Part shown: piece after piece, positions 1 to 64,000 of the stretch | How the letters are laid out: each line of letters begins with the position of its first letter | Position numbering within the stretch: position 1 is the first letter of the stretch | Notes under the pieces: generated by a model | What the model was told of the DNA's origin: nothing | The model's database searches: none | The model's input: only the letters and a program-made list of their open reading frames with translations | Translations under genes and position numbers: made by a program | DNA from: an uncultured Atopobiaceae bacterium | Lineage (GTDB): Bacteria; Actinomycetota; Coriobacteriia; Coriobacteriales; Atopobiaceae | Assembly: GCA_947625405.1 (NCBI GenBank) | Contig: CANQOF010000009.1 | Coordinates: 1 to 64,000 of the forward strand | Reading direction: 5' to 3' | DNA: 64,000 bases

Positions 1-10
1 GGCTTTCACC

Positions 11-96
11 GGCCCTTTTTCTCGGGTGACACACCTCCAATTGGCATACGGGCTTTGGCTCCGGCGGACCACTCCTCCGGGCCGAGAAAAAGGGCC
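11..96. repeat. Perfect 15-bp inverted repeat, long-loop hairpin
   Basis: GGCCCTTTTTCTCGG at 11-25 is matched exactly by its reverse complement CCGAGAAAAAGGGCC at 82-96, with a loop of 56 bases. An A/T run sits inside each arm, so read on either strand it could fold as a bidirectional terminator-like stem. It could also be the outer arms of a small mobile palindrome. The match is seen directly; its function is inferred. Confidence 0.6.
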
Positions 97-184
97 TTCC
101 CTTTTACGGCTCCCACAGGGCTCCGGGGACTATAGGCACCCCTGCCCTCGCAAGGCATTGCAACAACAAGCTACGAGTGATGGG

Positions 185-305
185 CGAGCTAGACGTCAGC
201 GAGACCTCTCATGGATCCTTACTTCAACGATCGGAGGGTCAGAGACGAGCAAAACGCCAGCGAGACCTCTCGGAGTGCCCGAGATAGAACCGATCGTGGA
301 GGCGT
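185..305. repeat. Imperfect tandem duplication, period about 61 bp
   Basis: The 26-mers at 185-210 and 246-271 agree at 23 positions and share the block CAGCGAGACCTCTC. A second shared block, CGATCG followed by a G-rich run, lies at about 228 and 291. Two copies are present and no third was found. Its meaning is unknown. Confidence 0.55.
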
Positions 306-455
306 AACAACCCGGTGGGTTGTTGCGAAAGCAATGCAATACAGGTCTTAGAACCAAGCTACCCTCCCAAGCGAACTTGAGAGGGTAGCGTACTTCGCTA
401 CTCGAGGATCCGGGATCGGCCCTAGATTGGGCGCTATGGAAAGCCGCAGCGCCAA

Positions 456-1985
456 CTAGAAGATGCCGCCTATGCACGCATAGATGATGCCGATGATGCC
501 GAGGACGATGACGATGATGAGCAGAACCTTCTCCCACTTGCCGAGCATAGAGCTGTAGGTGCCGGTGGCGCCGTTCTGCTTAAGCCCCACGAAGAAGATG
601 GGGATGCCGATGGCGTAGACGATGCACGCCACCATGAGGTAGTTCAGGCCGGCGGAGTACACGAGGAAGAGCGAGAAGATCGTGCCGAGGATGCCCGTCA
701 CGAGGCCGTTCGTCTTGCTGAAACGGATCTTGGGCCAGGGCTCCGTCTTGGCGATTTTCCAGAGGAAGAGGCAGCAGAGCAGGTAGCACGGCATTGCCAT
801 CACGGACGTGATGGAGATCATCGTTGTCCAGGCGTTACCGGGCAAGAAGTGGCAGAGGATCAAGAGCGCCTGGATGATGATGCCCGTCCAGAGCAGGGCC
901 TTCGTGGGCGCGTCGGCGTCGTTGGTCTTGCCGAAGGATTTCGGGAAGATGCCATCCTGCGCGGCGAAGAGCGGCATCTGGCCGAGCATGAGCATCCACA
1001 CGAGCCAGCTCGAGAGCACGGAGATGATCACGCCAACGTTCACGAGGATCTCGCCCCAGCTGCCGAACTTGTCGAGCATGATGGCCGCCATCGAGGGGTT
1101 CTCCATCGCGGCGATCTGCGTTTGGTCGTAGACGCCGAGCGGGAGGAGCGAGGAGAGCACGTAGAGCACGAGGATCGCGAGGTAGCCGATGGTGGTGGCC
1201 TTCGCCACGTCGTTTTGCGAGGTGGCCTGGCCGCTCACGACGACCGCGCCCTCGATGCCGATGAAGAGCCAAAGCGTGACGAGCATCGTCGAGGACGCCT
1301 GCCCCATCACGTCGCCGAAGTTAAACGCGAGCGCCTTGCTACCGTCCATGCCGAAGAAGCCGTGGAAGAACGTGGCGAAGTTGAAGACGGTGAGGCAGGC
1401 GATGAGGAAGATGAGGACGGGGATGATCTTGCCGATCGTGCCGATGATGTTGATGAAGCTCGAGCTCTTGGCGCCGCGGCAGGCGAGCACGAACATGAGC
1501 CAGCTGATGGCGGAGGCGCCGATGATGCTCCACCAGTTCTTGCCGCCCTCGAAGGAGCCGGGGAAGAAGTAGTTGAGCGTGCTCATGATGAGGACGCCGT
1601 AGGCCACGAGGGCGAAGCAGTTGCAGATCCAGTAGCCGTAGGCCACGAAGAAGCCCACGAGCTTGCCGAAGCCTCGCGAGGCGTAGGTGTAGAGACCGTT
1701 CTTGAGCTCGGGCTTTGCCTGCGCGAGCACGCGGAAGGTGTTCGCGATGAACCACATGCCGATGCCGGTGATGGCCCACGCGATGATGATGCCGAGGCCG
1801 CCGGCGTCCGCGGTCATGTTCTGCGGCAGGTCGTAGATGCCGCCGCCCACCATAGCCGAGATAACGACGCCGATGAGGCCGATAAGCCCGACGCGCTTCG
1901 CGTCGGACGCGCTGGAGCTGGTGCTCTGCTGAGCGTCACCGGGCGCGACGGCGGTGGCGTTCTGGGTGTTGGGGGTGTCAGCCAT
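456..1985 (-). CDS. hdcP: APC-family amino acid antiporter, probable histidine/histamine exchanger
   Basis: A 509-residue integral membrane protein of the amino acid-polyamine-organocation superfamily with about 12-13 hydrophobic segments. The first segment contains the APC signature GVVISAMVGGGIYDLPQ (residues 36-52), close to arginine/ornithine-type basic amino acid exchangers. Substrate is inferred from context: the next gene upstream on the same strand is pyruvoyl histidine decarboxylase, and decarboxylase plus APC exchanger is the usual histamine module (histidine in, histamine out, generating proton motive force). GAGGGG lies 6 nt before the ATG. A hairpin sits in the 123-bp gap to hdcA. 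A basic amino acid antiporter of the ArcD type is the alternative. Confidence 0.82.
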   Translation of the reverse strand: MADTPNTQNATAVAPGDAQQSTSSSASDAKRVGLIGLIGVVISAMVGGGIYDLPQNMTADAGGLGIIIAWAITGIGMWFIANTFRVLAQAKPELKNGLYTYASRGFGKLVGFFVAYGYWICNCFALVAYGVLIMSTLNYFFPGSFEGGKNWWSIIGASAISWLMFVLACRGAKSSSFINIIGTIGKIIPVLIFLIACLTVFNFATFFHGFFGMDGSKALAFNFGDVMGQASSTMLVTLWLFIGIEGAVVVSGQATSQNDVAKATTIGYLAILVLYVLSSLLPLGVYDQTQIAAMENPSMAAIMLDKFGSWGEILVNVGVIISVLSSWLVWMLMLGQMPLFAAQDGIFPKSFGKTNDADAPTKALLWTGIIIQALLILCHFLPGNAWTTMISITSVMAMPCYLLCCLFLWKIAKTEPWPKIRFSKTNGLVTGILGTIFSLFLVYSAGLNYLMVACIVYAIGIPIFFVGLKQNGATGTYSSMLGKWEKVLLIIVIVLGIIGIIYACIGGIF

Positions 1986-2064
1986 GGTGGCCCCTCACTC
2001 TTCTATCGGTGCGGATACGACGGGTAGCGCAGAGTGGTGCGGGGTGGAACCTTAGGAGAACGCA

Positions 2065-2094
2065 CCCCGTGAGCTGGGTGATCAGCCCACGGGG
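2065..2094 (-). terminator. Intercistronic hairpin between hdcA and hdcP
   Basis: CCCCGTGAGCTG pairs with CAGCCCACGGGG (11 of 12) around a 6-base loop. On the minus strand it follows the hdcA stop directly. There is no good T-tract, so it is more likely an RNA-stabilising or partial-termination stem that sets unequal expression of decarboxylase and permease than a full terminator. Confidence 0.5.
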
Positions 2095-2108
2095 CGCGCA
2101 GAGGACAC

Positions 2109-3056
2109 TTACGCCTTGAGGCCGGTGAGGCTCTCGAAGCCCTGGCCCTCGAGCCAGCCCTCGAGGCTCATGCCGTTAAGGGCGCCGAAGCCCGCGTCGG
2201 GGACGGCGTGGCGCGCGAGCGTCACGTATGGGCCCACCGTGATGGCGTTGCCGATCTGGTTCGGCTTCATCATCGCGTGCGCGTAGGAGATGTAGGTGCG
2301 GTCGAAGAGGACGCCGCTATCGCGCCCGCACTCGACGACGGACCAGACGATCTCCTTGCGGTGCTCGTCGAGCCACGCGCACATCTCCTCCTCGTTGTCG
2401 TTCTTGGTCCAGATGCCCGCGTCCTCGATGAAGAGGTCGGCGCAGTAGTCGCGGTCGTTGGAGAGCGAGATCGCGATGAAGGACCACACGCCGTAGCCCT
2501 CGCCGTCTTGGAACTCGCGATCGGTGGCGGGGCGATAGGCCGTCACGCCCTTGTTCGCGCAGATCACGTGTGAGCCGGGGGCGGGGTGGTAGCGGCGATC
2601 GACATCGGTGCCGAAGAGCTCGATGCCGGCCTCGAGGAGCGGCGCGCCGTCGTAGACGGGGAGCTTCTGGCCGTTGAACTGCGTTTCCTCGAAGAGCGGG
2701 GTCTGATGGTCGATGGAGGGGTGGCGCGCGAGGTCATAGCCCCACACCTGCCCCATCACGCCGCAGAAGGAGCTCGCGGTGAGCATGTTGATCTGGCCCA
2801 CGTAGGCGTCCGCGACCTCGGCCTTGTCGTAGGTGACGATGCCGTCGATGAGGACGTCATTCGTCTTGTCGACGACCCCGCAGGAGACCTTCAGGATGTT
2901 CACGTAGCCGTTGCCGATCGCCCCCGGCATGCCATAGCCGTCGGACCAGTCGTTGTAGGGGCTGATGGCGGTTTTGTCGAGAAGCGGGTGGCGCAGCGTC
3001 TCGTGGCGCGAAGCCGACTTGGCGATGGTGCGGTTGTCACGGGTCTCGATGCTCAT
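2109..3056 (-). CDS. hdcA: Pyruvoyl-dependent histidine decarboxylase proenzyme
   Basis: A 315-residue protein closely resembling the Lactobacillus 30a type enzyme (about 310 residues). It converts histidine to histamine and CO2 in the cytoplasm using a pyruvoyl group made by self-cleavage of a Ser-Ser bond. The site is visible as TASSFCG, Ser95-Ser96. Other family blocks are present: SPYNDWSDGYG-PGAIGNGYV (32-52), LFIEDAGIW and MKPNQIGNAITVGPYVTLAR. The start is the ATG behind GGAGG; an open frame runs far upstream through a repeat cluster, but that part has no family similarity. hdcP follows on the same strand. No hdcB maturation gene or hisS is adjacent. Confidence 0.93.
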   Translation of the reverse strand: MSIETRDNRTIAKSASRHETLRHPLLDKTAISPYNDWSDGYGMPGAIGNGYVNILKVSCGVVDKTNDVLIDGIVTYDKAEVADAYVGQINMLTASSFCGVMGQVWGYDLARHPSIDHQTPLFEETQFNGQKLPVYDGAPLLEAGIELFGTDVDRRYHPAPGSHVICANKGVTAYRPATDREFQDGEGYGVWSFIAISLSNDRDYCADLFIEDAGIWTKNDNEEEMCAWLDEHRKEIVWSVVECGRDSGVLFDRTYISYAHAMMKPNQIGNAITVGPYVTLARHAVPDAGFGALNGMSLEGWLEGQGFESLTGLKA

Positions 3057-3073
3057 GGGGAGCCTCCTTCGGG

Positions 3074-3090
3074 CCTCGGCTGATCCGAGG
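3074..3090 (-). promoter_or_regulatory. Small stem just upstream of hdcA ribosome binding site
   Basis: CCTCGG-N5-CCGAGG forms a 6-bp perfect stem ending a few bases before the GAAGGAGG ribosome binding site of hdcA. It may protect the mRNA 5' region or tune translation. Regulation, for example by acid or histidine, is only a guess. Confidence 0.35.
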
Positions 3091-3217
3091 CACATTGCGG
3101 GTCGGGCCCTTGCGGGCGGGGGACAAGTGCGTGGCGAATGCCATGCCGGGTGTGTTCCCCGAAAAAACGCGATTTCTACCGATTTGACGTAACACATCGG
3201 CAAACAACCGCACCCCG

Positions 3218-3468
3218 CAAGACAAAAGGGACGGTTCGGCAAGACAGTGGGGACGGCAAGACAGTGGGGACGGAGTTTTGGGCAAGACAGTGGGGACGGA
3301 GTTTTTGTCTTGCGCGCAACGCATCTAGCAGCGGAAACGCCCCAAGACATTGGGGACGGACCTTTTGTCTTGGCAAAGCCGCAGGTAGAGGACGCGCGGC
3401 AAGACGAAAGGTCCGTCCCCAATGTCTTGCTGTCTTGCAAGACGAAAGGTCCGTCCCCACTGTCTTGC
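3218..3468. repeat. Cluster of REP-like short palindromic repeats
   Basis: The motif CAAGACA(g/t)TGGGGACGG occurs repeatedly. Partial units lie at 3218-3234, 3240-3256 and 3257-3273. Complete units, with CAAGACA and TTGTCTTG as inverted ends around a GGGGACGG centre, lie at 3283-3312 and 3342-3373. Two complete units in opposite orientation lie at 3399-3430 and 3437-3468. Another single unit is at 53121-53150. The architecture matches REP/BIME-type elements mobilised by TnpA-REP proteins; no such transposase gene is in this window. The cluster fills the gap between hdcA and the lipoprotein gene. Confidence 0.8.
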
Positions 3469-3472
3469 GGGG

Positions 3473-4411
3473 CTAGTCGAGGAGGCCGGTGGCGAGGGAG
3501 AGGGTGAGGGCGTTCACGAGGGCTTGGCCGCCGGAGCACCGGGCGAGTGCGCGGTTGAAGTTCGTGGGGCTGGCGAGCTCGGCGTAGGCGATCGAGATCA
3601 CGACGCCGTCTCCGCGCTCGGCCTGCGTGATGAGGCCCTGTTCGTTCGTTTGGATGGACCACGTCTCGCGCACGTCGCCGGAGACGTCGAGCGTGTCCTC
3701 GCGATAGGCGAGTTCGAGCTCGAGCGTGGCGCCGGTAATCGTGTTCTCCACGTGGCTCGCGCGCCCGTCGGCATCGAAGGTCACGCTCTGGTTGGTGGCG
3801 ATTTCCGTGGGCTCGGCGTCTGAGCGGCTCCCGTCTTCGTTCAGGACGGGCACGCTCACCGTCGACTGCTCGATCCACTCCGCGAGGGAAAGGCCGTTTT
3901 GCTCGAGGTCGTAGGTGGTCTTCCACTCATAGGAGAGCCCGCTCGCCGCATCCTCGCCGTTTCCCGTGTAGGAGAGCTCGATTTCCTCGCCCTCGCTCTC
4001 GAAGCTCGGCGTGCCGTAGGTGAGCGAGACCACGCTCGCCACGTCGCCGATGCGCATCGTCGCCTCGCGTTGCGTGAGCAGGTTTTCCGCATAGGTGTAG
4101 CTCGCGGTTTGGCTGGTCTGCGTGTTCGGCTGGGAGCTCACGGTCTCTTGGCTCGTGAGGTTTCCCGCGTCGTCGTAGGCGTTCGTCACCTCGGTCTTCC
4201 AACCCTCGCCGGCGATCGACCACGACGAGACGGCGAAGGCAGGGCCGGATTCGCTTGCGAGGTCGAGGTAGTTCTCGGCCATCGTGGCTTGGCTCGCGGT
4301 GTCCGAAGCGGGCGCATCGTTTTCCGCCTCCGCGCCACCGCACGCGACAAGGCCGAGCATGAGCGCGCTCGTGGCGAGCGCTGTGGCGAGGGCAGTGCGG
4401 AAGCGATGCAT
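3473..4411 (-). CDS. Predicted secreted lipoprotein, unknown function
   Basis: 312 residues. The N-terminus is a lipoprotein signal: two arginines, a hydrophobic stretch and the lipobox LVAC with the lipidated Cys at residue 24, followed by a Gly/Ala/Asp-rich tether. The rest is a soluble, Thr/Ser-rich, beta-like domain (repeated patterns such as VSLTYG and LSYTGNG) with no family I recognise. GAGGAG lies 8 nt upstream of the chosen ATG. The stop falls 5 bp from the REP-like repeat cluster. The gene is divergent from the DUF6020 gene with only about 75 bp between them. Confidence 0.75.
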   Translation of the reverse strand: MHRFRTALATALATSALMLGLVACGGAEAENDAPASDTASQATMAENYLDLASESGPAFAVSSWSIAGEGWKTEVTNAYDDAGNLTSQETVSSQPNTQTSQTASYTYAENLLTQREATMRIGDVASVVSLTYGTPSFESEGEEIELSYTGNGEDAASGLSYEWKTTYDLEQNGLSLAEWIEQSTVSVPVLNEDGSRSDAEPTEIATNQSVTFDADGRASHVENTITGATLELELAYREDTLDVSGDVRETWSIQTNEQGLITQAERGDGVVISIAYAELASPTNFNRALARCSGGQALVNALTLSLATGLLD

Positions 4412-4485
4412 GGCGAGCCTCCTCGGCGTGCGCGGATCTCGAGGCAATCCCTTCGCCTATTGTGGCCTTTTGCGCCGAGGAAAGG

Positions 4486-6405
4486 ATGCCTCTGCTAGGC
4501 TTTCCCTTGGCGCTCGCGAGCGTGAAGGGCACGCTGAAAAGGGGAGTGGAAGTGGCTGAGAGCAGGACCGTTTCGAGCGGTCGCGAGCCTCGGGGCTCGC
4601 ATCGCTGCGCGCACCTCGCCCAGTCGACCCCCGAAGGCGCGCCCTCGCGCGTGCTCCATGCGCTCCTTCGCTTCGACGCGGGCGCACTGCTCTTCGCCCT
4701 CGTGTCGGCGACGACCTACGTGGTGTCGGGCGTGGCCTACGTCGGCGGCATCGAGTTCGGGCAACCGCTTGCGCCCTACGAATGGGTGGATGCTCCGACC
4801 TTCGCGATTCTCGTGGTGAAATGGCTGCTCAGTGCCATCGTCCTCTACTTCCTCGCGGCGGGCCTCATCGCGCTTTGGGGAGGCTCCACTCGCGAAAACT
4901 GCGAGATCACGGGCTATAGGGAAGCCCTGCGTCGCCGCTTTTGGCCGTGTGCGGCGGCGCTTGTCCTTTGCTGGGCTCCCTGGGTGATCGCCTCGCTTCC
5001 CGCTACGATGGACCAAGACACCATCTGGCAGGTGCTCATCTGGCGCACGCCCGACATGTGGTACGACCACCATCCCTGGCTCACGACCATGCTCTTTGGC
5101 TCGATCTTCGACGCGGGCGCCGCGATGGGTTCCCAATCCATCGCGCTCAGCATGGCGAGCGTGGTCCAGAGCCTTCTCTACGTGGCGGTGACCTCGGCCG
5201 CGCTCTGCTACGTGTGGCGATTCGAGCGCGCGAGGGGGCTTTTCTGGTTCGCGATCGTATGCGCCTGCCTCGTGCCGGCGTTTCCGTTCTACGCGTGCAG
5301 GCTCGAGAAGGACACGCTCTTCTGTCTCGGCCTCGTGCCCTTCGTGATCCTGCTCCTCGATGGCGTCCGCACGCGCGGACGCTCCCTCGCCACTCCCGCG
5401 CGGATCGTCATCCTCTGCGCGCTCGCGATTTGGCTCGTGCTCACGAAGAAGACGGGCGTCTACATCGTGATCCCCACGCTCCTTTTCCTCGGGCTCTATT
5501 GCGCGCGCGGAAAGTGGCAGCCGGCGATCATCTCGATGGCGCTGGGCGCGGGCTGCTTTGCCGTCTGGCAAGGCATCGCGCTGCCGATGCTCGGCGTGGC
5601 ACCGGGCCCGAGCAAGGAGCTCTTCTCGCTGCCCTTCCAGCAAACCGCGCGCTACGTCGTCCTGCATCCTGATGATGTGACACCCGAGGAGCGCGCGGCC
5701 ATCGACGCGGTGCTCTTCTTCGACGATCTCGACGAGCAGTATCGCTTCGATACGGCCGACCCGGTGAAGGACAACTACAAAAGCCTCGAGGGCGAGGCGC
5801 TCGTCCCGTATTTCAAAGCGTGGCTCGCCATGGGCCTTCGCCATCCCGGCACGTACGCCACGGCGACGCTCGGGACGAACCTCAACCTCTTCGACGTGCA
5901 TCCCTTCGCCGTGAACGTGGGAAGCGACGCCTCCTGGGTGGATGAGAACGTGGCGTTTTTCTCGCAGTATTTGCACGACGATCTCACGGAGGCGGAGATC
6001 GAGGAGCGCGACGAGACGACCGAGGAGGGCATCGCCGAATGGCCGCAATTCGCGTGGCTCCGGAGCGCGCTTGAAGGCTACGCGTCGATCTTTTCCCACA
6101 TGCCGTTCACCGTGTTTAATTCCCCGGCGGTCGTGCAGTTTTACCTGCCATTCCTTTGCGCCTGCTGCTTCGTGAGCCGGCTCTTCGGGCGTGCGCGTGC
6201 CGCGGTGTTCGTAGCGGTGGTGCCCTGGGCGCTCATCTTCCTGTCGATCGTGGTGGGGCCGATGACGCTCGATCGCTACTTCATCACCGGGCTCTGGGGC
6301 GTGCCGCTTCTCCTCGTGCTGCCCATGGTTTGCCGGCTCTCAAGCTCGCCGCGCGGCTCTGCTAAGGTGGGGCGACATGCGAAGGCGACGGGCCGTTTGC
6401 CCTGA
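4486..6405 (+). CDS. Polytopic membrane protein, DUF6020-like
   Basis: About 639 residues with ten or more hydrophobic segments and a large extracytoplasmic loop (roughly residues 390-545) before the last helices. The layout and blocks such as ATMDQDTIWQ and DMWYDHHPWLTTM resemble the DUF6020 family of glycosyltransferase-C-like membrane proteins common in Actinobacteria and Firmicutes. It probably works on lipid-linked sugars in envelope glycan assembly. The GT2 gene 14 bp downstream supports that. The start is uncertain: ATG 4486 has GAGG 5 nt upstream, and GTG 4552 behind GGGGAG is an alternative. Confidence 0.65.
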   Translation: MPLLGFPLALASVKGTLKRGVEVAESRTVSSGREPRGSHRCAHLAQSTPEGAPSRVLHALLRFDAGALLFALVSATTYVVSGVAYVGGIEFGQPLAPYEWVDAPTFAILVVKWLLSAIVLYFLAAGLIALWGGSTRENCEITGYREALRRRFWPCAAALVLCWAPWVIASLPATMDQDTIWQVLIWRTPDMWYDHHPWLTTMLFGSIFDAGAAMGSQSIALSMASVVQSLLYVAVTSAALCYVWRFERARGLFWFAIVCACLVPAFPFYACRLEKDTLFCLGLVPFVILLLDGVRTRGRSLATPARIVILCALAIWLVLTKKTGVYIVIPTLLFLGLYCARGKWQPAIISMALGAGCFAVWQGIALPMLGVAPGPSKELFSLPFQQTARYVVLHPDDVTPEERAAIDAVLFFDDLDEQYRFDTADPVKDNYKSLEGEALVPYFKAWLAMGLRHPGTYATATLGTNLNLFDVHPFAVNVGSDASWVDENVAFFSQYLHDDLTEAEIEERDETTEEGIAEWPQFAWLRSALEGYASIFSHMPFTVFNSPAVVQFYLPFLCACCFVSRLFGRARAAVFVAVVPWALIFLSIVVGPMTLDRYFITGLWGVPLLLVLPMVCRLSSSPRGSAKVGRHAKATGRLP

Positions 6406-6418
6406 GGGGGATGAACCC

Positions 6419-7411
6419 TTGACGATGACATCCGAGCATGGGGGTGCGAAGGCGGGAACGCCTTCGATCGCGGTGCTCGTTCCCTGCTACAACGAAGCCC
6501 TCACCGTGGGCAAGGTCGTGGACGATTTCCATCGCGAGCTTCCCGAGGCCACGGTCTACGTCTACGACAACAACTCCTCGGATGGCACGGCCGACATCGC
6601 GCGCGAGCACGGCGCGGTCGTGCGCCACGAGCCGCGGCAGGGCAAGGGCAACGTGGTGCGCCAGATGCTGCGCGACATCGACGCGGACTACTACCTCATG
6701 GTCGATGGCGACGACACGTATCCCGCCGAGGCGGCGCGCTCGCTTCTCGAGCCGCTCATCCGTGGCGAGGCCGACACCGTGGTGGGGGATCGCCTCTCGA
6801 ATCAATCCTACGAGGAGGAGAACAGCCGCGCGTTCCATGGCTTCGGCAACGACCTCGTGCGCTGGCTCATCAAGATCCTCTATGGCTTTCGTTACGACGA
6901 CGTGATGACCGGCTATCGGAGCTTCACCTACGCGTTCGCGAAGACCCTCCCCGTGCTCTCGCCGGGGTTCGAGATAGAAACCGAGCTCTCCATCCACGCG
7001 GTGGACAAGGGCTGGAGGATCACGCAGGTGCCGATCATCTATCGCGACCGGCCAGAGGGCTCGTACTCCAAGCTCTCGACGTTCTCCGACGGCGCGAAGG
7101 TGCTGCGGATGATCGGCTCGCTCTTCAAGGACTACAAGCCGCTCGGATTCTTCCTGCTCCTCGCGCTCGTGAGCGTCATCGTGGGCCTCATCCTCGCCAT
7201 CCCCATCTTCATCGAGTACGCGCAGACGGGGCTCGTGCCCCGTCTCCCGACGGCGATCCTTTCGCTCGCCTTCGCGGGGCTTGCGGTGGTGCTCGTGGTG
7301 GCGGGCCTCATCCTCGACACCACGGTGAAGGGCTCACGGCGCCAGTGGGAGCTCGATTGCTACCGCGCCTTTGCCGAGGCGCGGAAGCGCCTCGATATGG
7401 AGCAGCGGTAA
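6419..7411 (+). CDS. Family 2 glycosyltransferase with C-terminal membrane helices
   Basis: About 330 residues. A GT2 (DPM1-like, GT-A fold) domain occupies about residues 10-235, with the motifs VPCYNEA, YDNNSSDGT and MVDGDDTYP (metal-binding acidic cluster). Two C-terminal transmembrane helices follow, so the enzyme is membrane-bound and likely moves a sugar to a polyprenyl phosphate or an envelope glycan. TTG 6419 is chosen because AGGGGG lies 8 nt upstream; ATG 6425 is in frame. It probably shares an operon with the DUF6020 gene. Confidence 0.85.
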   Translation: MTMTSEHGGAKAGTPSIAVLVPCYNEALTVGKVVDDFHRELPEATVYVYDNNSSDGTADIAREHGAVVRHEPRQGKGNVVRQMLRDIDADYYLMVDGDDTYPAEAARSLLEPLIRGEADTVVGDRLSNQSYEEENSRAFHGFGNDLVRWLIKILYGFRYDDVMTGYRSFTYAFAKTLPVLSPGFEIETELSIHAVDKGWRITQVPIIYRDRPEGSYSKLSTFSDGAKVLRMIGSLFKDYKPLGFFLLLALVSVIVGLILAIPIFIEYAQTGLVPRLPTAILSLAFAGLAVVLVVAGLILDTTVKGSRRQWELDCYRAFAEARKRLDMEQR

Positions 7412-7444
7412 GCGCCTTCGTGGCCGCTTACAGCGAGACTCGAC

Positions 7445-8452
7445 TTAGTGCTCAGAGGTTGGTGAGGGCTCGTAGCCCGCGCGTTCGGAGATGATGTAGC
7501 GCGGGCGCGCCTTTGTCTCCATGTAGGTCTTGCCCACGTACGTGCCGATCACCCCGAGGCAAAGCAGCTGGATGCCGCCCATGAAGCACACGATCGCCGT
7601 GGTGGAGGCCCAGCCCGCCACGGCGTTTCCCATGAGCGCGGTCACGACGCACCAGATCACGCCGATGAACGAGATGACGCTGATTACGAGGCCGAGCCCG
7701 ACGATGATCTGCAGCGGGCGCGTGGAGAGCGACGTGATGCCGTCGAAGGCGAGCCCGAGCATCTTCGAGAGCGGGTAGTGCGATTCGCCGGCGAGGCGCT
7801 CGTTGCGCGCGTACTCCACCGTGGTGGACGGGAAGCCCACGAGCGGGAAGAGGCCGCGCAGGTAGAGGTTCACTTCCTCGAAGTCCGCGAACTCGTCGAG
7901 CACGCGTGAGGAGGCGAGGCGGTAGTCGGCCGCGTTGTAGACCACGTCCGCGCCGAGGAGCGAGAGCACCTTGTAGTAGGCCTGCGCGGTGCCGCGCTTG
8001 AAGGCGGTGTCGGTGGAGCGATCGTTGCGCACGCCGTAGACCACCTCGTAGCCGTCGCGATAGGCCTCGAGCATGCCGTCCATGGCATCGAGGTCGTCTT
8101 GGTCGTCGGCGTCGATGGAGATGGTCACATCGGCGAGGCCGCGCGCCTCCATGAGGCCGCCCACCAGCGCGTTTTGGTGCCCGCGGTTGCGCGAGAGGCG
8201 GGCGCCGCGGGCGCGTCCGCCCATCTGGCGGGCGAGCGCGCGGATGATGGACCACGTGCCGTCCTTCGAGCCGTCATCCACGTAGAGCACGAAGCTGTCC
8301 TTGGCGCAGAGGCCCTTGAGCTCGAGCGATTGGAGCTTCTCGTCGAAGAGCGGCGCCGTGATGGGCAGCACCTCCTCCTCGTTGTAGCAGGGCACCACGA
8401 TGGCGAGCGTGGGCGGTGCTCCCTCGGGCTCTTGTATGGTGTGTGGGCTCAT
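7445..8452 (-). CDS. GtrB-like polyprenyl-phosphate glycosyltransferase
   Basis: 335 residues. The N-terminal GT2 domain has VPCYNEEE, VDDGSKDGTW and SIDADDQDD. Two hydrophobic helices near the C-terminus (about 235-310) are typical of GtrB/ArnC-like bactoprenol-phosphate glycosyltransferases. The gene diverges from a gtrA-type gene 86 bp away, giving the classical pair in which GtrB loads the lipid carrier and GtrA helps move it across the membrane. The start at ATG 8452 has AAAGG upstream; an upstream in-frame ATG at 8476 is possible. Confidence 0.85.
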   Translation of the reverse strand: MSPHTIQEPEGAPPTLAIVVPCYNEEEVLPITAPLFDEKLQSLELKGLCAKDSFVLYVDDGSKDGTWSIIRALARQMGGRARGARLSRNRGHQNALVGGLMEARGLADVTISIDADDQDDLDAMDGMLEAYRDGYEVVYGVRNDRSTDTAFKRGTAQAYYKVLSLLGADVVYNAADYRLASSRVLDEFADFEEVNLYLRGLFPLVGFPSTTVEYARNERLAGESHYPLSKMLGLAFDGITSLSTRPLQIIVGLGLVISVISFIGVIWCVVTALMGNAVAGWASTTAIVCFMGGIQLLCLGVIGTYVGKTYMETKARPRYIISERAGYEPSPTSEH

Positions 8453-8538
8453 ACGCAAGCCTTTCGCCGAGGACATCGTCTGACGGTATCCTAGCGAATG
8501 CGACGGAGCGAGCAGACACGTGCTAATCGGGAGGCCTC

Positions 8539-9000
8539 GTGGGAAAGCTCATCGAGCAGATGCTGAAGTTCGGCGTCGTGGGCGTCGTCGCCTTCGCGAT
8601 CGACTACGGCGTCATGGTGCTCCTCGTGGAGCTCTTCGGGATGAACCCCGTGCTGGCGGCTGGCATCTCGTTCTGCGTCTCGGTGACCTTCAACTACTTC
8701 GCGTCCATGCGCTACGTGTTCACGCATCGCGAGGACCTCTCGAGGCAGGCGGAGTTCGCGATCTTCATCGTGCTCAGCGTAATCGGCCTCGGTATCAACG
8801 AGCTTCTCATGTGGCTCGGCGTCGATGTTCTCCTCGTGAGCTACCTCATCGTGAAGCTCTTCGCCACGGCGGTGGTGATGGGCTGGAATTTCTTCAGCCG
8901 CAAGAAGTGGCTCGACGCTCCCGAAGGCGGCTACGAACTCGACCCCGACGTGGCGCGCGAGATCGCCGAGGACCTCGACGAGGCGGCCCGCGACCTCTAA
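8539..9000 (+). CDS. GtrA family membrane protein
   Basis: 153 residues with four hydrophobic helices (starting at about residues 8, 40, 75 and 100) and the GtrA-type signature FNYFASMRYVF between helices 2 and 3. GtrA proteins are thought to flip polyprenyl-phosphate-linked sugars during cell-surface glycosylation. A short acidic cytoplasmic tail follows. GTG start with GGGAGG close upstream. The divergent neighbour is a GtrB-like transferase. Confidence 0.85.
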   Translation: MGKLIEQMLKFGVVGVVAFAIDYGVMVLLVELFGMNPVLAAGISFCVSVTFNYFASMRYVFTHREDLSRQAEFAIFIVLSVIGLGINELLMWLGVDVLLVSYLIVKLFATAVVMGWNFFSRKKWLDAPEGGYELDPDVAREIAEDLDEAARDL

Positions 9001-9208
9001 CGATATGCCTCGCGCGAAGGCGGCTGGCTACGCGGCGGAAAGGGTTCGGGGCGTGGCTACGCGGCGTAAGTGAGGGAGTGGCGCAATGAAGGTCGCGCCG
9101 AATCCAGCCCCCTCCATGCCCTACACTCGTAGGCGGAGAAATGGAGCGATCCGCGCGCGGCAAAGGGCGAGACGGCCGCGGGTCGCATTCGGGGCGAGGA
9201 GGGGCCGC

Positions 9209-10138
9209 ATGAAGGTTTACCTGCGTGAATACATCTATCCGCCCGCGCGCGAGAAGCTTGCCGAGCGCGCCGAGATCGTTGATGCGCTCGAGCCCGCCGA
9301 GGAGATCGACGCCGTGATCATCCGCACCGACGAGGTGCCGCGCTCCTTCATCGAGCGCGCGAAGAACCTGAAGGTCATCGGCAAGCACGGCGTGGGCTGC
9401 AACACGATCGACCTCGAGGCCGCCAAGGAGGCGGGCGTCCCCGTCATCAACACCCCCACGGCGAACATGAACGCCGTGGCCGAGCTCATCGTGGGCCTCA
9501 TGCTCGACACCTCGCGCAACATCTCCTACGCCGACCGCGTCACACGCGGCGAGGGCTTCTCGCGCATCGCGCCGCCCGAGATCGAAGGCCTCGAGCTCAC
9601 GGGCAAGACCGTCGGGCTCGTGGGCATGGGTAATATCGCTCGCCGCGTGGGGGAGATCCTGAAGGGCGGCTTCGGCGTGAAGCTCGTGGGCTACGACACC
9701 TACATCCCTCGCGAGCAGGCCGAGGCCTGGGGCATCGAGCAGTACGACGACCTCAAGGAAATGCTCGCGGTGGCGGACCTCGTGAACATCTCCGTGCCGC
9801 TCACCCCCGAGACCAAGGGCATGATCGCCGCCGACGAGCTCAAGTGCATGAAGCCGACCGCGATCCTCATCAACGCCGCGCGCGGCGGCATCGTGGACGA
9901 GGACGCGCTCTTCGACGCGCTCGAGGCGAAGACCATTCGCGCCGCCGCGTGCGACGCGTTCGTCGACGAGCCGCCCAACGGCCAGAACAAGCTCATGGGC
10001 CTCGACAACTTCGTAACCACGCCGCACATCGGCGCCGACAGCTCCGAATCGCTCGAGCGCATGGGCGAGCAGGTCGTGGACCAGGTGCTCGACGTTCTCG
10101 ACGGCCACAAGCCCGCCCGCACCGTGAACGGCGTGTAG
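9209..10138 (+). CDS. D-2-hydroxyacid dehydrogenase, phosphoglycerate dehydrogenase-like
   Basis: 309 residues, NAD-dependent 2-hydroxyacid dehydrogenase superfamily. The Rossmann motif VGLVGMGNIARRVG lies at about 139-152. The catalytic Arg is in NAARGGIVDE and the His in TTPHIGADS; the Glu appears in the segment between them. Family length for enzymes without a C-terminal ACT domain. The exact substrate cannot be read. The next gene is RraA-like, suggesting a small catabolic pair handling hydroxy/oxo acids. ATG chosen after GAGGAGG; an open frame extends 41 codons further upstream without similarity. Confidence 0.85.
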   Translation: MKVYLREYIYPPAREKLAERAEIVDALEPAEEIDAVIIRTDEVPRSFIERAKNLKVIGKHGVGCNTIDLEAAKEAGVPVINTPTANMNAVAELIVGLMLDTSRNISYADRVTRGEGFSRIAPPEIEGLELTGKTVGLVGMGNIARRVGEILKGGFGVKLVGYDTYIPREQAEAWGIEQYDDLKEMLAVADLVNISVPLTPETKGMIAADELKCMKPTAILINAARGGIVDEDALFDALEAKTIRAAACDAFVDEPPNGQNKLMGLDNFVTTPHIGADSSESLERMGEQVVDQVLDVLDGHKPARTVNGV

Positions 10139-10209
10139 GGCGCGCAATTTTCCAGCTATAAGGCGCGGATTATAAAAGCGAGGGTTTCTGTGGTGCACCA
10201 GATTGGCGG

Positions 10210-10254
10210 GATTTCGAAGGCGTGGCGCACTTCGCTATGTGAGCCCTCGAAATC
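10210..10254 (+). promoter_or_regulatory. Leader stem upstream of RraA-like gene
   Basis: GATTTCGAAGG (10210-10220) can pair with CCCTCGAAATC (10244-10254), 10 of 11 positions, about 50 bp before the start of the RraA-like gene. There is no T-tract. It may be an operator or an mRNA leader structure controlling that gene separately from the upstream dehydrogenase. Confidence 0.35.
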
Positions 10255-10303
10255 GTGACAAGATGGGGTGCCACAGGAAGCCGCAGCGAGAGAGGAAATG
10301 CGG

Positions 10304-11008
10304 ATGAAGAAGCAAACCGGCCTTACCATCGTCAAGGACTTCGCGCGTCCCGACGAGGCGCTCGTCAAGCAGTTCGAGGGCGTGGCCGTGGCCAACCTCG
10401 ACGACGTGATGAACCGCATCTCGTCCGTGAACGAGCACTTGAACCCCGTGAACGAGAGCCCGCTTCTCGGCACGGCCTTCACGGTGAAGGTGCCCGCGGG
10501 CGACAACCTCATGTTCCACGTGGCGATGGACCTCGCCAAGCCGGGCGACGTCATCGTCATCGACGCCGGCGGCGACACGCATCGCTCGATCTTCGGCGAG
10601 CTCATGGTCACCTACTGCCGCATGCGCGGCATCAAGGGCATCGTCGTGGACGGCTCCGTGCGCGACGTCGACGCCATGCGCAAGCTCGAGGACTTCGCCA
10701 TCTACGCGCGCGGCATCACCCCCGACGGCCCCTATAAGAACGGTCCCGGCGAGGTGAACACGCCGGTTGTGGTGGGCGGCCAGGTGGTCTTCCCCGGCGA
10801 CATCGTCCTCGGCGACGCGGACGGCGTCCTCTTCATTCGCCCCGAGGAGGCTCCCGAGCTCCTCGAGAAGGTGCACGTGATCGAGAACAACGAGAAGAAG
10901 ATCCTCGAGACCATGGCGCGCGAGGGCACCTACATCCGCTCCTGGGTGCAGCCCAAGCTCGACACCTACGACATCGACTACATCGACTACGCCGACTACA
11001 CGAAGTAG
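10304..11008 (+). CDS. RraA family protein (HMG/CHA aldolase-like)
   Basis: 234 residues. The core (about 25-190) carries the RraA/demethylmenaquinone methyltransferase-like fold signatures: DVMNRIS near the start, VIDAGGDTHRSIFGELM, GIKGIVVDGSVRDVD and the glycine-rich PGDIVLGDADGV. Members in catabolic settings are 4-hydroxy-4-methyl-2-oxoglutarate/oxaloacetate-type aldolases rather than RNase E regulators. The metal-binding Asp of the GxxRD motif is present in VRDVD. A C-terminal extension rich in Tyr and Asp follows. AGAGG is 8 nt before ATG 10304; ATG 10298 is also in frame. Confidence 0.8.
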   Translation: MKKQTGLTIVKDFARPDEALVKQFEGVAVANLDDVMNRISSVNEHLNPVNESPLLGTAFTVKVPAGDNLMFHVAMDLAKPGDVIVIDAGGDTHRSIFGELMVTYCRMRGIKGIVVDGSVRDVDAMRKLEDFAIYARGITPDGPYKNGPGEVNTPVVVGGQVVFPGDIVLGDADGVLFIRPEEAPELLEKVHVIENNEKKILETMAREGTYIRSWVQPKLDTYDIDYIDYADYTK

Positions 11009-11105
11009 CCGAATTCGCGGGTAAACGGGGTGCTCATGCGGTGCGCGCGGCGCGCATCACATGGGCGCCCCGGCGTGTGGCGGCAGGGCGTGGGGAGGAA
11101 ATGGC

Positions 11106-11996
11106 ATGGCCGAGGCGAACGCGAAAACGGGTCTGGACGAGCTTGCGGCCGAGGTGGACGCGGGCACGCTCGCGCGCGAGGGCGCGCCGGGTGCGCATCC
11201 GGGCTTCGACCGGCTCGTGCGCATCATCTGGCGTCTCCGCCAGCCGGATGGCTGCCCATGGGATCGCGCGCAGACGCACGCCTCCATCCGCAAGAACATG
11301 ATCGAGGAGGCCTACGAGGCAGCGGACGCCATCGACGAGGAGAGCGACACGCATCTCGCCGAGGAGCTCGGCGACGTGCTCATGCAGGTGCTCCTCCATG
11401 CGCAGATGGGCGCGGATGAGGGCAGCTTCACGATCGACGACGTCATCGGCGGCCTCAACGAGAAGCTCCTCCGGCGCCATCCGCACGTGTTTGGCGAGGG
11501 AGCCGCGCGCACCGAACGGGAGGCGCTCGCCTCGTGGGAGGCCGTGAAGGATCTCGAGCGCGAGGCGGCCAGCGCCGCCGAGCCCGAGGCGAAAAAGCCA
11601 GGCCTCCTTGATTCGGTGCCGCATTCCTTCCCCTCGCTCATGCAGTGCCAGAAGATCTCGAAGCGCGCGGCGCGCGCGGGGTTCGATTGGCCGAGCGTCG
11701 CGGCCGTGTGGGAGAAGGTCGCGGAGGAGAAGGCCGAGCTCGACGCGGAGGAGCCGGGAAGCGAAGCTTGGGCCGATGAGTTCGGCGACCTGCTGTTCTC
11801 CCTCGTGAACGTGGCGCGCTGGGAGGGCGTGGACGCCGAGGGCGCCCTCGAGCGCGCGAACGCGAAGTTTCGCCGACGTTGGGCGAGCCTCGAGGCGAAG
11901 CTCGTCGAGGAGGGCCTCGAGCTCGCCGACGTGTCGACCGCTCGGCTGAACGAAATCTGGGATTCGGTGAAAGACCACGAAGTTGAGCTGCGATGA
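11106..11996 (+). CDS. mazG: Nucleoside triphosphate pyrophosphohydrolase MazG
   Basis: 296 residues with two MazG domains. The first (about 30-140) has WRLRQPDGCPWDRAQTHAS and EEAYEAADAI-EELGD, the metal-binding ExxE/ExxD pattern. The second has EEKAELDAE-EFGDLLFSLVNVARW. It hydrolyses NTPs/dNTPs to NMP and pyrophosphate (housecleaning). A 20-30 residue insert rich in Glu/Ala separates the domains. GGAGG is 8 nt before the ATG. It is followed by divIC and ppx in the same direction, likely one operon. Confidence 0.92.
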   Translation: MAEANAKTGLDELAAEVDAGTLAREGAPGAHPGFDRLVRIIWRLRQPDGCPWDRAQTHASIRKNMIEEAYEAADAIDEESDTHLAEELGDVLMQVLLHAQMGADEGSFTIDDVIGGLNEKLLRRHPHVFGEGAARTEREALASWEAVKDLEREAASAAEPEAKKPGLLDSVPHSFPSLMQCQKISKRAARAGFDWPSVAAVWEKVAEEKAELDAEEPGSEAWADEFGDLLFSLVNVARWEGVDAEGALERANAKFRRRWASLEAKLVEEGLELADVSTARLNEIWDSVKDHEVELR

Positions 11997-12065
11997 TGGC
12001 ATACTAGCCACGGCGCGACGCGCAACGCCCAAACGACACTCAAACGAACGCGCAGAGGCAGCCCT

Positions 12066-12881
12066 ATGTCCAGCAATTCCGCAACGGCCATGAACTTCAC
12101 CCAGCGCGACGCGCGGGTGTTGGGTCGTGCGCTGCGCCGCGAGGGTGGCTTCGAAGGACGCTCGACGGTGAACGATCGCCTGCTCGCCGAAGTCGAGCGC
12201 GTGAGGGGCGCGGGCAAGGCTTCCGCCACCTCGGCATCCGCGAGCTCGGAAAAGGCTAGGCGCCCCAAGGCCGCCGGTTCGCGCCGCGCGAAGCGTCCGG
12301 CAAAGCGCGCGAGCGCGTCGAAGGAGAGAGGGGCTTCGAGGTCTCGTCGTGTGGCAAAGACCGCGAGCGCGACCGCCGAGAAGGGCCCTTCCCGTTTGCG
12401 CACGTCGAAAAGCGCGCGAATGCCGAGCGTGGCGGGCGTGCCGGCGATCCTCGAAAAGCCGCTTGCCGCGTGCAATGCCGTCGTCGATTGGCTCTTCGGG
12501 CTGCGTGGCGTGGCAAAGGGCGCGATCATCGCGCTCGCGAGCGTGGGCGTGCTCTTCCTCTTCTTCTATCAACCTGCGGCGAGCCTCTGGGCGGCGCATC
12601 GCGACCACGACCAGCTGATCGTTGAGCAGCAGTCGCTTGCGGAGATGTCCGAGGAACTCGAGGGACGTATCGCCGAGCTTAGATCCGAAGAGGGCATCAT
12701 GGACGAGGCGCGCGTCCGCGGCTACGCGCCCGCCGGCGAGATTGCCGCTGACGCGAGTGCGCTCGTGGGCGAGGAAGACGACGGTATTATAACCGTGCTG
12801 GGCCAGACGCCTGAATCCACGGAGGATTCGCCCCTCACGCAGGCGCTTGACGTGTTCTTCGGCTACCAGAAGAGGGCGTAG
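12066..12881 (+). CDS. divIC: Septum formation initiator DivIC/FtsB-like protein
   Basis: 271 residues. A long basic Ala/Lys/Arg-rich cytoplasmic tail (about 20-130) is followed by one transmembrane helix (about 155-175), an extracytoplasmic coiled coil (LIVEQQSLAEMSEELEGRIAEL split over 190-215) and the conserved glycine turn before VRGYAPAGE. This is the FtsB/DivIC layout; these proteins join FtsL and FtsQ in the divisome. The basic tail is much longer than in E. coli FtsB and typical of Actinobacteria. A neighbouring ppx/gppA gene supports the call. Confidence 0.85.
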   Translation: MSSNSATAMNFTQRDARVLGRALRREGGFEGRSTVNDRLLAEVERVRGAGKASATSASASSEKARRPKAAGSRRAKRPAKRASASKERGASRSRRVAKTASATAEKGPSRLRTSKSARMPSVAGVPAILEKPLAACNAVVDWLFGLRGVAKGAIIALASVGVLFLFFYQPAASLWAAHRDHDQLIVEQQSLAEMSEELEGRIAELRSEEGIMDEARVRGYAPAGEIAADASALVGEEDDGIITVLGQTPESTEDSPLTQALDVFFGYQKRA

Positions 12882-12907
12882 CGCGAGCCCTCTTTTCGGA
12901 GGGCGAC

Positions 12908-13897
12908 ATGGCGCGAATTGAAGTCATCGACATTGGCACGGTCTCAGTGCGCATGGGCATCTCCGACGTGGCCGATGGAGTGATCGAAACCTTCACCAAG
13001 AAGACCCAGGTCTGCGACCTTGGCGCGGGCCTCGACGAGGCGGGGGTGCTCGCGGATGACGCGATCGCGCGCGTGCTTGGCTACGTGCGGGGCTACCTCG
13101 CCTGCTTTGCGAGGAATTGCTGCGACGCCGTGGTGTGCGCGCTCACGCAAAGCGCGCGCGAGGCGAAAAACGCCGACGCCCTGATCGCGCCGCTCTCGGA
13201 GCTCGGACTGAAGCCGCAGGTGATCGACGGGCGCACGGAGGGCCTCATCGCCGCCTACGGGGCCTCGATCGATCCTCGCCTCGTTTCCGAGCTCGCCGAC
13301 GCGAGCCGGCCCGTCGTGGCGGATAGCGGCGGCGGATCCACGGAGCTCTGCGTGCTTGCGGGGGCGGAAAGCTGGGTGGTGTCCACGCCCGTGGGGAGCC
13401 GGCGCGTGAGCGATCGCTTCCTCTCCGCGGGGGATCCCCCGAGCGAGGAAGACGTGGCTCGCGCGCTTTCGTGGTGCGAGCGCGCGTTTCGCGAAGCGGC
13501 GTCCACAACCTCGCTCATCGATCCCTCCTCCCCGCTTGTCGTCTGCGGGGGCGCCTCGACGACGCTCGCCGCGGTGCACCACGAACTCGAGCACTACAAC
13601 CCCTCGATCGTCCATGGCACGGTGCTCTCGAAGGACGAGATCACGGATATGGTGGTGCGATTCGCCGCGATGCCGGAGGCGGCGCGAGGGGAAGTGGCGG
13701 GCGTGCACCCCGATCGCGCCCCGGTGGTGCTCGGGTCCGCGGTGGTGCTCGAGGGACTCCTCGAGGCGCTCGGCAAGGACGAGCTCATGGTGAGCGAGGC
13801 CGACAACCTGCAGGGCATCGCCCTCCTCGCCGCCGCGGAGCTCGCCGGCGAACCCGCTCCCCTCGATTGGCGCCCCGACCTCACCCTCGCGCAATAA
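12908..13897 (+). CDS. Ppx/GppA family phosphatase
   Basis: 329 residues, actin-like ATPase fold. The N-terminal block IDIGTVSVRMGI and the second phosphate loop VVADSGGGSTELCVL (about 136-150) are diagnostic of exopolyphosphatase / pppGpp phosphohydrolases. The C-terminal HD extension of long Ppx proteins is absent, which is usual for the actinobacterial short form. It degrades polyphosphate and/or pppGpp. The gene is 26 bp downstream of divIC, probably in one transcript with mazG and divIC. Confidence 0.88.
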   Translation: MARIEVIDIGTVSVRMGISDVADGVIETFTKKTQVCDLGAGLDEAGVLADDAIARVLGYVRGYLACFARNCCDAVVCALTQSAREAKNADALIAPLSELGLKPQVIDGRTEGLIAAYGASIDPRLVSELADASRPVVADSGGGSTELCVLAGAESWVVSTPVGSRRVSDRFLSAGDPPSEEDVARALSWCERAFREAASTTSLIDPSSPLVVCGGASTTLAAVHHELEHYNPSIVHGTVLSKDEITDMVVRFAAMPEAARGEVAGVHPDRAPVVLGSAVVLEGLLEALGKDELMVSEADNLQGIALLAAAELAGEPAPLDWRPDLTLAQ

Positions 13898-13924
13898 CCC
13901 GCACCGCTACACTCATCTCCATCA

Positions 13925-14009
13925 GGGGGCGTGGCGCAATTGGCAGACGCAGGGGACTTAAAATCCTTCGCCGCAAGGCTTGTGGGTTCGACCCCCACCG
14001 CCCCTACCA
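13925..14009 (+). tRNA. tRNA-Leu (UAA)
   Basis: 85 nt with an encoded CCA end. The acceptor GGGGGCG pairs with CGCCCCU (G1-U72 wobble), the T-arm is GTGGG-TTCGACC-CCCAC, the anticodon loop is CTTAAAA giving anticodon UAA, and a long variable arm (class II) is present. A TACACT hexamer about 20 bp upstream could be its -10 element. Confidence 0.95.
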
Positions 14010-14018
14010 AAAACACCT

Positions 14019-14041
14019 AGGCCCCAAAGGGGCCTGTTTTT
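14019..14041 (+). terminator. Intrinsic terminator of tRNA-Leu
   Basis: AGGCCCC-AAA-GGGGCCT followed by GTTTTT, 9 nt after the tRNA CCA end: a canonical Rho-independent terminator. Confidence 0.85.
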
Positions 14042-14280
14042 GGTAGGGGGGACTCGAACGAATACAGCGGGTTCGCAGTGCGCATGGCCTCTACCACGCG
14101 TTTTTGCCCGAATGGATCCGCTTGCGGTGTGCCCCGAAGGGACGCGCGGCAAGCGGGTTCGTTCGGGCTTGTCCAAAACAGAGCCAGTCTTCGCGCCCGC
14201 GCGAGGACTGGCGATTCAGTATCAGCACCGAAGGAGGTCGGTTGCCGCGCAGCTTCGCTGCACCGCACGCGATCACCTTC
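14041..14280. repeat. Degenerate tRNA-derived palindromic region after tRNA-Leu
   Basis: TGGTAGGGG at 14041-14049 is the reverse complement of the last nine bases of tRNA-Leu, and GACTCGAAC follows like an antisense T-arm. Downstream are nested inverted repeats: an imperfect stem at about 14110-14126 with 14151-14167, CCAGTC/GACTGG around a CG-rich loop (14184-14211), and GCAGCTTCGCTGC near 14249. This is the same position and polarity as the elements after tRNA-Glu and tRNA-Val, but the core is diverged. No gene is seen in 14010-14408. Confidence 0.45.
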
Positions 14281-14331
14281 AGTGAAAGGAATTCAGGGGC
14301 ACCGTAAGCGATCTTCCCGACGTACATGAAT

Positions 14332-14364
14332 TAGGAGATATAGCTCCTATTTTTAGGAGCTATA
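14332..14364. promoter_or_regulatory. 26-bp palindrome (operator) before DUF4143 ATPase gene
   Basis: TATAGCTCCTA-TTTT-TAGGAGCTATA (14339-14364) is a perfect inverted repeat in AT-rich DNA, with a third TAGGAG half-site at 14332-14337. It lies 45 bp upstream of the ATPase start, where a promoter is expected. It is probably the binding site of a dimeric regulator, possibly the ATPase itself through autoregulation. Confidence 0.55.
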
Positions 14365-14388
14365 CTGAGAAAAAGCTAATTAGAGGAC

Positions 14389-14403
14389 ATCACTCGAGGT
14401 GAT
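14389..14403 (+). promoter_or_regulatory. Palindrome overlapping ribosome binding site
   Basis: ATCAC-TCGAG-GTGAT contains the GAGG(T) sequence that would act as ribosome binding site for the gene starting at 14409. The stem could partly hide the site in RNA, or act as a second DNA operator. Confidence 0.4.
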
Positions 14404-14408
14404 ACGGC

Positions 14409-15608
14409 ATGTACGAGAGACGGATCGTCGCTACGCTCGTCCAGCGGATGCGGGAGACGGACAATCCGCTCATGCAAGTGCTGGTTGGCCCTCGTCAAAC
14501 CGGTAAGTCGACGATGCTTTCCCAGGCGCTCGACCAGATGTCCCTTCCGCATCATTTCGTGAGCACCGACGACGAGCTCTCGCCGAGCGCCGATTGGATT
14601 GGCATTGAATGGCAGGAGGCCCGAAACCTCCAGAGCCAAACGGGACAACCGACGCTGCTCGTCATAGACGAGATCCAAGCTATTCCAGGTTGGGAGAACG
14701 CCGTCAAGGGACTCTGGGACGCGGATCGCAGGGTAAACCGCCCTCTCAAGGTCGTGCTCAGCGGCTCTTCGAGTTTGCTCATCCATAAGGGCTTGGCTGA
14801 TTCGCTCACGGGACGCTTCGAACTCATCCACTCGCCCCAATGGAGCTTTGCGGAATGTCGAGATGCCTTCGGCTATTCGCTTGATGACTTCCTCTATTTC
14901 GGGGGCTACCCCGGCGCCGCGCGGTTCGTTGGCGATGAGCGACGTTGGCGCGGCTACCTTCGCGAGGCCATCATCGAGCCGACTATCACCAAGGACGTAC
15001 TGGGAAGAGAGGACATACGCCGTCCAGCGCTCCTGAGGCAACTCTTCGTGCTTGGAGCCCGTTATTCAGCTCAGGAACTCTCCTTCAATAAGATGCTCGG
15101 CCAACTACAGGATTCGGGCAATACGGCCACGCTCGCACATTACCTTGAGCTTCTCGATCAGGCGGGCATTCTCTCCGGTCTCAATAAGTACCACCCTAAG
15201 GATCTCGCGAGGAGGCGTTCGTCGCCTCGGCTCATGGTTCACGATACGTCGCTCATGACCGCCTCGTCCATTCGATCCAAATCCATGGTGCTCGAAGACC
15301 TCGAGCTCAGGGGCCATGTAGTCGAGAGCGTGGTGGGCGCCCATCTCCTTGCTCGTGGCGAGTCGGAGGGATTTGACGTCTACTGGTGGCGCGAGGGCAA
15401 TGCCGAGGTGGATTTCGTCGTGGAGAGCGGCGAGTTCCTCGTGGCGATTGAAGTGAAGAGCGGCAGAACGAAGTCTCAGGGCGGCATGGCCATCTTCCTC
15501 AAAACGTATCCCGAAGCACGTCGCATGGTCATTGGCGGCAGCGCCGCCGGTGCGCATCCGTTCGAGGAGTTCCTCCGTGACGAGGTCCTCTTCCCCTGGG
15601 AGCGCTAA
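14409..15608 (+). CDS. AAA ATPase with DUF4143 domain
   Basis: 399 residues. The N-terminal AAA_14 domain has Walker A VGPRQTGKST (about 27-36), Walker B LLVIDEIQAIPGW, and sensor LSGSSSLLIHKGLADSLTGRF. A winged-helix linker and the C-terminal DUF4143 region follow, with a nuclease-like WWREGNAEVDFVVE-IEVKSG motif (D and ExK as in PD-(D/E)XK folds). The cellular role of this family is unknown; such genes are scattered, often solitary and horizontally mobile. It is set off from its neighbours by AT-rich upstream DNA and its own palindromic operator. Confidence 0.85.
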   Translation: MYERRIVATLVQRMRETDNPLMQVLVGPRQTGKSTMLSQALDQMSLPHHFVSTDDELSPSADWIGIEWQEARNLQSQTGQPTLLVIDEIQAIPGWENAVKGLWDADRRVNRPLKVVLSGSSSLLIHKGLADSLTGRFELIHSPQWSFAECRDAFGYSLDDFLYFGGYPGAARFVGDERRWRGYLREAIIEPTITKDVLGREDIRRPALLRQLFVLGARYSAQELSFNKMLGQLQDSGNTATLAHYLELLDQAGILSGLNKYHPKDLARRRSSPRLMVHDTSLMTASSIRSKSMVLEDLELRGHVVESVVGAHLLARGESEGFDVYWWREGNAEVDFVVESGEFLVAIEVKSGRTKSQGGMAIFLKTYPEARRMVIGGSAAGAHPFEEFLRDEVLFPWER

Positions 15609-15753
15609 TGAAGCGTTTTGCCCGAACGTGCCCGCAACACGACCTCCTTCGGCGAAATACACTCAGACGTTGTGTGAGCAGCCTCATCGACGAAATGAAC
15701 GCGCGGCATGCCACAATCAGGGCGGTGCGATGTGGTGGCGAGCGGGGTGCGTG

Positions 15754-16062
15754 ATGGGGAGTAGGAAGCGGTCGGCGAAGGCTCGGCAGATAAGCGAGTT
15801 CAAGGCCGTCCTTAGCGCGGGCGATGGGTTCGACGACCTCTTCGCGCGCGAGGAAAAGCGGCGCGAGGTGGCCGCGGCTGAGCACGAGGCGGCCTTGCGC
15901 GCCAAGTCCTGCGAATCGAAGAACCGCTATCCAAGCCGTTCGGAAGCCGAAGCGGCCGTCGCTGCTTGCGCGGAGTACGGCACCACGGGCCTGCGCGTCT
16001 ACAAGTGCCGCTACTGCAACGGGTGGCACCTCACCTCGCACCCCTGGGAAGAGAGCGAATAG
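15754..16062 (+). CDS. Small conserved hypothetical protein with Cys/His cluster
   Basis: About 102 residues. A charged helical first half is followed by a C-terminal module with CESKNRYPSRSEAEAA, then VYKCRYCNGWHLTSHPW. Cys-x2-Cys plus two His looks like a small zinc-binding knuckle. I know similar short proteins in Coriobacteria and related groups but no function. The start is uncertain: ATG 15754, GTG 15751 and ATG 15730 are in frame, and none has a strong ribosome binding site. Confidence 0.6.
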   Translation: MGSRKRSAKARQISEFKAVLSAGDGFDDLFAREEKRREVAAAEHEAALRAKSCESKNRYPSRSEAEAAVAACAEYGTTGLRVYKCRYCNGWHLTSHPWEESE

Positions 16063-16094
16063 GCATCGCCAACGCCACGCCGAGAGGAGACCCC

Positions 16095-16895
16095 ATGGCC
16101 AAGCTCGTCTGCAACTTCCTGTCGTACTCGCTCCAGCGCGCGACGGACATCACGGTCGTGCTGCCGTCGACGACCTGCCCTGAGGCGATGGAGCTTCCCG
16201 GCCAGCTACCGGCGACGCACGTGCTGCCGGCGAAGTTTCCCGTCGTCTACCTGCTCCACGGCTTCGCGAACAACCACGCCCAGTGGACGGGCTACACGAA
16301 CGTCGAGCTCTACGCCGAGGAGCGCCAGATCGCCATCGTGAACGTCTCCGCCGAGAACAAGTCCTACGTGAAGTGCGGCCCCGACGACTTCGACCGCTTC
16401 ATCGACGAGGAGTTGCCCGAGTTCGTGGAGAACTACTTCCCCATCTCCGCAAAGCCCGAGGAGCGCTACATCGCCGGGCTTTCCATGGGCGGCTACGGCG
16501 CCTTCCTGCACGGCCTTCGCCACCCCGAGCGCTACCGCGCGATCGGCGGCTTCTCCGCGGGCGTGGACGTGGATCTCAAGGCCTTCGGCATCGATCCTTC
16601 GACGACGCCCGTGGGCAGCGACCCGAGCTACAACCTCCACACCCTCGCCAAGCAGGTGGCCGAGGAGGGCGAGGCGTTCCCGAAGATCTACGACGCCTGC
16701 GGCACGGAGGACTTCCTCTTCCAGGCGAACGAGGCCTTCGCCGCCGAGCTCCGAGACCTCGGCGCGGACGTCACGTGGAAGGCCGTGCCGGGCTTCGCCC
16801 ACGAATGGCGCTTCTGGGACCAGCAGGTGGAGCAGTTCCTCGACTGGATCCCGCGCGATGACGAATACGCGAAGCTGGGCAAGCGCTCCTGCTAA
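16095..16895 (+). CDS. Esterase D / S-formylglutathione hydrolase-like esterase
   Basis: 266 residues, alpha/beta-hydrolase of the putative esterase (PF00756) family. The oxyanion block is YLLHGFANNHAQW (about 51-63), the nucleophile Ser is in GLSMGGYGA (about 131-139), the Asp in CGTEDFLF and the His in GFAHEWRFWD. No signal peptide, so cytoplasmic. It likely cleaves acyl esters, perhaps from imported glycan fragments; the next gene is a sugar kinase 25 bp downstream. GAGAGGAGA precedes the ATG. Confidence 0.85.
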   Translation: MAKLVCNFLSYSLQRATDITVVLPSTTCPEAMELPGQLPATHVLPAKFPVVYLLHGFANNHAQWTGYTNVELYAEERQIAIVNVSAENKSYVKCGPDDFDRFIDEELPEFVENYFPISAKPEERYIAGLSMGGYGAFLHGLRHPERYRAIGGFSAGVDVDLKAFGIDPSTTPVGSDPSYNLHTLAKQVAEEGEAFPKIYDACGTEDFLFQANEAFAAELRDLGADVTWKAVPGFAHEWRFWDQQVEQFLDWIPRDDEYAKLGKRSC

Positions 16896-16920
16896 GCACC
16901 CACGAAGAAAGGCGAAGGAC

Positions 16921-17817
16921 ATGGCGAGCGAGAAGAAGCTCCTGGCGCTTGATCTCGGCGGAAGCGCCATTAAGTACGGCCTCTGGGACGGTGTGGAGAT
17001 CTCAGCCACCGGCAAGGTGCCCACTCCCTGCGAGGACCTCGACTGCCTCCTCGAGGCCCTCGCCGGCATCATCGAGGGCGCGGGCGAGGTGCGAGGCATT
17101 GCCATGTCCGCGCCAGGCCTCATCGACGTGGAGACGGGCACCGTGCTCGCGGGCGGCGCCATCCGCTGCTCGCGTGGCCAAAGCTTCAAGGAGCTCCTCG
17201 GCTCGCGCCACGGGCTTCCCATCTCCGTCTTCAACGACGGCAAAGCGGCCGCACTCGCGGAGATCGGCTATGGCTGCCTGCGCGAGATCTCGAACGCCAT
17301 CGTGGTGGTCTTCGGTACGGCCATCGGTGGCGGCATTGTCATCAACCACGACGTCGTCATCGGCTCGCATCTCGCGGCGGGCGAGCTCTCGGGGCTTTGC
17401 GCCAACGTGAATGAGATCGGCTGGCCCTACCTCTTCGGCTTCCAGTGCGGGATGTACGGGCTCGCCCAAGCAGTCGAGGACGCGGGCGGTCCGGCGAAGC
17501 TCGACGGCATCAGCGTCTTCAAGCTCGTGCGCGAGGGTGACGAGGCGGCCATCACGGGCCTCAGGAACCTCTGCGAGAAGGCGGCCTTCCACTTCTTCAA
17601 CCTTCAGAGCGTGACGGACCCCGAAGTCTTCGCCATAGGCGGCGGCGTCTCGAACGATCCGCTCTTCCTCGAGTACCTTCGCGAGGCGGTCGACGCAGTG
17701 GGCGAGAAGTTCCCGTACTACTTCGCGAAGCCAAAGCTCATCTCCTGCACCTTCCGCTCCGACGCGAACCTCGTGGGCGCCGCCTACCACTTCGAGCGCG
17801 AGTACGAGGGCAAGTAG
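16921..17817 (+). CDS. ROK family sugar kinase
   Basis: 298 residues. The N-terminal ATP-binding motif is LALDLGGSAIKYGLWDG (about 8-24), the catalytic Asp is in VFNDGKAAALAE, and the phosphate motif is VVVFGTAIGGGIV. The usual ROK zinc signature with three close cysteines is reduced to FQCGMYG, so zinc binding is doubtful. It probably phosphorylates glucose, ManNAc or a related hexose. It is co-directional with the esterase gene. Confidence 0.85.
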   Translation: MASEKKLLALDLGGSAIKYGLWDGVEISATGKVPTPCEDLDCLLEALAGIIEGAGEVRGIAMSAPGLIDVETGTVLAGGAIRCSRGQSFKELLGSRHGLPISVFNDGKAAALAEIGYGCLREISNAIVVVFGTAIGGGIVINHDVVIGSHLAAGELSGLCANVNEIGWPYLFGFQCGMYGLAQAVEDAGGPAKLDGISVFKLVREGDEAAITGLRNLCEKAAFHFFNLQSVTDPEVFAIGGGVSNDPLFLEYLREAVDAVGEKFPYYFAKPKLISCTFRSDANLVGAAYHFEREYEGK

Positions 17818-17883
17818 ACCCGAGCTGCTCGGCATAAAGCGCACGAATTCACCACAATTCGAAAAAGCACCCTGAGTCGGGAC

Positions 17884-17914
17884 TTGCTCGTGACGCTGCG
17901 TCACGTTGTGGAAT
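17884..17914 (+). promoter_or_regulatory. MerR-type promoter with perfect operator palindrome
   Basis: TTGCTC (17884-17889) and TGGAAT (17909-17914) are separated by 19 bp. The spacer is filled by the perfect palindrome CGTGACGC-T-GCGTCACG (17889-17905). A stretched 19-bp spacer with an operator inside is the hallmark of MerR-family promoters, so the gene behind it is probably autoregulated. The -10 match is weak (4 of 6). Confidence 0.6.
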
Positions 17915-17938
17915 GGGCGCCGGAAAGGAGGTGCGGCT

Positions 17939-18697
17939 ATGGTTCATTTCACGATCGGCGAGGTGGCCAAGCGATGCGGCGTCACGGTGCGCACGCTCCA
18001 GTTCTACGATCAGAAGGGCCTTCTGGCGCCGAGCGAGCTCTCCGAGGGAGGACGTCGGCTCTATAGCGAATCCGACATCGACCGGCTTCGCGTCATCCTG
18101 TTTTTCAAGAACCTCGGGTTCTCGCTCAAGGACATCGCGGCACTACTCCACGACGATGACCCTACGAAGATGCTGAAGCTCCTCATCTGCGACCAAGAGC
18201 AGGAGCTTCAGGGTTCGCTCGAGGAGAGCCAACGCAAGCTCGCGCGCCTCGCCGAGCTCAAGTCAGTCGTCGAATCACTGCACAACGTCAGTCAGGGTTC
18301 CATCGGAGCCATAGCGAGCCTAATGGGAAACAGGAAGAAGCTCTTCAGGATGCGCGCGATGATGGTCGTGTTGGGTCTCGTGATGGACGCCCTATGGATC
18401 GCACCTTTGGTGGTGGGCATCGTCACTGGCGTCTGGTGGCCGCTTTGGATCGGCATCCCCGTGGCGCTCGTGCTCGGTATCCTCATCTCGCACCACTATA
18501 TGACGCACACCGCCTACGTGTGTCCCGAGGACGAGACGATCTTCCGCCCGCCGTTCAAGCAGAACTTCTTCGCGCGCCATACTCCGTCGATGCGCCGGCT
18601 CACCTGCCCCACCTGCGGTCACAAGAGCTACTGCCTCGAGACCTACGTCCCCAACGGGCAACCGAGGCGCGAGGGCGGCTACCTCGTGTGGCACTGA
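17939..18697 (+). CDS. MerR family regulator with C-terminal membrane segment and zinc-finger-like tail
   Basis: 252 residues. The N-terminal MerR helix-turn-helix (FTIGEVAKRCGVTVRTLQFYDQ at about 3-24, split here by function) and a coiled-coil dimerisation helix (about 75-120) are followed by two hydrophobic helices (about 145-190). A tail with CPEDETIFRP and LTCPTCGHKSYC contains one plus two-Cys zinc knuckle-like motifs. A DNA-binding protein tethered to the membrane is suggested. AAAGGAGGT lies 8 nt before the ATG. The signal it senses is unknown. Confidence 0.8.
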   Translation: MVHFTIGEVAKRCGVTVRTLQFYDQKGLLAPSELSEGGRRLYSESDIDRLRVILFFKNLGFSLKDIAALLHDDDPTKMLKLLICDQEQELQGSLEESQRKLARLAELKSVVESLHNVSQGSIGAIASLMGNRKKLFRMRAMMVVLGLVMDALWIAPLVVGIVTGVWWPLWIGIPVALVLGILISHHYMTHTAYVCPEDETIFRPPFKQNFFARHTPSMRRLTCPTCGHKSYCLETYVPNGQPRREGGYLVWH

Positions 18698-18716
18698 TTT
18701 CCTCGCCGAATTGAGT

Positions 18717-18745
18717 CCCGTGAGCTCGGGAAGCGAGCTCACGGG
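18717..18745. terminator. Bidirectional terminator-like hairpin between convergent genes
   Basis: CCCGTGAGCTC-N7-GAGCTCACGGG is a perfect 11-bp stem between the stop of the MerR gene and the stop of the convergent ATPase gene. T-tracts are weak. Confidence 0.65.
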
Positions 18746-18789
18746 TGAGCTTTGCCACGCCGATGCGTTCGGTGCGAGCAGGATTTCGC

Positions 18790-20139
18790 CTAGAGGTTGG
18801 CGCCCAGGAGAAACTCATAGAAATTCCTGTGGACGATGCCTTGGCCGAGATCGTCGAGGCGCGCGTCTTTGGATATGAGGATGCACGGGTAGTGGTCCGT
18901 GAGCTCGGAGAACGGACGGAGCTCGCGCTCCCTTGTCGTGGGATCGAGAATCGTTTCGCTTACTTGCACGTAGGTGGTACCCGGCCCCACGGATCCGAAC
19001 AACGGAGATGGGTTGGTGGCCACGAAGTCGATCTCCCCTCGGGGAAGTACCCCACAAAACACCTCATAGCCTCGGCGAAGCAATTCGAGGTAGACGAGGT
19101 TTTCGGCAATGTGGCCGCGATCCCTTTCCACATCGCCGATCACGCGCCGTCGCAAGCCCTGATCCACCACGTAGTACTTGCCGTTGTTTCTCAGCACCTC
19201 TTTGCCGCGCACGTCGAAGCGATCGCAACGGTAGACGAGATACGCCTTCTCCAGCAGATTTATGTACTTGTCGACGGTGCTCGTGGCGATCCGGTGGCCC
19301 GCTGAAGTGAGCGCGTGGGCGATTGCGCTGGCAGAGGTCTCGTTACCGATGTTGTCGAGCAGAAAGCGAGAGACCCTGCGGAAGGCCTCCTCGTTCTTCG
19401 CGCCCCCGCGCAAGAGGATGTCCCTTTGGAAGACAGAATCATAGAGGCCCTCGAGCATCGCGTCGGCGAGGAGTGGGTTAGGCGACAGGGCGACCGCCGG
19501 GAAGGCACCCGTACTTACGTAATCGTTGTATTGACCTTCGATGTTGAGTAGTGATCCGAGCTCTTCGACCGTCATGTTCCGGGGCACGTCGCCCACTCTC
19601 GGATATTTGCGAGCAAGATCGCCCAGCGTCCCATGACGAGGCATCCTCTCGCCGGCAAAGTCGCGAAACTCCGCGAAGGAAAGCGGAAAGACATCGACCT
19701 TCACGTAGCGCCCCGCAAGGTACGTGAGGTGCTCTCCGGCGAAAAGACGCTGGTTCGATCCAGTGACGTAGATGTCGAGCAGCGGATACTGCGCCCTCAG
19801 TCCGTTTACCGCGCGCGCCCACTCGTGGATTTCCTGCACTTCATCGATGAAGAGGTACGCCTCACCATCGGCGGGCATCGCCTCATCGACGTAGCGAAAC
19901 AGTGCTTCGGGATCGCGTAGGTTGTCTGAGGCGGGAAGTTCATAGTCGATGGAGATGATGCGCGAGGATTCGAGCCCCTCCTCTTGAAGCGAGCGACTCA
20001 GCAGCTTGAGAAGAAAGGATTTGCCGCATCGCCTCACGCCTACGAGGACCTTCACAAGCTCGGGATTCTTGAGTGCGCGGAGCTTCTTCAGATAGAGGGG
20101 GCGATTTATGAGGTGATCGCTGGATACGTCGCTGTTCAA
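18790..20139 (-). CDS. AAA ATPase with DUF4143 domain (second, distinct copy)
   Basis: 449 residues. Walker A VGVRRCGKSFLL (about 33-44), Walker B AYLFIDEVQEIHEWA, sensor VTGSNQRLFAG. The middle region and C-terminal DUF4143 part (about 280-449) carry LPRGEIDFVATN. It is only distantly similar to the ATPase at 14.4 kb and belongs to a different subgroup. The TTG start is taken because an in-frame TGA lies three codons upstream. Its upstream DNA is markedly AT-rich with repeated TATC-GAGAAAC motifs. Family function unknown. Confidence 0.82.
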   Translation of the reverse strand: MNSDVSSDHLINRPLYLKKLRALKNPELVKVLVGVRRCGKSFLLKLLSRSLQEEGLESSRIISIDYELPASDNLRDPEALFRYVDEAMPADGEAYLFIDEVQEIHEWARAVNGLRAQYPLLDIYVTGSNQRLFAGEHLTYLAGRYVKVDVFPLSFAEFRDFAGERMPRHGTLGDLARKYPRVGDVPRNMTVEELGSLLNIEGQYNDYVSTGAFPAVALSPNPLLADAMLEGLYDSVFQRDILLRGGAKNEEAFRRVSRFLLDNIGNETSASAIAHALTSAGHRIATSTVDKYINLLEKAYLVYRCDRFDVRGKEVLRNNGKYYVVDQGLRRRVIGDVERDRGHIAENLVYLELLRRGYEVFCGVLPRGEIDFVATNPSPLFGSVGPGTTYVQVSETILDPTTRERELRPFSELTDHYPCILISKDARLDDLGQGIVHRNFYEFLLGANL

Positions 20140-20159
20140 GAGTCACAACCATTCTCGAG

Positions 20160-20245
20160 TATCTTGAGAAACCTCAATCATGAAGGATGAATATATCAAG
20201 AAACTTGAGAAAAGCATGCTGATCAACATAAAATATCGAGAAACG
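20160..20245 (-). promoter_or_regulatory. AT-rich control region with repeated motifs upstream of second ATPase gene
   Basis: Three related motifs occur: TATCTTGAGAAAC (20160), TATCAAGAAACTTGAGAAA (20194) and TATCGAGAAACG (20233), 34-39 bp apart. The middle one holds the palindrome TCAAG-AAA-CTTGA (20196-20208). They sit 20-100 bp upstream of the start and look like an operator array for a self-regulating gene. Confidence 0.5.
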
Positions 20246-20640
20246 AATCAAAAACGTACGGCAATGACGCACCTTGCGTAAAGGGAGCGGCGGCGTCGAC
20301 CCCCTATGCGGGCCGCGGCTGGCCGCGCGCCTGTCGCGAGGGCACTTTCGTGGCGGCTCCGCCTGCGCCTTGCCCGTGGAACTCAGCGTAGAGGAGCTTC
20401 AGCCGCGTGGCGTCGGGCGTCCCTCGGCCACGACGCGCGAGCCACACGAGGCGATGGTCGCGGATGAGGGAGAACCCGGTGCAGGCGGAATCGATGGTGG
20501 AGAGGTGATGGCTCGAGACGAGTGATGACGAGATCGACATTCTGAGTGGACACTTCACCCAAATGGCCATGTGGTAGCCCACGCCGGTCTCGTCGCGTTA
20601 CCGACACAAGGCGTCTGCCGCAATCTTCTCAAACGAATGA
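20246..20640. other. Gap without recognisable gene
   Basis: GC content jumps back up after the AT-rich control region. Open frames on both strands are short and have no family similarity. The stretch ends at a decamer tandem repeat. It is probably decayed accessory DNA. Confidence 0.4.
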
Positions 20641-20680
20641 GAAACCATAAGAAACCATAAGAAACCATAAGAAACCATAA
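20641..20680. repeat. Decamer tandem repeat (GAAACCATAA)x4
   Basis: Four exact copies of the 10-mer GAAACCATAA, preceded by a partial unit. The last copy ends exactly where homology of the following ATPase fragment begins. Confidence 0.85.
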
Positions 20681-21232
20681 GCTGGACTTCCCGCGGCCAT
20701 TTCGAGTGTCCTTAACGACGAGGTGCTTACGTTCCTCAATCGTGCGCGCCAAGTGCGCATCGGCCCCGTCCCCGTGCCGGAGGTGGAGGCCTACTACGCG
20801 GAGGTGTTCGAGCGTCTCTCGCTCACCGTCCATCCAAGGGAGCTTCGATCCGTTGCCCGTGCGACTCGCGGATTCCCCTATTTGCTTCAGCTCGTCGGTC
20901 ATTATCTTCTCCTCTACGAGCATGATGGCGCCATTGACGGGGAAGTGGCTGCGGCTGCCGTGGAAAGCGCGCTTGAGGATCTCGAGGAGACGGTCTTTCG
21001 GCCGGCGCTGGCGCCGCTCTCGCCGAAGGATCGCCAGTTTCTCGATGCCATGGCCGAGGACGAGGGGCCGAGCAGAGTTGACGCCATCCGCGAGCGCATG
21101 GGCGTGAGCTCAAGGTACGTCCAAACCTATCGTCGTCGCCTCATCGACGCGGGTGTCGTCAACTCCGTTGGACGCGGTACGCTCGATATCGCCATTCCCT
21201 ACCTGCGAGAGCACCTCCGCGACGAGTTCTGA
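20681..21232 (+). pseudogene. 5'-truncated AAA ATPase remnant (C-terminal part)
   Basis: From 20681 the frame reads AGLPAAISSVLNDEVLTFLN and continues to the stop at 21232. This looks like the second half of a large ATP-binding protein of the Orc1/Cdc6-like AAA group: the end of the ATPase domain (FLNRARQVRIGPV), a lid helical domain, then a winged helix with RVDAIRERMGVSSRYVQTYRRRLIDAGV. No Walker motifs remain because the frame is preceded by TAA and a tandem repeat. A GTG at 20723 could in principle start a 169-residue protein, but a relic is more likely. Confidence 0.6.
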
Positions 21233-21390
21233 TACCCCTAGTTGGGTCCGCTCTTTTCGTCAGAAACACCACCAATAGCACCCAATCGGCCCCGTGCACC
21301 TCAGGGGTGATGATCGAGCTGACCAAACTTGCGGCGGCTATAGTGGGGCTCGCGAAGACATGGCACGCAAGGACGAATGAGAGCAAGGCT

Positions 21391-21651
21391 ATGCCCGAGA
21401 TCAGCCTCTTCTTCGGCATTCGAATCACCATGCACTGGAACGACCATCAGCCGCCGCACTTCCACGTGGCCTACGCAGGGTATGCCGCGAGCATCCTCGT
21501 CGAAGATGGGGTGGTGATGGCGGGATACCTTCCGAACCGACAGCTTCGCCTCGTCCTCGCGTGGCTGGAACTTCATCGCGACGAGCTCATGCAGAATTGG
21601 GAGCTCGCTCGCCTTCGCCAGCCCCTGAACGCCATCAAGCCGCTTTCTTAG
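21391..21651 (+). CDS. DUF4160 protein
   Basis: 86 residues, full family length. The block MPEISLFFGIRITMHWN then HQPPHFHVAYAGY is the DUF4160 signature with clustered His. In many genomes such genes sit directly before a DUF2442 gene, as here, and the pair has been proposed to be toxin-antitoxin-like; the function is unproven. The ATG 21391 matches family N-termini, though the ribosome binding site is weak; longer in-frame starts at 21307/21310 exist. Confidence 0.8.
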   Translation: MPEISLFFGIRITMHWNDHQPPHFHVAYAGYAASILVEDGVVMAGYLPNRQLRLVLAWLELHRDELMQNWELARLRQPLNAIKPLS

Positions 21652-21659
21652 GAGCCACC

Positions 21660-22019
21660 ATGCCCGACGTGATGCAGCAATTGGACATGTCTCGGTTCTT
21701 CCCTTCCGTCGTGCAGGCCGTCCCTGCGAAGGATCGAATCGTCTTCGCCTATATGAACGATGGATCCATACGCCGCTTCGACATGAAGCCCCTCATCGAG
21801 TCCGGCGGCGTGTTCGAGCCCTTGCGCAATCCGGAGGTGTTCGCTTCGGCGATCACGGTGTTGAACGATACCGTCGCGTGGGATCTCGACGGGAATCGCG
21901 ATCCCGCAGCCTGCATCGACATAGATCCGTTCATCCTCTTCGAGCAGCCCGCCGTCCATGATCCTCTCGCGGAAGGCGAATCAGTGCGAGCCTCCAAATC
22001 GAGCGAGTACATGTCGTAG
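21660..22019 (+). CDS. DUF2442 protein
   Basis: 119 residues. The core (about 15-85) has VQAVPAKDRIVFAYMNDGSIRRFDMKPLI (split by function), with GGVFEPLRNPEVFASAITV and VAWDLDGNRDPAACIDIDP, typical of DUF2442. AGGAG is 6 nt before the ATG and only 8 bp separate it from the DUF4160 gene, so the two are co-transcribed. A C-terminal acidic/serine extension follows. Partner role with DUF4160 is inferred. Confidence 0.8.
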   Translation: MPDVMQQLDMSRFFPSVVQAVPAKDRIVFAYMNDGSIRRFDMKPLIESGGVFEPLRNPEVFASAITVLNDTVAWDLDGNRDPAACIDIDPFILFEQPAVHDPLAEGESVRASKSSEYMS

Positions 22020-22172
22020 CCGCAGCGCGACGCCTTAACCGAGGTCCTCGCCGTTGGACGCGACGGCCCTCTGGTGTTGCTCTCTATATGAAAGGCGATG
22101 CCCTTTCGAGGGAACTGGGAGCAATTTGCCCTCGATCGTGCGAGGGTATCGCCTTCGCATCGTATCTCGTCG

Positions 22173-22222
22173 TTGACAGGGTGGCGCCTTAGGGCTATTT
22201 TTCCTACCGATTTGGTAGGAAA
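22173..22222 (+). promoter_or_regulatory. Strong sigma-70-type promoter with palindromic operator
   Basis: TTGACA (22173-22178), 17-bp spacer, TATTTT (22196-22201), overlapped by TTTCCTACC-GATTT-GGTAGGAAA (22200-22222), a perfect 9-bp inverted repeat. A repressor bound there would block transcription start. It drives at least the 22-codon ORF that follows and may reach cysK 400 bp downstream. An Rrf2-family regulator gene lies 2.6 kb downstream and is one candidate for the binder; this is inference. Confidence 0.65.
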
Positions 22223-22241
22223 TGAGAGAGGGGAGCGAGCC

Positions 22242-22310
22242 ATGGAGGAGCCCGGCTTCGACACGGCGGCCTTGATGGCCCTGGCCATGGCATTCGACTG
22301 TCGCGCCTGA
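22242..22310 (+). CDS. Short ORF (22 codons) behind strong promoter
   Basis: ATG to TGA encodes MEEPGFDTAALMALAMAFDC plus two residues. GAGAGGGGAG lies about 6 nt upstream and a near-consensus promoter-operator 40-70 bp upstream. It may be a leader peptide, a truncated remnant of a lost regulated gene, or a genuine small protein. No family recognised. Confidence 0.4.
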   Translation: MEEPGFDTAALMALAMAFDCRA

Positions 22311-22621
22311 ATCTTCGCGATTCCGCCTCCGTCTTCCCCTCATCATCCTTCGATCTTAATCACTTGCAGGTAGTTCCTCCCCTCCACGGGTGGGGTAGGA
22401 GCGCCGCGATCAGACGGCGTTTCCAAGGGCGAGGCCGGCACGGCGGAATCGAAGCGATCGCGCGACCTATCGGATGACATCCGCTTAGTACCATCGATGA
22501 CCTCGAACGAGGATTCGCCGCCGTCAGCGCGCTGAACGTGCCCGACGAGGGCTGAGGCCCCAGCGCGCACACCGAACCGATTGCACGATTGTTCGATCTA
22601 GGACCCACGAAAGGGGAAACC
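22311..22621 (+). other. Possible cysK leader; no gene
   Basis: No convincing coding frame. A GC-rich stem is possible around 22377-22402 (CTCCCCTCCAC/GTGGGG). If the promoter at 22173 reads through, this is the 5' untranslated leader of cysK. I do not recognise a SAM riboswitch, T-box or other known regulatory RNA in it. Confidence 0.4.
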
Positions 22622-23560
22622 ATGACCATCGCCAAGAACGCGTCCGATCTTATCGGCAACACCCCGCTCCTCGAGCTCACCCACATCGAGGAGGAGCTCG
22701 GCCTCGAGGCCACGATCCTCGCCAAGCTCGAGTACTTCAACCCGGCGGGATCGGTGAAGGATCGCATCGCCAAGGCCATGATCGAGGACGCCGAGGATCG
22801 CGGCCTTCTCACGAAGGATTCCGTCATCATCGAGCCCACAAGCGGCAATACCGGCATCGGCCTCGCCTCCGTGGCGGCCGCCAAGGGCTATAGGATCATC
22901 ATCGTTATGCCCGAGACGATGAGCGTCGAGCGTCGGCAGCTCATGAAGGCCTATGGCGCCGAGCTCGTGCTCACGCCCGGGTCCGAGGGCATGAAGGGTG
23001 CCATCGCCAAGGCCGAGGAGCTCGCGGCCGCGACTCCCGGGAGCTTCATCCCCGGCCAGTTCACCAACCCGGCGAACCCGCTCATCCACCAGCGCACCAC
23101 GGGCCCGGAGATCTTCGCCGCCACGAACGGCGAGGTGGACATCTTCGTGGCGGGTGTGGGCACCGGTGGCACCATCACCGGCGTGGGCGACTACCTCAAG
23201 TTCCAGAAGCCCGAGGTGAAGGTCGTGGCCGTGGAGGCTGCGGCTTCTCCCGTGCTCTCGGAAGGCAAGGCGGGTGCCCACAAGATCCAGGGCATCAGCG
23301 CGGGCTTCGTGCCGGATGTGCTGAACACGGCGGTCTACGACGAGATCATCCCGGTCGCCGACGACGACGCCTTCGAGACCGGGCGCCTCATCGGCCGCAA
23401 GGAAGGCGTCCTCGTGGGCATCTCCTCGGGCGCGGCCACGTGGGCGGCGATCCAGCTCGCCAAGCGCCCCGAGAACGCGGGCAAGACGATCGTGGTCCTG
23501 CTTCCCGACACCGGCGATCGCTACCTCTCGACCCCGCTCTTCAAGAGCGAGGACGAGTAA
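22622..23560 (+). CDS. cysK: Cysteine synthase (O-acetylserine sulfhydrylase)
   Basis: 312 residues, PLP-dependent beta-synthase family. The PLP lysine is in [12 protein letters not shown] (about 36-47), the substrate loop is [12 protein letters not shown], the phosphate-binding loop is [10 protein letters not shown] and the late serine is in GISSGAA. It makes cysteine from O-acetylserine and sulfide. AAAGGGGAA precedes the ATG. The following MetE-like and Rrf2 genes form a sulfur amino acid set. Confidence 0.95.
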
Positions 23561-23615
23561 GCAGGTCCCTGCGCATCTTCTGATCCGTGAGGGTTCCAGA
23601 GAGGAGAGAATCCCC

Positions 23616-24740
23616 GTGAGCCAGCTCCACACGCCCTTTCGATTCGATTACGTCGGCAGCTTCCTCAGGCCCGAGGCTCTGAAGGAGGCCCGGGCCCGCT
23701 TCGCCGCCGGCGAGATCGATCGCGCCGCCCTCACCGCCGTGGAGGACGAGGCCATCACCCAGCTCATCGCGAAGATCAAGGCGCTCGGCTACCACGTGAT
23801 CACCGACGGCGAGTTCCGCCGCTCCGCTTGGCACCTGGACTTCATGTGGGGCTTCGAGGGCGTCGGCCACGAGCCGACGAAGACCGGTCTGCCCTTCCAC
23901 GGGGAGGCGGCCATGATCGACGACACGTTCCTCGTGGGGCCAGTGGGTCCCGCCGAGCACCATCCCTTCGTCGACCACTTCAAGTTCGTGCAGGGCTTCG
24001 AGGACGAGCGCACGGTTGCCAAGCAGACCATTCCCGCCCCGGCCCAAACGCTCGCGCAGTTTGCCATGCCCTTCAACTGGGAGGCCACGAGCCGCTTCTA
24101 CGACACGCGCGAGGCGCTGGCCGCCGACATCGTTGGCGCCTATGTGGCATTTGGCAAGGAGCTCTACGCCGCCGGGTGCCGCAACCTCCAGTTCGATGAC
24201 TGCACCTGGGGCATGCTGGCAGATGAGTCGGCTCCCTTCGTCTTCGGCGCCGACGAGGCGGGGTTGAAGGACATCCAACGCGCCCACAAGGACATCAACA
24301 ACGCCGTCATCGACGCGCTGCCCGATGACCTCGTGGTGAATACGCACGTCTGCCGCGGCAACTACCACTCCACCTACGCGAGCGTGGGCGCCTACACGCC
24401 CGTGGCAGAGGTGCTCTTCGGCGAGGAGCACGTGGGGGCCTTCTATCTGGAGTTCGATGACGAGCGCTCCGGTGGCTTCGAGCCGCTGGCCGCGGTGCCC
24501 GACGACAAGCAGGTGGTGCTCGGCCTCATCACGACGAAGCGCCCGGAACTCGAGGACAAGGAAAGCGTGATCGAGCGCATCCACGAGGCTTCGGCCTACG
24601 TGCCGCTGGATCGGCTGAACCTGAGTCCGCAGTGCGGCTTCGCCTCCTGCGAGATCGGCAACAAGCTCACCGCAGACGAGCAGTGGGCTAAGCTCGAGCT
24701 CGTGAAGGATATCGCCCACGAGGTCTGGGGCGCAGAATAG
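23616..24740 (+). CDS. MetE-like cobalamin-independent methionine synthase family protein
   Basis: 374 residues, corresponding to the C-terminal catalytic barrel of MetE only (YxjG/YxjH type). Seen: the start FRFDYVGSFLRP, then ITDGEFRRSAWH, the zinc-ligand region with THVCRGN and YLEFDDERSG, and LSPQCGFAS near the end (His, Glu, Cys ligands). Such short proteins methylate homocysteine or related thiols with a donor other than triglutamyl folate. GTG start with GGAGAG upstream. Located 55 bp after cysK. Confidence 0.88.
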   Translation: MSQLHTPFRFDYVGSFLRPEALKEARARFAAGEIDRAALTAVEDEAITQLIAKIKALGYHVITDGEFRRSAWHLDFMWGFEGVGHEPTKTGLPFHGEAAMIDDTFLVGPVGPAEHHPFVDHFKFVQGFEDERTVAKQTIPAPAQTLAQFAMPFNWEATSRFYDTREALAADIVGAYVAFGKELYAAGCRNLQFDDCTWGMLADESAPFVFGADEAGLKDIQRAHKDINNAVIDALPDDLVVNTHVCRGNYHSTYASVGAYTPVAEVLFGEEHVGAFYLEFDDERSGGFEPLAAVPDDKQVVLGLITTKRPELEDKESVIERIHEASAYVPLDRLNLSPQCGFASCEIGNKLTADEQWAKLELVKDIAHEVWGAE

Positions 24741-24849
24741 CAAGTGCGCGCGTGAATCCACGTGGGGCCGTCCTTCCCGTCATGTCCACTTCCTTGGTCT
24801 GGATGCGAGAAGGCGGCCCCATCGCGTGCCTCGAGGGGAGGGGGAGCCG

Positions 24850-25344
24850 ATGAAGATCTCCACGCGCGGACGCTACGGGCTTCGCTTCATGCTCGACCTC
24901 GCGGAGAACGCGAGCGAGGGCTACGTGCCGCTGCGCGAGGCGGCCGAGCGGCAGGAGATCTCGCCGAAGTACCTCGAGCGCATCCTGCCGGTGCTCGTGA
25001 AGGCCGGCTTCGTGGAGGGCGTCCAGGGCAAGGGCGGTGGCTACCGGCTCGTACGAGATCCCGCCGACTACACCGTGGGCGACGTGCTCCGGCTTACGGA
25101 AGGCGACCTCGCCCCCGTGGCCTGCCTCGCCTGCGACGCCGAGGCCTGCGATCGCGCGAGCTTCTGCAAGACGCTCCCCATGTGGCGGCGCCTCGAGCAG
25201 GTGCTGGACGACTTCTTCGACGGCCTCACCCTCGCGGACCTGCTGGAGGGCGAGGCCGTTGATGGCTACGCGGGCATGCCTCCGGCGAGGCCCTCGCCCG
25301 CGAGGATCCCGACGACGCACGAGGCGACGCTACCGATGACGTAG
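24850..25344 (+). CDS. Rrf2 family transcriptional regulator
   Basis: 164 residues. The N-terminal winged helix begins KISTRGRYGLRFMLDLAE, with the recognition region ISPKYLERILPVL and wing VQGKGGGYRL. A cysteine cluster CLACDAEACDRASFC (about 95-109) sits where IscR-type proteins hold Fe-S ligands. With cysK and a methionine synthase upstream, a CymR-like sulfur regulator or an IscR-like sensor is likely. The C-terminal 25 residues are Pro/Ala-rich and unusual. GGGGAG precedes the ATG. Confidence 0.88.
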   Translation: MKISTRGRYGLRFMLDLAENASEGYVPLREAAERQEISPKYLERILPVLVKAGFVEGVQGKGGGYRLVRDPADYTVGDVLRLTEGDLAPVACLACDAEACDRASFCKTLPMWRRLEQVLDDFFDGLTLADLLEGEAVDGYAGMPPARPSPARIPTTHEATLPMT

Positions 25345-25562
25345 CACGTCGCCCAGGGCCACACCACGACCGAGCGCACCGGCACCTCCACGGAGAACTT
25401 CCTCGCCTGGGTCGGCAAAATGAGTGGCTGAGCCGGGAACACGCCCGTATCGAAGCGCCCTCTCGCCCTTGGGACGAGGGAGCGCTTGCTCGGCGCCGGA
25501 ACGCATCCTGGTGGTGTCACGGCGCAACTTCATCCTGCGATGCCGACGATCGCACCTCGTTC

Positions 25563-26477
25563 TCACCAAGCCTCCCTCCAGAATGAGAGGGTCCTCTCGA
25601 AGGCGTCTAGGTCGCTCTCCCAGCACTGCTCAGGATGCTTTCGCTCCACCCTGAACATCGCCGTCGAGCGGGATTTGATCGGGATGAGCATGTGGCTGGC
25701 GTAGCGGTAGCTGAAGCGTTCCACCGGATGGGGGAATCCCCTGCTATCCAGCCGCCGCTCGATCAACTCGGCCGCGACCTCGGACGGCCACATGGAGTCG
25801 CGCTCTGGATGGAGCATGAGCACGGGACCCCCGATCCTCTCCACGGGTATCCGCGCCTCCTCCGGGGCGTTGAGCACCGCGTCCTCGTAGCAGGAGCGCA
25901 GGCACACGCCCCTCTCGCGCAGGCAGTCGCGGACGACGGCCGCCTTGGACACGCCCAGCCTCGCCCAGGGGAGGTCCTCGCCCCGCCAGCTGAAGGCGGA
26001 GCAGTCCAGGGGCTTGACACCTCCTTTCTTGGCGAAGCCCTGGGTGCAGATGTTCATGGGGCAGACCGCCGTCACGCTGGATACGGTCTCCGGCATGAGG
26101 CCCCCGGCCAGCAGCGCCAGCTCCGCGCCCATGGAGATTCCCCACAGGCCGACCTCCACGCTCTCGTGCTCCCGGAGCCACAGGGCCGCCCTCTCGACCG
26201 ATTCCACCGGAACACTTCCGAAACTGTCGGGCAGTCCGGGCTCGTTCCAATAGGCCAGGGCGAGCACGGTCATGCCGCGCTTCACGTACTCCTCCGCGGC
26301 GAGCCTCGTGAGCGGGAAGATTCCGTCGCTGCCGCCGAACATGACGACGGCCTTCCCCGCGTACCCGTCTTGCATCGGCCGGTAGAGCGCGCCGATGAAC
26401 CCGTCGCCCTCCAAGTCGAACTCGGCATCGGGCGCCAAGGTCAAACGCGCCCGGGCACGATCGGCATTCGTCTCCAT
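25563..26477 (-). CDS. Alpha/beta hydrolase, acyl-CoA thioesterase (BAAT C-terminal)-like
   Basis: 304 residues. The hydrolase core resembles the BAAT_C/dienelactone hydrolase group: VVMFGGSDGIFPL near residues 44-56, nucleophile Ser in LWGISMGAELAL (about 111-122), Asp in HPERDSMWPS and His in RYASHMLIP. No signal peptide. The substrate is unknown; thioester or ester cleavage is expected. It is transcribed opposite to the sulfur genes, with about 220 bp of empty DNA between the stops. Confidence 0.78.
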   Translation of the reverse strand: METNADRARARLTLAPDAEFDLEGDGFIGALYRPMQDGYAGKAVVMFGGSDGIFPLTRLAAEEYVKRGMTVLALAYWNEPGLPDSFGSVPVESVERAALWLREHESVEVGLWGISMGAELALLAGGLMPETVSSVTAVCPMNICTQGFAKKGGVKPLDCSAFSWRGEDLPWARLGVSKAAVVRDCLRERGVCLRSCYEDAVLNAPEEARIPVERIGGPVLMLHPERDSMWPSEVAAELIERRLDSRGFPHPVERFSYRYASHMLIPIKSRSTAMFRVERKHPEQCWESDLDAFERTLSFWREAW

Positions 26478-26544
26478 CGCATCCCTCTCTTCTGGTCATG
26501 GATCGTTCGGAGCATCGGGCGTGGCAGATGCTCCTGATGAGGCC

Positions 26545-26805
26545 CTATTGGCGCTTCCCGCCGAAGAGGCTGCGCCGCTCGAAGGGACGGCTTGCGATGG
26601 CGGTCGCCTTATAGCCGGTGGCGTCGATGGCGGCGAAGAGGGCCGCGTGGTCGAGGTTCTCCTCGCTGAGGATCGTCGTCGTGCCCTTCCCGTGGGAGGA
26701 GGTGACCTTCTTCACCTGTGGAAATGCCTTGCGTACGGCGTCGTTCACATGGCTCTCGCACATGCCACAGGCCATACCCTCGACGCTCACGATGATCTCG
26801 TACAT
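26545..26805 (-). CDS. Heavy-metal-associated (HMA) domain protein, CopZ-like
   Basis: 86 residues. A single ferredoxin-like HMA domain with the metal motif GMACGMCE at about residues 10-17; it probably binds Cu(I) or another soft metal as a chaperone. It ends with a basic tail FERRSLFGGKRQ. No metal-pumping ATPase gene is next to it in the window. A palindrome about 170 bp upstream may be its metal-responsive operator. Confidence 0.88.
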   Translation of the reverse strand: MYEIIVSVEGMACGMCESHVNDAVRKAFPQVKKVTSSHGKGTTTILSEENLDHAALFAAIDATGYKATAIASRPFERRSLFGGKRQ

Positions 26806-26971
26806 GGAAGCCCCTCTCTGAAGCGGTCGACGCGATGGGTGTCAGTGGCGGTTGAGCGGTGGCAAACGCGATGTCGATCCACGCAGAACCGCTCACCGCA
26901 GAACGAACGCGTTCGGGCTCCCTCGCCGCAACAGGCCATCGTTTGCGCCGGCCATGACGCCCCTCATCATT

Positions 26972-26989
26972 TGTTAGCCATCTCTAACA
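26972..26989. promoter_or_regulatory. TGTTAG-N6-CTAACA palindrome, possible metalloregulator box
   Basis: A perfect 6-bp inverted repeat in an AT-richer stretch between the HMA gene and the Gfo/Idh gene. The half-site resembles DtxR/IdeR-type boxes (TTAG...CTAA). It is about 167 bp upstream of the HMA start; the region 26806-27101 holds no clear gene. Confidence 0.35.
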
Positions 26990-27101
26990 TATTGAGCAGC
27001 ACGCCGTCGTGGATGGGACCTCGACGCCTGCCACCTCGGGTATCGATAACACGGCGAACCTCGCCGAGGACTACAGATGCGTTTCGTGCGGGCGTCGACG
27101 C

Positions 27102-28139
27102 CTAATCGAGGCCCTCGGTGCTCTCCTCGAGGATCGCCAGCTGGCAGAGGGTCTCCTCGGGCTTCACGAGCTGCGGGGCGCCGTGGGCGATGGTCTCGTA
27201 GAGGGCCTCGTAGAAGCCGCAATAGCTCGAGCGCACGGTCTCCACGCGCTCCTCGTGGCGCTCATCTTGGTCGTCGTACCACACGAGCGTGCCCCAATCC
27301 TCGGGGAGGTCGAGCCCGAAGTCGTCGTGGCCTGCGGGCAGGTAGAAGTGCTTGAGGTCGCGCTCCTGGGCGTCCTTCGTCACCTTCACGAAGCTTCCCT
27401 TGCTGCCGTAAATCGAGAAGCTCGGGCGCGGCGTCGCCATCTGGTAGTTTGCGCGCGCGGAGGCCTTGATGCCGAGGTCGTCGTAGAAGAGGTCGAAGTC
27501 GAAGTAGTCGTTCGCGAACCCCGAGCCTTGGAGCTGCCTCACGTCCGAGCGCCGGCGATCGGGGACGCCGAGGAGCGAGATCAGCTGGTCGAGGCTGTGG
27601 GTCGCGTGGCCGTAGGCGGCGCCTCCCACGCGCTCGTAGGGCACGCCCTCGAGCATGTGGGGCCGGTAGTAGTCGTAGGTGGTCACGATCTCGAAGACCT
27701 TGCCGAGGCGCTGGGTTTCGAGCACCCGCTTCACGGTGAGGAAGTCCGAGTCGAAGCGGCGGTTCTGGTAGCACTGGACGGTGACGCCGCGCTCGGCGGC
27801 AAGGTCGAAGAGCTCCTCGCCCTCGGCGACGCTTGCGGCGAAGGGCTTGTCCACGACGCAGTGCTTGCCCGCGAGAAGCACCTTCCTCGCCATCTCGTAG
27901 TGGAGGGAGGAGGGTGTCGTCACCTCGACAACGTCGATCTCGGGGTCTCCGAGCACGGCGTCGATGTCCGTGACGTAGTCGACGTCCGGGATGGCCGCCC
28001 ACGCCGAATGGTCCACATGGCGCGCGAAGATGGCTTGTATCTCGAACATCTCGGGCAGCGCGAGCGCGAAGGGCGCGTGGTAGCGGTTCGTCGCCTTGCC
28101 GTTTCCGATGTAGCCGAGGACGATCCTGCCATCCCTCAT
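27102..28139 (-). CDS. Gfo/Idh/MocA family oxidoreductase
   Basis: 345 residues. The N-terminal Rossmann domain has LGYIGNGKATNRYH (nucleotide loop) and CVVDKPFA (equivalent of the EKP motif with the catalytic Lys, about 96-103). The C-terminal alpha/beta domain has GGAAYGHATHSLDQ with the conserved His. It probably oxidises or reduces a sugar or inositol derivative with NAD(P). GGAGGAGG precedes the chosen ATG; a long open frame upstream is spurious. Confidence 0.88.
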   Translation of the reverse strand: MRDGRIVLGYIGNGKATNRYHAPFALALPEMFEIQAIFARHVDHSAWAAIPDVDYVTDIDAVLGDPEIDVVEVTTPSSLHYEMARKVLLAGKHCVVDKPFAASVAEGEELFDLAAERGVTVQCYQNRRFDSDFLTVKRVLETQRLGKVFEIVTTYDYYRPHMLEGVPYERVGGAAYGHATHSLDQLISLLGVPDRRRSDVRQLQGSGFANDYFDFDLFYDDLGIKASARANYQMATPRPSFSIYGSKGSFVKVTKDAQERDLKHFYLPAGHDDFGLDLPEDWGTLVWYDDQDERHEERVETVRSSYCGFYEALYETIAHGAPQLVKPEETLCQLAILEESTEGLD

Positions 28140-28335
28140 GCCTGCCTCCTCCTGTCCGCGTACTCTCCCCGTACTGTATTGGGTTGCGCGCGGCATGGAT
28201 GCGCGCAGTTGGCGAACGCGTTTCCATGGCCTCAGGTCCTCAAGGTTCTTCGGCCGGGAACTTCGTTGCGAACTTCGTCTCTCGGCGGCCGGAGCAGCTA
28301 GCATGGCGAAAACCACCCTAGGAAAGGGGACTCGG

Positions 28336-29178
28336 ATGCTCGCCGACTACCACGTGCACACGAACTTCTCTGACGATTCCTGGTACCCGCTGGAGAAGGT
28401 CGCGGCGGACGCCATCCGCGTGAACCTCGACGAGATCTGCGTGACCGACCACGTGGACTACGGTGTGAAGCCCGACTGGGGCAATCCCGAGGGCGCGCGG
28501 CTCGAGTACGGTCTGCCCGTGCTGAACGTGGACTACGACCACTACTTCCCCCACGTGGCCGAGATGCGCGAGCGCTTCGCGCCCGACCTCGCCATCGCCT
28601 GTGGGCTCGAGCTCGGCGTGCAGCGCCACACGGTGGAGCCGTCGCAGGCGCTCGTCGAGCGCTGGGCGAGTGAGCTCGACTTCGTGCTCCTCTCGATCCA
28701 CCAGGTCGACGACCTCGAGTTCTGGATGGGCGACTACCAGAAGGGGCGCACCCAGGCAGAGATCCACGACGCCTACTATTCCGAGCTCCTCGCCGTGATG
28801 GACGAGTTCGACGGCTGGGATTGCATCGCCCACCTCGATCTCGTGCGCCGCTACGACCCCTATGGCGACTATCCCTTCGACGCGATCCGCGACCAGGTGG
28901 CCGCGGTTCTCGAGAAGGCCATCGCCAAGGGCAAGGCCATTGAGGTGAACACCTCCGGCATCCGCTACGGCCTCGGCGAGTTCCAACCTTCGGACGATAT
29001 TCTTCGCCTCTACCGCGACCTCGGCGGCACGTGCGTGACCATCGGCTCGGACTCCCATAAGCCCGAACACCTCGGCGCCTACGTCCGCCTCGCCCAGAAG
29101 AAGCTCGCGGCCCTCGGCTTCGAGACCTTCGCGACCTTCCGCCACCGCGAGCCCATCGAGCATTCCTTGGAGCCATAG
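28336..29178 (+). CDS. PHP-domain histidinol-phosphatase family protein
   Basis: 280 residues. The metal-binding PHP motifs are visible: DYHVHTNFSDD (4-14), CVTDHVDYG, LGVELGV-like GLELGVQRH, HLDLVRR and SDSHKPEH near the end. The size and layout match HisK/HisJ-type histidinol-phosphate phosphatase (last steps of histidine synthesis). No other his biosynthetic gene is adjacent, so a different phosphoester substrate is possible. AAAGGGG is 6 nt before ATG 28336. Confidence 0.85.
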   Translation: MLADYHVHTNFSDDSWYPLEKVAADAIRVNLDEICVTDHVDYGVKPDWGNPEGARLEYGLPVLNVDYDHYFPHVAEMRERFAPDLAIACGLELGVQRHTVEPSQALVERWASELDFVLLSIHQVDDLEFWMGDYQKGRTQAEIHDAYYSELLAVMDEFDGWDCIAHLDLVRRYDPYGDYPFDAIRDQVAAVLEKAIAKGKAIEVNTSGIRYGLGEFQPSDDILRLYRDLGGTCVTIGSDSHKPEHLGAYVRLAQKKLAALGFETFATFRHREPIEHSLEP

Positions 29179-29308
29179 ACCTTCGTAGAGGTCTTAGCCT
29201 CGGACTTCCCCAAGAGCCGTCGCCACAAGGGCGAGGGGGCCCGGCATAACTACCTGTAGGGCTGGATTCGGGCTTGTCTTCGGAAGGGATCGTACCAGGC
29301 CTCGCGGC

Positions 29309-30097
29309 TTACTTCCTGTTCGCCTCCATCCAGTCGACCGCGAAGTCCACGAGGTCCCTCTGGCGCATGAAACGCAGCGTCGCGTTTCCCAAGGTGGCCT
29401 TCGCCACGGGATGGTTTGCCTCGAATGCCTTCCCTATCTGGACGAAGTCCTCCCCGTCCACGGCGAGCGTCTCGTAGGACTTCCACACGCGGACGCCGTC
29501 CTCCATGATCGCGCTGCTCTCCACGACGTCGCGCTTCCCGGGGTACTCGGCTCGCACGTCCGCCAGGTGGAGGGAGGTGTTCTTGTCGTAGTCCACGCCG
29601 ATCAGCAGCACGTGGCCGTCGAGCTCGTAGAGCTTGGCGATGGGGGAGCCTTCTCCGAAGATGTTCGAGAGGTCGTGGTCCTTCGTGAGGTAGTCGGCGT
29701 GCCGGCCCCAGGCCGCCACGGACCTTGCCGGATGGTCGCTTCGGAGCGTCCCCGGCCAGCGTCGGAACATCTCCGCAACGGCGCCCATCGTGTTGGTGGG
29801 TGTGATGGCCTTGTCGTAGGCCGGCCAGTTATCCCGGATGAGCTGCCACCACTCCTCGGGTTCCTCCCAGTGCACCCCGGAGGACGGGTCGAGGTTCTTC
29901 CACGACTGGGTGGGCATCATGATGGTTCCGTCCGGCCCGATGGCCTCCATCAGGGCCTCGATCACCACCTGCGCTCCGCCGCAGACGAAGCCCAGGGAGC
30001 TGAGCGAGCAGTGAACCATGACCGTCTGGCCGGCCTCCACGCCCAGCTCCTCGAACGCGCGGAGAACGTCCTGCTTGAGGACTATCTGGCGTTCCAT
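29309..30097 (-). CDS. Aminoglycoside N(3)-acetyltransferase family protein
   Basis: 262 residues, AAC(3)/antibiotic_NAT family. Seen: VMVHCSLSSLGFVCGG near residue 26, MMPTQSW, the SDHPARSVAAWG signature with the catalytic His, and FGEGSPIAKLYELDGHVLLIGV (split by function). These enzymes use acetyl-CoA to acetylate amino groups on aminoglycosides, but chromosomal relatives often have other substrates, so resistance is not proven. GGAGG is 6 nt before the ATG. The next gene upstream on the same strand is a nucleotidyltransferase. Confidence 0.82.
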   Translation of the reverse strand: MERQIVLKQDVLRAFEELGVEAGQTVMVHCSLSSLGFVCGGAQVVIEALMEAIGPDGTIMMPTQSWKNLDPSSGVHWEEPEEWWQLIRDNWPAYDKAITPTNTMGAVAEMFRRWPGTLRSDHPARSVAAWGRHADYLTKDHDLSNIFGEGSPIAKLYELDGHVLLIGVDYDKNTSLHLADVRAEYPGKRDVVESSAIMEDGVRVWKSYETLAVDGEDFVQIGKAFEANHPVAKATLGNATLRFMRQRDLVDFAVDWMEANRK

Positions 30098-30161
30098 CTT
30101 GGCCTCCAAACGTGCGGGGAATGTATGGGTCCTCGAAGTGAGGTGCCTTGGACCGCTGGGG

Positions 30162-30965
30162 CTACTGGCACTGGCGCAGCTCGGGAGGGATGATCGCGCG
30201 GACGCCGTCCACCACCACGTCCAGCTGCCGCTCGGCCTCCTCGGGGTCCTCCTGCACCAGCCGGAGCAGCCGTTCGAGGTTCTCCTCGAAGTCCTCGGGG
30301 AGCACCGCGCAGCGCTCCCTCGCGCGGAGCGCCAGGCGCTTCTCGCCTGGATGGGTCTGCCAGTTGAGGGCGAAGAGGAGGTCGAAGTAGGACTCCAAGA
30401 AGGCCGCCGTGCGATGGTTCGCAGCCACCCGGTCGCCGCGCCGGAGTGCCTTCTTGATCTGCCGGTCGTAGGAGGGGAGCTTGCCGTGGAGGAGCTTCCA
30501 GTTCCTGTGGACGACGTTCGCGCGGAGCTCCGGCGGATAGGGCACGTCGAAGCGCTCGATGGCGGCGGTGAGGCGTCCGTCGCGGTCGTAGAGGACCTTG
30601 CAGTTGAGCAGGTTGTCCCAGGTGCAGGTGGTGTAGCCGTTTCTCGCCTCGTGGCGTTCCACGACGGCCGCCACCTCGTCGGTGATCGCGCCGAGGCTCC
30701 GGTAGATCACGTCGATGTCGATGCCGTCTTTGAGCGTGCAGTCGTCTTCGAGCTCCCAGTACTCGTTGCCGATCTCCATGTAGGAGCAGTGGCGGCTGAG
30801 CGCCTCTCGGCGCAGCGCTTCTGGAATACGCGCCGTCGTGTAGACGTAGAGGTCGTAGTCCGAGCCGGTCTCCGCCCTGCCGCAGGCCCGGGAGCCGCCG
30901 AGCGCGAGCGCCTCGACCTCGCTGATCTCCGAGAGGTCGCGAACGAGATCATCGAACACCGCCAT
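30162..30965 (-). CDS. Nucleotidyltransferase-domain protein, ANT-like
   Basis: 267 residues. The NTase core is ALGGSRACGRAETGSDYDLYVY (GS motif and the two catalytic Asp as DYD, about 22-43, split by function), plus a third acidic residue in GIDIDVIY. The remainder is helical, as in aminoglycoside adenylyltransferases and DUF4037 proteins. It probably transfers AMP or another nucleotide to a small molecule. It lies just upstream of the AAC(3)-family gene, with 64 bp between, so they may be one unit. Confidence 0.72.
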   Translation of the reverse strand: MAVFDDLVRDLSEISEVEALALGGSRACGRAETGSDYDLYVYTTARIPEALRREALSRHCSYMEIGNEYWELEDDCTLKDGIDIDVIYRSLGAITDEVAAVVERHEARNGYTTCTWDNLLNCKVLYDRDGRLTAAIERFDVPYPPELRANVVHRNWKLLHGKLPSYDRQIKKALRRGDRVAANHRTAAFLESYFDLLFALNWQTHPGEKRLALRARERCAVLPEDFEENLERLLRLVQEDPEEAERQLDVVVDGVRAIIPPELRQCQ

Positions 30966-31087
30966 GGCCCTTCCCTCTTCCTGACGCGTCTGCTTCGGTA
31001 CCTACTCCCTTCGCCTTCTATCACGGTCGGGCGATTCGTCTCAAGGCTGCCTTCGGCTAACGGATGCGATCTCGAGTCCTTGACATC

Positions 31088-31211
31088 GTGCCCCCAACCG
31101 GACTCGACGCAAAATGCTTCGCATTTTGCCCGCCTCGCGCGAAGACCTCGCGCTCGGCACTGGAGGAGCCACAAGGGCTCCTCCAGCCGTCTCGGGTTCG
31201 AGTCCCGTTGG
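31088..31211 (-). repeat. tRNA-Glu-associated palindromic element
   Basis: On the minus strand the element follows tRNA-Glu and its terminator. The outer arms are copies of the tRNA 3' part: TCGGGTTCGAGTCCCGTTGG (31192-31211) is inverted relative to the tRNA, and 31088-31108 repeats its acceptor/T-arm with one change. Between them are the hairpins GGAGGAGCC/GGCTCCTCC (31162-31184) and GCAAAATGC/GCATTTTGC (31109-31129), with a GCGCGAGGTCTTCGCGCGAG segment. The core matches the element after tRNA-Val closely. Confidence 0.75.
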
Positions 31212-31222
31212 AACGTGCGAAT

Positions 31223-31255
31223 ACGAAAGAAGCCCCATGAGGGGGCTTCTTTCGT
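31223..31255 (-). terminator. Terminator of tRNA-Glu
   Basis: ACGAAAGAAGCCCC and its exact reverse complement flank a 5-base loop: a 14-bp perfect stem with an A/T-rich base, directly after the CCA end of tRNA-Glu. Confidence 0.88.
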
Positions 31256-31257
31256 AA

Positions 31258-31333
31258 TGGTGCCCCCAACGGGACTCGAACCCGTGTTGCCGCCGTGAAA
31301 GGGCGGAGTCCTAGGCCGCTAGACGATGGGGAC
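31258..31333 (-). tRNA. tRNA-Glu (UUC)
   Basis: 76 nt including CCA. The acceptor GTCCCCA pairs with TGGGGGC, the anticodon stem CCGCC/GGCGG encloses CTTTCAC (anticodon UUC), and the T-arm is ACGGG-TTCGAGT-CCCGT. Confidence 0.96.
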
Positions 31334-31404
31334 CCGTGATGGCTCGCGTGGTGCCGCAAGCGGCGCCTAGTGTAGCAAAGCCGCGATGGTGGTTCCGTGT
31401 GCCG

Positions 31405-32364
31405 CTACCCGTCGTAGCCCATGCGCCGCGCGAAGGCCTCGGCTGATTCTCGAAAGCCCGGCTGGCTGTTGCACCAGTTCATGAAGTCAGGCGTGTCCAC
31501 GATGATCGGCTCGGCCTCGTGGACGGCGAAGACCACCTCGTCGAGCGAGCCGGGCTCGAAGCTCGGGCGATCCGGCAGGTAGGGCTCTACGAGCGTGGGG
31601 CTCGCGAGGCCGAAGGCGCCGCTCTCGTAGACCGAGACGTAGCCGGTGAGGGCTCGTCGCGCGGCGGGCATGCGATCGAGCTTGAAGAGGAGGAGCGTGC
31701 GGGCGAGCGCGCTCCATGCGCTATCGCGGTGGCCCCACGCGCGATCGAGCTCCTGGAAACCTGGCTCGTCCTCGAGGCGTGCGTAGGCGAGTGCGAGCGT
31801 GTAGCGTGCGCCGAGCGGATCGCGGTCGCGCCTCGTCTCGTCGAGGAGGCGCATCGCGGTGCGCACGGCGCGCCTTGGCTGGGCCGCGATGAGGCTCCAG
31901 CGCGCGAGGGCCGCGAGCACGCGAAGCTTGGGCCTGCTGAAGGGATCCGCGTAGCTGAGCGTCGCGTCGCTCGCCTCGGCTTCGGCGAGCGCCTTTTCCA
32001 TCGAGCGAACGCGCCGATCCACGGGCTGGGGCGTGGCGATCTCGAGCAGGAGCTTCGCATCGAGGCTCTGCGGGTCGATCTCGAGGGCCTTTTCCGAGGT
32101 GGCGGCGAGCACGCCCATGCGTCCCATGAACGCGAGGCGGTACTGGTCGTCGTCGAGGTAGTCATCGCGATCGCGGTTCTCCTCGATCGATTCGAGCACC
32201 TTCGCGAGGAGCATGAGCGCCTGCTCTGAGGGATCGCTCGCGTAGTCATCGGGATGTGCGCGCACGCTAAGCTCAAGCTCCCTGCGCGCGGCGTCGGAGG
32301 AGATGCCCAGTTCGCGCGCCTTGCGCTGCACGGTGCGCTGGATTGCCTCTTCGCGCGCGTCCAT
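31405..32364 (-). CDS. Helical-repeat (TPR-like) protein, unknown function
   Basis: 319 residues, nearly all alpha-helical with repeated Ala/Leu/Arg patterns typical of tetratricopeptide-like solenoids. No signal peptide or membrane segment. The ATG follows directly on the TAG of the preceding gene, so translation is coupled. Its C-terminal end (LDEVVFAVHEAEP) echoes the C-terminal part of that neighbour (NDELVLAVSEATV), suggesting an old tandem duplication. Probably a scaffold; no catalytic motif seen. Confidence 0.7.
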   Translation of the reverse strand: MDAREEAIQRTVQRKARELGISSDAARRELELSVRAHPDDYASDPSEQALMLLAKVLESIEENRDRDDYLDDDQYRLAFMGRMGVLAATSEKALEIDPQSLDAKLLLEIATPQPVDRRVRSMEKALAEAEASDATLSYADPFSRPKLRVLAALARWSLIAAQPRRAVRTAMRLLDETRRDRDPLGARYTLALAYARLEDEPGFQELDRAWGHRDSAWSALARTLLLFKLDRMPAARRALTGYVSVYESGAFGLASPTLVEPYLPDRPSFEPGSLDEVVFAVHEAEPIIVDTPDFMNWCNSQPGFRESAEAFARRMGYDG

Positions 32365-33432
32365 CTAGGCCTCCTCTCCTTCCTCGTCGCCGATCTCCTC
32401 GCCACTTTCCCCGTAAAACTCGAGCTCGCGGTGGTAGGCGGCTCGCACGCCGGGATGCTCGGCCACAAACGTGCCGAGTGGCCCGCGCCCGCTCTCGTCC
32501 GCGCACTCCTGCAGGAGCACGGTCGCCTCGCTCACGGCGAGCACGAGTTCGTCGTTCGAGTACGGGTCGCAGTCAAGCCGCGCGAACATCGGCTCCGGGA
32601 GCTCGGATTGCAGGGTGAGCGCGGAGGCCGCGTGGGGGTAGGTGGCGAGGATCCAGTCGATGTGCGCGGACGCCTCCTCCAGGCGATCGTTTTGCCAGGC
32701 AAGCGCCATGCGCGCGAGGCGGATCCACGCGTCATCGCGTGCGGCTTCGCCGAGCTCGGGCACCACCCACTGCACGAAGGCCTCGAGCTCGTCCTCGTCT
32801 CCGAGCTTCGCGAGCGCGAGCACTGCGGTGAAGCGACTGTCCGCCAAGTCTTCGCGATCGATCTCGATCGCGCGTCGAGCGAGGTCATAGGCCTTGCGAT
32901 AGCGTCCGCCAAGGAGGTTCAACTCCGCGGCGCCCTGGACCCATCTTAGGTAGGGTGCGAGCTCGAGGCTCATCCTCTCGAAGAAGACGGGGTCCTTCGC
33001 GCTCACGTTGCGCGTGAGGCGGTCGGCGCGCTCCCAGCACACCCTCTCCACCTCGTCCATGCGTTCCATGAGGTAGTGGATGTGGTCGTCCATGATGGGG
33101 GAGGTTTGCGCGTGGAGCATGCGCCGCGCGTCGAAGCAGTACTCGTCGAGCGAGAGGGCCTCTTCGAGCAACCGTTGCGCGTCCGCCGCGGCGAGCGCGC
33201 CTTCGCTTTCGGGGAGAAACGGCAGCTCCTCGTCGATGATCATCGCCGCCTCGCATGCGAGGTGGAACGCGCGATCGGTGTCCGAGCGTGCGAGCGCGTC
33301 GTTTCCCCAGGAAAACTGCTGGCTGAAGGCCATGGCCTTGCGCGTTTGCTCGTAGGGGTCGCTGTCCATCGTGGGGTCGTGATACGCGATCGCGAGACGG
33401 CGGAAGTCCTCGTAGGCGGGATCAAATGCCAT
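32365..33432 (-). CDS. Helical-repeat (TPR-like) protein coupled to murE
   Basis: 355 residues, helical, with TPR-like units such as GGRYRKAYDLARRAIEIDRE and an acidic C-terminus rich in Glu. Its ATG lies 11 bases inside the end of the murE frame, a strong sign of translational coupling. Together with the next gene it forms a murE-linked pair. A role in recruiting or regulating peptidoglycan synthesis is inferred only from this context. Confidence 0.72.
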   Translation of the reverse strand: MAFDPAYEDFRRLAIAYHDPTMDSDPYEQTRKAMAFSQQFSWGNDALARSDTDRAFHLACEAAMIIDEELPFLPESEGALAAADAQRLLEEALSLDEYCFDARRMLHAQTSPIMDDHIHYLMERMDEVERVCWERADRLTRNVSAKDPVFFERMSLELAPYLRWVQGAAELNLLGGRYRKAYDLARRAIEIDREDLADSRFTAVLALAKLGDEDELEAFVQWVVPELGEAARDDAWIRLARMALAWQNDRLEEASAHIDWILATYPHAASALTLQSELPEPMFARLDCDPYSNDELVLAVSEATVLLQECADESGRGPLGTFVAEHPGVRAAYHRELEFYGESGEEIGDEEGEEA

Positions 33433-34993
33433 GGCTCACCTCACCCTTCCCCATGGGAGCCAAAAGGCCCGCCTCGCGCATGAGTCGCTCGGCGTGGAGG
33501 GCGTCGTTTTCGATCGGGATGCTCCTCCCCTTGGCGTAGATGGCGTTCTCGCGCCCCTTCCCGAGGAGGCAGAGCACCACCTCGCGGCCGCCGCGCCACT
33601 CGGCAAGCGCGAGGTCAAAGGCCTCGTCCACGGCTCTTTCGCGGTCGGGGACCTGCTCCGCGGCCACGCCGGGCCGCACGTGCTCGGCGATGCGCGCCAC
33701 GAGCTCGGCGGGATCCTCCTCGCCCGGGTCGTCGCTCGTGAGGAAGACGATGTCGGAGTGCGCGGAGGCGATCGCGGGCAGGTCGTGATATCGGTCGAGC
33801 GCCTTGCCGCCGGACACCCCGAAGACGCTCACCACGAAAGCGCCGGGCCACGCGTTCTCCACCGTCTCGAAGAACTGCTGGTAGGAGAGGTCGTTATGCG
33901 CGTAATCCACGATGGCTTGGAAACGACCGTCCGCCGACGTGAAGCGCTCCATGCGCCCCGGCACCGTGGCGTGGGCGAGCGCGCCGGCGGCCATATCCGC
34001 CGAAACGCCGATCCCCTCGGCCATCGCCATCGCCATGAGCGCGTTCGTCACGTTGAAAGCCCCGTCGAGCGCGAGCTGCACGTCCACTTCGCCCTCGGGC
34101 GTGTGCGCGGTGAACGCGACGCCGCGGCTCGTGTGGGAGATCTCAGTGGCGAGGAAGTCCGGCGAGGGGAGGTCCGGCGCCTCCTCCCGCGCGACGGTGA
34201 CGCGCGGGATATGCGCGGAAGCCTCGAGGATCCGCGCGATCTCGGGCGTGTCGAGATTCACGACCGCGCGCGCCGCGTTTTCGAAGATCCGCAGCTTGGA
34301 GGCAAAGTAATCCTCGAAGTTCGGATGCTCGATGGGGGAGATGTGGTCGTTGCCGATGTTCAGGAATCCGGCTACGGCAAAGCGAAGGCCGAGCGTGCGG
34401 TCGTACTTCAGCCCTTGGCTGGACACTTCCATCACGCAAGAGCGCCGTCCCGCGGCGCGCGCGTTGGCAAGGTGGCGCCAGAGATCGGGGGCTTCGGGCG
34501 TGGTGTTCGCCGTCTCCTCCGTGGAGAGGCCATCGGTGATCTCGTGCGTGCCCATGAACGCGGGCTCTTCGCCCACGGCGCGCAGGATCTCCCGGAGGAA
34601 GTGCGCGGTGGTGGTCTTGCCCTTGGTGCCCGTGATGCCGAGGCACGCCACTTCGCGGTCGGGATGGCCCCAGGCCTCTGCCGAGGTGAGCGCCATCGCG
34701 CGCCGCACGTCGTTGACGATGAGGCGGGACGCGCACGCAGCCGCGGGCACCTGCGCGTCGAGCTCCTTCGCGAGCCCCTCCTCCGCCATCCACGCGACCG
34801 CACCCGCGGCGAGCGCCTGCTCAAGATAGACGGCCCTAAAGCGCTCGCCCTTGCAAATAAAGAGGTGCCCTGGCGCCGCAAAGCGGCTGTCGCAGTCGGC
34901 GCCGGAGATCTCGCGTTCAACGCCTCCGCTCGTCTCTCGCACGAGAAGTCCCTCGCGCTCGAGCAGCTCGCGAATTGTTCCCAAGGTGGCCAT
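33422..34993 (-). CDS. murE: MurE-type UDP-MurNAc-tripeptide ligase
   Basis: 523 residues, Mur ligase family: N-terminal MurE-like domain, central ATPase with GITGTKGKTTTAH (P-loop, about 107-119), carbamylated-Lys region, C-terminal ligase domain. It adds the third residue of the peptidoglycan stem peptide. Where diaminopimelate enzymes have DNPR, this one reads TSDDPGEEDP, so L-Lys or another diamino acid is more likely than meso-DAP. ATG 34993 is chosen; the upstream in-frame extension covers the promoter. Two helical-repeat genes follow in overlap. Confidence 0.9.
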   Translation of the reverse strand: MATLGTIRELLEREGLLVRETSGGVEREISGADCDSRFAAPGHLFICKGERFRAVYLEQALAAGAVAWMAEEGLAKELDAQVPAAACASRLIVNDVRRAMALTSAEAWGHPDREVACLGITGTKGKTTTAHFLREILRAVGEEPAFMGTHEITDGLSTEETANTTPEAPDLWRHLANARAAGRRSCVMEVSSQGLKYDRTLGLRFAVAGFLNIGNDHISPIEHPNFEDYFASKLRIFENAARAVVNLDTPEIARILEASAHIPRVTVAREEAPDLPSPDFLATEISHTSRGVAFTAHTPEGEVDVQLALDGAFNVTNALMAMAMAEGIGVSADMAAGALAHATVPGRMERFTSADGRFQAIVDYAHNDLSYQQFFETVENAWPGAFVVSVFGVSGGKALDRYHDLPAIASAHSDIVFLTSDDPGEEDPAELVARIAEHVRPGVAAEQVPDRERAVDEAFDLALAEWRGGREVVLCLLGKGRENAIYAKGRSIPIENDALHAERLMREAGLLAPMGKGEVSHGI

Positions 34994-35102
34994 GGCGAAG
35001 AGTATAGCGTCGCCGTCTCGCGCCCATGGATTGCCCATGTATCGCTATTGCGGCGCGTACCTGCGAAAACGTGAGCGTGCTACACTGTGGCTCCCACAAT
35101 CC

Positions 35103-35178
35103 GGGCGATTGGCGCAACGGCTAGCGCAGGTGCTTTACACGCACAAGGCTGGGGGTTCGAGTCCCTCATCGCCCACCA
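35103..35178 (+). tRNA. tRNA-Val (UAC)
   Basis: 76 nt with CCA encoded. The acceptor GGGCGAT pairs with ATCGCCC, the anticodon loop TTTACAC gives UAC, and the T-arm is GGGGG-TTCGAGT-CCCTC with one wobble. TACACT lies 17 bp upstream as a possible -10. Confidence 0.95.
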
Positions 35179-35187
35179 TGTAAGAAA

Positions 35188-35211
35188 GCCAGCCCCTTGG
35201 GCTGGCTTTTT
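35188..35211 (+). terminator. Terminator of tRNA-Val
   Basis: GCCAGCCC-CTT-GGGCTGGC followed by TTTTT, 9 nt after the tRNA end. Confidence 0.9.
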
Positions 35212-35214
35212 ACG

Positions 35215-35346
35215 TGGTAGGCGATGAGGGACTCGAACCCGTAGAGCACGAGGAGCCCTTGTGGCTCCTCGCGGAGTGAGCGCGTGGTTTTCGCGCGAGC
35301 TCAGTGGAAATGCGAAGCATTTCCACGTCGAGTCCCTCATCGCCCA
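35215..35346 (+). repeat. tRNA-Val-associated palindromic element
   Basis: The left arm 35215-35238 is the reverse complement of the last 24 bases of tRNA-Val (23 match). The right arm 35328-35346 is a direct copy of TCGAGTCCCTCATCGCCCA. The arms form a 17-bp perfect stem. Inside are GAGGAGCC-CTTGT-GGCTCCTC (35250-35270), GAGCGCGTGGTTTTCGCGCG (35279-35298) and GGAAATGC-GAA-GCATTTCC (35306-35324). The inner sequence closely matches the element beside tRNA-Glu, although the arms differ to fit each tRNA. Confidence 0.78.
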
Positions 35347-35358
35347 TCAACGCATGCA

Positions 35359-35382
35359 ACCGGCCCAAAGGGCCGGTTTTTT
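35359..35382 (+). terminator. Second terminator after the tRNA-Val element
   Basis: ACCGGCCC-AAA-GGGCCGGT followed by TTTTT, just beyond the palindromic element. Two full terminators thus bracket the element. Confidence 0.88.
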
Positions 35383-35466
35383 GCTGCCCTTAGGCATCGA
35401 ATGCCTTCCCATACCCTCTTGCTACGATAGGCGTGGACGATAATGCGGCGAGGAAAGGCGGGGCGC

Positions 35467-37056
35467 ATGGCGGATCGGCGACCGATCGGCATCTTCGATT
35501 CCGGGATCGGCGGCCTCACGGTCGCGCGCGCCATCGCCTCCGAGCTTCCCGGCGAATCGATGGTCTACCTTGGCGATACGCTGCGCTGCCCCTATGGCCC
35601 AAGGCCCCAGGACGAGGTGCGCGGCTTCGTGCGCCAGATCGTGGCGTGGTTTGCCGAGCGTGACGTGAAGCTCCTCGTGATCGCCTGCAACACCGCCACC
35701 GCGGCCGGACTCGACCTCGCGCAGAGGTCGCTCCCAATCCCCGTGCTCGGCGTCATCGTGCCCGGGGCGCGCGCCGTCGTGCAGGAGACGCACTCGCGAC
35801 GCGTGGGCGTGCTCGCCACGCAGGGCACCTGCTCGTCGGGGAGCTATCCCGCGGCCATCCGCGCGCTCGACGCGGGCGTGCAGGTGTGGCAGGCGCCGTC
35901 TGCGCGCGGCGTGGAGGTGGTGGAGCGCCACCTTTCCTCGCCCGCGGCCATGGGCAAGGATTGGATGAGCGATCGCGAGGCCTTCGACACGCCGGAGGTG
36001 CGCGCCATCGCCGAGGAGGACACCGCGCCCCTGCGCGGCCATGGCATCGACGCCGTCATCCTTGGGTGCACGCACTTTCCGCTGCTTGCGCGCGAGTATC
36101 GCCGCGCGCTCGGCCCGGAGGTGCGCGTGGTGTCCTCGGCTGAGGAGACGGCGCGCGAGGTGCGAGCGTACCTCGAGCGCGCGGGCGCGCTTGCGCGGCC
36201 CCTGCCCGTCGAAGGCGAGGAAGTCGAGAGCGCGCAGGATCCCACCGCGCATCCCACCTACCACTTCGCCACCACATCGCCCGAGCTCGGGGCCTTTGCC
36301 GTCGCGGGAGAGTACGTGTTCGGCCGACGCCTGAAGGCGGTGGAGCGCGTCGACGTGGCCACGCTCGAGGCGCTTGGCGAGGCGTTCAAGGCGCAAGAGG
36401 CGCGCGAAGCCGAGTCCGAGGCGGGTGCCAACACGTCGAAGCGCGTGGTCGTGGCCACGGGAAACCCGCATAAGCTGCGCGAGATCGGCGAGATCCTCGC
36501 GCCCGCGCTTCCCGGCGTGGAGTTCGTGAGCGTGAGGGAGCTCGGCGACTTCCCCGAGCCCGAGGAGGATGGCGAGACGTTCATCGAGAACGCCCTCATC
36601 AAGGCGCGCGCGGCCGCCGAGGAGACGGGCCTTCCCGCGGTGGCCGACGATTCGGGCCTCGACGTCGACGCGCTGGGCGGCGAGCCCGGCGTGCGCTCGG
36701 CGCGCTGGGCGGGCGTCCATGGCGACGACCTCGCGAACAACGAGAAGCTCATGGCGCGCATGGCCGAGGTGCCCGAGGAGGCGCGCACGGCCCGCTTCCG
36801 CTCGGCGGTCTGCCTCGTGACTCCCGAGGGCGAGGAAGTGGTGGCCGAGGGCGCGTGCGAGGGCATGGTGGGCTACGAGCCGCGCGGCACGGGCGGCTTT
36901 GGCTACGACCCGCTCTTCTGGCCGGCCGATACCCCCGGCCAGACGATGGCCGAACTCACGCCCGAGCAGAAGAACGCCATCTCACACCGATTTCACGCGC
37001 TCTCCGCGCTCGCGGAAAAGCTCCGGAGCCGTACGCTGGGCTCGTCTACGACCTAG
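35467..37056 (+). CDS. murI: Fused glutamate racemase - XTP/dITP pyrophosphatase
   Basis: 529 residues with two enzymes in one chain. Residues about 5-265 are glutamate racemase: IGIFDSGIGGLTV, catalytic Cys in IACNTATAAG and LGCTHFPLL; it makes D-Glu for peptidoglycan. After a Glu/Ala-rich linker, residues about 325-525 are a RdgB/HAM1 inosine-triphosphate pyrophosphatase: VVATGNPHKLREI, TFIENALIKARAA, ADDSGLDVDALGG, GFGYDPLF. Both sets of motifs look intact. There is no stop or frameshift at the junction. A rare but known type of gene fusion; nagB follows 42 bp later. Confidence 0.92.
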   Translation: MADRRPIGIFDSGIGGLTVARAIASELPGESMVYLGDTLRCPYGPRPQDEVRGFVRQIVAWFAERDVKLLVIACNTATAAGLDLAQRSLPIPVLGVIVPGARAVVQETHSRRVGVLATQGTCSSGSYPAAIRALDAGVQVWQAPSARGVEVVERHLSSPAAMGKDWMSDREAFDTPEVRAIAEEDTAPLRGHGIDAVILGCTHFPLLAREYRRALGPEVRVVSSAEETAREVRAYLERAGALARPLPVEGEEVESAQDPTAHPTYHFATTSPELGAFAVAGEYVFGRRLKAVERVDVATLEALGEAFKAQEAREAESEAGANTSKRVVVATGNPHKLREIGEILAPALPGVEFVSVRELGDFPEPEEDGETFIENALIKARAAAEETGLPAVADDSGLDVDALGGEPGVRSARWAGVHGDDLANNEKLMARMAEVPEEARTARFRSAVCLVTPEGEEVVAEGACEGMVGYEPRGTGGFGYDPLFWPADTPGQTMAELTPEQKNAISHRFHALSALAEKLRSRTLGSSTT

Positions 37057-37098
37057 CGTCGCCTCGTGGGCACGGCGACGCGCCCCGAGGGAGGCAGC

Positions 37099-37824
37099 AT
37101 GAAGGTCATCCGCACGCGCGACTACGACGACATGAGCCGCAAGACCGCCAACATCATTTCGGCGCAGGTGATCTTGAAGCCAAACTGCACGCTCGGCCTC
37201 GCCACGGGCACCACGCCGATTGGCGCCTACGAGCAGCTCATCAAGTGGTACGAAAAGGGCGACGTGACGTTTGCCGAGGTATCCACCTATAACCTCGACG
37301 AATATCGCGGCCTCACGGCCAAGAACCCGCAGAGCTATCGCTATTTCATGAACCACACGTTCTTCGACCACATCGACATCGACCTCGCGAACACGCACGT
37401 GCCCGAGGGCGCGAACCTCGACGCCGAGATCGCGTGCCGCGAATACGACGAGCTCGTGCGCAAGGCGGGACACCTCGACCTCCAGCTCCTCGGTCTCGGG
37501 CGCAACGGCCACATCGGCTTCAACGAGCCGGGCGAGAGCTTCTCGAAGGGCTGCCAGTGCGTGGACCTCACGGAGTCGACGATCCAGGCGAACGCGCGCC
37601 TCTTCGAAAACGAGGGCGAGGTGCCGCGCCAGGCCTACACGATGGGCGTGCAGACGATCATGCGCGCGAAGATGATCGTGATGGCGGTCTCGGGCGAGGA
37701 CAAGGCGCAGGCCGTCCGCGACATGATCAAGGGGCCCGTGACGCCGCACTGCACTGCCTCCATCCTGCAGCTCCACACGAACTGCGTCGTGGTGGCCGAC
37801 GAGGCGGCACTCTCGCTCTGCTAG
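37099..37824 (+). CDS. nagB: Glucosamine-6-phosphate deaminase
   Basis: 241 residues. LGLATGTTPIGAY (phosphate loop, about 33-45), TYNLDEYRGL and GLGRNGHIGFNEPG with the catalytic Asp/His/Glu set. It converts glucosamine-6-P to fructose-6-P and ammonia, linking amino sugars to glycolysis. GAGGGAGG precedes the ATG. The stop overlaps that of convergent ispE by 4 bases. Confidence 0.94.
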   Translation: MKVIRTRDYDDMSRKTANIISAQVILKPNCTLGLATGTTPIGAYEQLIKWYEKGDVTFAEVSTYNLDEYRGLTAKNPQSYRYFMNHTFFDHIDIDLANTHVPEGANLDAEIACREYDELVRKAGHLDLQLLGLGRNGHIGFNEPGESFSKGCQCVDLTESTIQANARLFENEGEVPRQAYTMGVQTIMRAKMIVMAVSGEDKAQAVRDMIKGPVTPHCTASILQLHTNCVVVADEAALSLC

Positions 37825-38720
37825 TTCGAGACGATGGACGTGGCGAGGGCCCAGTGGCCCTCGCGCTCGGCCGCGGAGGCGATGCGCGCCGCCGCGGCCT
37901 TCGAATCCGTGAGCGCGAAGCACGCGCTGCCGGAGCCGCTGAGGAGGGCCCCGAGCACGCCCTTCCGCGCGCGAATCCACGCGAGCACGCGGCGTAGCTC
38001 GGGCTTGAGCGAGCACGCGGCGGGCTCGAGGTCGTTGGCGAGAGCGGCGCCGATGGCGCGCGGGTCGTTCGCCTCGAGCGCGTCGACCATGGCATCCACG
38101 TGCGCCGCAACGCCGCCGAGCTCGTCGAAGGCGTGGTAGCACGCGGGAGTGGGCACGCCGGGCCCCGCGGGCCTCACGAGCACCACGGCGAGCTCGGGGC
38201 AGGGGAGCGCGCGAACGAATTCGTCGCCGCGCCCTTCGAGAAGCGCCACGTGTGGCCCGAGGAAGAACGGCACGTCGGCGCCGAGGCTCTGCGCCACCTC
38301 CCGCACGCGCGAGCCGTGCGCGTCCTCGCCCCAGAGCGCGCAGAGGGCGGAAAGCGTCGTCGCCGCGTCGGAGGATCCGCCGCCGAGCCCCGCCTCCGCG
38401 GGAATGCGTTTCTCGAGCTCAATGGCCACGTTCGGCGCGTGCCCCCGCGCGTTTGCGAGGGCGAGCGCCGCGCGCCTCGCGAGGTTCGCCTCGCGGGGAA
38501 TGCTCGAGCGCGTCTTTGGCGCCGTGGCCGTGCTCCATTCGCAGGAAAACGAGAACGCGTCCGCCTCGCGCACCCGCACCTCGTCCGCGAGGGCGAGCGC
38601 CGCCATGACGGTCCTCACCTTGTGGTAGCCATGCGCGTCCACGCCGCGTTCCACGGCGAGCGCGAGATTGACCTTTGCCGGCGCGTGCCGCACGACCAGG
38701 GGGCCGCGCTCCAGGGACAT
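37821..38720 (-). CDS. ispE: 4-diphosphocytidyl-2-C-methyl-D-erythritol kinase
   Basis: 299 residues, GHMP kinase family. The N-terminal APAKVNLALAV, the ATP loop AEAGLGGGSSDAATTLSAL (about 109-127) and the C-terminal LSGSGSACFAL are all present. It is a step in the non-mevalonate isoprenoid pathway. It lies directly behind veg, an arrangement shared with Bacillus. The long Ala-rich C-terminus is normal for GC-rich relatives. Confidence 0.92.
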   Translation of the reverse strand: MSLERGPLVVRHAPAKVNLALAVERGVDAHGYHKVRTVMAALALADEVRVREADAFSFSCEWSTATAPKTRSSIPREANLARRAALALANARGHAPNVAIELEKRIPAEAGLGGGSSDAATTLSALCALWGEDAHGSRVREVAQSLGADVPFFLGPHVALLEGRGDEFVRALPCPELAVVLVRPAGPGVPTPACYHAFDELGGVAAHVDAMVDALEANDPRAIGAALANDLEPAACSLKPELRRVLAWIRARKGVLGALLSGSGSACFALTDSKAAAARIASAAEREGHWALATSIVSN

Positions 38721-38727
38721 GTTCGGG

Positions 38728-39018
38728 CTACTCCGAGGCAGGCTCTGAGAGCAGCGGCTCGCCCGTCTCGGGATCCGTGAGCTCGACGGTGCCGGTGAGC
38801 ACGTCCACGTATTGGTAGGACTGGCGCGCCTTGCGGCCGCGGCCCTCCTCCACCTCCACCACGAAGAGCGACGGATGCGCCTCGAGGATCGACCCGTTGC
38901 GCTCGATCATGCGCGAGCGTCCGAGGTTCGCCTTCACGAACACCTTCGCGCCGATGCGCGAGGCGAGCTCGTCGCGGATCTCGGCGATGCGATTGACGGA
39001 GTTGGCCTCGATCTCCAT
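38728..39018 (-). CDS. veg: Veg family protein
   Basis: 96 residues. Matches Bacillus Veg over its length: IAEIRDELASRIGAKVFVKA, then GRSRMIERNGSILEAHPSLF and SYQYVDVLTGTVEL. Veg proteins are small SH3-like factors linked to biofilm control. The start at ATG 39018 fits the family length. It ends 7 bp before the ispE start. Confidence 0.88.
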   Translation of the reverse strand: MEIEANSVNRIAEIRDELASRIGAKVFVKANLGRSRMIERNGSILEAHPSLFVVEVEEGRGRKARQSYQYVDVLTGTVELTDPETGEPLLSEPASE

Positions 39019-39106
39019 GCTGCTCCCGTCGTTTGGAGGTGGGTTCGAAGCTCCCATTTTACGGCACGCGCCCGCCGTGCCGCGGCATGACGGGCGCGTT
39101 CACGCG

Positions 39107-40441
39107 TTAATCAACGTGGACGATGAGGGGGGCGCCGCCGGAAGCGACGACGCCGTCAACCACCCGCACCTCGGAGCCGTCGATGAGGTTCTCGTAGAAG
39201 CCGTCGGCGAGCACCTGGCTCTGAGGGCCCTCGGGCATGGGCTCCGTGAGCGAGACCTCCGTAGGCGTGCCGTCGAGCGAGAGCACCGCCACCGTCCGGC
39301 CACGAGCGCCATCGCGCACGAGCACGCAGGCGTCGTCGGCGTCCTTAGCCCAGCCGCGATAGAAGTCCGCATCGCCGAGCACGTCGTGCTGGATCTTCGA
39401 GAGCCGCTTCATGAGCGGCGAGAGGTCCACGCACATGCTCCAATTCACGGGGTTGTGGTCGAAGATCGGCGTGCGCTCGGGCGTGCCCACCTCCTGGCCC
39501 TCGTAGATCATCGTCGTGCCCTTGAGGAAGTAGATGAGCGCGGTGAGGTTCGAGAGGTCGAACGCCGGCTTGCCTTCGCGCTGCGCGATGACGGACGCGA
39601 TCCTCGGCGTGTCGTGGTTCTCGAGGTAGCGGAGCTTGTTGTAGTTCGCGGGGTAGGCGGCCTCCTGGAAGTCCACGAGGTCGAGGTAGTGCGAGAGCGC
39701 GATCCTACCCGCGAGGTAGTCGTCGAAGGCGGACTGCACGTCGTAGGAGTACTCGATGTCGAAGGCCTCGAAGTCCTCGGTGTCGGTTGCCGAATAGAAC
39801 CCGAGCCGTCGCGCGGTCTCGCCGAAGCCGCGGTGCACGGTCTCCGCGAGCCAGATGAAGCCGGGATGCACCGTCTCCACCGCCTCGCGCGCCCGCTTCC
39901 AGAACTCCACCGGCACGAACGACGCCACGTCGCAGCGGAATCCGTCGACGAGCTTCGCCCACTCCACGAGAGTCCCGATCTGGTAGTCCCAGAGCTCGCG
40001 CTTCGAGTAGTCGAGGTCGATGACGTCGGCCCAATCGCCCATCTTGTTGCCGGGCTCGCCGTGCTCGTCCTTGTAGAACCACTCGGGGTGGCGCTCGAAG
40101 AGCACGGAATCGGGCGACGTGTGGTTGTAGACGATGTCCATCATCACCTTGAGCCCGCGTTCGTGCGCGCAGGCCACAAGGTGCTCGAAGTCCTCGCGGC
40201 TTCCGAACTCCGGATTCACCGCGCGGTAGTCGCGGATCGCGTAGGGGCTCCCGAGCGAGCCCTTGCGCCCCTTCACGCCGGTGGGGTGGATGGCCTGGAG
40301 CCAGACGATGTCGCATCCGAGGTCGGCGATGCGATCAAGGTCGCGCTCGAAGGCCTCGAACGTGCCCTCGTCGGTGTGGTTGCGGATAAACGCGGAATAA
40401 ATCACTTGGTTCTGGAGGGCGGGATCGGTGGTGAGCGCCAT
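39107..40441 (-). CDS. GH13 alpha-amylase family glycosidase
   Basis: 444 residues, no signal peptide, so cytoplasmic. The four GH13 regions are visible: DIVYNH (about 100), GFRCDVASF with the nucleophile Asp, WLAETV with the acid Glu, and LENHDTPR with the third Asp. The short C-terminal beta domain ends VIVHVD-like. It cleaves or rearranges alpha-glucans taken up by the divergent maltodextrin transporter operon; exact specificity (maltogenic amylase, trehalose- or sucrose-type) cannot be read. Confidence 0.87.
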   Translation of the reverse strand: MALTTDPALQNQVIYSAFIRNHTDEGTFEAFERDLDRIADLGCDIVWLQAIHPTGVKGRKGSLGSPYAIRDYRAVNPEFGSREDFEHLVACAHERGLKVMMDIVYNHTSPDSVLFERHPEWFYKDEHGEPGNKMGDWADVIDLDYSKRELWDYQIGTLVEWAKLVDGFRCDVASFVPVEFWKRAREAVETVHPGFIWLAETVHRGFGETARRLGFYSATDTEDFEAFDIEYSYDVQSAFDDYLAGRIALSHYLDLVDFQEAAYPANYNKLRYLENHDTPRIASVIAQREGKPAFDLSNLTALIYFLKGTTMIYEGQEVGTPERTPIFDHNPVNWSMCVDLSPLMKRLSKIQHDVLGDADFYRGWAKDADDACVLVRDGARGRTVAVLSLDGTPTEVSLTEPMPEGPQSQVLADGFYENLIDGSEVRVVDGVVASGGAPLIVHVD

Positions 40442-40658
40442 GGTTTCTCCCTTGCTTAATCGGTGTGGAGGAGCGCGGAAATCGCACGTTCACCCGCGAT
40501 TCTGCGCCAAAGGGCGCCAGTTTCTTGCGGTCACTCAACAACCGAACTAAACCTTCAAATGCAAAGAGCAGGTCGGTCGCCGAATTGGGTCGACCCACTT
40601 GTACCTGATGGCATCGCTTTGGCGCTATCATCGGTCCCGAACGAGTGCCATCAAAACG

Positions 40659-40675
40659 TGCATCAAGATGATGCA
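40659..40675. promoter_or_regulatory. TGCATC-N5-GATGCA operator upstream of maltodextrin operon
   Basis: A perfect 6-bp inverted repeat with a 17-bp span, 19 bp before the start of the binding-protein gene, inside the 250-bp divergent region with the GH13 gene. The size and place suit a LacI-type sugar repressor. No LacI-family gene lies in this window. Confidence 0.5.
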
Positions 40676-40693
40676 ACGGAAAGGAGCGCGTGT

Positions 40694-42028
40694 ATGAGCA
40701 CCAAGCTTTCTCGTAGGGCGTTTTTGGGCGGTGCCGGCCTCCTCTCGCTCTCCCTTGCCGCTTGCGGCGGCAATAGCGGCAGCGAGAGCAGCGACAGCGG
40801 CGAGTCCTCTGGCAGCGAGAGCACTGCCTCCGGGCGCGTCTATTGGCTGAACTTCAAGCCCGAGATTGACGAGACCCTCCAGAGCCTCGCCAAGACCTAC
40901 AGCGACAGCAAGGGCGTTTCCGTGAAGGTCTTCACCGCCGCTTCCGGCGAGTATGAGTCGACCCTCACGTCCGAGATGGACAAGCCCGAGCCGCCCACCC
41001 TGTTCGTCATCGGCAACCAGGCCGCCGTGAAGTCGTGGGGCGATTTCGCCATCGACCTCACGGGCACCAAGATCGCCGAAGAGGGCTCGACCGACGACTT
41101 CAACCTCTACGACGATCAGGGCCGCATGGTCTCCCAGGGCTACTGCTATGAGTGCTTCGGCATCATCGCGAACCCCGATCTCGTCACCAAGGCCGGTGGC
41201 GACCTCGACACCATCCAGGGCTTCGACGCGCTGAAGACCCTCGCCGAGGACATCCACTCCAGGGCCTCCGAGCTCGGCTTCGACGCCTTCGCGCCCGCTG
41301 ACATGGATGACGGCAACAACTGGATCTACTCCGGCCACCTCGCGAACATCGACTACTTCTACGAGGCCAAGGCCGATCCCGATGCGTGGAAGGAGTGCCC
41401 GCCCACCATCACCGGCGACTACCTGCCGAACTACAAGAACCTGTTCGACCTCGTGACGAACAACGCCCCCGTCCCGCCGAGCGAGCTTGCCAGCGGCGGC
41501 CACGATCCCCAGACGCAGTTCGAAGACGGCAAGGTTGCCTTCATGCTCCAGGGCTCTTGGACCTATGACTCGGTCGCGGCGAAGATCCCCGAAGCCACGA
41601 TGATCCCGTACTACTGCGGCGTCGACGGCGAGGATAAGGCCGGCCTGAACAGCGGCACCGAGAACTGCTGGGCCGTCAATAGCCAGGTCTCCGAGGAAGA
41701 CCAGAACGCCACCATCGACTTCATGGTCTGGCTGGTCACCGATCCCGACGCCTCCAAGGAGCTCGTCGCGCAGCTCGGCTCCATGCCGTTCATCAACGCG
41801 CAGAAGGGCGACAACGGCTTCCTGAACGACGCCGAGACGCTGAACGCCGCCGATTGCTACACGATGGACTGGGACTTCAACTTCCAGCCGAACGTCAACG
41901 ACTATCGTGCCGCGCTCGTCTCCGCGCTCAACACCTATGACAAGGATCAGAACGATGCCAACTGGGAGGGCGTACGCACCGCCTTCGTCCAGGGCTGGGC
42001 TGATCAGTACCAGAAGGCCAACGGCTAA
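40694..42028 (+). CDS. malE: Maltodextrin-type ABC transporter substrate-binding lipoprotein
   Basis: 444 residues. Signal: KLSRRAFLGGAGLLSLSLAAC with lipidated Cys at about residue 22, then a Ser/Gly/Glu-rich linker. The twin arginine could mean Tat export. The mature part is an extracellular solute-binding protein of the MalE/UgpB class (YWLNFKPEID, FVIGNQAAV, FMLQGSWTYD, PDASKELVAQLGSMPF). It captures oligosaccharide outside the cell for the two permeases downstream. AAAGGAG precedes the ATG. Confidence 0.88.
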   Translation: MSTKLSRRAFLGGAGLLSLSLAACGGNSGSESSDSGESSGSESTASGRVYWLNFKPEIDETLQSLAKTYSDSKGVSVKVFTAASGEYESTLTSEMDKPEPPTLFVIGNQAAVKSWGDFAIDLTGTKIAEEGSTDDFNLYDDQGRMVSQGYCYECFGIIANPDLVTKAGGDLDTIQGFDALKTLAEDIHSRASELGFDAFAPADMDDGNNWIYSGHLANIDYFYEAKADPDAWKECPPTITGDYLPNYKNLFDLVTNNAPVPPSELASGGHDPQTQFEDGKVAFMLQGSWTYDSVAAKIPEATMIPYYCGVDGEDKAGLNSGTENCWAVNSQVSEEDQNATIDFMVWLVTDPDASKELVAQLGSMPFINAQKGDNGFLNDAETLNAADCYTMDWDFNFQPNVNDYRAALVSALNTYDKDQNDANWEGVRTAFVQGWADQYQKANG

Positions 42029-42067
42029 TCGCTGTCCTTTGGCCTTGTAATCTCGTAACGAGGAAGG

Positions 42068-42104
42068 AAGCCGGGGCGGTGCACACGACCGTCCCGGCTT
42101 TTTT
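42068..42104 (+). terminator. Intra-operon terminator/attenuator after malE
   Basis: AAGCCGGGGCGGT pairs with ACCGTCCCGGCTT (one wobble) and TTTTTT follows. Placed between binding-protein and permease genes, it should stop part of the transcripts so that the binding protein is made in excess. Confidence 0.8.
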
Positions 42105-42145
42105 CGTCAACCCATCGCACTGTCCTCAAGAAGAGAGGAGATGAA

Positions 42146-43036
42146 ATGGCCAAGTCGCTGAAGGCGAACTCAATCAGAACCGCCACCCGCAAGTGGTGCT
42201 GGCTCTTCTTGGGTCCCGTCGTCATCGCCTTCATCATCGGCTTCGTCTGGCCCTTCATCCAGGGCATCTGGCTTTCGCTTTGCCAGTTCCGCATCGTCTC
42301 CAATGCGGAGTTCGTCGGCTTCGACAACTACGGCAAGGTGTTCTCGGATCCGCAATTCGTGTATTCGTTCTGGTATACGGCACTCACCGCCGTCGTGAGC
42401 CTCGTCATCATCAACGTGCTCGCGTTCACGGTGGCCTACCTGCTCACCCAGAAGATCAAGGGCGCGAACCTCTACCGCACGGTGTTCTTCATGCCGAACC
42501 TCATCGGCGGCATCGTGCTCGGCTACATCTGGTCCATGATCTTCGACGGCTTCCTTTCGGCGTTCCAAACGTCGATCCTCACCGACACCGTCTGGGGTTT
42601 CTGGGGCCTCATCATCGTCATGTGCTGGCAGCAGATCGGCTACATGATGATCATCTACATCGCCGGTCTGAACGCCGTGCCCGGCGACATGATCGAGGCG
42701 GCGAAGATCGACGGCGCCACGAAGATGCAAACGCTCTTCAAGGTGACGATCCCGAACGTCATGCCGTCCTTCACGATCTGCATGTTCCTGAGCCTCACCA
42801 ACGGCTTCAAGCTCTTCGACCAGAACCTCGCGTTGACAGGCGGCGCTCCCATCAGCGGCTCGCCGTCGATCGCCCACACGCAGATGCTTGCCCTCACGAT
42901 CTACAACACCTTCTACGGGCAGGCGTCGAACGCGCGTGGCACAGCGCAGGCGATGGCGGTCATCTTCTTCATCCTCGTGGCCGGCATGGGCCTTGCCCAG
43001 CTCGCCTACACCCGTAAGAGGGAGGTGCAACAGTAA
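42146..43036 (+). CDS. malF: Sugar ABC transporter permease, MalF type
   Basis: 296 residues with six hydrophobic helices. The cytoplasmic EAA loop EAAKIDGATKMQTLFKVTIP (about 188-207) that docks the ATPase is present. First of a permease pair. GAGAGGAGAT precedes the ATG. The stop codon shares a base with the start of the next gene (TAATG), so translation is coupled. Confidence 0.9.
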   Translation: MAKSLKANSIRTATRKWCWLFLGPVVIAFIIGFVWPFIQGIWLSLCQFRIVSNAEFVGFDNYGKVFSDPQFVYSFWYTALTAVVSLVIINVLAFTVAYLLTQKIKGANLYRTVFFMPNLIGGIVLGYIWSMIFDGFLSAFQTSILTDTVWGFWGLIIVMCWQQIGYMMIIYIAGLNAVPGDMIEAAKIDGATKMQTLFKVTIPNVMPSFTICMFLSLTNGFKLFDQNLALTGGAPISGSPSIAHTQMLALTIYNTFYGQASNARGTAQAMAVIFFILVAGMGLAQLAYTRKREVQQ

Positions 43037-43902
43037 TGGCGGAGAAAGCAAAGGGCGGCCTCGAGGCTGAGAGCAAGGGCCTGATCGTCCTTTCCGTGAT
43101 CCTTGCCATCATCTGCATCATCTGGGTGCTTCCCATGGTGGCCGTCGTCATCAACTCGTTCAAACTCAACACGTTCGTGAAGACCGAGACCTTCGCGCTG
43201 CCCACCGCCGAGAGCTTCGCCGGCTGGGACAACTTCATCAAGGGCGTGACGCTTGGCAACTACAACTTCTGGCTTGCCACGTGGTACAGCGCGTTCATCA
43301 CCATCGCATCGAGCGCGCTCATCCTGCTCTTCACCTCGATGGCGGCGTGGTACATCGCGCGCGTCGACTCGATCTTCTGCAAGGTCGTCTACTTCCTCTG
43401 CATCTTCTCGATGGTCGTGCCGTTCCAGATGGTGATGTTCACCCTCTCGAGGACCGCTACGCAGCTCCACCTCGATACGCCATGGACCATTCCGATCATC
43501 TATCTCGGGTTCGGCGCGGGGCTCGCGATCTTCATGTTCGTGGGCTTCGTGAAGAGCATCCCGCTTGAGATCGAAGAGGCCGCGGCCATCGACGGCTGCA
43601 GCCCGGTGCGCACGTTCTTCAACGTCGACGTGCCGATGCTGCGCCCGACGATGATCTCCGTGGGCATCCTCGAGATCATGTGGGTGTGGAACGACTACCT
43701 CCTGCCGTACTTGGTGCTCGACGTCGAGAAGTACCGCACGATCCCGATCTTCATCCAGTACCTCAAGGGCTCGTACGGCACCGTCGACCTCGGTGCCACC
43801 ATGGCGCTCATCCTATTGGCCATCATCCCCGTGATCGTCTTCTATCTCTGCGCCCAGAAGTACATCATCGAGGGCGTGGCGGCAGGCGCAGTGAAGGGCT
43901 AG
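43036..43902 (+). CDS. malG: Sugar ABC transporter permease, MalG type
   Basis: 288 residues, six hydrophobic helices, EAA loop EEAAAIDGCSPVRTFFNVDVP (about 180-200; the middle of the motif reads as usual for MalG). It is the partner of the previous permease. The next gene, malQ, begins 10 bp downstream. Confidence 0.9.
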   Translation: MAEKAKGGLEAESKGLIVLSVILAIICIIWVLPMVAVVINSFKLNTFVKTETFALPTAESFAGWDNFIKGVTLGNYNFWLATWYSAFITIASSALILLFTSMAAWYIARVDSIFCKVVYFLCIFSMVVPFQMVMFTLSRTATQLHLDTPWTIPIIYLGFGAGLAIFMFVGFVKSIPLEIEEAAAIDGCSPVRTFFNVDVPMLRPTMISVGILEIMWVWNDYLLPYLVLDVEKYRTIPIFIQYLKGSYGTVDLGATMALILLAIIPVIVFYLCAQKYIIEGVAAGAVKG

Positions 43903-43912
43903 GAAGGCAAGC

Positions 43913-45399
43913 ATGGACAGGTCCTCTGGCATTCTCCTTCCCGTGACCTCGCTGCCGTCTCCGTATGGCATAGGGACGCTGGGCAAGGATGCCCGTGACT
44001 TCATCGACTTCATGTCCCAGGCCGAGCAGGCTTGGTGGCAGGTGCTGCCCGTAGGCCCCACGAGCTACGGCGACTCGCCGTACCAGAGCCCGTCGGCCTT
44101 TGCGGGCAACCCGTATCTCATCGACCTCGACATGCTCGTCGAAGATGGACTCATCTCCACGGGGGAGATAGAGGAGTGCTTCTGGGGCGAGGATCCGGGC
44201 AAGGTGGATTACAAGGTCCTTTACGACAACCGCATGAACGTCCTGCACAAGGCGTGCGAGCGCGGCTGGGAGCGCGACGAGTCCAAGGTCGAGGAGTTCG
44301 TCTCCGACAACAACTGGATCCACGATTACGCGATCTTCATGGCCGTGAAGCGCCACTTCGGCATGGTCTCCTGGATCGAGTGGCCCGAGGAGGACATCCG
44401 CCTCCACGAGTCAGACGCCATCAAGCGCTACCAGGAAGAGCTCGCCGACGACGTGCGGTTCTACACCTACGTCCAGTACCTGTTCTTCAGCCAGTGGGAG
44501 GAGCTGCGCGCCTACGCCAAGGAGAAGGGCGTCGGCATCATCGGCGACCTCCCCATCTACGTGGCGCTCGATTCGGCTGACGTGTGGGCCGATCCCGCGA
44601 GCTTCCAGCTGGACGACAAGAACGTGCCCACCGAGGTGGCGGGCGTTCCGCCCGACAAGTTCTCCGCGGACGGGCAGCTCTGGGGCAACCCGCTCTACAA
44701 CTACGAGGCCATGCAGGATGATGGCTACAGCTGGTGGATCCGCCGCATGGCCGGCGCCGCCAAGCTCTACGACGCGGTGCGCGTCGACCACTTCCGCGGC
44801 TTCGAGAGCTACTGGGCGGTGCCCTATGAGGAGACCACGGCGCGCATCGGGCGCTGGGTGAAGGGCCCGGGGATGAAGCTCCTCGGCGTCCTCAAGGCCC
44901 ATTTCCCCGATCTCGTGGTCATCGCCGAAGACCTCGGCTATCTCACCCCCGAAGTGAGGGAGATGGTCGCCGAATCCGGCTTCCCCGGCATGGAGGTCCT
45001 CGAGTTCGCCTTCGACGCGAGGGACAGCGCCGGCTCGTTCCCGTACACCTACAAACGCAACTGCGCCTGCTACACGGGCACGCACGACAACGTCCCCATC
45101 ATGGGCTGGGTGAACGAGGCCGACCCCGGCGACGTGGCCTGGGCGCGCAGGTACTTCAACTGCAACGACAATTTCGACCTCAACTGGGCGTTCATTCGCG
45201 GTGGCATGGAGAGCGTCGCGGATTTCTTCGGGGCGCAAATGCAGGACTACCTGGGGCTCGACTCCTCGTCTCGCACCAATACCCCGGGCATCCTCGGGGG
45301 CAACTGGCAGTGGAGGCTGCTCCCCGGGCAGCTCACGCCCGAGCTCGCCAATCGCATCGCCGACATCACGCGACTTTATGGAAGGAGCGCGAAACACCA

Positions 45400-45412
<13 letters not shown>
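43913..45412 (+). CDS. malQ: 4-alpha-glucanotransferase
   Basis: 499 residues, GH77. Family blocks: [18 protein letters not shown] at the start, [48 protein letters not shown] with the nucleophile Asp, [13 protein letters not shown] with the acid Glu, and GTHDNVP. It transfers glucan segments between maltodextrins inside the cell. It overlaps the start of the ATPase gene by 13 bases. Confidence 0.94.
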
Positions 45413-46644
<1,232 letters not shown>

Positions 46645-46666
46645 CGAGTAAGGAACGCTCACATGT

Positions 46667-46698
46667 GGAGGGGCCCTGCTGAAAGGCAGGGCCCCTCC
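46667..46698 (+). terminator. Hairpin at end of maltodextrin operon
   Basis: GGAGGGGCCCTGC-TGAAAG-GCAGGGCCCCTCC, a 13-bp perfect stem 22 nt after the malK stop. The T-tract is missing, but stability is very high. Confidence 0.75.
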
Positions 46699-46767
46699 TG
46701 CGTGGCGTTCCGGCGTGTTGTATGATGGGGCACGTTGGCGAGGGTCAAACCCCAATCGTCACAGAGA

Positions 46768-46844
<77 letters not shown>

Positions 46845-46854
46845 GCCAACACGG

Positions 46855-46885
46855 AAGGCCGGAAGTCTTCGCGACTCCCGGCCTT
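46855..46885 (+). terminator. Terminator-like hairpin after tRNA-Pro
   Basis: AAGGCCGG ... CCGGCCTT with an inner AGTC/GACT stem and a TTCG-type loop, followed by CTTGC. It probably ends the tRNA transcript. Confidence 0.7.
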
Positions 46886-46903
46886 CTTGCATGAAAGTCA
46901 GGT

Positions 46904-46955
46904 GGAGCGCCATGAATGTGTGGAGGTTTCCTCCACTCGCGACTTTGGGCGCTCC
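46904..46955. promoter_or_regulatory. Nested inverted repeats upstream of RiPP precursor gene
   Basis: The outer arms GGAGCGCC (46904-46911) and GGCGCTCC (46948-46955) enclose GTGGAGG-TTT-CCTCCAC (46920-46936). They sit 60-110 bp before the precursor start and just upstream of a GATAAT hexamer (46972-46977) that could be its -10. Candidate operator or 5' RNA structure controlling the cluster. Confidence 0.4.
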
Positions 46956-47014
46956 GCGCGGATTCGCCGCCGATAATCGTGCCCAATGCCAGTGGCAATG
47001 CGAAGGGACGACCG

Positions 47015-47404
47015 ATGAACGCAAAGGTGATGCGCTTCTACGAGCTGGTTTCGGGCGATATCGATCTGCAAGGCGAGCTCAACGAGGTCATTGGCATCGT
47101 AGAGCTCAGCAGGGACGAAGAGGTGTCGCGCCAAAACATGGCGTATGCGCTCGCGGCCTTTGCGCGCGCGCACGGGCTCGACCTTCAGGCAGAGGATCTC
47201 CTCATGGCAGATGAGGATGCCAGGAGCGAGCACGAGCTCTCGGAAGACGAGCTCATGGCCGTGGCCGGTGGCGCGAGCGATTGTATATGCCCGGTCATCG
47301 GCGCCGCGAATGGCTGCGGTTGCTTCTTCTACGGCCAAGGCAAGGATCAAGAGAAGTACGGGTCGCCCGGCTGCATGGGCGTGGGCGCGATGCCCAGCAA
47401 ATAG
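47015..47404 (+). CDS. RiPP precursor peptide with Nif11-like leader
   Basis: 129 residues. Residues 1-86 form a Nif11-type leader (FYELVSGDIDLQGEL early, ELSEDELMAVAGG at the end), finishing with the double-glycine cleavage site at 85-86. The 43-residue core is Gly-rich with five Cys (90, 92, 101, 103, 120) as CIC, CGC and a lone C, ending GVGAMPSK. Two radical SAM/SPASM enzymes follow 15 bp downstream, so the core is probably crosslinked through its cysteines. AAGGGA is about 7 nt before ATG 47015; the longer upstream frame has no such signal. Peptidase and export genes are not adjacent. Confidence 0.82.
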   Translation: MNAKVMRFYELVSGDIDLQGELNEVIGIVELSRDEEVSRQNMAYALAAFARAHGLDLQAEDLLMADEDARSEHELSEDELMAVAGGASDCICPVIGAANGCGCFFYGQGKDQEKYGSPGCMGVGAMPSK

Positions 47405-47419
47405 CGAGATAGGAACCAC

Positions 47420-48844
47420 ATGTTTTACCGACTCAACCCCCGCTACCTCCTTCGAGGCTGGCAGCGGCTGCCCTATGGCCTCGTCGACCGCGAGACGGGG
47501 GTCGTCTCGTTCGTCTATAAGCGCCACTACGACGCGATCAACCTCGCCACGGGCAAGATCGATCTGAATCTCCCCGTCATCTCGCCGGAAGTGCGAGAGT
47601 CGGCGCGTGAGCTCGTGTCGTTTGGCGTGCTCGAACCCTGCGAGCGGGGCGAGGGAGCGCGAGATCCCGAGCAGGAGTACCGCTTCTTCGGCAACCGCTT
47701 CATCCAGTGCGCGCACTGGTCCATCACCGGCAAATGCAATTTCCGCTGCAAGCACTGCTTCATGAGCGCGCCGGACGCGAAGTTCGGCGAGATCAGCCAC
47801 GAGCAGGCGCTCGATGTGATCGACCAGCTCGCCGATTGTGGCATCTACCAGGTGGAACTCACAGGTGGCGAGCCCCTCATTCGAAGCGACTTCATGGAGC
47901 TCGTGGACGCGCTCCGCGCGAAGGGCATCCACATCACCAACATCTACACGAACGGCGCGCTCGTCACGGATGAGCTCCTCGACGAGCTCGAGGCGCGCGG
48001 CGTGCGCTGCGCCTTCACCCTGAGCTTCGATGGCGTGGGCTGGCACGACTGGATGCGCGGCATCCCGGGCGCCGAGGCCATGGCGCGCAAGGCCTTCGAG
48101 CGCTGCCGCGCGCACGGCTTCCCCACCGCGGCCGCGATGGTGATCTTCGACAAGAACAAGGACGTCCTGCGCGAGACGGTGCGCGAGCTCGGCAAACTCG
48201 GCGTGAATTCGCTGAAGACGAACCCCGTGGCCACGGCGGGCGAGTGGGTGGAGCACGAAGACGACGGCACCCTCACGATGGACGAGATGTACCAGATCTA
48301 CCTCGACTACATCCCCCAGTACTACGAGGACGGCCTGCCGCTTCAATTCCTCGATCTCGGCGGGTTCTTCAACGTGAGCCGCCAGCGCCCCGAGCAGTTC
48401 TGGGTGCCCGTCGAGCACCATTGCGAAGACCCCAAACGCACCTGCCTTTGCTCGAGCGTGCGCAACCAGGTCTACATCTCCGCCGACGGGCAGGCGCTGC
48501 CCTGCATGGCGCTCGCCGGCTCAGACGACGTGGCGCGCGAGGACTTCCCGAATATCTTCGACATCGGCCTCAAGGCCTGCCTTACCGATTCGCACTACAT
48601 GAAATGCATAGACTACCGCGTGAGCGACTTCGCGGCGGCGAACCCCGAATGCGCCGAGTGCGAGTATCTGCTCAGCTGCATCGGCGGGTGCCGCGGCGCC
48701 GCGCTCGACGAGGACCCCACGTTCTACCTAGGCCCCGACCACGCCACCTGCGGCATCTTCAAGGGCGGTTGGATCCCGCGCATCAACGAGGTCGCGAGTG
48801 CGGCATCCGAGCGCTACCTCGCGGGCGTGGGCGCGAAGGAGTAA
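47420..48844 (+). CDS. Radical SAM/SPASM peptide maturase 1
   Basis: 474 residues. The N-terminal about 85 residues look like a precursor-recognition domain (PqqD/RRE-like). The radical SAM core has CNFRCKHC (C106, C110, C113) for the [4Fe-4S] cluster, ELTGGEPLIRSDF for SAM binding, and a C-terminal SPASM domain with Cys at about 335, 342, 344, 362, 411, 414, 420, 424 and 444, binding auxiliary clusters. It probably forms thioether or other bonds on the precursor encoded just upstream. The next gene is a close paralogue 9 bp away. Confidence 0.88.
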   Translation: MFYRLNPRYLLRGWQRLPYGLVDRETGVVSFVYKRHYDAINLATGKIDLNLPVISPEVRESARELVSFGVLEPCERGEGARDPEQEYRFFGNRFIQCAHWSITGKCNFRCKHCFMSAPDAKFGEISHEQALDVIDQLADCGIYQVELTGGEPLIRSDFMELVDALRAKGIHITNIYTNGALVTDELLDELEARGVRCAFTLSFDGVGWHDWMRGIPGAEAMARKAFERCRAHGFPTAAAMVIFDKNKDVLRETVRELGKLGVNSLKTNPVATAGEWVEHEDDGTLTMDEMYQIYLDYIPQYYEDGLPLQFLDLGGFFNVSRQRPEQFWVPVEHHCEDPKRTCLCSSVRNQVYISADGQALPCMALAGSDDVAREDFPNIFDIGLKACLTDSHYMKCIDYRVSDFAAANPECAECEYLLSCIGGCRGAALDEDPTFYLGPDHATCGIFKGGWIPRINEVASAASERYLAGVGAKE

Positions 48845-48853
48845 AGGAGCACG

Positions 48854-50254
48854 ATGTTCTACAAGCTTAATGACGGAGTACTCCTCAGGGGTTGGAAGCT
48901 CCTTCCCTATGCCGTCGTCGAGGAGAAGACGGGTACGGCCGGCTTCCTGAGCAAGGACGCCTTCGAAGCGGCGCGCATGGCCACCGGCACCATCAACTAC
49001 GACCTCCCGCTCATCTCGCCTAAGGTGCGCGAGGCGGCGAAGGCCCTCGCCGAGGCGGGCGTCCTCCACGAGCTCGAGCCCGGCGAGGCCACCGGCCTCC
49101 GCCCCGAGCAGGAGTACCGCTTATATGAGAGCCGCTACGTGGAGCGGCTGCACTGGTCCATCACGGGCAAGTGCAACTACCGCTGCAAGCACTGCTTCAT
49201 GAGCGCGCCGGACGCCAAGCTCGGCGAGCCCACCCACGAGCAATGCATGGAGCTCATCGACGAGTTCGAGCGCTGCGGCATCTTCAACGTCTCGCTCACC
49301 GGCGGCGAACCGCTCGTGCGAAAGGACTTCCTCGAGATCGTGGACGCGCTCCTCGCGAAGGGCATCCGCATCTCGCAGATCTACTCGAACGGCAAGCTCG
49401 TGACGCCCAAGCTCCTCGACGAGCTCGAGGAGAGGGGCATCCACCCCGAGTTCAACATGAGCTACGACGGGGTCGGCTGGCACGACTGGATGCGCGGCGT
49501 TCCCGGCGCCGAGGAGGCGGTGGAACGCGCGTTCAAGCTCTGCCAGGAGCGCGGGTTCCCCACGGGCTCCGAGATGGCGATCCACGAAGGCTCCAAGGGC
49601 GTGCTTCGCGAATCGATCAAGCGACTCGGCGAGTGGGGGTGCAGTTCCCTCAAGACGAACCCGGTGATGCCGGTGGGGGAGTGGGAGGAGAACCGCCTCG
49701 GCATGCCCATCGAGCAAGACGAGATGTATCGCGTCTACCTCGACTACATCCCCGAGTTCTTCGAGGACGACATGCCGCTCGAGGTACTCAACCTCGGCGG
49801 GTTCTTCTTCGTGCGGCGCGAGCATCCGGAGAACTACATGATCGGGCTCGCTCGCAATTGCGAGCATCCCGACCAGCAGCTCCTTTGCGCGAGCACGCGC
49901 CTCATGGCCTATCTCTCGCCCGATGGCACGCTCCTTCCGTGCATTCCGATCGCGGGCAACGAGGAGGCCACGAAGGACTTTCCGAACGTGTTTGAGGAGG
50001 GGATTGCGGCGGCGCTCGACGATCCGCGGTATCGAAACGCCGTGGACTGCCGCGTACAAGCCTTCCTCGACGCGAATCCCGAGTGCCTCGAGTGCGAGTA
50101 CATGCGGCAGTGCGCAGGGGGCTGCCGCGCCCACGCCCTCAACGAAGATCCCACGAACTACCTCGGCAAAGACCCCATCGTCTGCGACTTCTACAAGTCC
50201 GGCTGGTCGGAGCGAGTGAAAGAGGTGGCCGACGCCGCCCTCGCGACTTTGTAG
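48854..50254 (+). CDS. Radical SAM/SPASM peptide maturase 2
   Basis: 466 residues, collinear with and clearly homologous to maturase 1 over the full length. N-terminal recognition domain, CNYRCKHC (C107, C111, C114), SLTGGEPLVRKDF, SPASM cysteines such as NCEHPDQQLLC, LPCIPIAG, CLECEYMRQCAGGC and PIVCDFYKSGW. Divergence from the paralogue is spread throughout, with all cluster ligands kept, so both should be active. A true terminator follows, closing the three-gene unit. Confidence 0.88.
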   Translation: MFYKLNDGVLLRGWKLLPYAVVEEKTGTAGFLSKDAFEAARMATGTINYDLPLISPKVREAAKALAEAGVLHELEPGEATGLRPEQEYRLYESRYVERLHWSITGKCNYRCKHCFMSAPDAKLGEPTHEQCMELIDEFERCGIFNVSLTGGEPLVRKDFLEIVDALLAKGIRISQIYSNGKLVTPKLLDELEERGIHPEFNMSYDGVGWHDWMRGVPGAEEAVERAFKLCQERGFPTGSEMAIHEGSKGVLRESIKRLGEWGCSSLKTNPVMPVGEWEENRLGMPIEQDEMYRVYLDYIPEFFEDDMPLEVLNLGGFFFVRREHPENYMIGLARNCEHPDQQLLCASTRLMAYLSPDGTLLPCIPIAGNEEATKDFPNVFEEGIAAALDDPRYRNAVDCRVQAFLDANPECLECEYMRQCAGGCRAHALNEDPTNYLGKDPIVCDFYKSGWSERVKEVADAALATL

Positions 50255-50283
50255 GCTCCGTGCGGCTTCGATCGTTTTTTGAG

Positions 50284-50315
50284 CGGCCGATCGCCTCGTG
50301 CGATCGGCCGTTTTT
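50284..50315 (+). terminator. Terminator of RiPP cluster
   Basis: CGGCCGATCGC-CTCGT-GCGATCGGCCG followed by TTTTT, 30 nt after the second maturase stop: a canonical intrinsic terminator. Confidence 0.9.
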
Positions 50316-50393
50316 CGCGCGACGCGAAGCTCGGCTACCATGGGGCATCGTGCGGGTGGTTCGTCTGCGCGCTGCGCGGGGGAGGTTTGTTCC

Positions 50394-51065
50394 ATGGGGT
50401 GCCCCGAGAGGATTTCGTACGTGCTCTTCGACTTCGACGGCGTGATCGCCGATACGGAGCCGATTGGCCTCGACCTCGACCGCGCGGCCTACTCGAAGCT
50501 CGGCGTCGAGGTGTCCCTCAAGGACGCGATGTGCATCATCGGCACCGACGCGCAGGGCGTGGTGGCGGAGCTCTTCGCACGCCACGGCCGCCCTGACCTC
50601 ACCCCTGAAGACTTCCACGCGGTGCGTGAGTCGGCGGACGTGATCTACGAGACGATGCTCGCCGAGCCCATGCCCGGCGCGAGGGAGGCGCTCGCCGCGC
50701 TTCGCGAACGCGGAATCGGCATCGGCCTCGTCTCCACCACCATCGCGAAGAACCTGCTCGTGGCCCTCGATCGCCTCAAGATGCTGCACTTCTTCGATGC
50801 CATCGTGGGCGGAGACATGGTGGTGCATAAGAAGCCCGCGCCAGACCCCTGGCTCGCCGCGCTCGGGCATCTCGGAGCCACGCCGGAAAACGCCATTGCC
50901 GTGGACGATTCGCCGACGGGCATCCGCTCCGCAAAGAACGCCGATCTCTTCGTCTGCGGATTCAAGGGCGGGAGCATCGAGCAGGACACCTCGCATGCGA
51001 ACGTCGAGGTGGCGAACTTCTCCGAGCTCATCTCCCTCGTCGACAAGCGCAACGCTCGTGGCTGA
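50394..51065 (+). CDS. HAD-superfamily sugar-phosphatase-like hydrolase
   Basis: 223 residues, beta-phosphoglucomutase/phosphatase subgroup. Motif I FDFDGVIADTEP (12-23), motif II LVSTT, motif III Lys in HKKPAPDP, motif IV AVDDSPTG. A helical cap (about 25-95) selects the substrate. GGAGG is 8 nt before the ATG. The start of the EamA gene overlaps its end, so they are coupled. Confidence 0.85.
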   Translation: MGCPERISYVLFDFDGVIADTEPIGLDLDRAAYSKLGVEVSLKDAMCIIGTDAQGVVAELFARHGRPDLTPEDFHAVRESADVIYETMLAEPMPGAREALAALRERGIGIGLVSTTIAKNLLVALDRLKMLHFFDAIVGGDMVVHKKPAPDPWLAALGHLGATPENAIAVDDSPTGIRSAKNADLFVCGFKGGSIEQDTSHANVEVANFSELISLVDKRNARG

Positions 51066-52026
51066 GCACCCGTCCATCGACGAGGCCGCGTCTGAGCGGG
51101 AAAGCGGCTTGCGCCGGCTCCTCAACTCGCCCACGGCGAACAAGCTCGCGCTCCTCTCCGCGGCGCTCATCTGGGGCTTCTCGTTCTTCGTGATGAAGGA
51201 CGTGACGGACGCCATACCCGTCTTCTGGCTCCTCTGCCTCAGGTTTGCCATCGCCGCCGTCGTGACGTTCGCGGTCTTCTGGCGCCACTTCTTTGCGCAC
51301 CTCGACGCGCGCACCATCCGGTGCGGCATCGTGCTCGGGCTCTGCGTGTGGGCGGCCTACGCGTTCCAGACGGTGGGCGTGGTCTACACCACGCCCGGCA
51401 AGAACGCCTTCTTAACCGGCGTCTACGTGGTGCTCGTGCCGTTTGTGGCGTGGATCTTCCGCATGGGGCGCCCGAAGCCGCACGACCTCGTGGCGGCGGC
51501 GCTCTGCCTTGCGGGCATCGGCTTCACGGCGATGTCGAGCGGTCTCTCGATGAATCTCGGCGACGCGCTCACGCTCGTGTGCGCCGTCTTCTACGCGCTC
51601 GAGATCGTGATCGTGGGCAAGATGGGCCGCGAACTCGACGTGTGGGCGCTCACCATCTGGCAATTCGCGGTGATGGCGCTCTGCTCGGCGGTGTTCATGC
51701 CCTTCGAGCAGGCGCCCTCGGCGAGCGTCTGGACGGCGCCGCTCATCTTCCAGCTGCTCTTCCTCGGCGTCGTGTGCTCGTTCGTGTGCCTCGGAATCAT
51801 GAACTACGCGCTCACGAAGATCCCCGTGGCGGAGGGCTCGCTCATCAGCTCGATGGAATCTCCCTCGGGCGTCTTCTTCAGCGTGCTCTTCGGGCGCGAG
51901 ACCCTCACCCTTCGCATGGTGCTCGGCTTTTGCCTGATCTTCCTCGCGATGCTCATCTCGAACGCGTGGGATGCCTTCGCCTCGTGGTGGCGAGGGAGGC
52001 GCGAGCTGGCGCGAGGGGTGGGCTAG
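51058..52026 (+). CDS. EamA/DMT family transporter
   Basis: 322 residues with ten predicted helices in two EamA repeats (ALIWGFSFFVMKDVTD in the first, LTLVCAVFYALEIVIVGKMG in the second). Probably an exporter of amino acids or metabolites. The GTG start lies inside the 3' end of the HAD gene (8-base overlap). It ends in a 4-base overlap with the convergent aldolase gene. Confidence 0.85.
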   Translation: MAEHPSIDEAASERESGLRRLLNSPTANKLALLSAALIWGFSFFVMKDVTDAIPVFWLLCLRFAIAAVVTFAVFWRHFFAHLDARTIRCGIVLGLCVWAAYAFQTVGVVYTTPGKNAFLTGVYVVLVPFVAWIFRMGRPKPHDLVAAALCLAGIGFTAMSSGLSMNLGDALTLVCAVFYALEIVIVGKMGRELDVWALTIWQFAVMALCSAVFMPFEQAPSASVWTAPLIFQLLFLGVVCSFVCLGIMNYALTKIPVAEGSLISSMESPSGVFFSVLFGRETLTLRMVLGFCLIFLAMLISNAWDAFASWWRGRRELARGVG

Positions 52027-53078
52027 CGCGCGAGCGTTCCCGCGAACTCGATGACCTCCGCCACGGCCTCGGGCGTGGTGGCCCAGCTGCACACGAAGCG
52101 CACGACCCAGCGATCGTCAGGGAGCTTATCGAAGACCTCGCATCCGAACTCATCGCAGAAGCGCTGCCCCGTCTTTGCGGGGACGGTGAAGAACTGTTGG
52201 TTGGTGGGGGAGTCGGAAAACGCCTCGTAGCCAAGCTCGAGAAGACCTTGGCGAAGCTCCGCCGCCATCGCGTTCGCGTGGGCCGCGAGCCTCCACCAAA
52301 GCGCCTCGCCCTCGCCGCCCTCGAGCGCCGTCTCGAACTGCACGCCGAGGAGTCGTCCCTTCGCGAGGAGCCCACCCCGCTCTTTCTGGAGGTACGGGAA
52401 GGCTTCTTTGAGGCGAGGGTATTTGATGAGCACGGCCTCGCCGAAGAGCATGCCGTTCTTCGTGCCGCCGAGGGTGAGGGCGGCCACGCGGCTCGCGATG
52501 TGGCGAAGCGAGAGGTCGGAGCCCTCCGCGCAGAGGGCGTTCGCGAGTCGGGCGCCGTCCACGTAGACGGCGCAATCGTGCGAGTCCGCCCAATCGCACA
52601 CGGCGTCGAAGCGCGCGCGGGTCCACATGCCGCCGAACTCCGTTGCATCCGTGAGGTACACGAGGCGGGGAAGCGTCATGTGGCGTCCGGTGGAGGTTTG
52701 GCGTTGCCACACGCGTTCGAGCTCCGCCACCGACACGAACGCGTCGTCATCACGGGTGGCGAGCATGGTGCGGCCCGTGGCGCCGATGGCGCCGGTCTCG
52801 TGTGTGTTGATGTGGGCGTCGTTCGCGCAGAGTACGCCCTCCCAATCGCGGAGCATACCGTTCACGCAGATGAGGTTCGCGGAGGTGCCGCCGACGCAGA
52901 ACTCCACCATCGCGTCCGGCGTGCCGCAGACGTCGCGCACGAGCTTGCGCGCGCGTTCACAGTGGGGGTCGCCCTCGGTGTAGCCCGCCGTCTGCTCGAA
53001 GTTCGTGTCCGCGAGGGCCTGGAGGATTTCCGGCGCCGCGCCTTCCGAGTAGTCGTTCCTGAAGCTCTGGCTCGCCAT
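52023..53078 (-). CDS. Low-specificity threonine aldolase family protein
   Basis: 351 residues, PLP-dependent beta-eliminating lyase family. FRNDYSEGAAPEIL at the N-terminus, FCVGGTSANL, the substrate His in DAHINTHETGA, the PLP Asp in VYVDGARLANAL, and the PLP Lys in LTLGGTKNGMLFGE. It splits threonine (or other beta-hydroxy amino acids) to glycine and an aldehyde. ATG 53078 follows GGAGGGG. Confidence 0.87.
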   Translation of the reverse strand: MASQSFRNDYSEGAAPEILQALADTNFEQTAGYTEGDPHCERARKLVRDVCGTPDAMVEFCVGGTSANLICVNGMLRDWEGVLCANDAHINTHETGAIGATGRTMLATRDDDAFVSVAELERVWQRQTSTGRHMTLPRLVYLTDATEFGGMWTRARFDAVCDWADSHDCAVYVDGARLANALCAEGSDLSLRHIASRVAALTLGGTKNGMLFGEAVLIKYPRLKEAFPYLQKERGGLLAKGRLLGVQFETALEGGEGEALWWRLAAHANAMAAELRQGLLELGYEAFSDSPTNQQFFTVPAKTGQRFCDEFGCEVFDKLPDDRWVVRFVCSWATTPEAVAEVIEFAGTLAR

Positions 53079-53120
53079 GGCCCCTCCAATTCCCGTGCAC
53101 ATCGTGCGCTCCGAGCATAG

Positions 53121-53150
53121 CAAGACACTAGGGACGGTTCTTCTGTCTTG
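53121..53150. repeat. Solitary REP-like palindrome
   Basis: CAAGACA ... GGGACGG ... TGTCTTG: one complete unit of the same family as the cluster at 3218-3468, lying between the divergent aldolase and ilvE genes. Confidence 0.75.
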
Positions 53151-53257
53151 CGATCTGGTGACGAGTCTCGAACAGATCGCGAACGCGCTGCGAGCGCGGG
53201 CGCGCACCCCTCCTATACTGCGCTTGCGCAGCGTATCTGCCAAGGAAGGGATGGATC

Positions 53258-54295
53258 ATGGAGAAGAAGGACATCGACTGGGAAGCGTTGGACTTCGGCT
53301 ACCACCAGACTGACTACTCCTATGTGTGCGACTACGAGAGAGGCGCGTGGGGCGAAGGCGGGCTCACCACGAGCCACACCGTCACGCTGAGCGAGTGCGC
53401 GACCGTCCTGCACTACTGCCAGGAGGTCTTCGAGGGCCTCAAGGCCTATTCCACCCAGGACGGCAGGATCGTGTGCTTCCGCCCCGATCTCAACGCCGAG
53501 CGCATGGAGGAATCCGCGCGGCGCCTCATCATGCCGCCCTTCCCCAAGGAGCGCTTCCTCGAGGCGGTGCGCGAGGTCATCAAGGCGAACGCCGCGTGGG
53601 TGCCGCCGTTTGGCACGGGCGGCTCCCTCTACCTCCGGCCCTTCATGTTCGGCACGGGCGACACGCTCGGCGTGAGGCCCTCGAGCGCCTACCAGTTCCG
53701 CATCCTCGCCACGCCGGTGGGCCCGTACTTCAAGGGAGGCGTCGCGCCGGTGCGCATCATCGTCTCCGACTACGACCGCGCCGCGCCCCACGGCACCGGC
53801 TCCGTGAAGGCGGGGCTGAACTACGCGATGAGCCTCTGGCCACACGAGATGGCGACCTCGCAGGGCTATGACGAGGCCCTCTACCTCGACGCCGCCACAC
53901 GCACCTTCGTGGAGGAGACGGGCGGCGCGAACGTGATCTTCGTGGATTTCGACGGGCGCCTCGTGGTGGCGAAGTCCGTGAGCAACTCGATCCTTCCCTC
54001 CATCACGCGCAGGAGCCTCGTCACGGTGGCGCGCGAGATGCTCGGCATGGAGGTCATCGAGCGGCCGGTGCGCTTCGACGAGCTGGGAAACTTCGCGGAG
54101 TGCGGGCTCTGCGGCACCGCGACCGTCATCGTGCCCGTGGAGAGCATCTGCGACTACGACACGGAGTACGTCTTCAACGGCGGCTCGGATGAGATGGGCC
54201 CCGTGCTGGGCAAGCTCCGCGAGACGCTCCTCGGCATCCAAGAGGGCGTGATAGAGGGCCCCGAGGGCTGGGTCGTGGAGATCTGCAAGGCGTGA
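53258..54295 (+). CDS. ilvE: Branched-chain amino acid aminotransferase
   Basis: 345 residues, class IV PLP aminotransferase. The eukaryote/actinobacteria-type start (DFGYHQTDYSYVCDYERGAW), CQEVFEGLKAY, YLRPFMFGT, the PLP Lys in TGSVKAGLNYAMSL, and FVEETGGANV. It interconverts Leu/Ile/Val with their 2-oxo acids. Not clustered with other ilv genes here. Confidence 0.93.
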   Translation: MEKKDIDWEALDFGYHQTDYSYVCDYERGAWGEGGLTTSHTVTLSECATVLHYCQEVFEGLKAYSTQDGRIVCFRPDLNAERMEESARRLIMPPFPKERFLEAVREVIKANAAWVPPFGTGGSLYLRPFMFGTGDTLGVRPSSAYQFRILATPVGPYFKGGVAPVRIIVSDYDRAAPHGTGSVKAGLNYAMSLWPHEMATSQGYDEALYLDAATRTFVEETGGANVIFVDFDGRLVVAKSVSNSILPSITRRSLVTVAREMLGMEVIERPVRFDELGNFAECGLCGTATVIVPVESICDYDTEYVFNGGSDEMGPVLGKLRETLLGIQEGVIEGPEGWVVEICKA

Positions 54296-54400
54296 GGCCC
54301 GCGCGTAAGGCGCGTGGATTGATCGCACTGGTGCCCTGGCCTCGCCGCTGGTTCATAATCTCCTCGCACGCACGAACTCGGAGATCTCCAAGGAGGATCC

Positions 54401-55777
54401 ATGGCCAGCGGCAAGCCCAACCCCGCCCGCAAGCCCGAGGGTACGGAGGACCTCTACGGCGCTTCCATGCGCGCGTGGGTGCGCATGCGGGAGGTGGCGG
54501 GGCGCGTCTTCGGCGCATGGGGCTACGACCCCGTGGAGACGCCCGCCATGGAGCAGCTCGACGTCTTCGTCCATGGCCTCGGCCAAGCGACCGACGTCGT
54601 GCGCAAGGAGATGTTTCGCGCCATCACCTCGACGAACCTCGCGACGGTTATCGCCGAGGGAGGCGAGGGCACGCTCAAGGCGAGCCGTCGTCTCGCGCTT
54701 CGCCCGGAGGGCACGGCCGGCTTCGTGCGCGCGGCCATCGAGCACACCTTCGTGCCGCAGGGCGCGAGCTGCGTGAAGAGCTGGTACGCGGGCCCGATGT
54801 TTCGCGGCGAGCGCGTGCAGAAGGGGCGCCTGCGCCAGTTCCACCAGATCGGCGCGGAGTGCCTGGGCTCCGATGATCCCGCGCTCGACGCCGAGCTCAT
54901 CATCATGCTCATGGACTTCTATCGCGCGCTCGGGCTCCCCGAGGGGGCGCTTCGCCTGCGCCTGAACTCGATGGGCGATTCCGCGTGCCGCCCCGCCTAT
55001 CGCGAGCTCGTGCGCGGTTTTCTCCTCGAGCATAAAGGCGAGCTTTGCGAGGAGTGCGTGGCGCGCGCGGACACGAACCCGCTACGCGCCTTCGACTGCA
55101 AGAACGAGGGCTGCCAGAGGGTGATGTCCGCGGCGCCCGCCTCGGCGGACCATCTCTGCGGCGACTGCGCCGAGCACTACGCGAAGGTGAAGGCGCGTCT
55201 CGACGAGGCGGGCATCGCCTACGAGGAGGATCCGACGCTCGTGCGCGGGCTCGACTACTACACGCGCACGGTCTTCGAGGTGGAGGCGCTCACGGGAATG
55301 GGCTCGCAGGCCGCGATTGGGGGCGGAGGCCGCTACGACGGGCTCGTGGAGCTCGAGGGCGGAAAGCCCACGCCCGGCCTCGGCTTTGCCGTGGGCTTCG
55401 AGCGAATCCTCATCGCCCTCGAGGCGCTCGGCGTGGAGCTCGGGGGCGAGGAGCCGCCCTGCGTCTACGTGGCCTCGGCGGGCCACGAGCCCGAGCTCGA
55501 GAACGCCGTCTTCCGGGCGTGCCTCGCGCTTCGCAGGGAGGGCGTCCGCACCGAGCGCGATTATCAGAATCGCTCGCTGAAGTCCCAGTTCAAGCAGGCT
55601 GACAAGGCGCACGCGGCACTCTGCGTGGTGGTGGGTTCGGATGAGCTCGCGGCGGGCGAGGCGACGCTTCGCGACATGGCCACCCACGAGCAGACGCCGG
55701 TGGCGCTTGACGCGCTCGCGCGCGAGGTGGCGCGTCGCTTCGCCGCTCTCACGGCGCCCGGGGAGCGCGGAGAGTGA
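54401..55777 (+). CDS. hisS: Histidyl-tRNA synthetase
   Basis: 458 residues, class II synthetase. Motif 1 region near AMEQLDVFVH, motif 2 with MFRGERVQKGRLRQFHQIG, the histidine-A motif RGLDYYTRTVFE and motif 3 GLGFAVGFERIL; an anticodon-binding domain occupies about 345-450. The downstream gene overlaps its stop (GTGA). Confidence 0.95.
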   Translation: MASGKPNPARKPEGTEDLYGASMRAWVRMREVAGRVFGAWGYDPVETPAMEQLDVFVHGLGQATDVVRKEMFRAITSTNLATVIAEGGEGTLKASRRLALRPEGTAGFVRAAIEHTFVPQGASCVKSWYAGPMFRGERVQKGRLRQFHQIGAECLGSDDPALDAELIIMLMDFYRALGLPEGALRLRLNSMGDSACRPAYRELVRGFLLEHKGELCEECVARADTNPLRAFDCKNEGCQRVMSAAPASADHLCGDCAEHYAKVKARLDEAGIAYEEDPTLVRGLDYYTRTVFEVEALTGMGSQAAIGGGGRYDGLVELEGGKPTPGLGFAVGFERILIALEALGVELGGEEPPCVYVASAGHEPELENAVFRACLALRREGVRTERDYQNRSLKSQFKQADKAHAALCVVVGSDELAAGEATLRDMATHEQTPVALDALAREVARRFAALTAPGERGE

Positions 55778-56523
55778 TCTTCCACGAGATAGGAAACCCC
55801 GCTGGCCCCACGGTGGTGTTGCTCGGCCCCGAGATGGCGGGATGGTGGTCGATGGCGCCGCTCTCGAAGCGCCTCACGAACGACTTCCTCTGCGTGCTCG
55901 CCGGCCACAACGGCTATGGCGAGGCGCACGTAACGCCCTTCACCACGGTCGAGGCCGAGGGGCGCGAGCTCGCGGAGTGGATCGCCACACATGCGCAAGG
56001 CGGCCGCGCGCGGGCGATCGTGGGCGTCGGGCTCGGCGGCCAGGTGGCGGTGGAGGCGCTCTGCGAGGACTCCCGCATCGCGGAGAGGGCGGTCTTCGGC
56101 GACGTGCTCTGCGTGGAGAGCCCCGGCTCGAAGGGCACGGCGTGGCTGAACGGCACGTTCTGGCGCTTCATCCCCACGCGCAAGAACTACGCGAAGGGGC
56201 AGATGGACGCCTATGGCATCCCGCGCGCGATGCTCGACGTCTTCATGCGCGACGCAAAGGCCACGCCAAAGGAGACCGTGCGGGCCCAAACGCTCGCGGT
56301 GGAGAAATGGCGCGTGCCCAAGGACATCCGCGCCATCACGTGCCCGGTGCGCGTGACCTGCGCGGGGTTGCAGTCGGGCCCGAGGCGCGAGAGCGGCGAG
56401 GCGCTCGCGCGCGCCATTCCCGGCGCCGAGCTCGATGTCCAACGCGACCTCTCGAGAAACGAGCTCTATCTGCAATACCCAGATCGAGCCGCCGAAACGC
56501 TCATCCCTTGGCTCAATAAGTAA
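55774..56523 (+). CDS. Alpha/beta-hydrolase-fold protein lacking the catalytic triad
   Basis: 249 residues with the strand-helix pattern of the alpha/beta-hydrolase fold (TVVLLGPEMAG, AIVGVGLGGQVAVEAL, ITCPVRVTCAG). The nucleophile elbow reads GVGLGG, so the Ser is Gly. The expected Asp (AGLQSGPRRE) and the His near the C-terminus (LSRNELYLQYPD) are also missing. It may be a non-enzymatic fold, perhaps a binding or regulatory protein. Translationally coupled to hisS through GTGA; the hydrogenase gene follows. Confidence 0.7.
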   Translation: MIFHEIGNPAGPTVVLLGPEMAGWWSMAPLSKRLTNDFLCVLAGHNGYGEAHVTPFTTVEAEGRELAEWIATHAQGGRARAIVGVGLGGQVAVEALCEDSRIAERAVFGDVLCVESPGSKGTAWLNGTFWRFIPTRKNYAKGQMDAYGIPRAMLDVFMRDAKATPKETVRAQTLAVEKWRVPKDIRAITCPVRVTCAGLQSGPRRESGEALARAIPGAELDVQRDLSRNELYLQYPDRAAETLIPWLNK

Positions 56524-56577
56524 TACCTGCGCCCTATACTCGGTAAGCGAGGCTTCATCGAGCACAAGGGGGCGGCT

Positions 56578-58203
56578 ATGGCGGACATGCGCGGGATCTA
56601 CACGAACCTCACGGCCATTCGTCGTCGCGTGTTTGCCGAGGTCGCGCGCCTCGCCTACACGGTGGAGCCCGGCAACTACGGCTGGATCGACGAGATCCCC
56701 TACGAGATCATCCCCGGCGACGTGGCCACGTATCGCGAGAGCGTGTTCCTCGAGCGTGCGATCGTCTCCGAGCGCGTGCGCCTCGCCATGGGCCTCCCGC
56801 TCTCGCCAGTGGACCGCCCGAGCCGCGTTTCCGATGGCATCGCCGAGGCCCTGAAGCCCGAGACCTACTACGAGCCCCCGCTCGTGAACATCATCAAGTT
56901 TGCGTGCAACGCCTGCGCCGAGCACTCCTACAAGGTCTCGAACCAGTGCCAAGGCTGCCTCGCGCACCCGTGCCGCGAGATCTGCCCCACCGGCGCCATC
57001 ACGTTCGTGGAGCATAAGGCGCACATCGACCAGGAGAAGTGCATCAAGTGCGGGCGTTGCAAGGACGTGTGCCCCTACACGGCGATCATCCATCGCGAGC
57101 GCCCGTGCGCCGAGGCCTGCGGCATGCACTGCATCGGCTCGGACGAGCAAGGACGCGCTGATATCGACTACGATCGATGCGTCTCTTGCGGCCAGTGCCT
57201 CGTGAACTGCCCCTTCGGCGCCATTGCCGATAAATCCCAGCTCTTCCAGGTGATCGCCGCCATCCGGAGCGGTGCCGAGGTGATCGCCTGCGTGGCGCCC
57301 GCGTTCGTGGGCCAGTACGGCGGCCGTGGCGAGGTGGGCAAGCTCCGCGCCGCGTTCAAGATGCTCGGTTTCTCCGGCATGACGGAGGTGGCCATCGGCG
57401 CCGACCTCTGCGCGCTCCAGGAGAGCGAGGACTTCCTCGAGGAAGTGCCGAGCGAGCTCCCCTTCATGGGCACGAGCTGCTGCCCCGCGTGGAGCTCGAT
57501 GGCGAAGATGGACTTCCCCGAGCACGCGAACTGCATCTCCATGGCGCTCACGCCGATGACGCTCACGGCCAGGCTCGTGCGCGAGCGGCATCCAGAGGCG
57601 AAGATCGTCTTCGTGGGGCCGTGCTCCGCGAAGAAGCTCGAGGCCATGCGCACGAGCGTGCGCTCCGAAGTGGACTTCGTGCTCACATTCGAAGAGGTCG
57701 CCGGCATGTTCGAGGCCAAAGGCTTCAAATACGCTGACATCTCCGAGCCCATGGGCGACGACTTCGAGGACGCGTCCTCCGATGCGCGCGGTTTCGCGGT
57801 GGCGGGCGGGGTGGCCAACGCGGTGGTGAACGCCGTGAAGCGCACGCACCCCGGGCGCGAGGTGCAGGTGGTTGGCGCCGAGGGGCTCGACGCGTGTCGA
57901 AACATGATGAAGCAGGCGGTGAAGGGCGACTACGACGGCTACCTCCTCGAGGGCATGGCGTGCCCCGGCGGATGCGTGGCGGGCCCGGGGACGCTCCTCG
58001 GTATCCGCAAAGCTCAGGGCATGATCAAGGTCTATCAGCGCCGTTCGCCCTTCAAGGACGCGACGGAGAATCCGTATCGCGAGGAGATCGACCACCTCAT
58101 CAAGGAGAAGAACGGGGCCATCAAGCTCGACGAGGAGTTCGCCCAGCTCGATGACGTGGCACACGATGGTGCCGAGGGCCCGAATGGATCGGCGATCGCA
58201 TGA
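56578..58203 (+). CDS. [FeFe] hydrogenase, group B-like monomeric type
   Basis: 541 residues. The N-terminal about 95 residues are a unique domain, then a Cys-rich segment (CNACAEHSYKVSNQCQGCLAH as a start) and ferredoxin-type clusters CIKCGRCKDVCP and CVSCGQCLVNCP. The H-cluster domain has TSCCPAW, VGPCSAKKLEAM and EGMACPGGCVAG. TSCCP instead of TSCSPGW is the group B pattern. It probably makes or senses H2 with ferredoxin as partner. Maturases HydE/F/G are not in the window. ATGA overlap couples it to a MarR gene. Confidence 0.9.
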   Translation: MADMRGIYTNLTAIRRRVFAEVARLAYTVEPGNYGWIDEIPYEIIPGDVATYRESVFLERAIVSERVRLAMGLPLSPVDRPSRVSDGIAEALKPETYYEPPLVNIIKFACNACAEHSYKVSNQCQGCLAHPCREICPTGAITFVEHKAHIDQEKCIKCGRCKDVCPYTAIIHRERPCAEACGMHCIGSDEQGRADIDYDRCVSCGQCLVNCPFGAIADKSQLFQVIAAIRSGAEVIACVAPAFVGQYGGRGEVGKLRAAFKMLGFSGMTEVAIGADLCALQESEDFLEEVPSELPFMGTSCCPAWSSMAKMDFPEHANCISMALTPMTLTARLVRERHPEAKIVFVGPCSAKKLEAMRTSVRSEVDFVLTFEEVAGMFEAKGFKYADISEPMGDDFEDASSDARGFAVAGGVANAVVNAVKRTHPGREVQVVGAEGLDACRNMMKQAVKGDYDGYLLEGMACPGGCVAGPGTLLGIRKAQGMIKVYQRRSPFKDATENPYREEIDHLIKEKNGAIKLDEEFAQLDDVAHDGAEGPNGSAIA

Positions 58204-58742
58204 GCGAGGGTGTGCCTGCGGGAGTCGCGCTCGACGCCGAAATGCCCGACGCCGAGAAGGTGCGAAGCATCTCCGAGCGCTTCGATCTCTTCGTCTCGCT
58301 CATCTGCCAGCTCAACCGCTCGATTCGCCGCATCAAGGGCTTCGAGATGCGCGCGATGGGCCTTCGCGGCGTGCACGTGATGATCCTCTTCCATATGAAC
58401 CTCCACCCCGAGGGGCTTACGCAGACGCGCCTCGCCACGCTCTGCGCGGAAGACAAGGCCACCATCTCGCGCGCGGTGCAGGATCTCACGGAGATGGGCG
58501 TGATCGCGAGCGATCCCTCCACGCTCAACCGTCGCAATGTGAAGCTCACGCTCACGGAGCACGGCAATGAGCTCGCGGGAGGCTTGGGAGAGCGCATCCG
58601 CAATGCCGTGGAGGCGGGCGCCGCGGGGCTCCCCGACAAGGCGCGCGACCTTCTCTACTCAATGCTCGAGCGCGTGAACGACAACCTCGCGGCCTACCTC
58701 GCCTCGATGGAGGGTCGCCGCTCCGTGAAGGGCGCCGTGTAA
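58200..58742 (+). CDS. MarR family regulator
   Basis: 180 residues. The winged helix (about 55-125) has GLTQTRLATLCAEDKATISRAV as recognition region (split by function) and RRNVKLTLTEHG as wing, flanked by dimerisation helices. The start codon overlaps the hydrogenase stop (ATGA), so it probably controls or reports on hydrogenase expression. The effector is unknown. Confidence 0.87.
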   Translation: MSEGVPAGVALDAEMPDAEKVRSISERFDLFVSLICQLNRSIRRIKGFEMRAMGLRGVHVMILFHMNLHPEGLTQTRLATLCAEDKATISRAVQDLTEMGVIASDPSTLNRRNVKLTLTEHGNELAGGLGERIRNAVEAGAAGLPDKARDLLYSMLERVNDNLAAYLASMEGRRSVKGAV

Positions 58743-58766
58743 GCTCCGAACTCGCATCAGTTTGGT

Positions 58767-58852
58767 TGCTCGGATGGCAAGGTCTCGGATGCGCGAGATA
58801 TCCAGACTCGCTTCTAATTGATTGACTCGGATGATCAGGTCTTGGATGCGCG
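58767..58852. repeat. Two-copy imperfect direct repeat, about 30 bp
   Basis: The copies at 58767-58796 and 58822-58852 share TCGGATG, AGGTCT and GGATGCGCG, spaced 55 bp. They lie between the MarR gene and a convergent small gene. Function unknown. Confidence 0.45.
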
Positions 58853-58890
58853 TGGGCTTCGCGCGTCCGAACCGCCGCCCATCCGCAGAG

Positions 58891-58925
58891 TAAGAAAGCA
58901 GCTCAAGGCATGTGCCCTGAGCTGC
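58891..58925 (-). terminator. Terminator of the small gene at 58.96 kb
   Basis: GCAGCTCA ... TGAGCTGC with inner GGC/GCC pairs; on the minus strand TTTCTT follows the stem, 33 nt after the stop of the small gene. Confidence 0.7.
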
Positions 58926-58957
58926 CGCAAGATTGCGCCGTTTCGCGAGGGGAACTG

Positions 58958-59251
58958 CTACACGCTCGCGTAGAACGTGGCGTCGTTGAAGAGCTCGCGA
59001 ATGCTCGGGCCGTTGTCCACCTGCACGGCGCCGATGAACTCGTCGATGTTGTTCACGATATCGGAACAGTCGCAGTAGTGGTTCTTCTCGTTCAGCTTGG
59101 TGGTGTCCTGCGCACGCCAGTAGTGCTTTTTCACGTCGGTGAGGTAGTAGAGCTTGTCGTTTGCCTCCATGTAGGCCGAGTGGTTATTCCGGAGGTAGTC
59201 GGCGAGATCATCGAACTCGAGCTCCAAGGCCTCATCAGCGCGCACACCCAT
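58958..59251 (-). CDS. Conserved small hypothetical protein
   Basis: 97 residues, acidic, with many Asn/Asp/Tyr: LEFDDLADYLRNNHSAYMEA, a HYCDCSDIVNNIDEFI segment, and C-terminal ATFYASV. No membrane segment or signal peptide. AAAGGTGG is 6 nt before the ATG, and a terminator follows, so it is a well-formed gene. No function recognised; a CDC motif could bind metal. Confidence 0.65.
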   Translation of the reverse strand: MGVRADEALELEFDDLADYLRNNHSAYMEANDKLYYLTDVKKHYWRAQDTTKLNEKNHYCDCSDIVNNIDEFIGAVQVDNGPSIRELFNDATFYASV

Positions 59252-59447
59252 AGCTGCCACCTTTCTGGAGGGCGAAATCCAACGGCGCCTCAAGGGACGC
59301 CTCGTAGCAAATCAATCTACAGGATAGCCAGCACCGCGCGCGTGAGGTTTCGCGGGGCGGCATCTCCACAGCTACTCCGATTCATCGCGTCATCCGAGCT
59401 CGCGCGCCCCGGAATCCCACTCGGCGAGCGGCGCGCACACGGGCTTG

Positions 59448-60101
59448 CTATGCGAGGAGGCGCGCCTCGAGCTCGCCTATGTTTTCGCAGAACTCCGCGC
59501 CGCCCGCGGCTTCGAGCTGCGCGCGGCTGCGAAAGCCCCAGAGCACGAGGATGAAGGGAAGGCCGGCGGCGGTGGCGGTCTTGATGTCGACCTCGGAATC
59601 CCCCACGTAGACAGCCTCCGCGGGGCCCACGCCCATCTCGCGAAGCACGATCCCCACCATCTGCGGGTTCGGCTTGCGCGGCACGTCGTCTCGCTGTCCG
59701 ATGACGGCGTCGAAGATGCCGGGGAAGTTGCGCTCGGCCAAGTGGCGGGCCTCGCGGTCGCCCTTGTTCGACACCACGGCGAGCTTGAGGCCCGCGGCCT
59801 TGAGCACCTCTAGGAGCTCGGGGATGCCGTCATAGGGCGTGGTGTGGTCGGCGTAGTGCACGGCGTAGTGCTCGCTGAACGATTGGAACACCCGCTCGAC
59901 CACCTCGTCGCTCGTGCCGGGCGGGCAGGAATTGCGCATGAGGTTGCGGTAGCCGTTGCCCACCGTCTGGCGCACCTCGTCGAGCGTGCGGGGCGGGAAA
60001 CCTTCGGCCTCGAGCGCCTGGTTGAGCGAGATCTTGAGGTCCTCGAGCGTGTTCAGGATGGTGCCGTCCATGTCGAAGACCACGGCGGGGTAGGCGGGCA
60101 T
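59448..60101 (-). CDS. gph: HAD-superfamily hydrolase, phosphoglycolate phosphatase-like
   Basis: 217 residues. Motif I VVFDMDGTILNT (7-18), motif II VVSNKGD, motif III KPNPQM, motif IV VYVGDSEVDI. The helical cap lies at about 20-90. The sequence fits Gph-type phosphatases that clear 2-phosphoglycolate or similar. AGGAG is 7 nt before the ATG. Confidence 0.85.
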   Translation of the reverse strand: MPAYPAVVFDMDGTILNTLEDLKISLNQALEAEGFPPRTLDEVRQTVGNGYRNLMRNSCPPGTSDEVVERVFQSFSEHYAVHYADHTTPYDGIPELLEVLKAAGLKLAVVSNKGDREARHLAERNFPGIFDAVIGQRDDVPRKPNPQMVGIVLREMGVGPAEAVYVGDSEVDIKTATAAGLPFILVLWGFRSRAQLEAAGGAEFCENIGELEARLLA

Positions 60102-60141
60102 GCGAGCTCCTAGCGCAAGCGATGGATGGGTCGAGGAAAGT

Positions 60142-61125
60142 CTAGCGGCCAGAATCATGGGGGTTTCCCCTCACCACGTCCTTCACGAGGTAGATCGGGC
60201 GCTGCTTGCCCTCAAGGTAGGCGCGGGCAAGGTATTCGCCAATGATGCCGAGCATGAGGAGCTGGATGCCCCCAAGGAGGAGCACCACGCCGATGGTGGT
60301 CACGTACCCAGGCGTCTCGATGCCCACTATGAGCGCGCGAATGACGATCACCAGCATGTAGACGATGGCGAAGATCGACACCGCGAATCCCAACACCGTG
60401 GCAAGGCGAAGCGGCTTCACCGAGAAGGCGAAGGCGCCGTCCATTGCGTAGGAGACGGATTTCCTGAACGAAAACTTCGACTCCCCGGCCGCGCGCTCCC
60501 TCGGAATATAGGGATAGGGAAGCGTGGTGAAGCCCACCCATGCGAAGATCCCCTTCGTGAACCGCAGCGCCTCGGGCATGGAGAGGATCGCGTTCGCCAC
60601 ATGCCTCGTGAACACTCGAAAGTCGCTCGCGTCCTGCACGACGTCCATGTCGGAGAGCCAGGAAAGCACATGGTAGAACGCACGGTGGAGCGACTGGCCT
60701 GGGCCGGGACGGCGCTCGCTTTGGTAGGCGGCGACGCAATCGACCTCGGGGTTTTCGCCAAGGAGCCTCACCATGGCGAGGGCATCCTCGGGGGATTGTT
60801 GGAGATCCGCGTCGATGATCCCCATGACCTCGCCCGTGGCGTGCTCGAGTCCTGCGTAGACGGCGGCGTCCTTGCCGAAGTTCCTCGAGAACCGAATGCC
60901 CTGCACGCAGGTGGTACCGCCCGAGATGGCCGCCTCTGCCGCCACGTCCTGGATCGCCGCGAAGGTGCCCTCCTTGGAGCCGTCGTCCACGAACACGAGC
61001 TCAAGGGGCATGCCAGCTCCGGAGAAGGTGGCATCCATCTCGTGGTAGAGCCGCTTCACGTTCTCGGCCTCGTTGTAGCAGGGCACGATGAAGGAGACGA
61101 GCGAGGGAGACTGCGGCGCGCTCAC
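60142..61125 (-). CDS. GtrB-like polyprenyl-phosphate glycosyltransferase (second copy)
   Basis: 327 residues. GT2 domain with FIVPCYNEAENV, FVDDGSKEGT and IIDADLQQSPED; two C-terminal helices (about 235-300) and a final basic segment. The GTG start overlaps the upstream gtrA stop (GTGTGA), so GtrA and GtrB are translated in tandem. They probably form a lipid-linked sugar module for surface decoration. Confidence 0.87.
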   Translation of the reverse strand: MSAPQSPSLVSFIVPCYNEAENVKRLYHEMDATFSGAGMPLELVFVDDGSKEGTFAAIQDVAAEAAISGGTTCVQGIRFSRNFGKDAAVYAGLEHATGEVMGIIDADLQQSPEDALAMVRLLGENPEVDCVAAYQSERRPGPGQSLHRAFYHVLSWLSDMDVVQDASDFRVFTRHVANAILSMPEALRFTKGIFAWVGFTTLPYPYIPRERAAGESKFSFRKSVSYAMDGAFAFSVKPLRLATVLGFAVSIFAIVYMLVIVIRALIVGIETPGYVTTIGVVLLLGGIQLLMLGIIGEYLARAYLEGKQRPIYLVKDVVRGNPHDSGR

Positions 61126-61529
61126 ACGAACACCACCTTCCTGTAGAGCACGAAGTTCCAGAGCACGATGCACACCATTGTGAGCCCCTTGGCAATGTAC
61201 GACGCCATGCCCGCGTCGACGAGCCAACCGATGGTGAAGGTGGAAAACGCGGTGTTCAGGGCGAAGAGCAGGAGGTAGAGCACGAGGCTTCGGGCGAAGC
61301 TCGTCGATCCCTTGAAGGCCACGGTGCCGTTGAGCGCGAAGTTCACGACGGTGGCCACGCACACGGCGCAGATGTTGGCGGGGGCGAGAGCCACCCCAAG
61401 CCAGAGGAGCAGCTCGAAGAGGACGAGCTCCAAGAGCGCGGTGCCCACACCCACGGCAACGTAGGCGATGCCCTGCCTGAGGAGAGGGGGCACGCCTTGC
61501 TGCTGGTCGTGGTCAGTGAGCTCGCTCAT
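61122..61529 (-). CDS. GtrA family membrane protein (second copy)
   Basis: 135 residues, four hydrophobic helices, with the FALNGTVAFKG signature of GtrA between helices 2 and 3. A likely flippase partner of the overlapping GT2. Only distantly similar to the GtrA at 8.5 kb. Confidence 0.87.
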   Translation of the reverse strand: MSELTDHDQQQGVPPLLRQGIAYVAVGVGTALLELVLFELLLWLGVALAPANICAVCVATVVNFALNGTVAFKGSTSFARSLVLYLLLFALNTAFSTFTIGWLVDAGMASYIAKGLTMVCIVLWNFVLYRKVVFV

Positions 61530-61630
61530 GGTCCCATGATATCAATGGCGTCCTCGCCCCCAATGCCCCTTGTGCGTATCGCAGATGCACCGCGATGGTG
61601 CAGAAGCGCTCGCGGCCGACGAGGCTTCGC

Positions 61631-62839
61631 TCAGTTCGCCTTCGTCTTGGACTCCGATGACGTTACGGCGGCGTAGGCGGGGCTGTAAATGGGGAGTCTT
61701 ATGTCCGTCCACCCAGTCGGCGCTTCTCCTACGGCCATGATCTCGCCATCTGTCCGAAGTCCCATCGCCCCGTAGAAATCGCTCGAGATTTCTACGATGT
61801 CCGTCCACGACTCCATATCACCATCGGTGAAACCCATCGTGTACTCAACGGTCCCATCAGAGCGCACGGCACAGGTGCTAAGAAATCCCGCGTCTATTTG
61901 GACGATATCCGTCCAGTCGGATACCTCCGTCTGCCCGTAATCGCCGTCACTCTTCGTCATGGATGTCGAGATGACCGTGCCGTCGGAGAGGAGTCCGACG
62001 GTGTGATAGGTGCCTGCCGCCACTTGGGTGACATTCCTCCAAGCGGAAACATCACACGCGCCATACGAAGCATCCCCGACTACGACCACCGTTCCATCAG
62101 AGCGTAGGCCGACTGTCGTGTACGCGTTCGCATCCACCTGAACGATGTCAGTCCAGCCGGAAACATCCGTTTGGCCCACATCGAGCACATTCGAATCAGG
62201 CTTATCGGGGTCGATTGTGGTGGAGACAACGGTGCCGTCGGAACGCAAGCCCACCGTATGATTGCTACCAGCGGCCACTTGAACGATATCCGTCCAGCTG
62301 GACACATCGAACTGGCCGTAGTCATTGTCGTGGTTCCCGATGACGACCACGGTCCCGTCTGAGCGAAGGCCCACCACGTGATCGATTCCCACTGCCACCT
62401 GAGTGATGTCGCTCCAAGACGAAGCGTCGAACTCGCTTGATTCGGACCACGCGGTAACGTCTTGGTTATTCCGTATATAGCCAGAGATTGCCACGGTGCC
62501 ATCAGATCTCACGGCCGCGGCACCATATGTTCCGACCGCGATCGTCTGACCATAGGGATTTGTTTCAGCTTGGGTGTCTCCATGCGCGCCGAGCGTGAAC
62601 CAGAGGACGATTCCCACGACGACAACCACCACCGGGATGCCCACCACGGCGAGCCAGAAGATCGGCGTCCTCCGCTTTGGATTGTGCTGAGCGTCGGGCA
62701 CAACTGGCGTTGCCTGCGGCTCCGCAGCTCTTGCATTCCCAGTTGTCGGCGTAGGCTCTGGAGCTGCTACCGCGGTCCCGCACTTCGGGCAGAACTTCGC
62801 CCCGTCGGCCAGTCGGTTTCCGCACTTTGGGCAGAACAT
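61631..62839 (-). CDS. Zinc-ribbon membrane protein with RCC1-like repeats
   Basis: 402 residues. The N-terminal double zinc ribbon MFCPKCGNRLADGAKFCPKC is followed by a Pro/Ala linker, one transmembrane helix (about 72-93) and an outside domain made of repeated units of about 45 residues (SGWTDIVQVDAN, TVGLRSDGTVV), RCC1/BNR-like and probably a beta-propeller. The cytosolic zinc ribbon with an outer propeller suggests a sensor or adhesion role. ATG 62839 follows AAGGGAA; the open frame upstream overlaps a repeat array and is not taken. Confidence 0.8.
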   Translation of the reverse strand: MFCPKCGNRLADGAKFCPKCGTAVAAPEPTPTTGNARAAEPQATPVVPDAQHNPKRRTPIFWLAVVGIPVVVVVVGIVLWFTLGAHGDTQAETNPYGQTIAVGTYGAAAVRSDGTVAISGYIRNNQDVTAWSESSEFDASSWSDITQVAVGIDHVVGLRSDGTVVVIGNHDNDYGQFDVSSWTDIVQVAAGSNHTVGLRSDGTVVSTTIDPDKPDSNVLDVGQTDVSGWTDIVQVDANAYTTVGLRSDGTVVVVGDASYGACDVSAWRNVTQVAAGTYHTVGLLSDGTVISTSMTKSDGDYGQTEVSDWTDIVQIDAGFLSTCAVRSDGTVEYTMGFTDGDMESWTDIVEISSDFYGAMGLRTDGEIMAVGEAPTGWTDIRLPIYSPAYAAVTSSESKTKAN

Positions 62840-63439
62840 CTTGACTTCCCTTCCACACGGGCACGCCAAAATCAATGCGAACGCCCAGAGTCTAAGCGGG
62901 TATTCATCCGTGGTCACTCCATTCGCCGCAGCGAGCCTTGCGGTGTAGTTCGAGACGCAGTTTGCCTTACGGTGTACGGTGCCGTTGCCATGGCAAAGCT
63001 TGCGGTGTATGAAAACGCCACTGCCACGCTTACGGTGTGCGAAATCTGGCGGCTTGCGTACACCGCAAGAAGCCCCGTGCCACGAAATACACCGCAAGGA
63101 CCTCTGTGGCATCGTATCGAGCACCAGAAGGGCCGTCTCAGTCTCTCCCTTCGCCACAAGCGCATCCTCGATGAGCGCGGATGCCTCGCGCTGCTCGCAT
63201 CGCGGTAGGCGGCGGCCGCTAAGAGGGCCCCATCGCGGTATTTGCCTCGAACCATCCACCGCTCGTGGAGCGATCACCCGTGTCAAGCTTTTGTGGAATC
63301 CGCTGGTTGAGGGGTGGGGGTGGAAGCGGCCCATATAATCCCTTCGAAGAGACATCGCGACGCTGTTCGCCTTAGCGGCGGGAGGCTGCGTGGGGTGCCC
63401 GCTCGGCTCGCGACGTCACGACGATCAGGAGGAGCGCTC
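62840..63439. other. Divergent intergenic region with repeat array
   Basis: Six hundred bases between the zinc-ribbon gene and the secreted protein gene. Long frames are open on both strands because of base composition, but none has a ribosome binding site or family similarity. It contains the 11-mer array at 62937-63098. The remainder (63100-63439) shows nothing recognisable. Confidence 0.45.
62937..63098. repeat. Six-copy 11-mer array CTT(G/A)CGGTGTA with about 30-bp pitch
   Basis: Forward copies at 62937, 62966, 62999 and 63029; inverted copies (TACACCGCAAG) at 63059 and 63088. The steps are 29, 33, 30, 30 and 29 bp, about three helical turns, so all sites face the same side of DNA. The spacers are all different. 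It looks like a cooperative protein-binding array or an iteron-like element rather than CRISPR, whose repeats are longer. Confidence 0.7.
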
Positions 63440-64000
63440 GTGAAACTTCTGAAGGAAAAATCGCATCTATTCGGGTGTGGCCTGGTGGCCTTGGCGATTA
63501 CCTTGTTTGCGGTCGTGTTCGCTGCCCCGACGCCCGCGATGGCGGACGAGCAGAATGAGCCGGTCGTCCTCACGCCCGATACCCATAGTTTCATTGGCTA
63601 CCCGCACCACCGCGAGCCTTGGCCCAACGAAGACGGTTCGCCCGTGGAATACCCCTTCATCGTCGAAGACGATCGCATTGATGTCGAGTTCGGCATGGAG
63701 GCGGACGACAGCGCCGCGCCCCATGGCTACGTGCTTTGGCAGCTCTTTGACGAGACCGGTAAGGAGGTCTTTTCGGCCTACCTCATGGGGTTTGGGTATG
63801 GATACGCCAGCAACGGCTTCGGCTTCGTTCTCGATGCAGGCACGTACACCCAGAGGCTCACGCAGGTTGGCTGTGAGGGAACGCAGGTGAACATTAGCCT
63901 GATCGCCTACACCGACCCAGACACGTGGGTTTGGCCGGGACCACGAAAGGCCCAGTCCATCACCGTGGGCTCGACGGTGGACGGCAAGCTCACCGATTCC
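63440..64000 (+). CDS. Secreted protein, N-terminal part (runs off the window)
   Basis: At least 187 residues, cut by the window end. GTG start with AGGAGG 7 nt upstream. Sec signal peptide: KLLKEK, a hydrophobic core LVALAITLFAVVFAAP and a cleavage site about PAMA-DE near residue 37. The mature part is acidic and aromatic, with beta-rich segments (GYVLWQLFDETGKEVFSAYL, FGFVLDAGTYTQRLT). Probably a cell-surface protein; no family recognised from the part available. Confidence 0.7.
   Translation, partial: MKLLKEKSHLFGCGLVALAITLFAVVFAAPTPAMADEQNEPVVLTPDTHSFIGYPHHREPWPNEDGSPVEYPFIVEDDRIDVEFGMEADDSAAPHGYVLWQLFDETGKEVFSAYLMGFGYGYASNGFGFVLDAGTYTQRLTQVGCEGTQVNISLIAYTDPDTWVWPGPRKAQSITVGSTVDGKLTDS

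Follow-up and report, generated by a model that had tools for sequence, protein, structure and literature searches.

A Nif11-like precursor family and two paralogous radical SAM/SPASM maturases in gut Atopobiaceae: a candidate system for Cys-Gly thioether peptides matured in trans

Several described peptide systems resemble parts of the locus studied here. In streptosactin, the crosslink is an S-C-alpha bond between Cys31 and Gly34. Ruminococcin C carries nested bonds with CxC cysteines as donors and has two maturases, RumMC1/2. Two SPASM enzymes are likewise used in the thuricin CD pathway, where TrnC and TrnD form one working complex. The many precursors of the prochlorosins, which have Nif11 leaders, are scattered singly and share one maturation activity, that of the LanM synthetase ProcM, which dehydrates Ser/Thr.

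We analyzed a stretch of 64,000 nucleotides (the window) on contig C9 of a rabbit-gut uncultured Atopobiaceae genome (G000; 1.72 Mb, 33 contigs), which was searched with selected queries and compared with five other genomes of the genus (G001 to G005). Three genes lie on the + strand of the window: a RiPP precursor gene with an ATG start (47015-47404, 129 aa), the radical SAM/SPASM maturase A (47420-48844, 474 aa) and the radical SAM/SPASM maturase B (48854-50254, 466 aa). The gaps between them are 15 nt and 9 nt. A Rho-independent terminator follows on the same strand (50281-50313); its hairpin (-27.1 kcal/mol, z -4.1), with a U run 3′ of it, was overlooked by a simple scan and recovered by folding. 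The precursor length, the Cys numbering, the GG position, the two SPASM genes and the terminator of an earlier note on this DNA were thus all found in place. In G004, which represents a second species, a precursor 95% identical to that of the window lies upstream of the same two maturase genes, and ten further full-length homologues are present in G000; the locus is therefore not a product of chance.

The precursor consists of a leader, residues 1-86 (47015-47272), which is Nif11-like (ELSEDELMAVAGG up to residue 86) and ends in VAGG, and a 43-residue core, residues 87-129 (47273-47401), with Cys at 90, 92, 101, 103 and 120. The Nif11-type leader model TIGR03798 matched residues 38-86 with 31.5 bits, just under its cut-off of 32.3. 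An AlphaFold2 model of the precursor had helices between residues 3 and 83, with a pLDDT of mostly about 90, and a disordered core. A fold search with this model gave nothing significant. When precursors were aligned, three units were recognized in the core: C90-x-C92-x3-G96 (47282-47302), C101-x-C103-x3-G107 (47315-47335) and a single-Cys form, C120-x3-G124 (47372-47386). C92, G96, C103, G107 and C120 were invariant among 39 precursors and C90 was nearly so; C101 was replaced by Ser or Ala in four of those aligned. In the third unit, Gly was at the +4 position in 27 of 34 cores. For the CxC modules of Atopobiaceae, Gly was found at +4 in all of 65, at +6 in 12%, and the positions +1 to +3 were chiefly V, I, F or L. 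The C-x3-D/E pattern of ranthipeptides was not found, as the earlier note had said of CxxxD.

The relatives of the two enzymes put this core in a wider context. Those closest to them, at 92% and 74% identity, are from uncultured Atopobiaceae in rabbit metagenomes; others are from Lachnospiraceae, Oscillospiraceae, Synergistaceae and further groups, mostly from the guts of rabbits, ruminants and birds. Many of these relatives are adjoined by precursors in which a Nif11-like or short GG leader is followed by three C-x-C-x3-G-x-G modules. For example, one SPASM enzyme is followed by ten tandem precursors, each with three CxC modules, in a rabbit Marvinbryantia metagenome-assembled genome (L101 7423-11304). 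When TIGR03798 was applied to relatives with a modular core, three passed (34.7, 42.0 and 44.4 bits), two were under the cut-off and one had no match. Among the 153 modules of the 50 cores that survived a similarity filter, Gly was at +4 from the second Cys in 142 (93%) and at +6 in 148 (97%), against a background of 0.23; it was at +3 and at +5 in about half. The p-values computed for these counts take related sequences to be independent and are descriptive only. More remote members, from Desulfotruncus, Desulfosporosinus and Treponema, have single C-x3-G units. C-x3-G is thus the unit that these peptides have in common. By these alignments, three modules make up the window core, in a degenerate and reduced form; what stays invariant in Atopobiaceae is C-x3-G. 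Its CIC/CGC/C spacing, which had been thought to match no known product, is a degenerate form of a widespread pattern.

Both maturases scored above the Pfam cut-offs for Radical_SAM and SPASM. The CxxxCxxC cysteines, reported earlier as intact in both, and most SPASM cysteines were invariant in an alignment of 40 relatives. A and B are tandem paralogues, 53% identical to each other, and look like a duplication within the lineage. In a first tree, cores holding two or more full modules were beside 28 of 43 enzymes of one clade (the CxC clade) but beside only 1 of 27 enzymes outside it. The split that defines this clade was weakly supported, and A and B were on the other side of it. In a second tree, which had fewer rows and to which other SPASM enzymes of the genus were added, A and B were sisters, joined next by a SPASM enzyme of contig C4 (C4-type), inside the CxC clade (96% SH-aLRT), while a SPASM enzyme of contig C7 (C7-type) was outside it (100% SH-aLRT). 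The exact placement of A and B in these trees is not beyond doubt. Because many related SPASM enzymes, at about 40-45% identity, accompany precursors without the motif, the motif and the enzyme are not strictly tied.

The C4-type enzyme of G000 (C4:120243-122092; L079 6244-8093) is the third SPASM enzyme of the genome and is related to A and B. It has its own conserved precursor ending in MGLPGDQCSLFGVDDEPMILWY; the same precursor is present in G001, G003 and G005, and this is a separate small RiPP system. The C7-type enzyme of G000 (L076 6988-9971), a fourth and distant SPASM enzyme, lies next to a conserved Nif11 peptide, a CxC precursor fragment that lacks a leader and a complete CxC precursor.

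An AlphaFold2 model of maturase A (pLDDT 91.9) contained RRE, radical SAM and SPASM domains; in the N-terminal RRE-like domain (47420-47689, + strand), strands and helices are ordered as in an RRE. The best matches among solved folds were SkfB (Z 26.0, model residues 7-429) and SuiB (Z 25.6, residues 3-445), and both alignments cover this N-terminal domain. anSME and CteB were fold matches to the catalytic part. SkfB was also the best solved relative in a sequence search (60.0 bits, E 1.8e-15). These matches to solved structures indicate the fold and not the reaction. Scores against models of known sactisynthases were 66.7 bits for AlbA (cut-off 850) and 82.3 bits for StsB (cut-off 625); both are below the cut-offs, which makes membership in a known sactipeptide class less likely and does not lower the chance that A works like a sactisynthase. 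Membership in TIGR04103, Nif11-class peptide radical SAM maturase 3, was rejected (77.3 bits; cut-off 725).

The chemistry we consider most likely from the motif and these matches is the formation of thioethers from Cys sulfur to Gly C-alpha, nested in full modules. The precursors, about a dozen and scattered, would be bound through their common Nif11-like leader by the RRE-like N-terminal domains of A and B. In each C-x3-G unit, the Gly would lose its H-alpha to the enzymes and be joined to the Cys sulfur in an S-C-alpha thioether, i to i+4. With Gly as the acceptor, the bond is of necessity at C-alpha. In C-x-C-x3-G-x-G, the outer Cys and the outer Gly (i, i+8) would form a second, nested bond; nested hairpin thioethers would call for such a mirror layout of C-x-C, x3 and G-x-G, the inner from i+2 to i+6 and the outer from i to i+8. 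The outer Cys/Gly pair is partly lost in Atopobiaceae, and three inner bonds, C92-G96, C103-G107 and C120-G124, would be expected in the window product. A and B may divide this labour between them. The earlier note had proposed that the linkage could be new. The type of bond need not be, because the closest solved relative is the sactisynthase SkfB and a Gly acceptor allows C-alpha only; what stands as new is the motif and the genome-wide arrangement in trans.

The conservation of Gly could also reflect a need for turns and not its use as an acceptor. Sactisynthases take varied acceptors (Asn, Ala, Lys and Arg in ruminococcin C), and the mostly V, I, F or L residues at +1 to +3 in Atopobiaceae would suit thioethers to side-chain carbons of the ranthipeptide type, with Gly only shaping the turn. 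We regard acceptors different from the conserved Gly as unlikely. Near-invariance is found at +4 (and +6) only, in phyla as distant as Synergistota and Actinomycetota, and A matches StsB, AlbA and SkfB while the PapB model is absent from its 25 best matches, the last of which scores 56.7 bits. The Cys-rich cores might instead bind metal or an Fe-S cluster, with the radical SAM enzymes making another change such as epimerization or a C-C bond. CxC pairs are frequent metal ligands, SPASM enzymes catalyze many types of reaction, and the fold match of A to SuiB is nearly as good as that to SkfB. The replacement of C101 by Ser or Ala speaks against such a role, the near-invariant Cys-Gly spacing suits a crosslink better than a set of ligands, and the GG leader together with the NHLM exporter described below indicates secretion; we therefore consider metal binding very unlikely and return to Cys-Gly thioethers as the preferred chemistry.

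The precursor query gave 14 matches in G000 and 5-13 in each of the other five genomes, with 13 in G001, 11 in G004 and weak matches in G002. Full-length precursors of the form CxC...(C)xC...C numbered 11 in G000, the window copy included, on seven contigs: C1, C6 (two), C7, C8, C9 (the window), C13 (four) and C16. A truncated copy and a copy with a CDC core were on C7 and C13. The precursors are solitary or in small arrays amid unrelated genes. In a search of 140 Atopobiaceae genomes with a profile of the family, strong matches were in this genus only. Paralogues other than that of the window share 72% identity in leaders and 39% in cores, while the window precursor is divergent, with a leader 55% identical to theirs.

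Other peptides were seen in G000. One at C10:58754 (L196) combines a Nif11-like leader with a core that is free of Cys and rich in Lys (GNIFTDIWSGIKKGFDDLGDTLSKVGQDIYGGVKKLLKK) and is possibly a linear bacteriocin that uses the same exporter. Several Cys-free GG-motif peptides of 50-96 aa surround the two CxC precursors of contig C6 (L074 7621-10234), near genes that read as integrase-like and phage-type repressor-like.

The A/B pair is single copy in G000, G003 and G004, and G002 has a B orthologue that ends close to a contig edge. In G003, the pair has no adjacent precursor, and precursors are present elsewhere in that genome. The site at which the pair stands in the window is vacant in G003, where malK and tRNA-Pro(cgg) are followed directly by a HAD gene. 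By this comparison, the insert in the window extends from about 46863 to 50297, with the tRNA-Pro(cgg) gene (46768-46844, + strand), which is outside the pathway, at its left border. A mobile island at tRNA-Pro was considered and rejected: the insertion is real but BLAST found no terminal repeats at both ends, and no integrase was seen adjoining it. The self-contained cluster that had been proposed for the window is thus not upheld, as G000 holds 11 such precursors and the enzyme pair is also found where no precursor adjoins it. With 11 precursors to one A/B pair, and with the G003 pair lacking a neighbouring precursor while the window site is empty, the data are most simply read as processing in trans, and all the scattered precursors are probably matured by one A/B pair.

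It is also conceivable that A and B serve the adjacent precursor only, while the dispersed ones have a different maturase, for example the C7-type, or remain unmodified as disulfide bacteriocins. The divergence of the window leader would fit this, and in G000 and G001 a C7-type enzyme is found close to CxC precursors. Moreover, the A/B pair was not found in the G001 assembly (91% complete) despite its 13 precursor matches; a gap in the assembly at this point is possible, as the HAD orthologue that neighbours the pair is likewise absent. The C7-type enzyme is, however, a rival only, because it is outside the CxC clade. In G002 it has its own, dissimilar precursor, and in G000 and G003 it is accompanied by a conserved Nif11 peptide; no C7-type enzyme was found in G004, which has both the precursors and A/B. 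In G003, the pair must act on distant precursors or be idle. Local use of A and B is, in our view, improbable, and maturation in trans is preferred.

The sole NHLM peptidase/permease/ATPase pair with a C39 domain in G000 lies on contig C1, with a CxC precursor about 7 kb away (TIGR03796, 908.5 bits, cut-off 853.3; TIGR03797, 728.5 bits, cut-off 709.4). This single exporter would cleave after GG and export the products, which may have an antibacterial or signalling role. No C39 exporter was found in the incomplete assemblies of G004 and G005. A GG peptide of 51-53 aa (MDKKQ...VIGGVN...KPLF) adjoins the exporter in G000 (L187 2092-2244) and the A/B pair in G003 (L089 3195-3353).

We lean modestly toward the explanation as a whole, a radical-SAM RiPP system that acts in trans, makes Cys-Gly S-C-alpha thioethers and uses one NHLM exporter. 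We propose only tentatively, at somewhat less than even confidence, that it belongs to an unnamed and widespread gut RiPP family with nested Cys-Gly alpha-thioether hairpins, of which one Atopobiaceae genus has made a genome-wide in-trans library, with two duplicated maturases and a dozen scattered precursors, as a radical-SAM counterpart of the prochlorosins. If so, it would be a natural combinatorial library for radical-SAM RiPPs, in which one promiscuous enzyme pair meets many natural substrates that retain the reactive C-x3-G frame while their loops vary; one could then test directly how tolerant the enzymes are of their substrates, which rule governs the acceptor and whether two paralogous enzymes are needed. 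With C-x-C-x3-G-x-G as a signature, gut and rumen members of the same family can be located in Lachnospiraceae, Oscillospiraceae, Synergistaceae and other groups.

A Nif11-like precursor with two radical SAM/SPASM maturases, as first proposed for this locus, is supported. NCBIfam 20.0 held no model for the core motif or the enzymes beyond the general leader model, in agreement with the view that no named class covers them, and no such core or arrangement was described in the full-text literature searched, which mostly excludes subscription journals. Taken singly, Nif11 leaders, SPASM maturases, NHLM export and in-trans precursors are familiar; within that literature and NCBIfam, their combination is new, as is the motif.

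Compared with sactipeptides (ruminococcin C, streptosactin and SKF, with RumMC1/2, GggB and SkfB), the window system has in common a radical SAM-SPASM enzyme and a Cys-containing core. It shares the presence of two maturases with thuricin CD and ruminococcin C, CxC in the core with the latter, and a putative Cys-Gly S-C-alpha bond with streptosactin. It differs in its modular C-x-C-x3-G-x-G or C-x3-G motif, its Nif11 leader, its NHLM export and its many scattered precursors for one enzyme pair, and it reaches no sactisynthase cut-off. Ranthipeptides (freyrasin with PapB, thermocellin with CteB) also have SPASM enzymes and short-range thioethers, which are putative in the window system, and the C-x3-X spacing is as in CxxxD. 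However, the conserved +4 residue of the present family, Gly, lacks both beta and gamma carbons, and PapB and CteB match A less well than SkfB and StsB do. The TIGR04103 enzymes are likewise radical SAM partners of a Nif11-type leader, but A is far under the cut-off of that model. The prochlorosins (ProcM) are alike in their conserved Nif11-type leader, variable core, GG motif and singly scattered precursors. They use a LanM enzyme, whereas the window locus has a radical SAM/SPASM pair, a conserved core framework and a gut anaerobe as its host.
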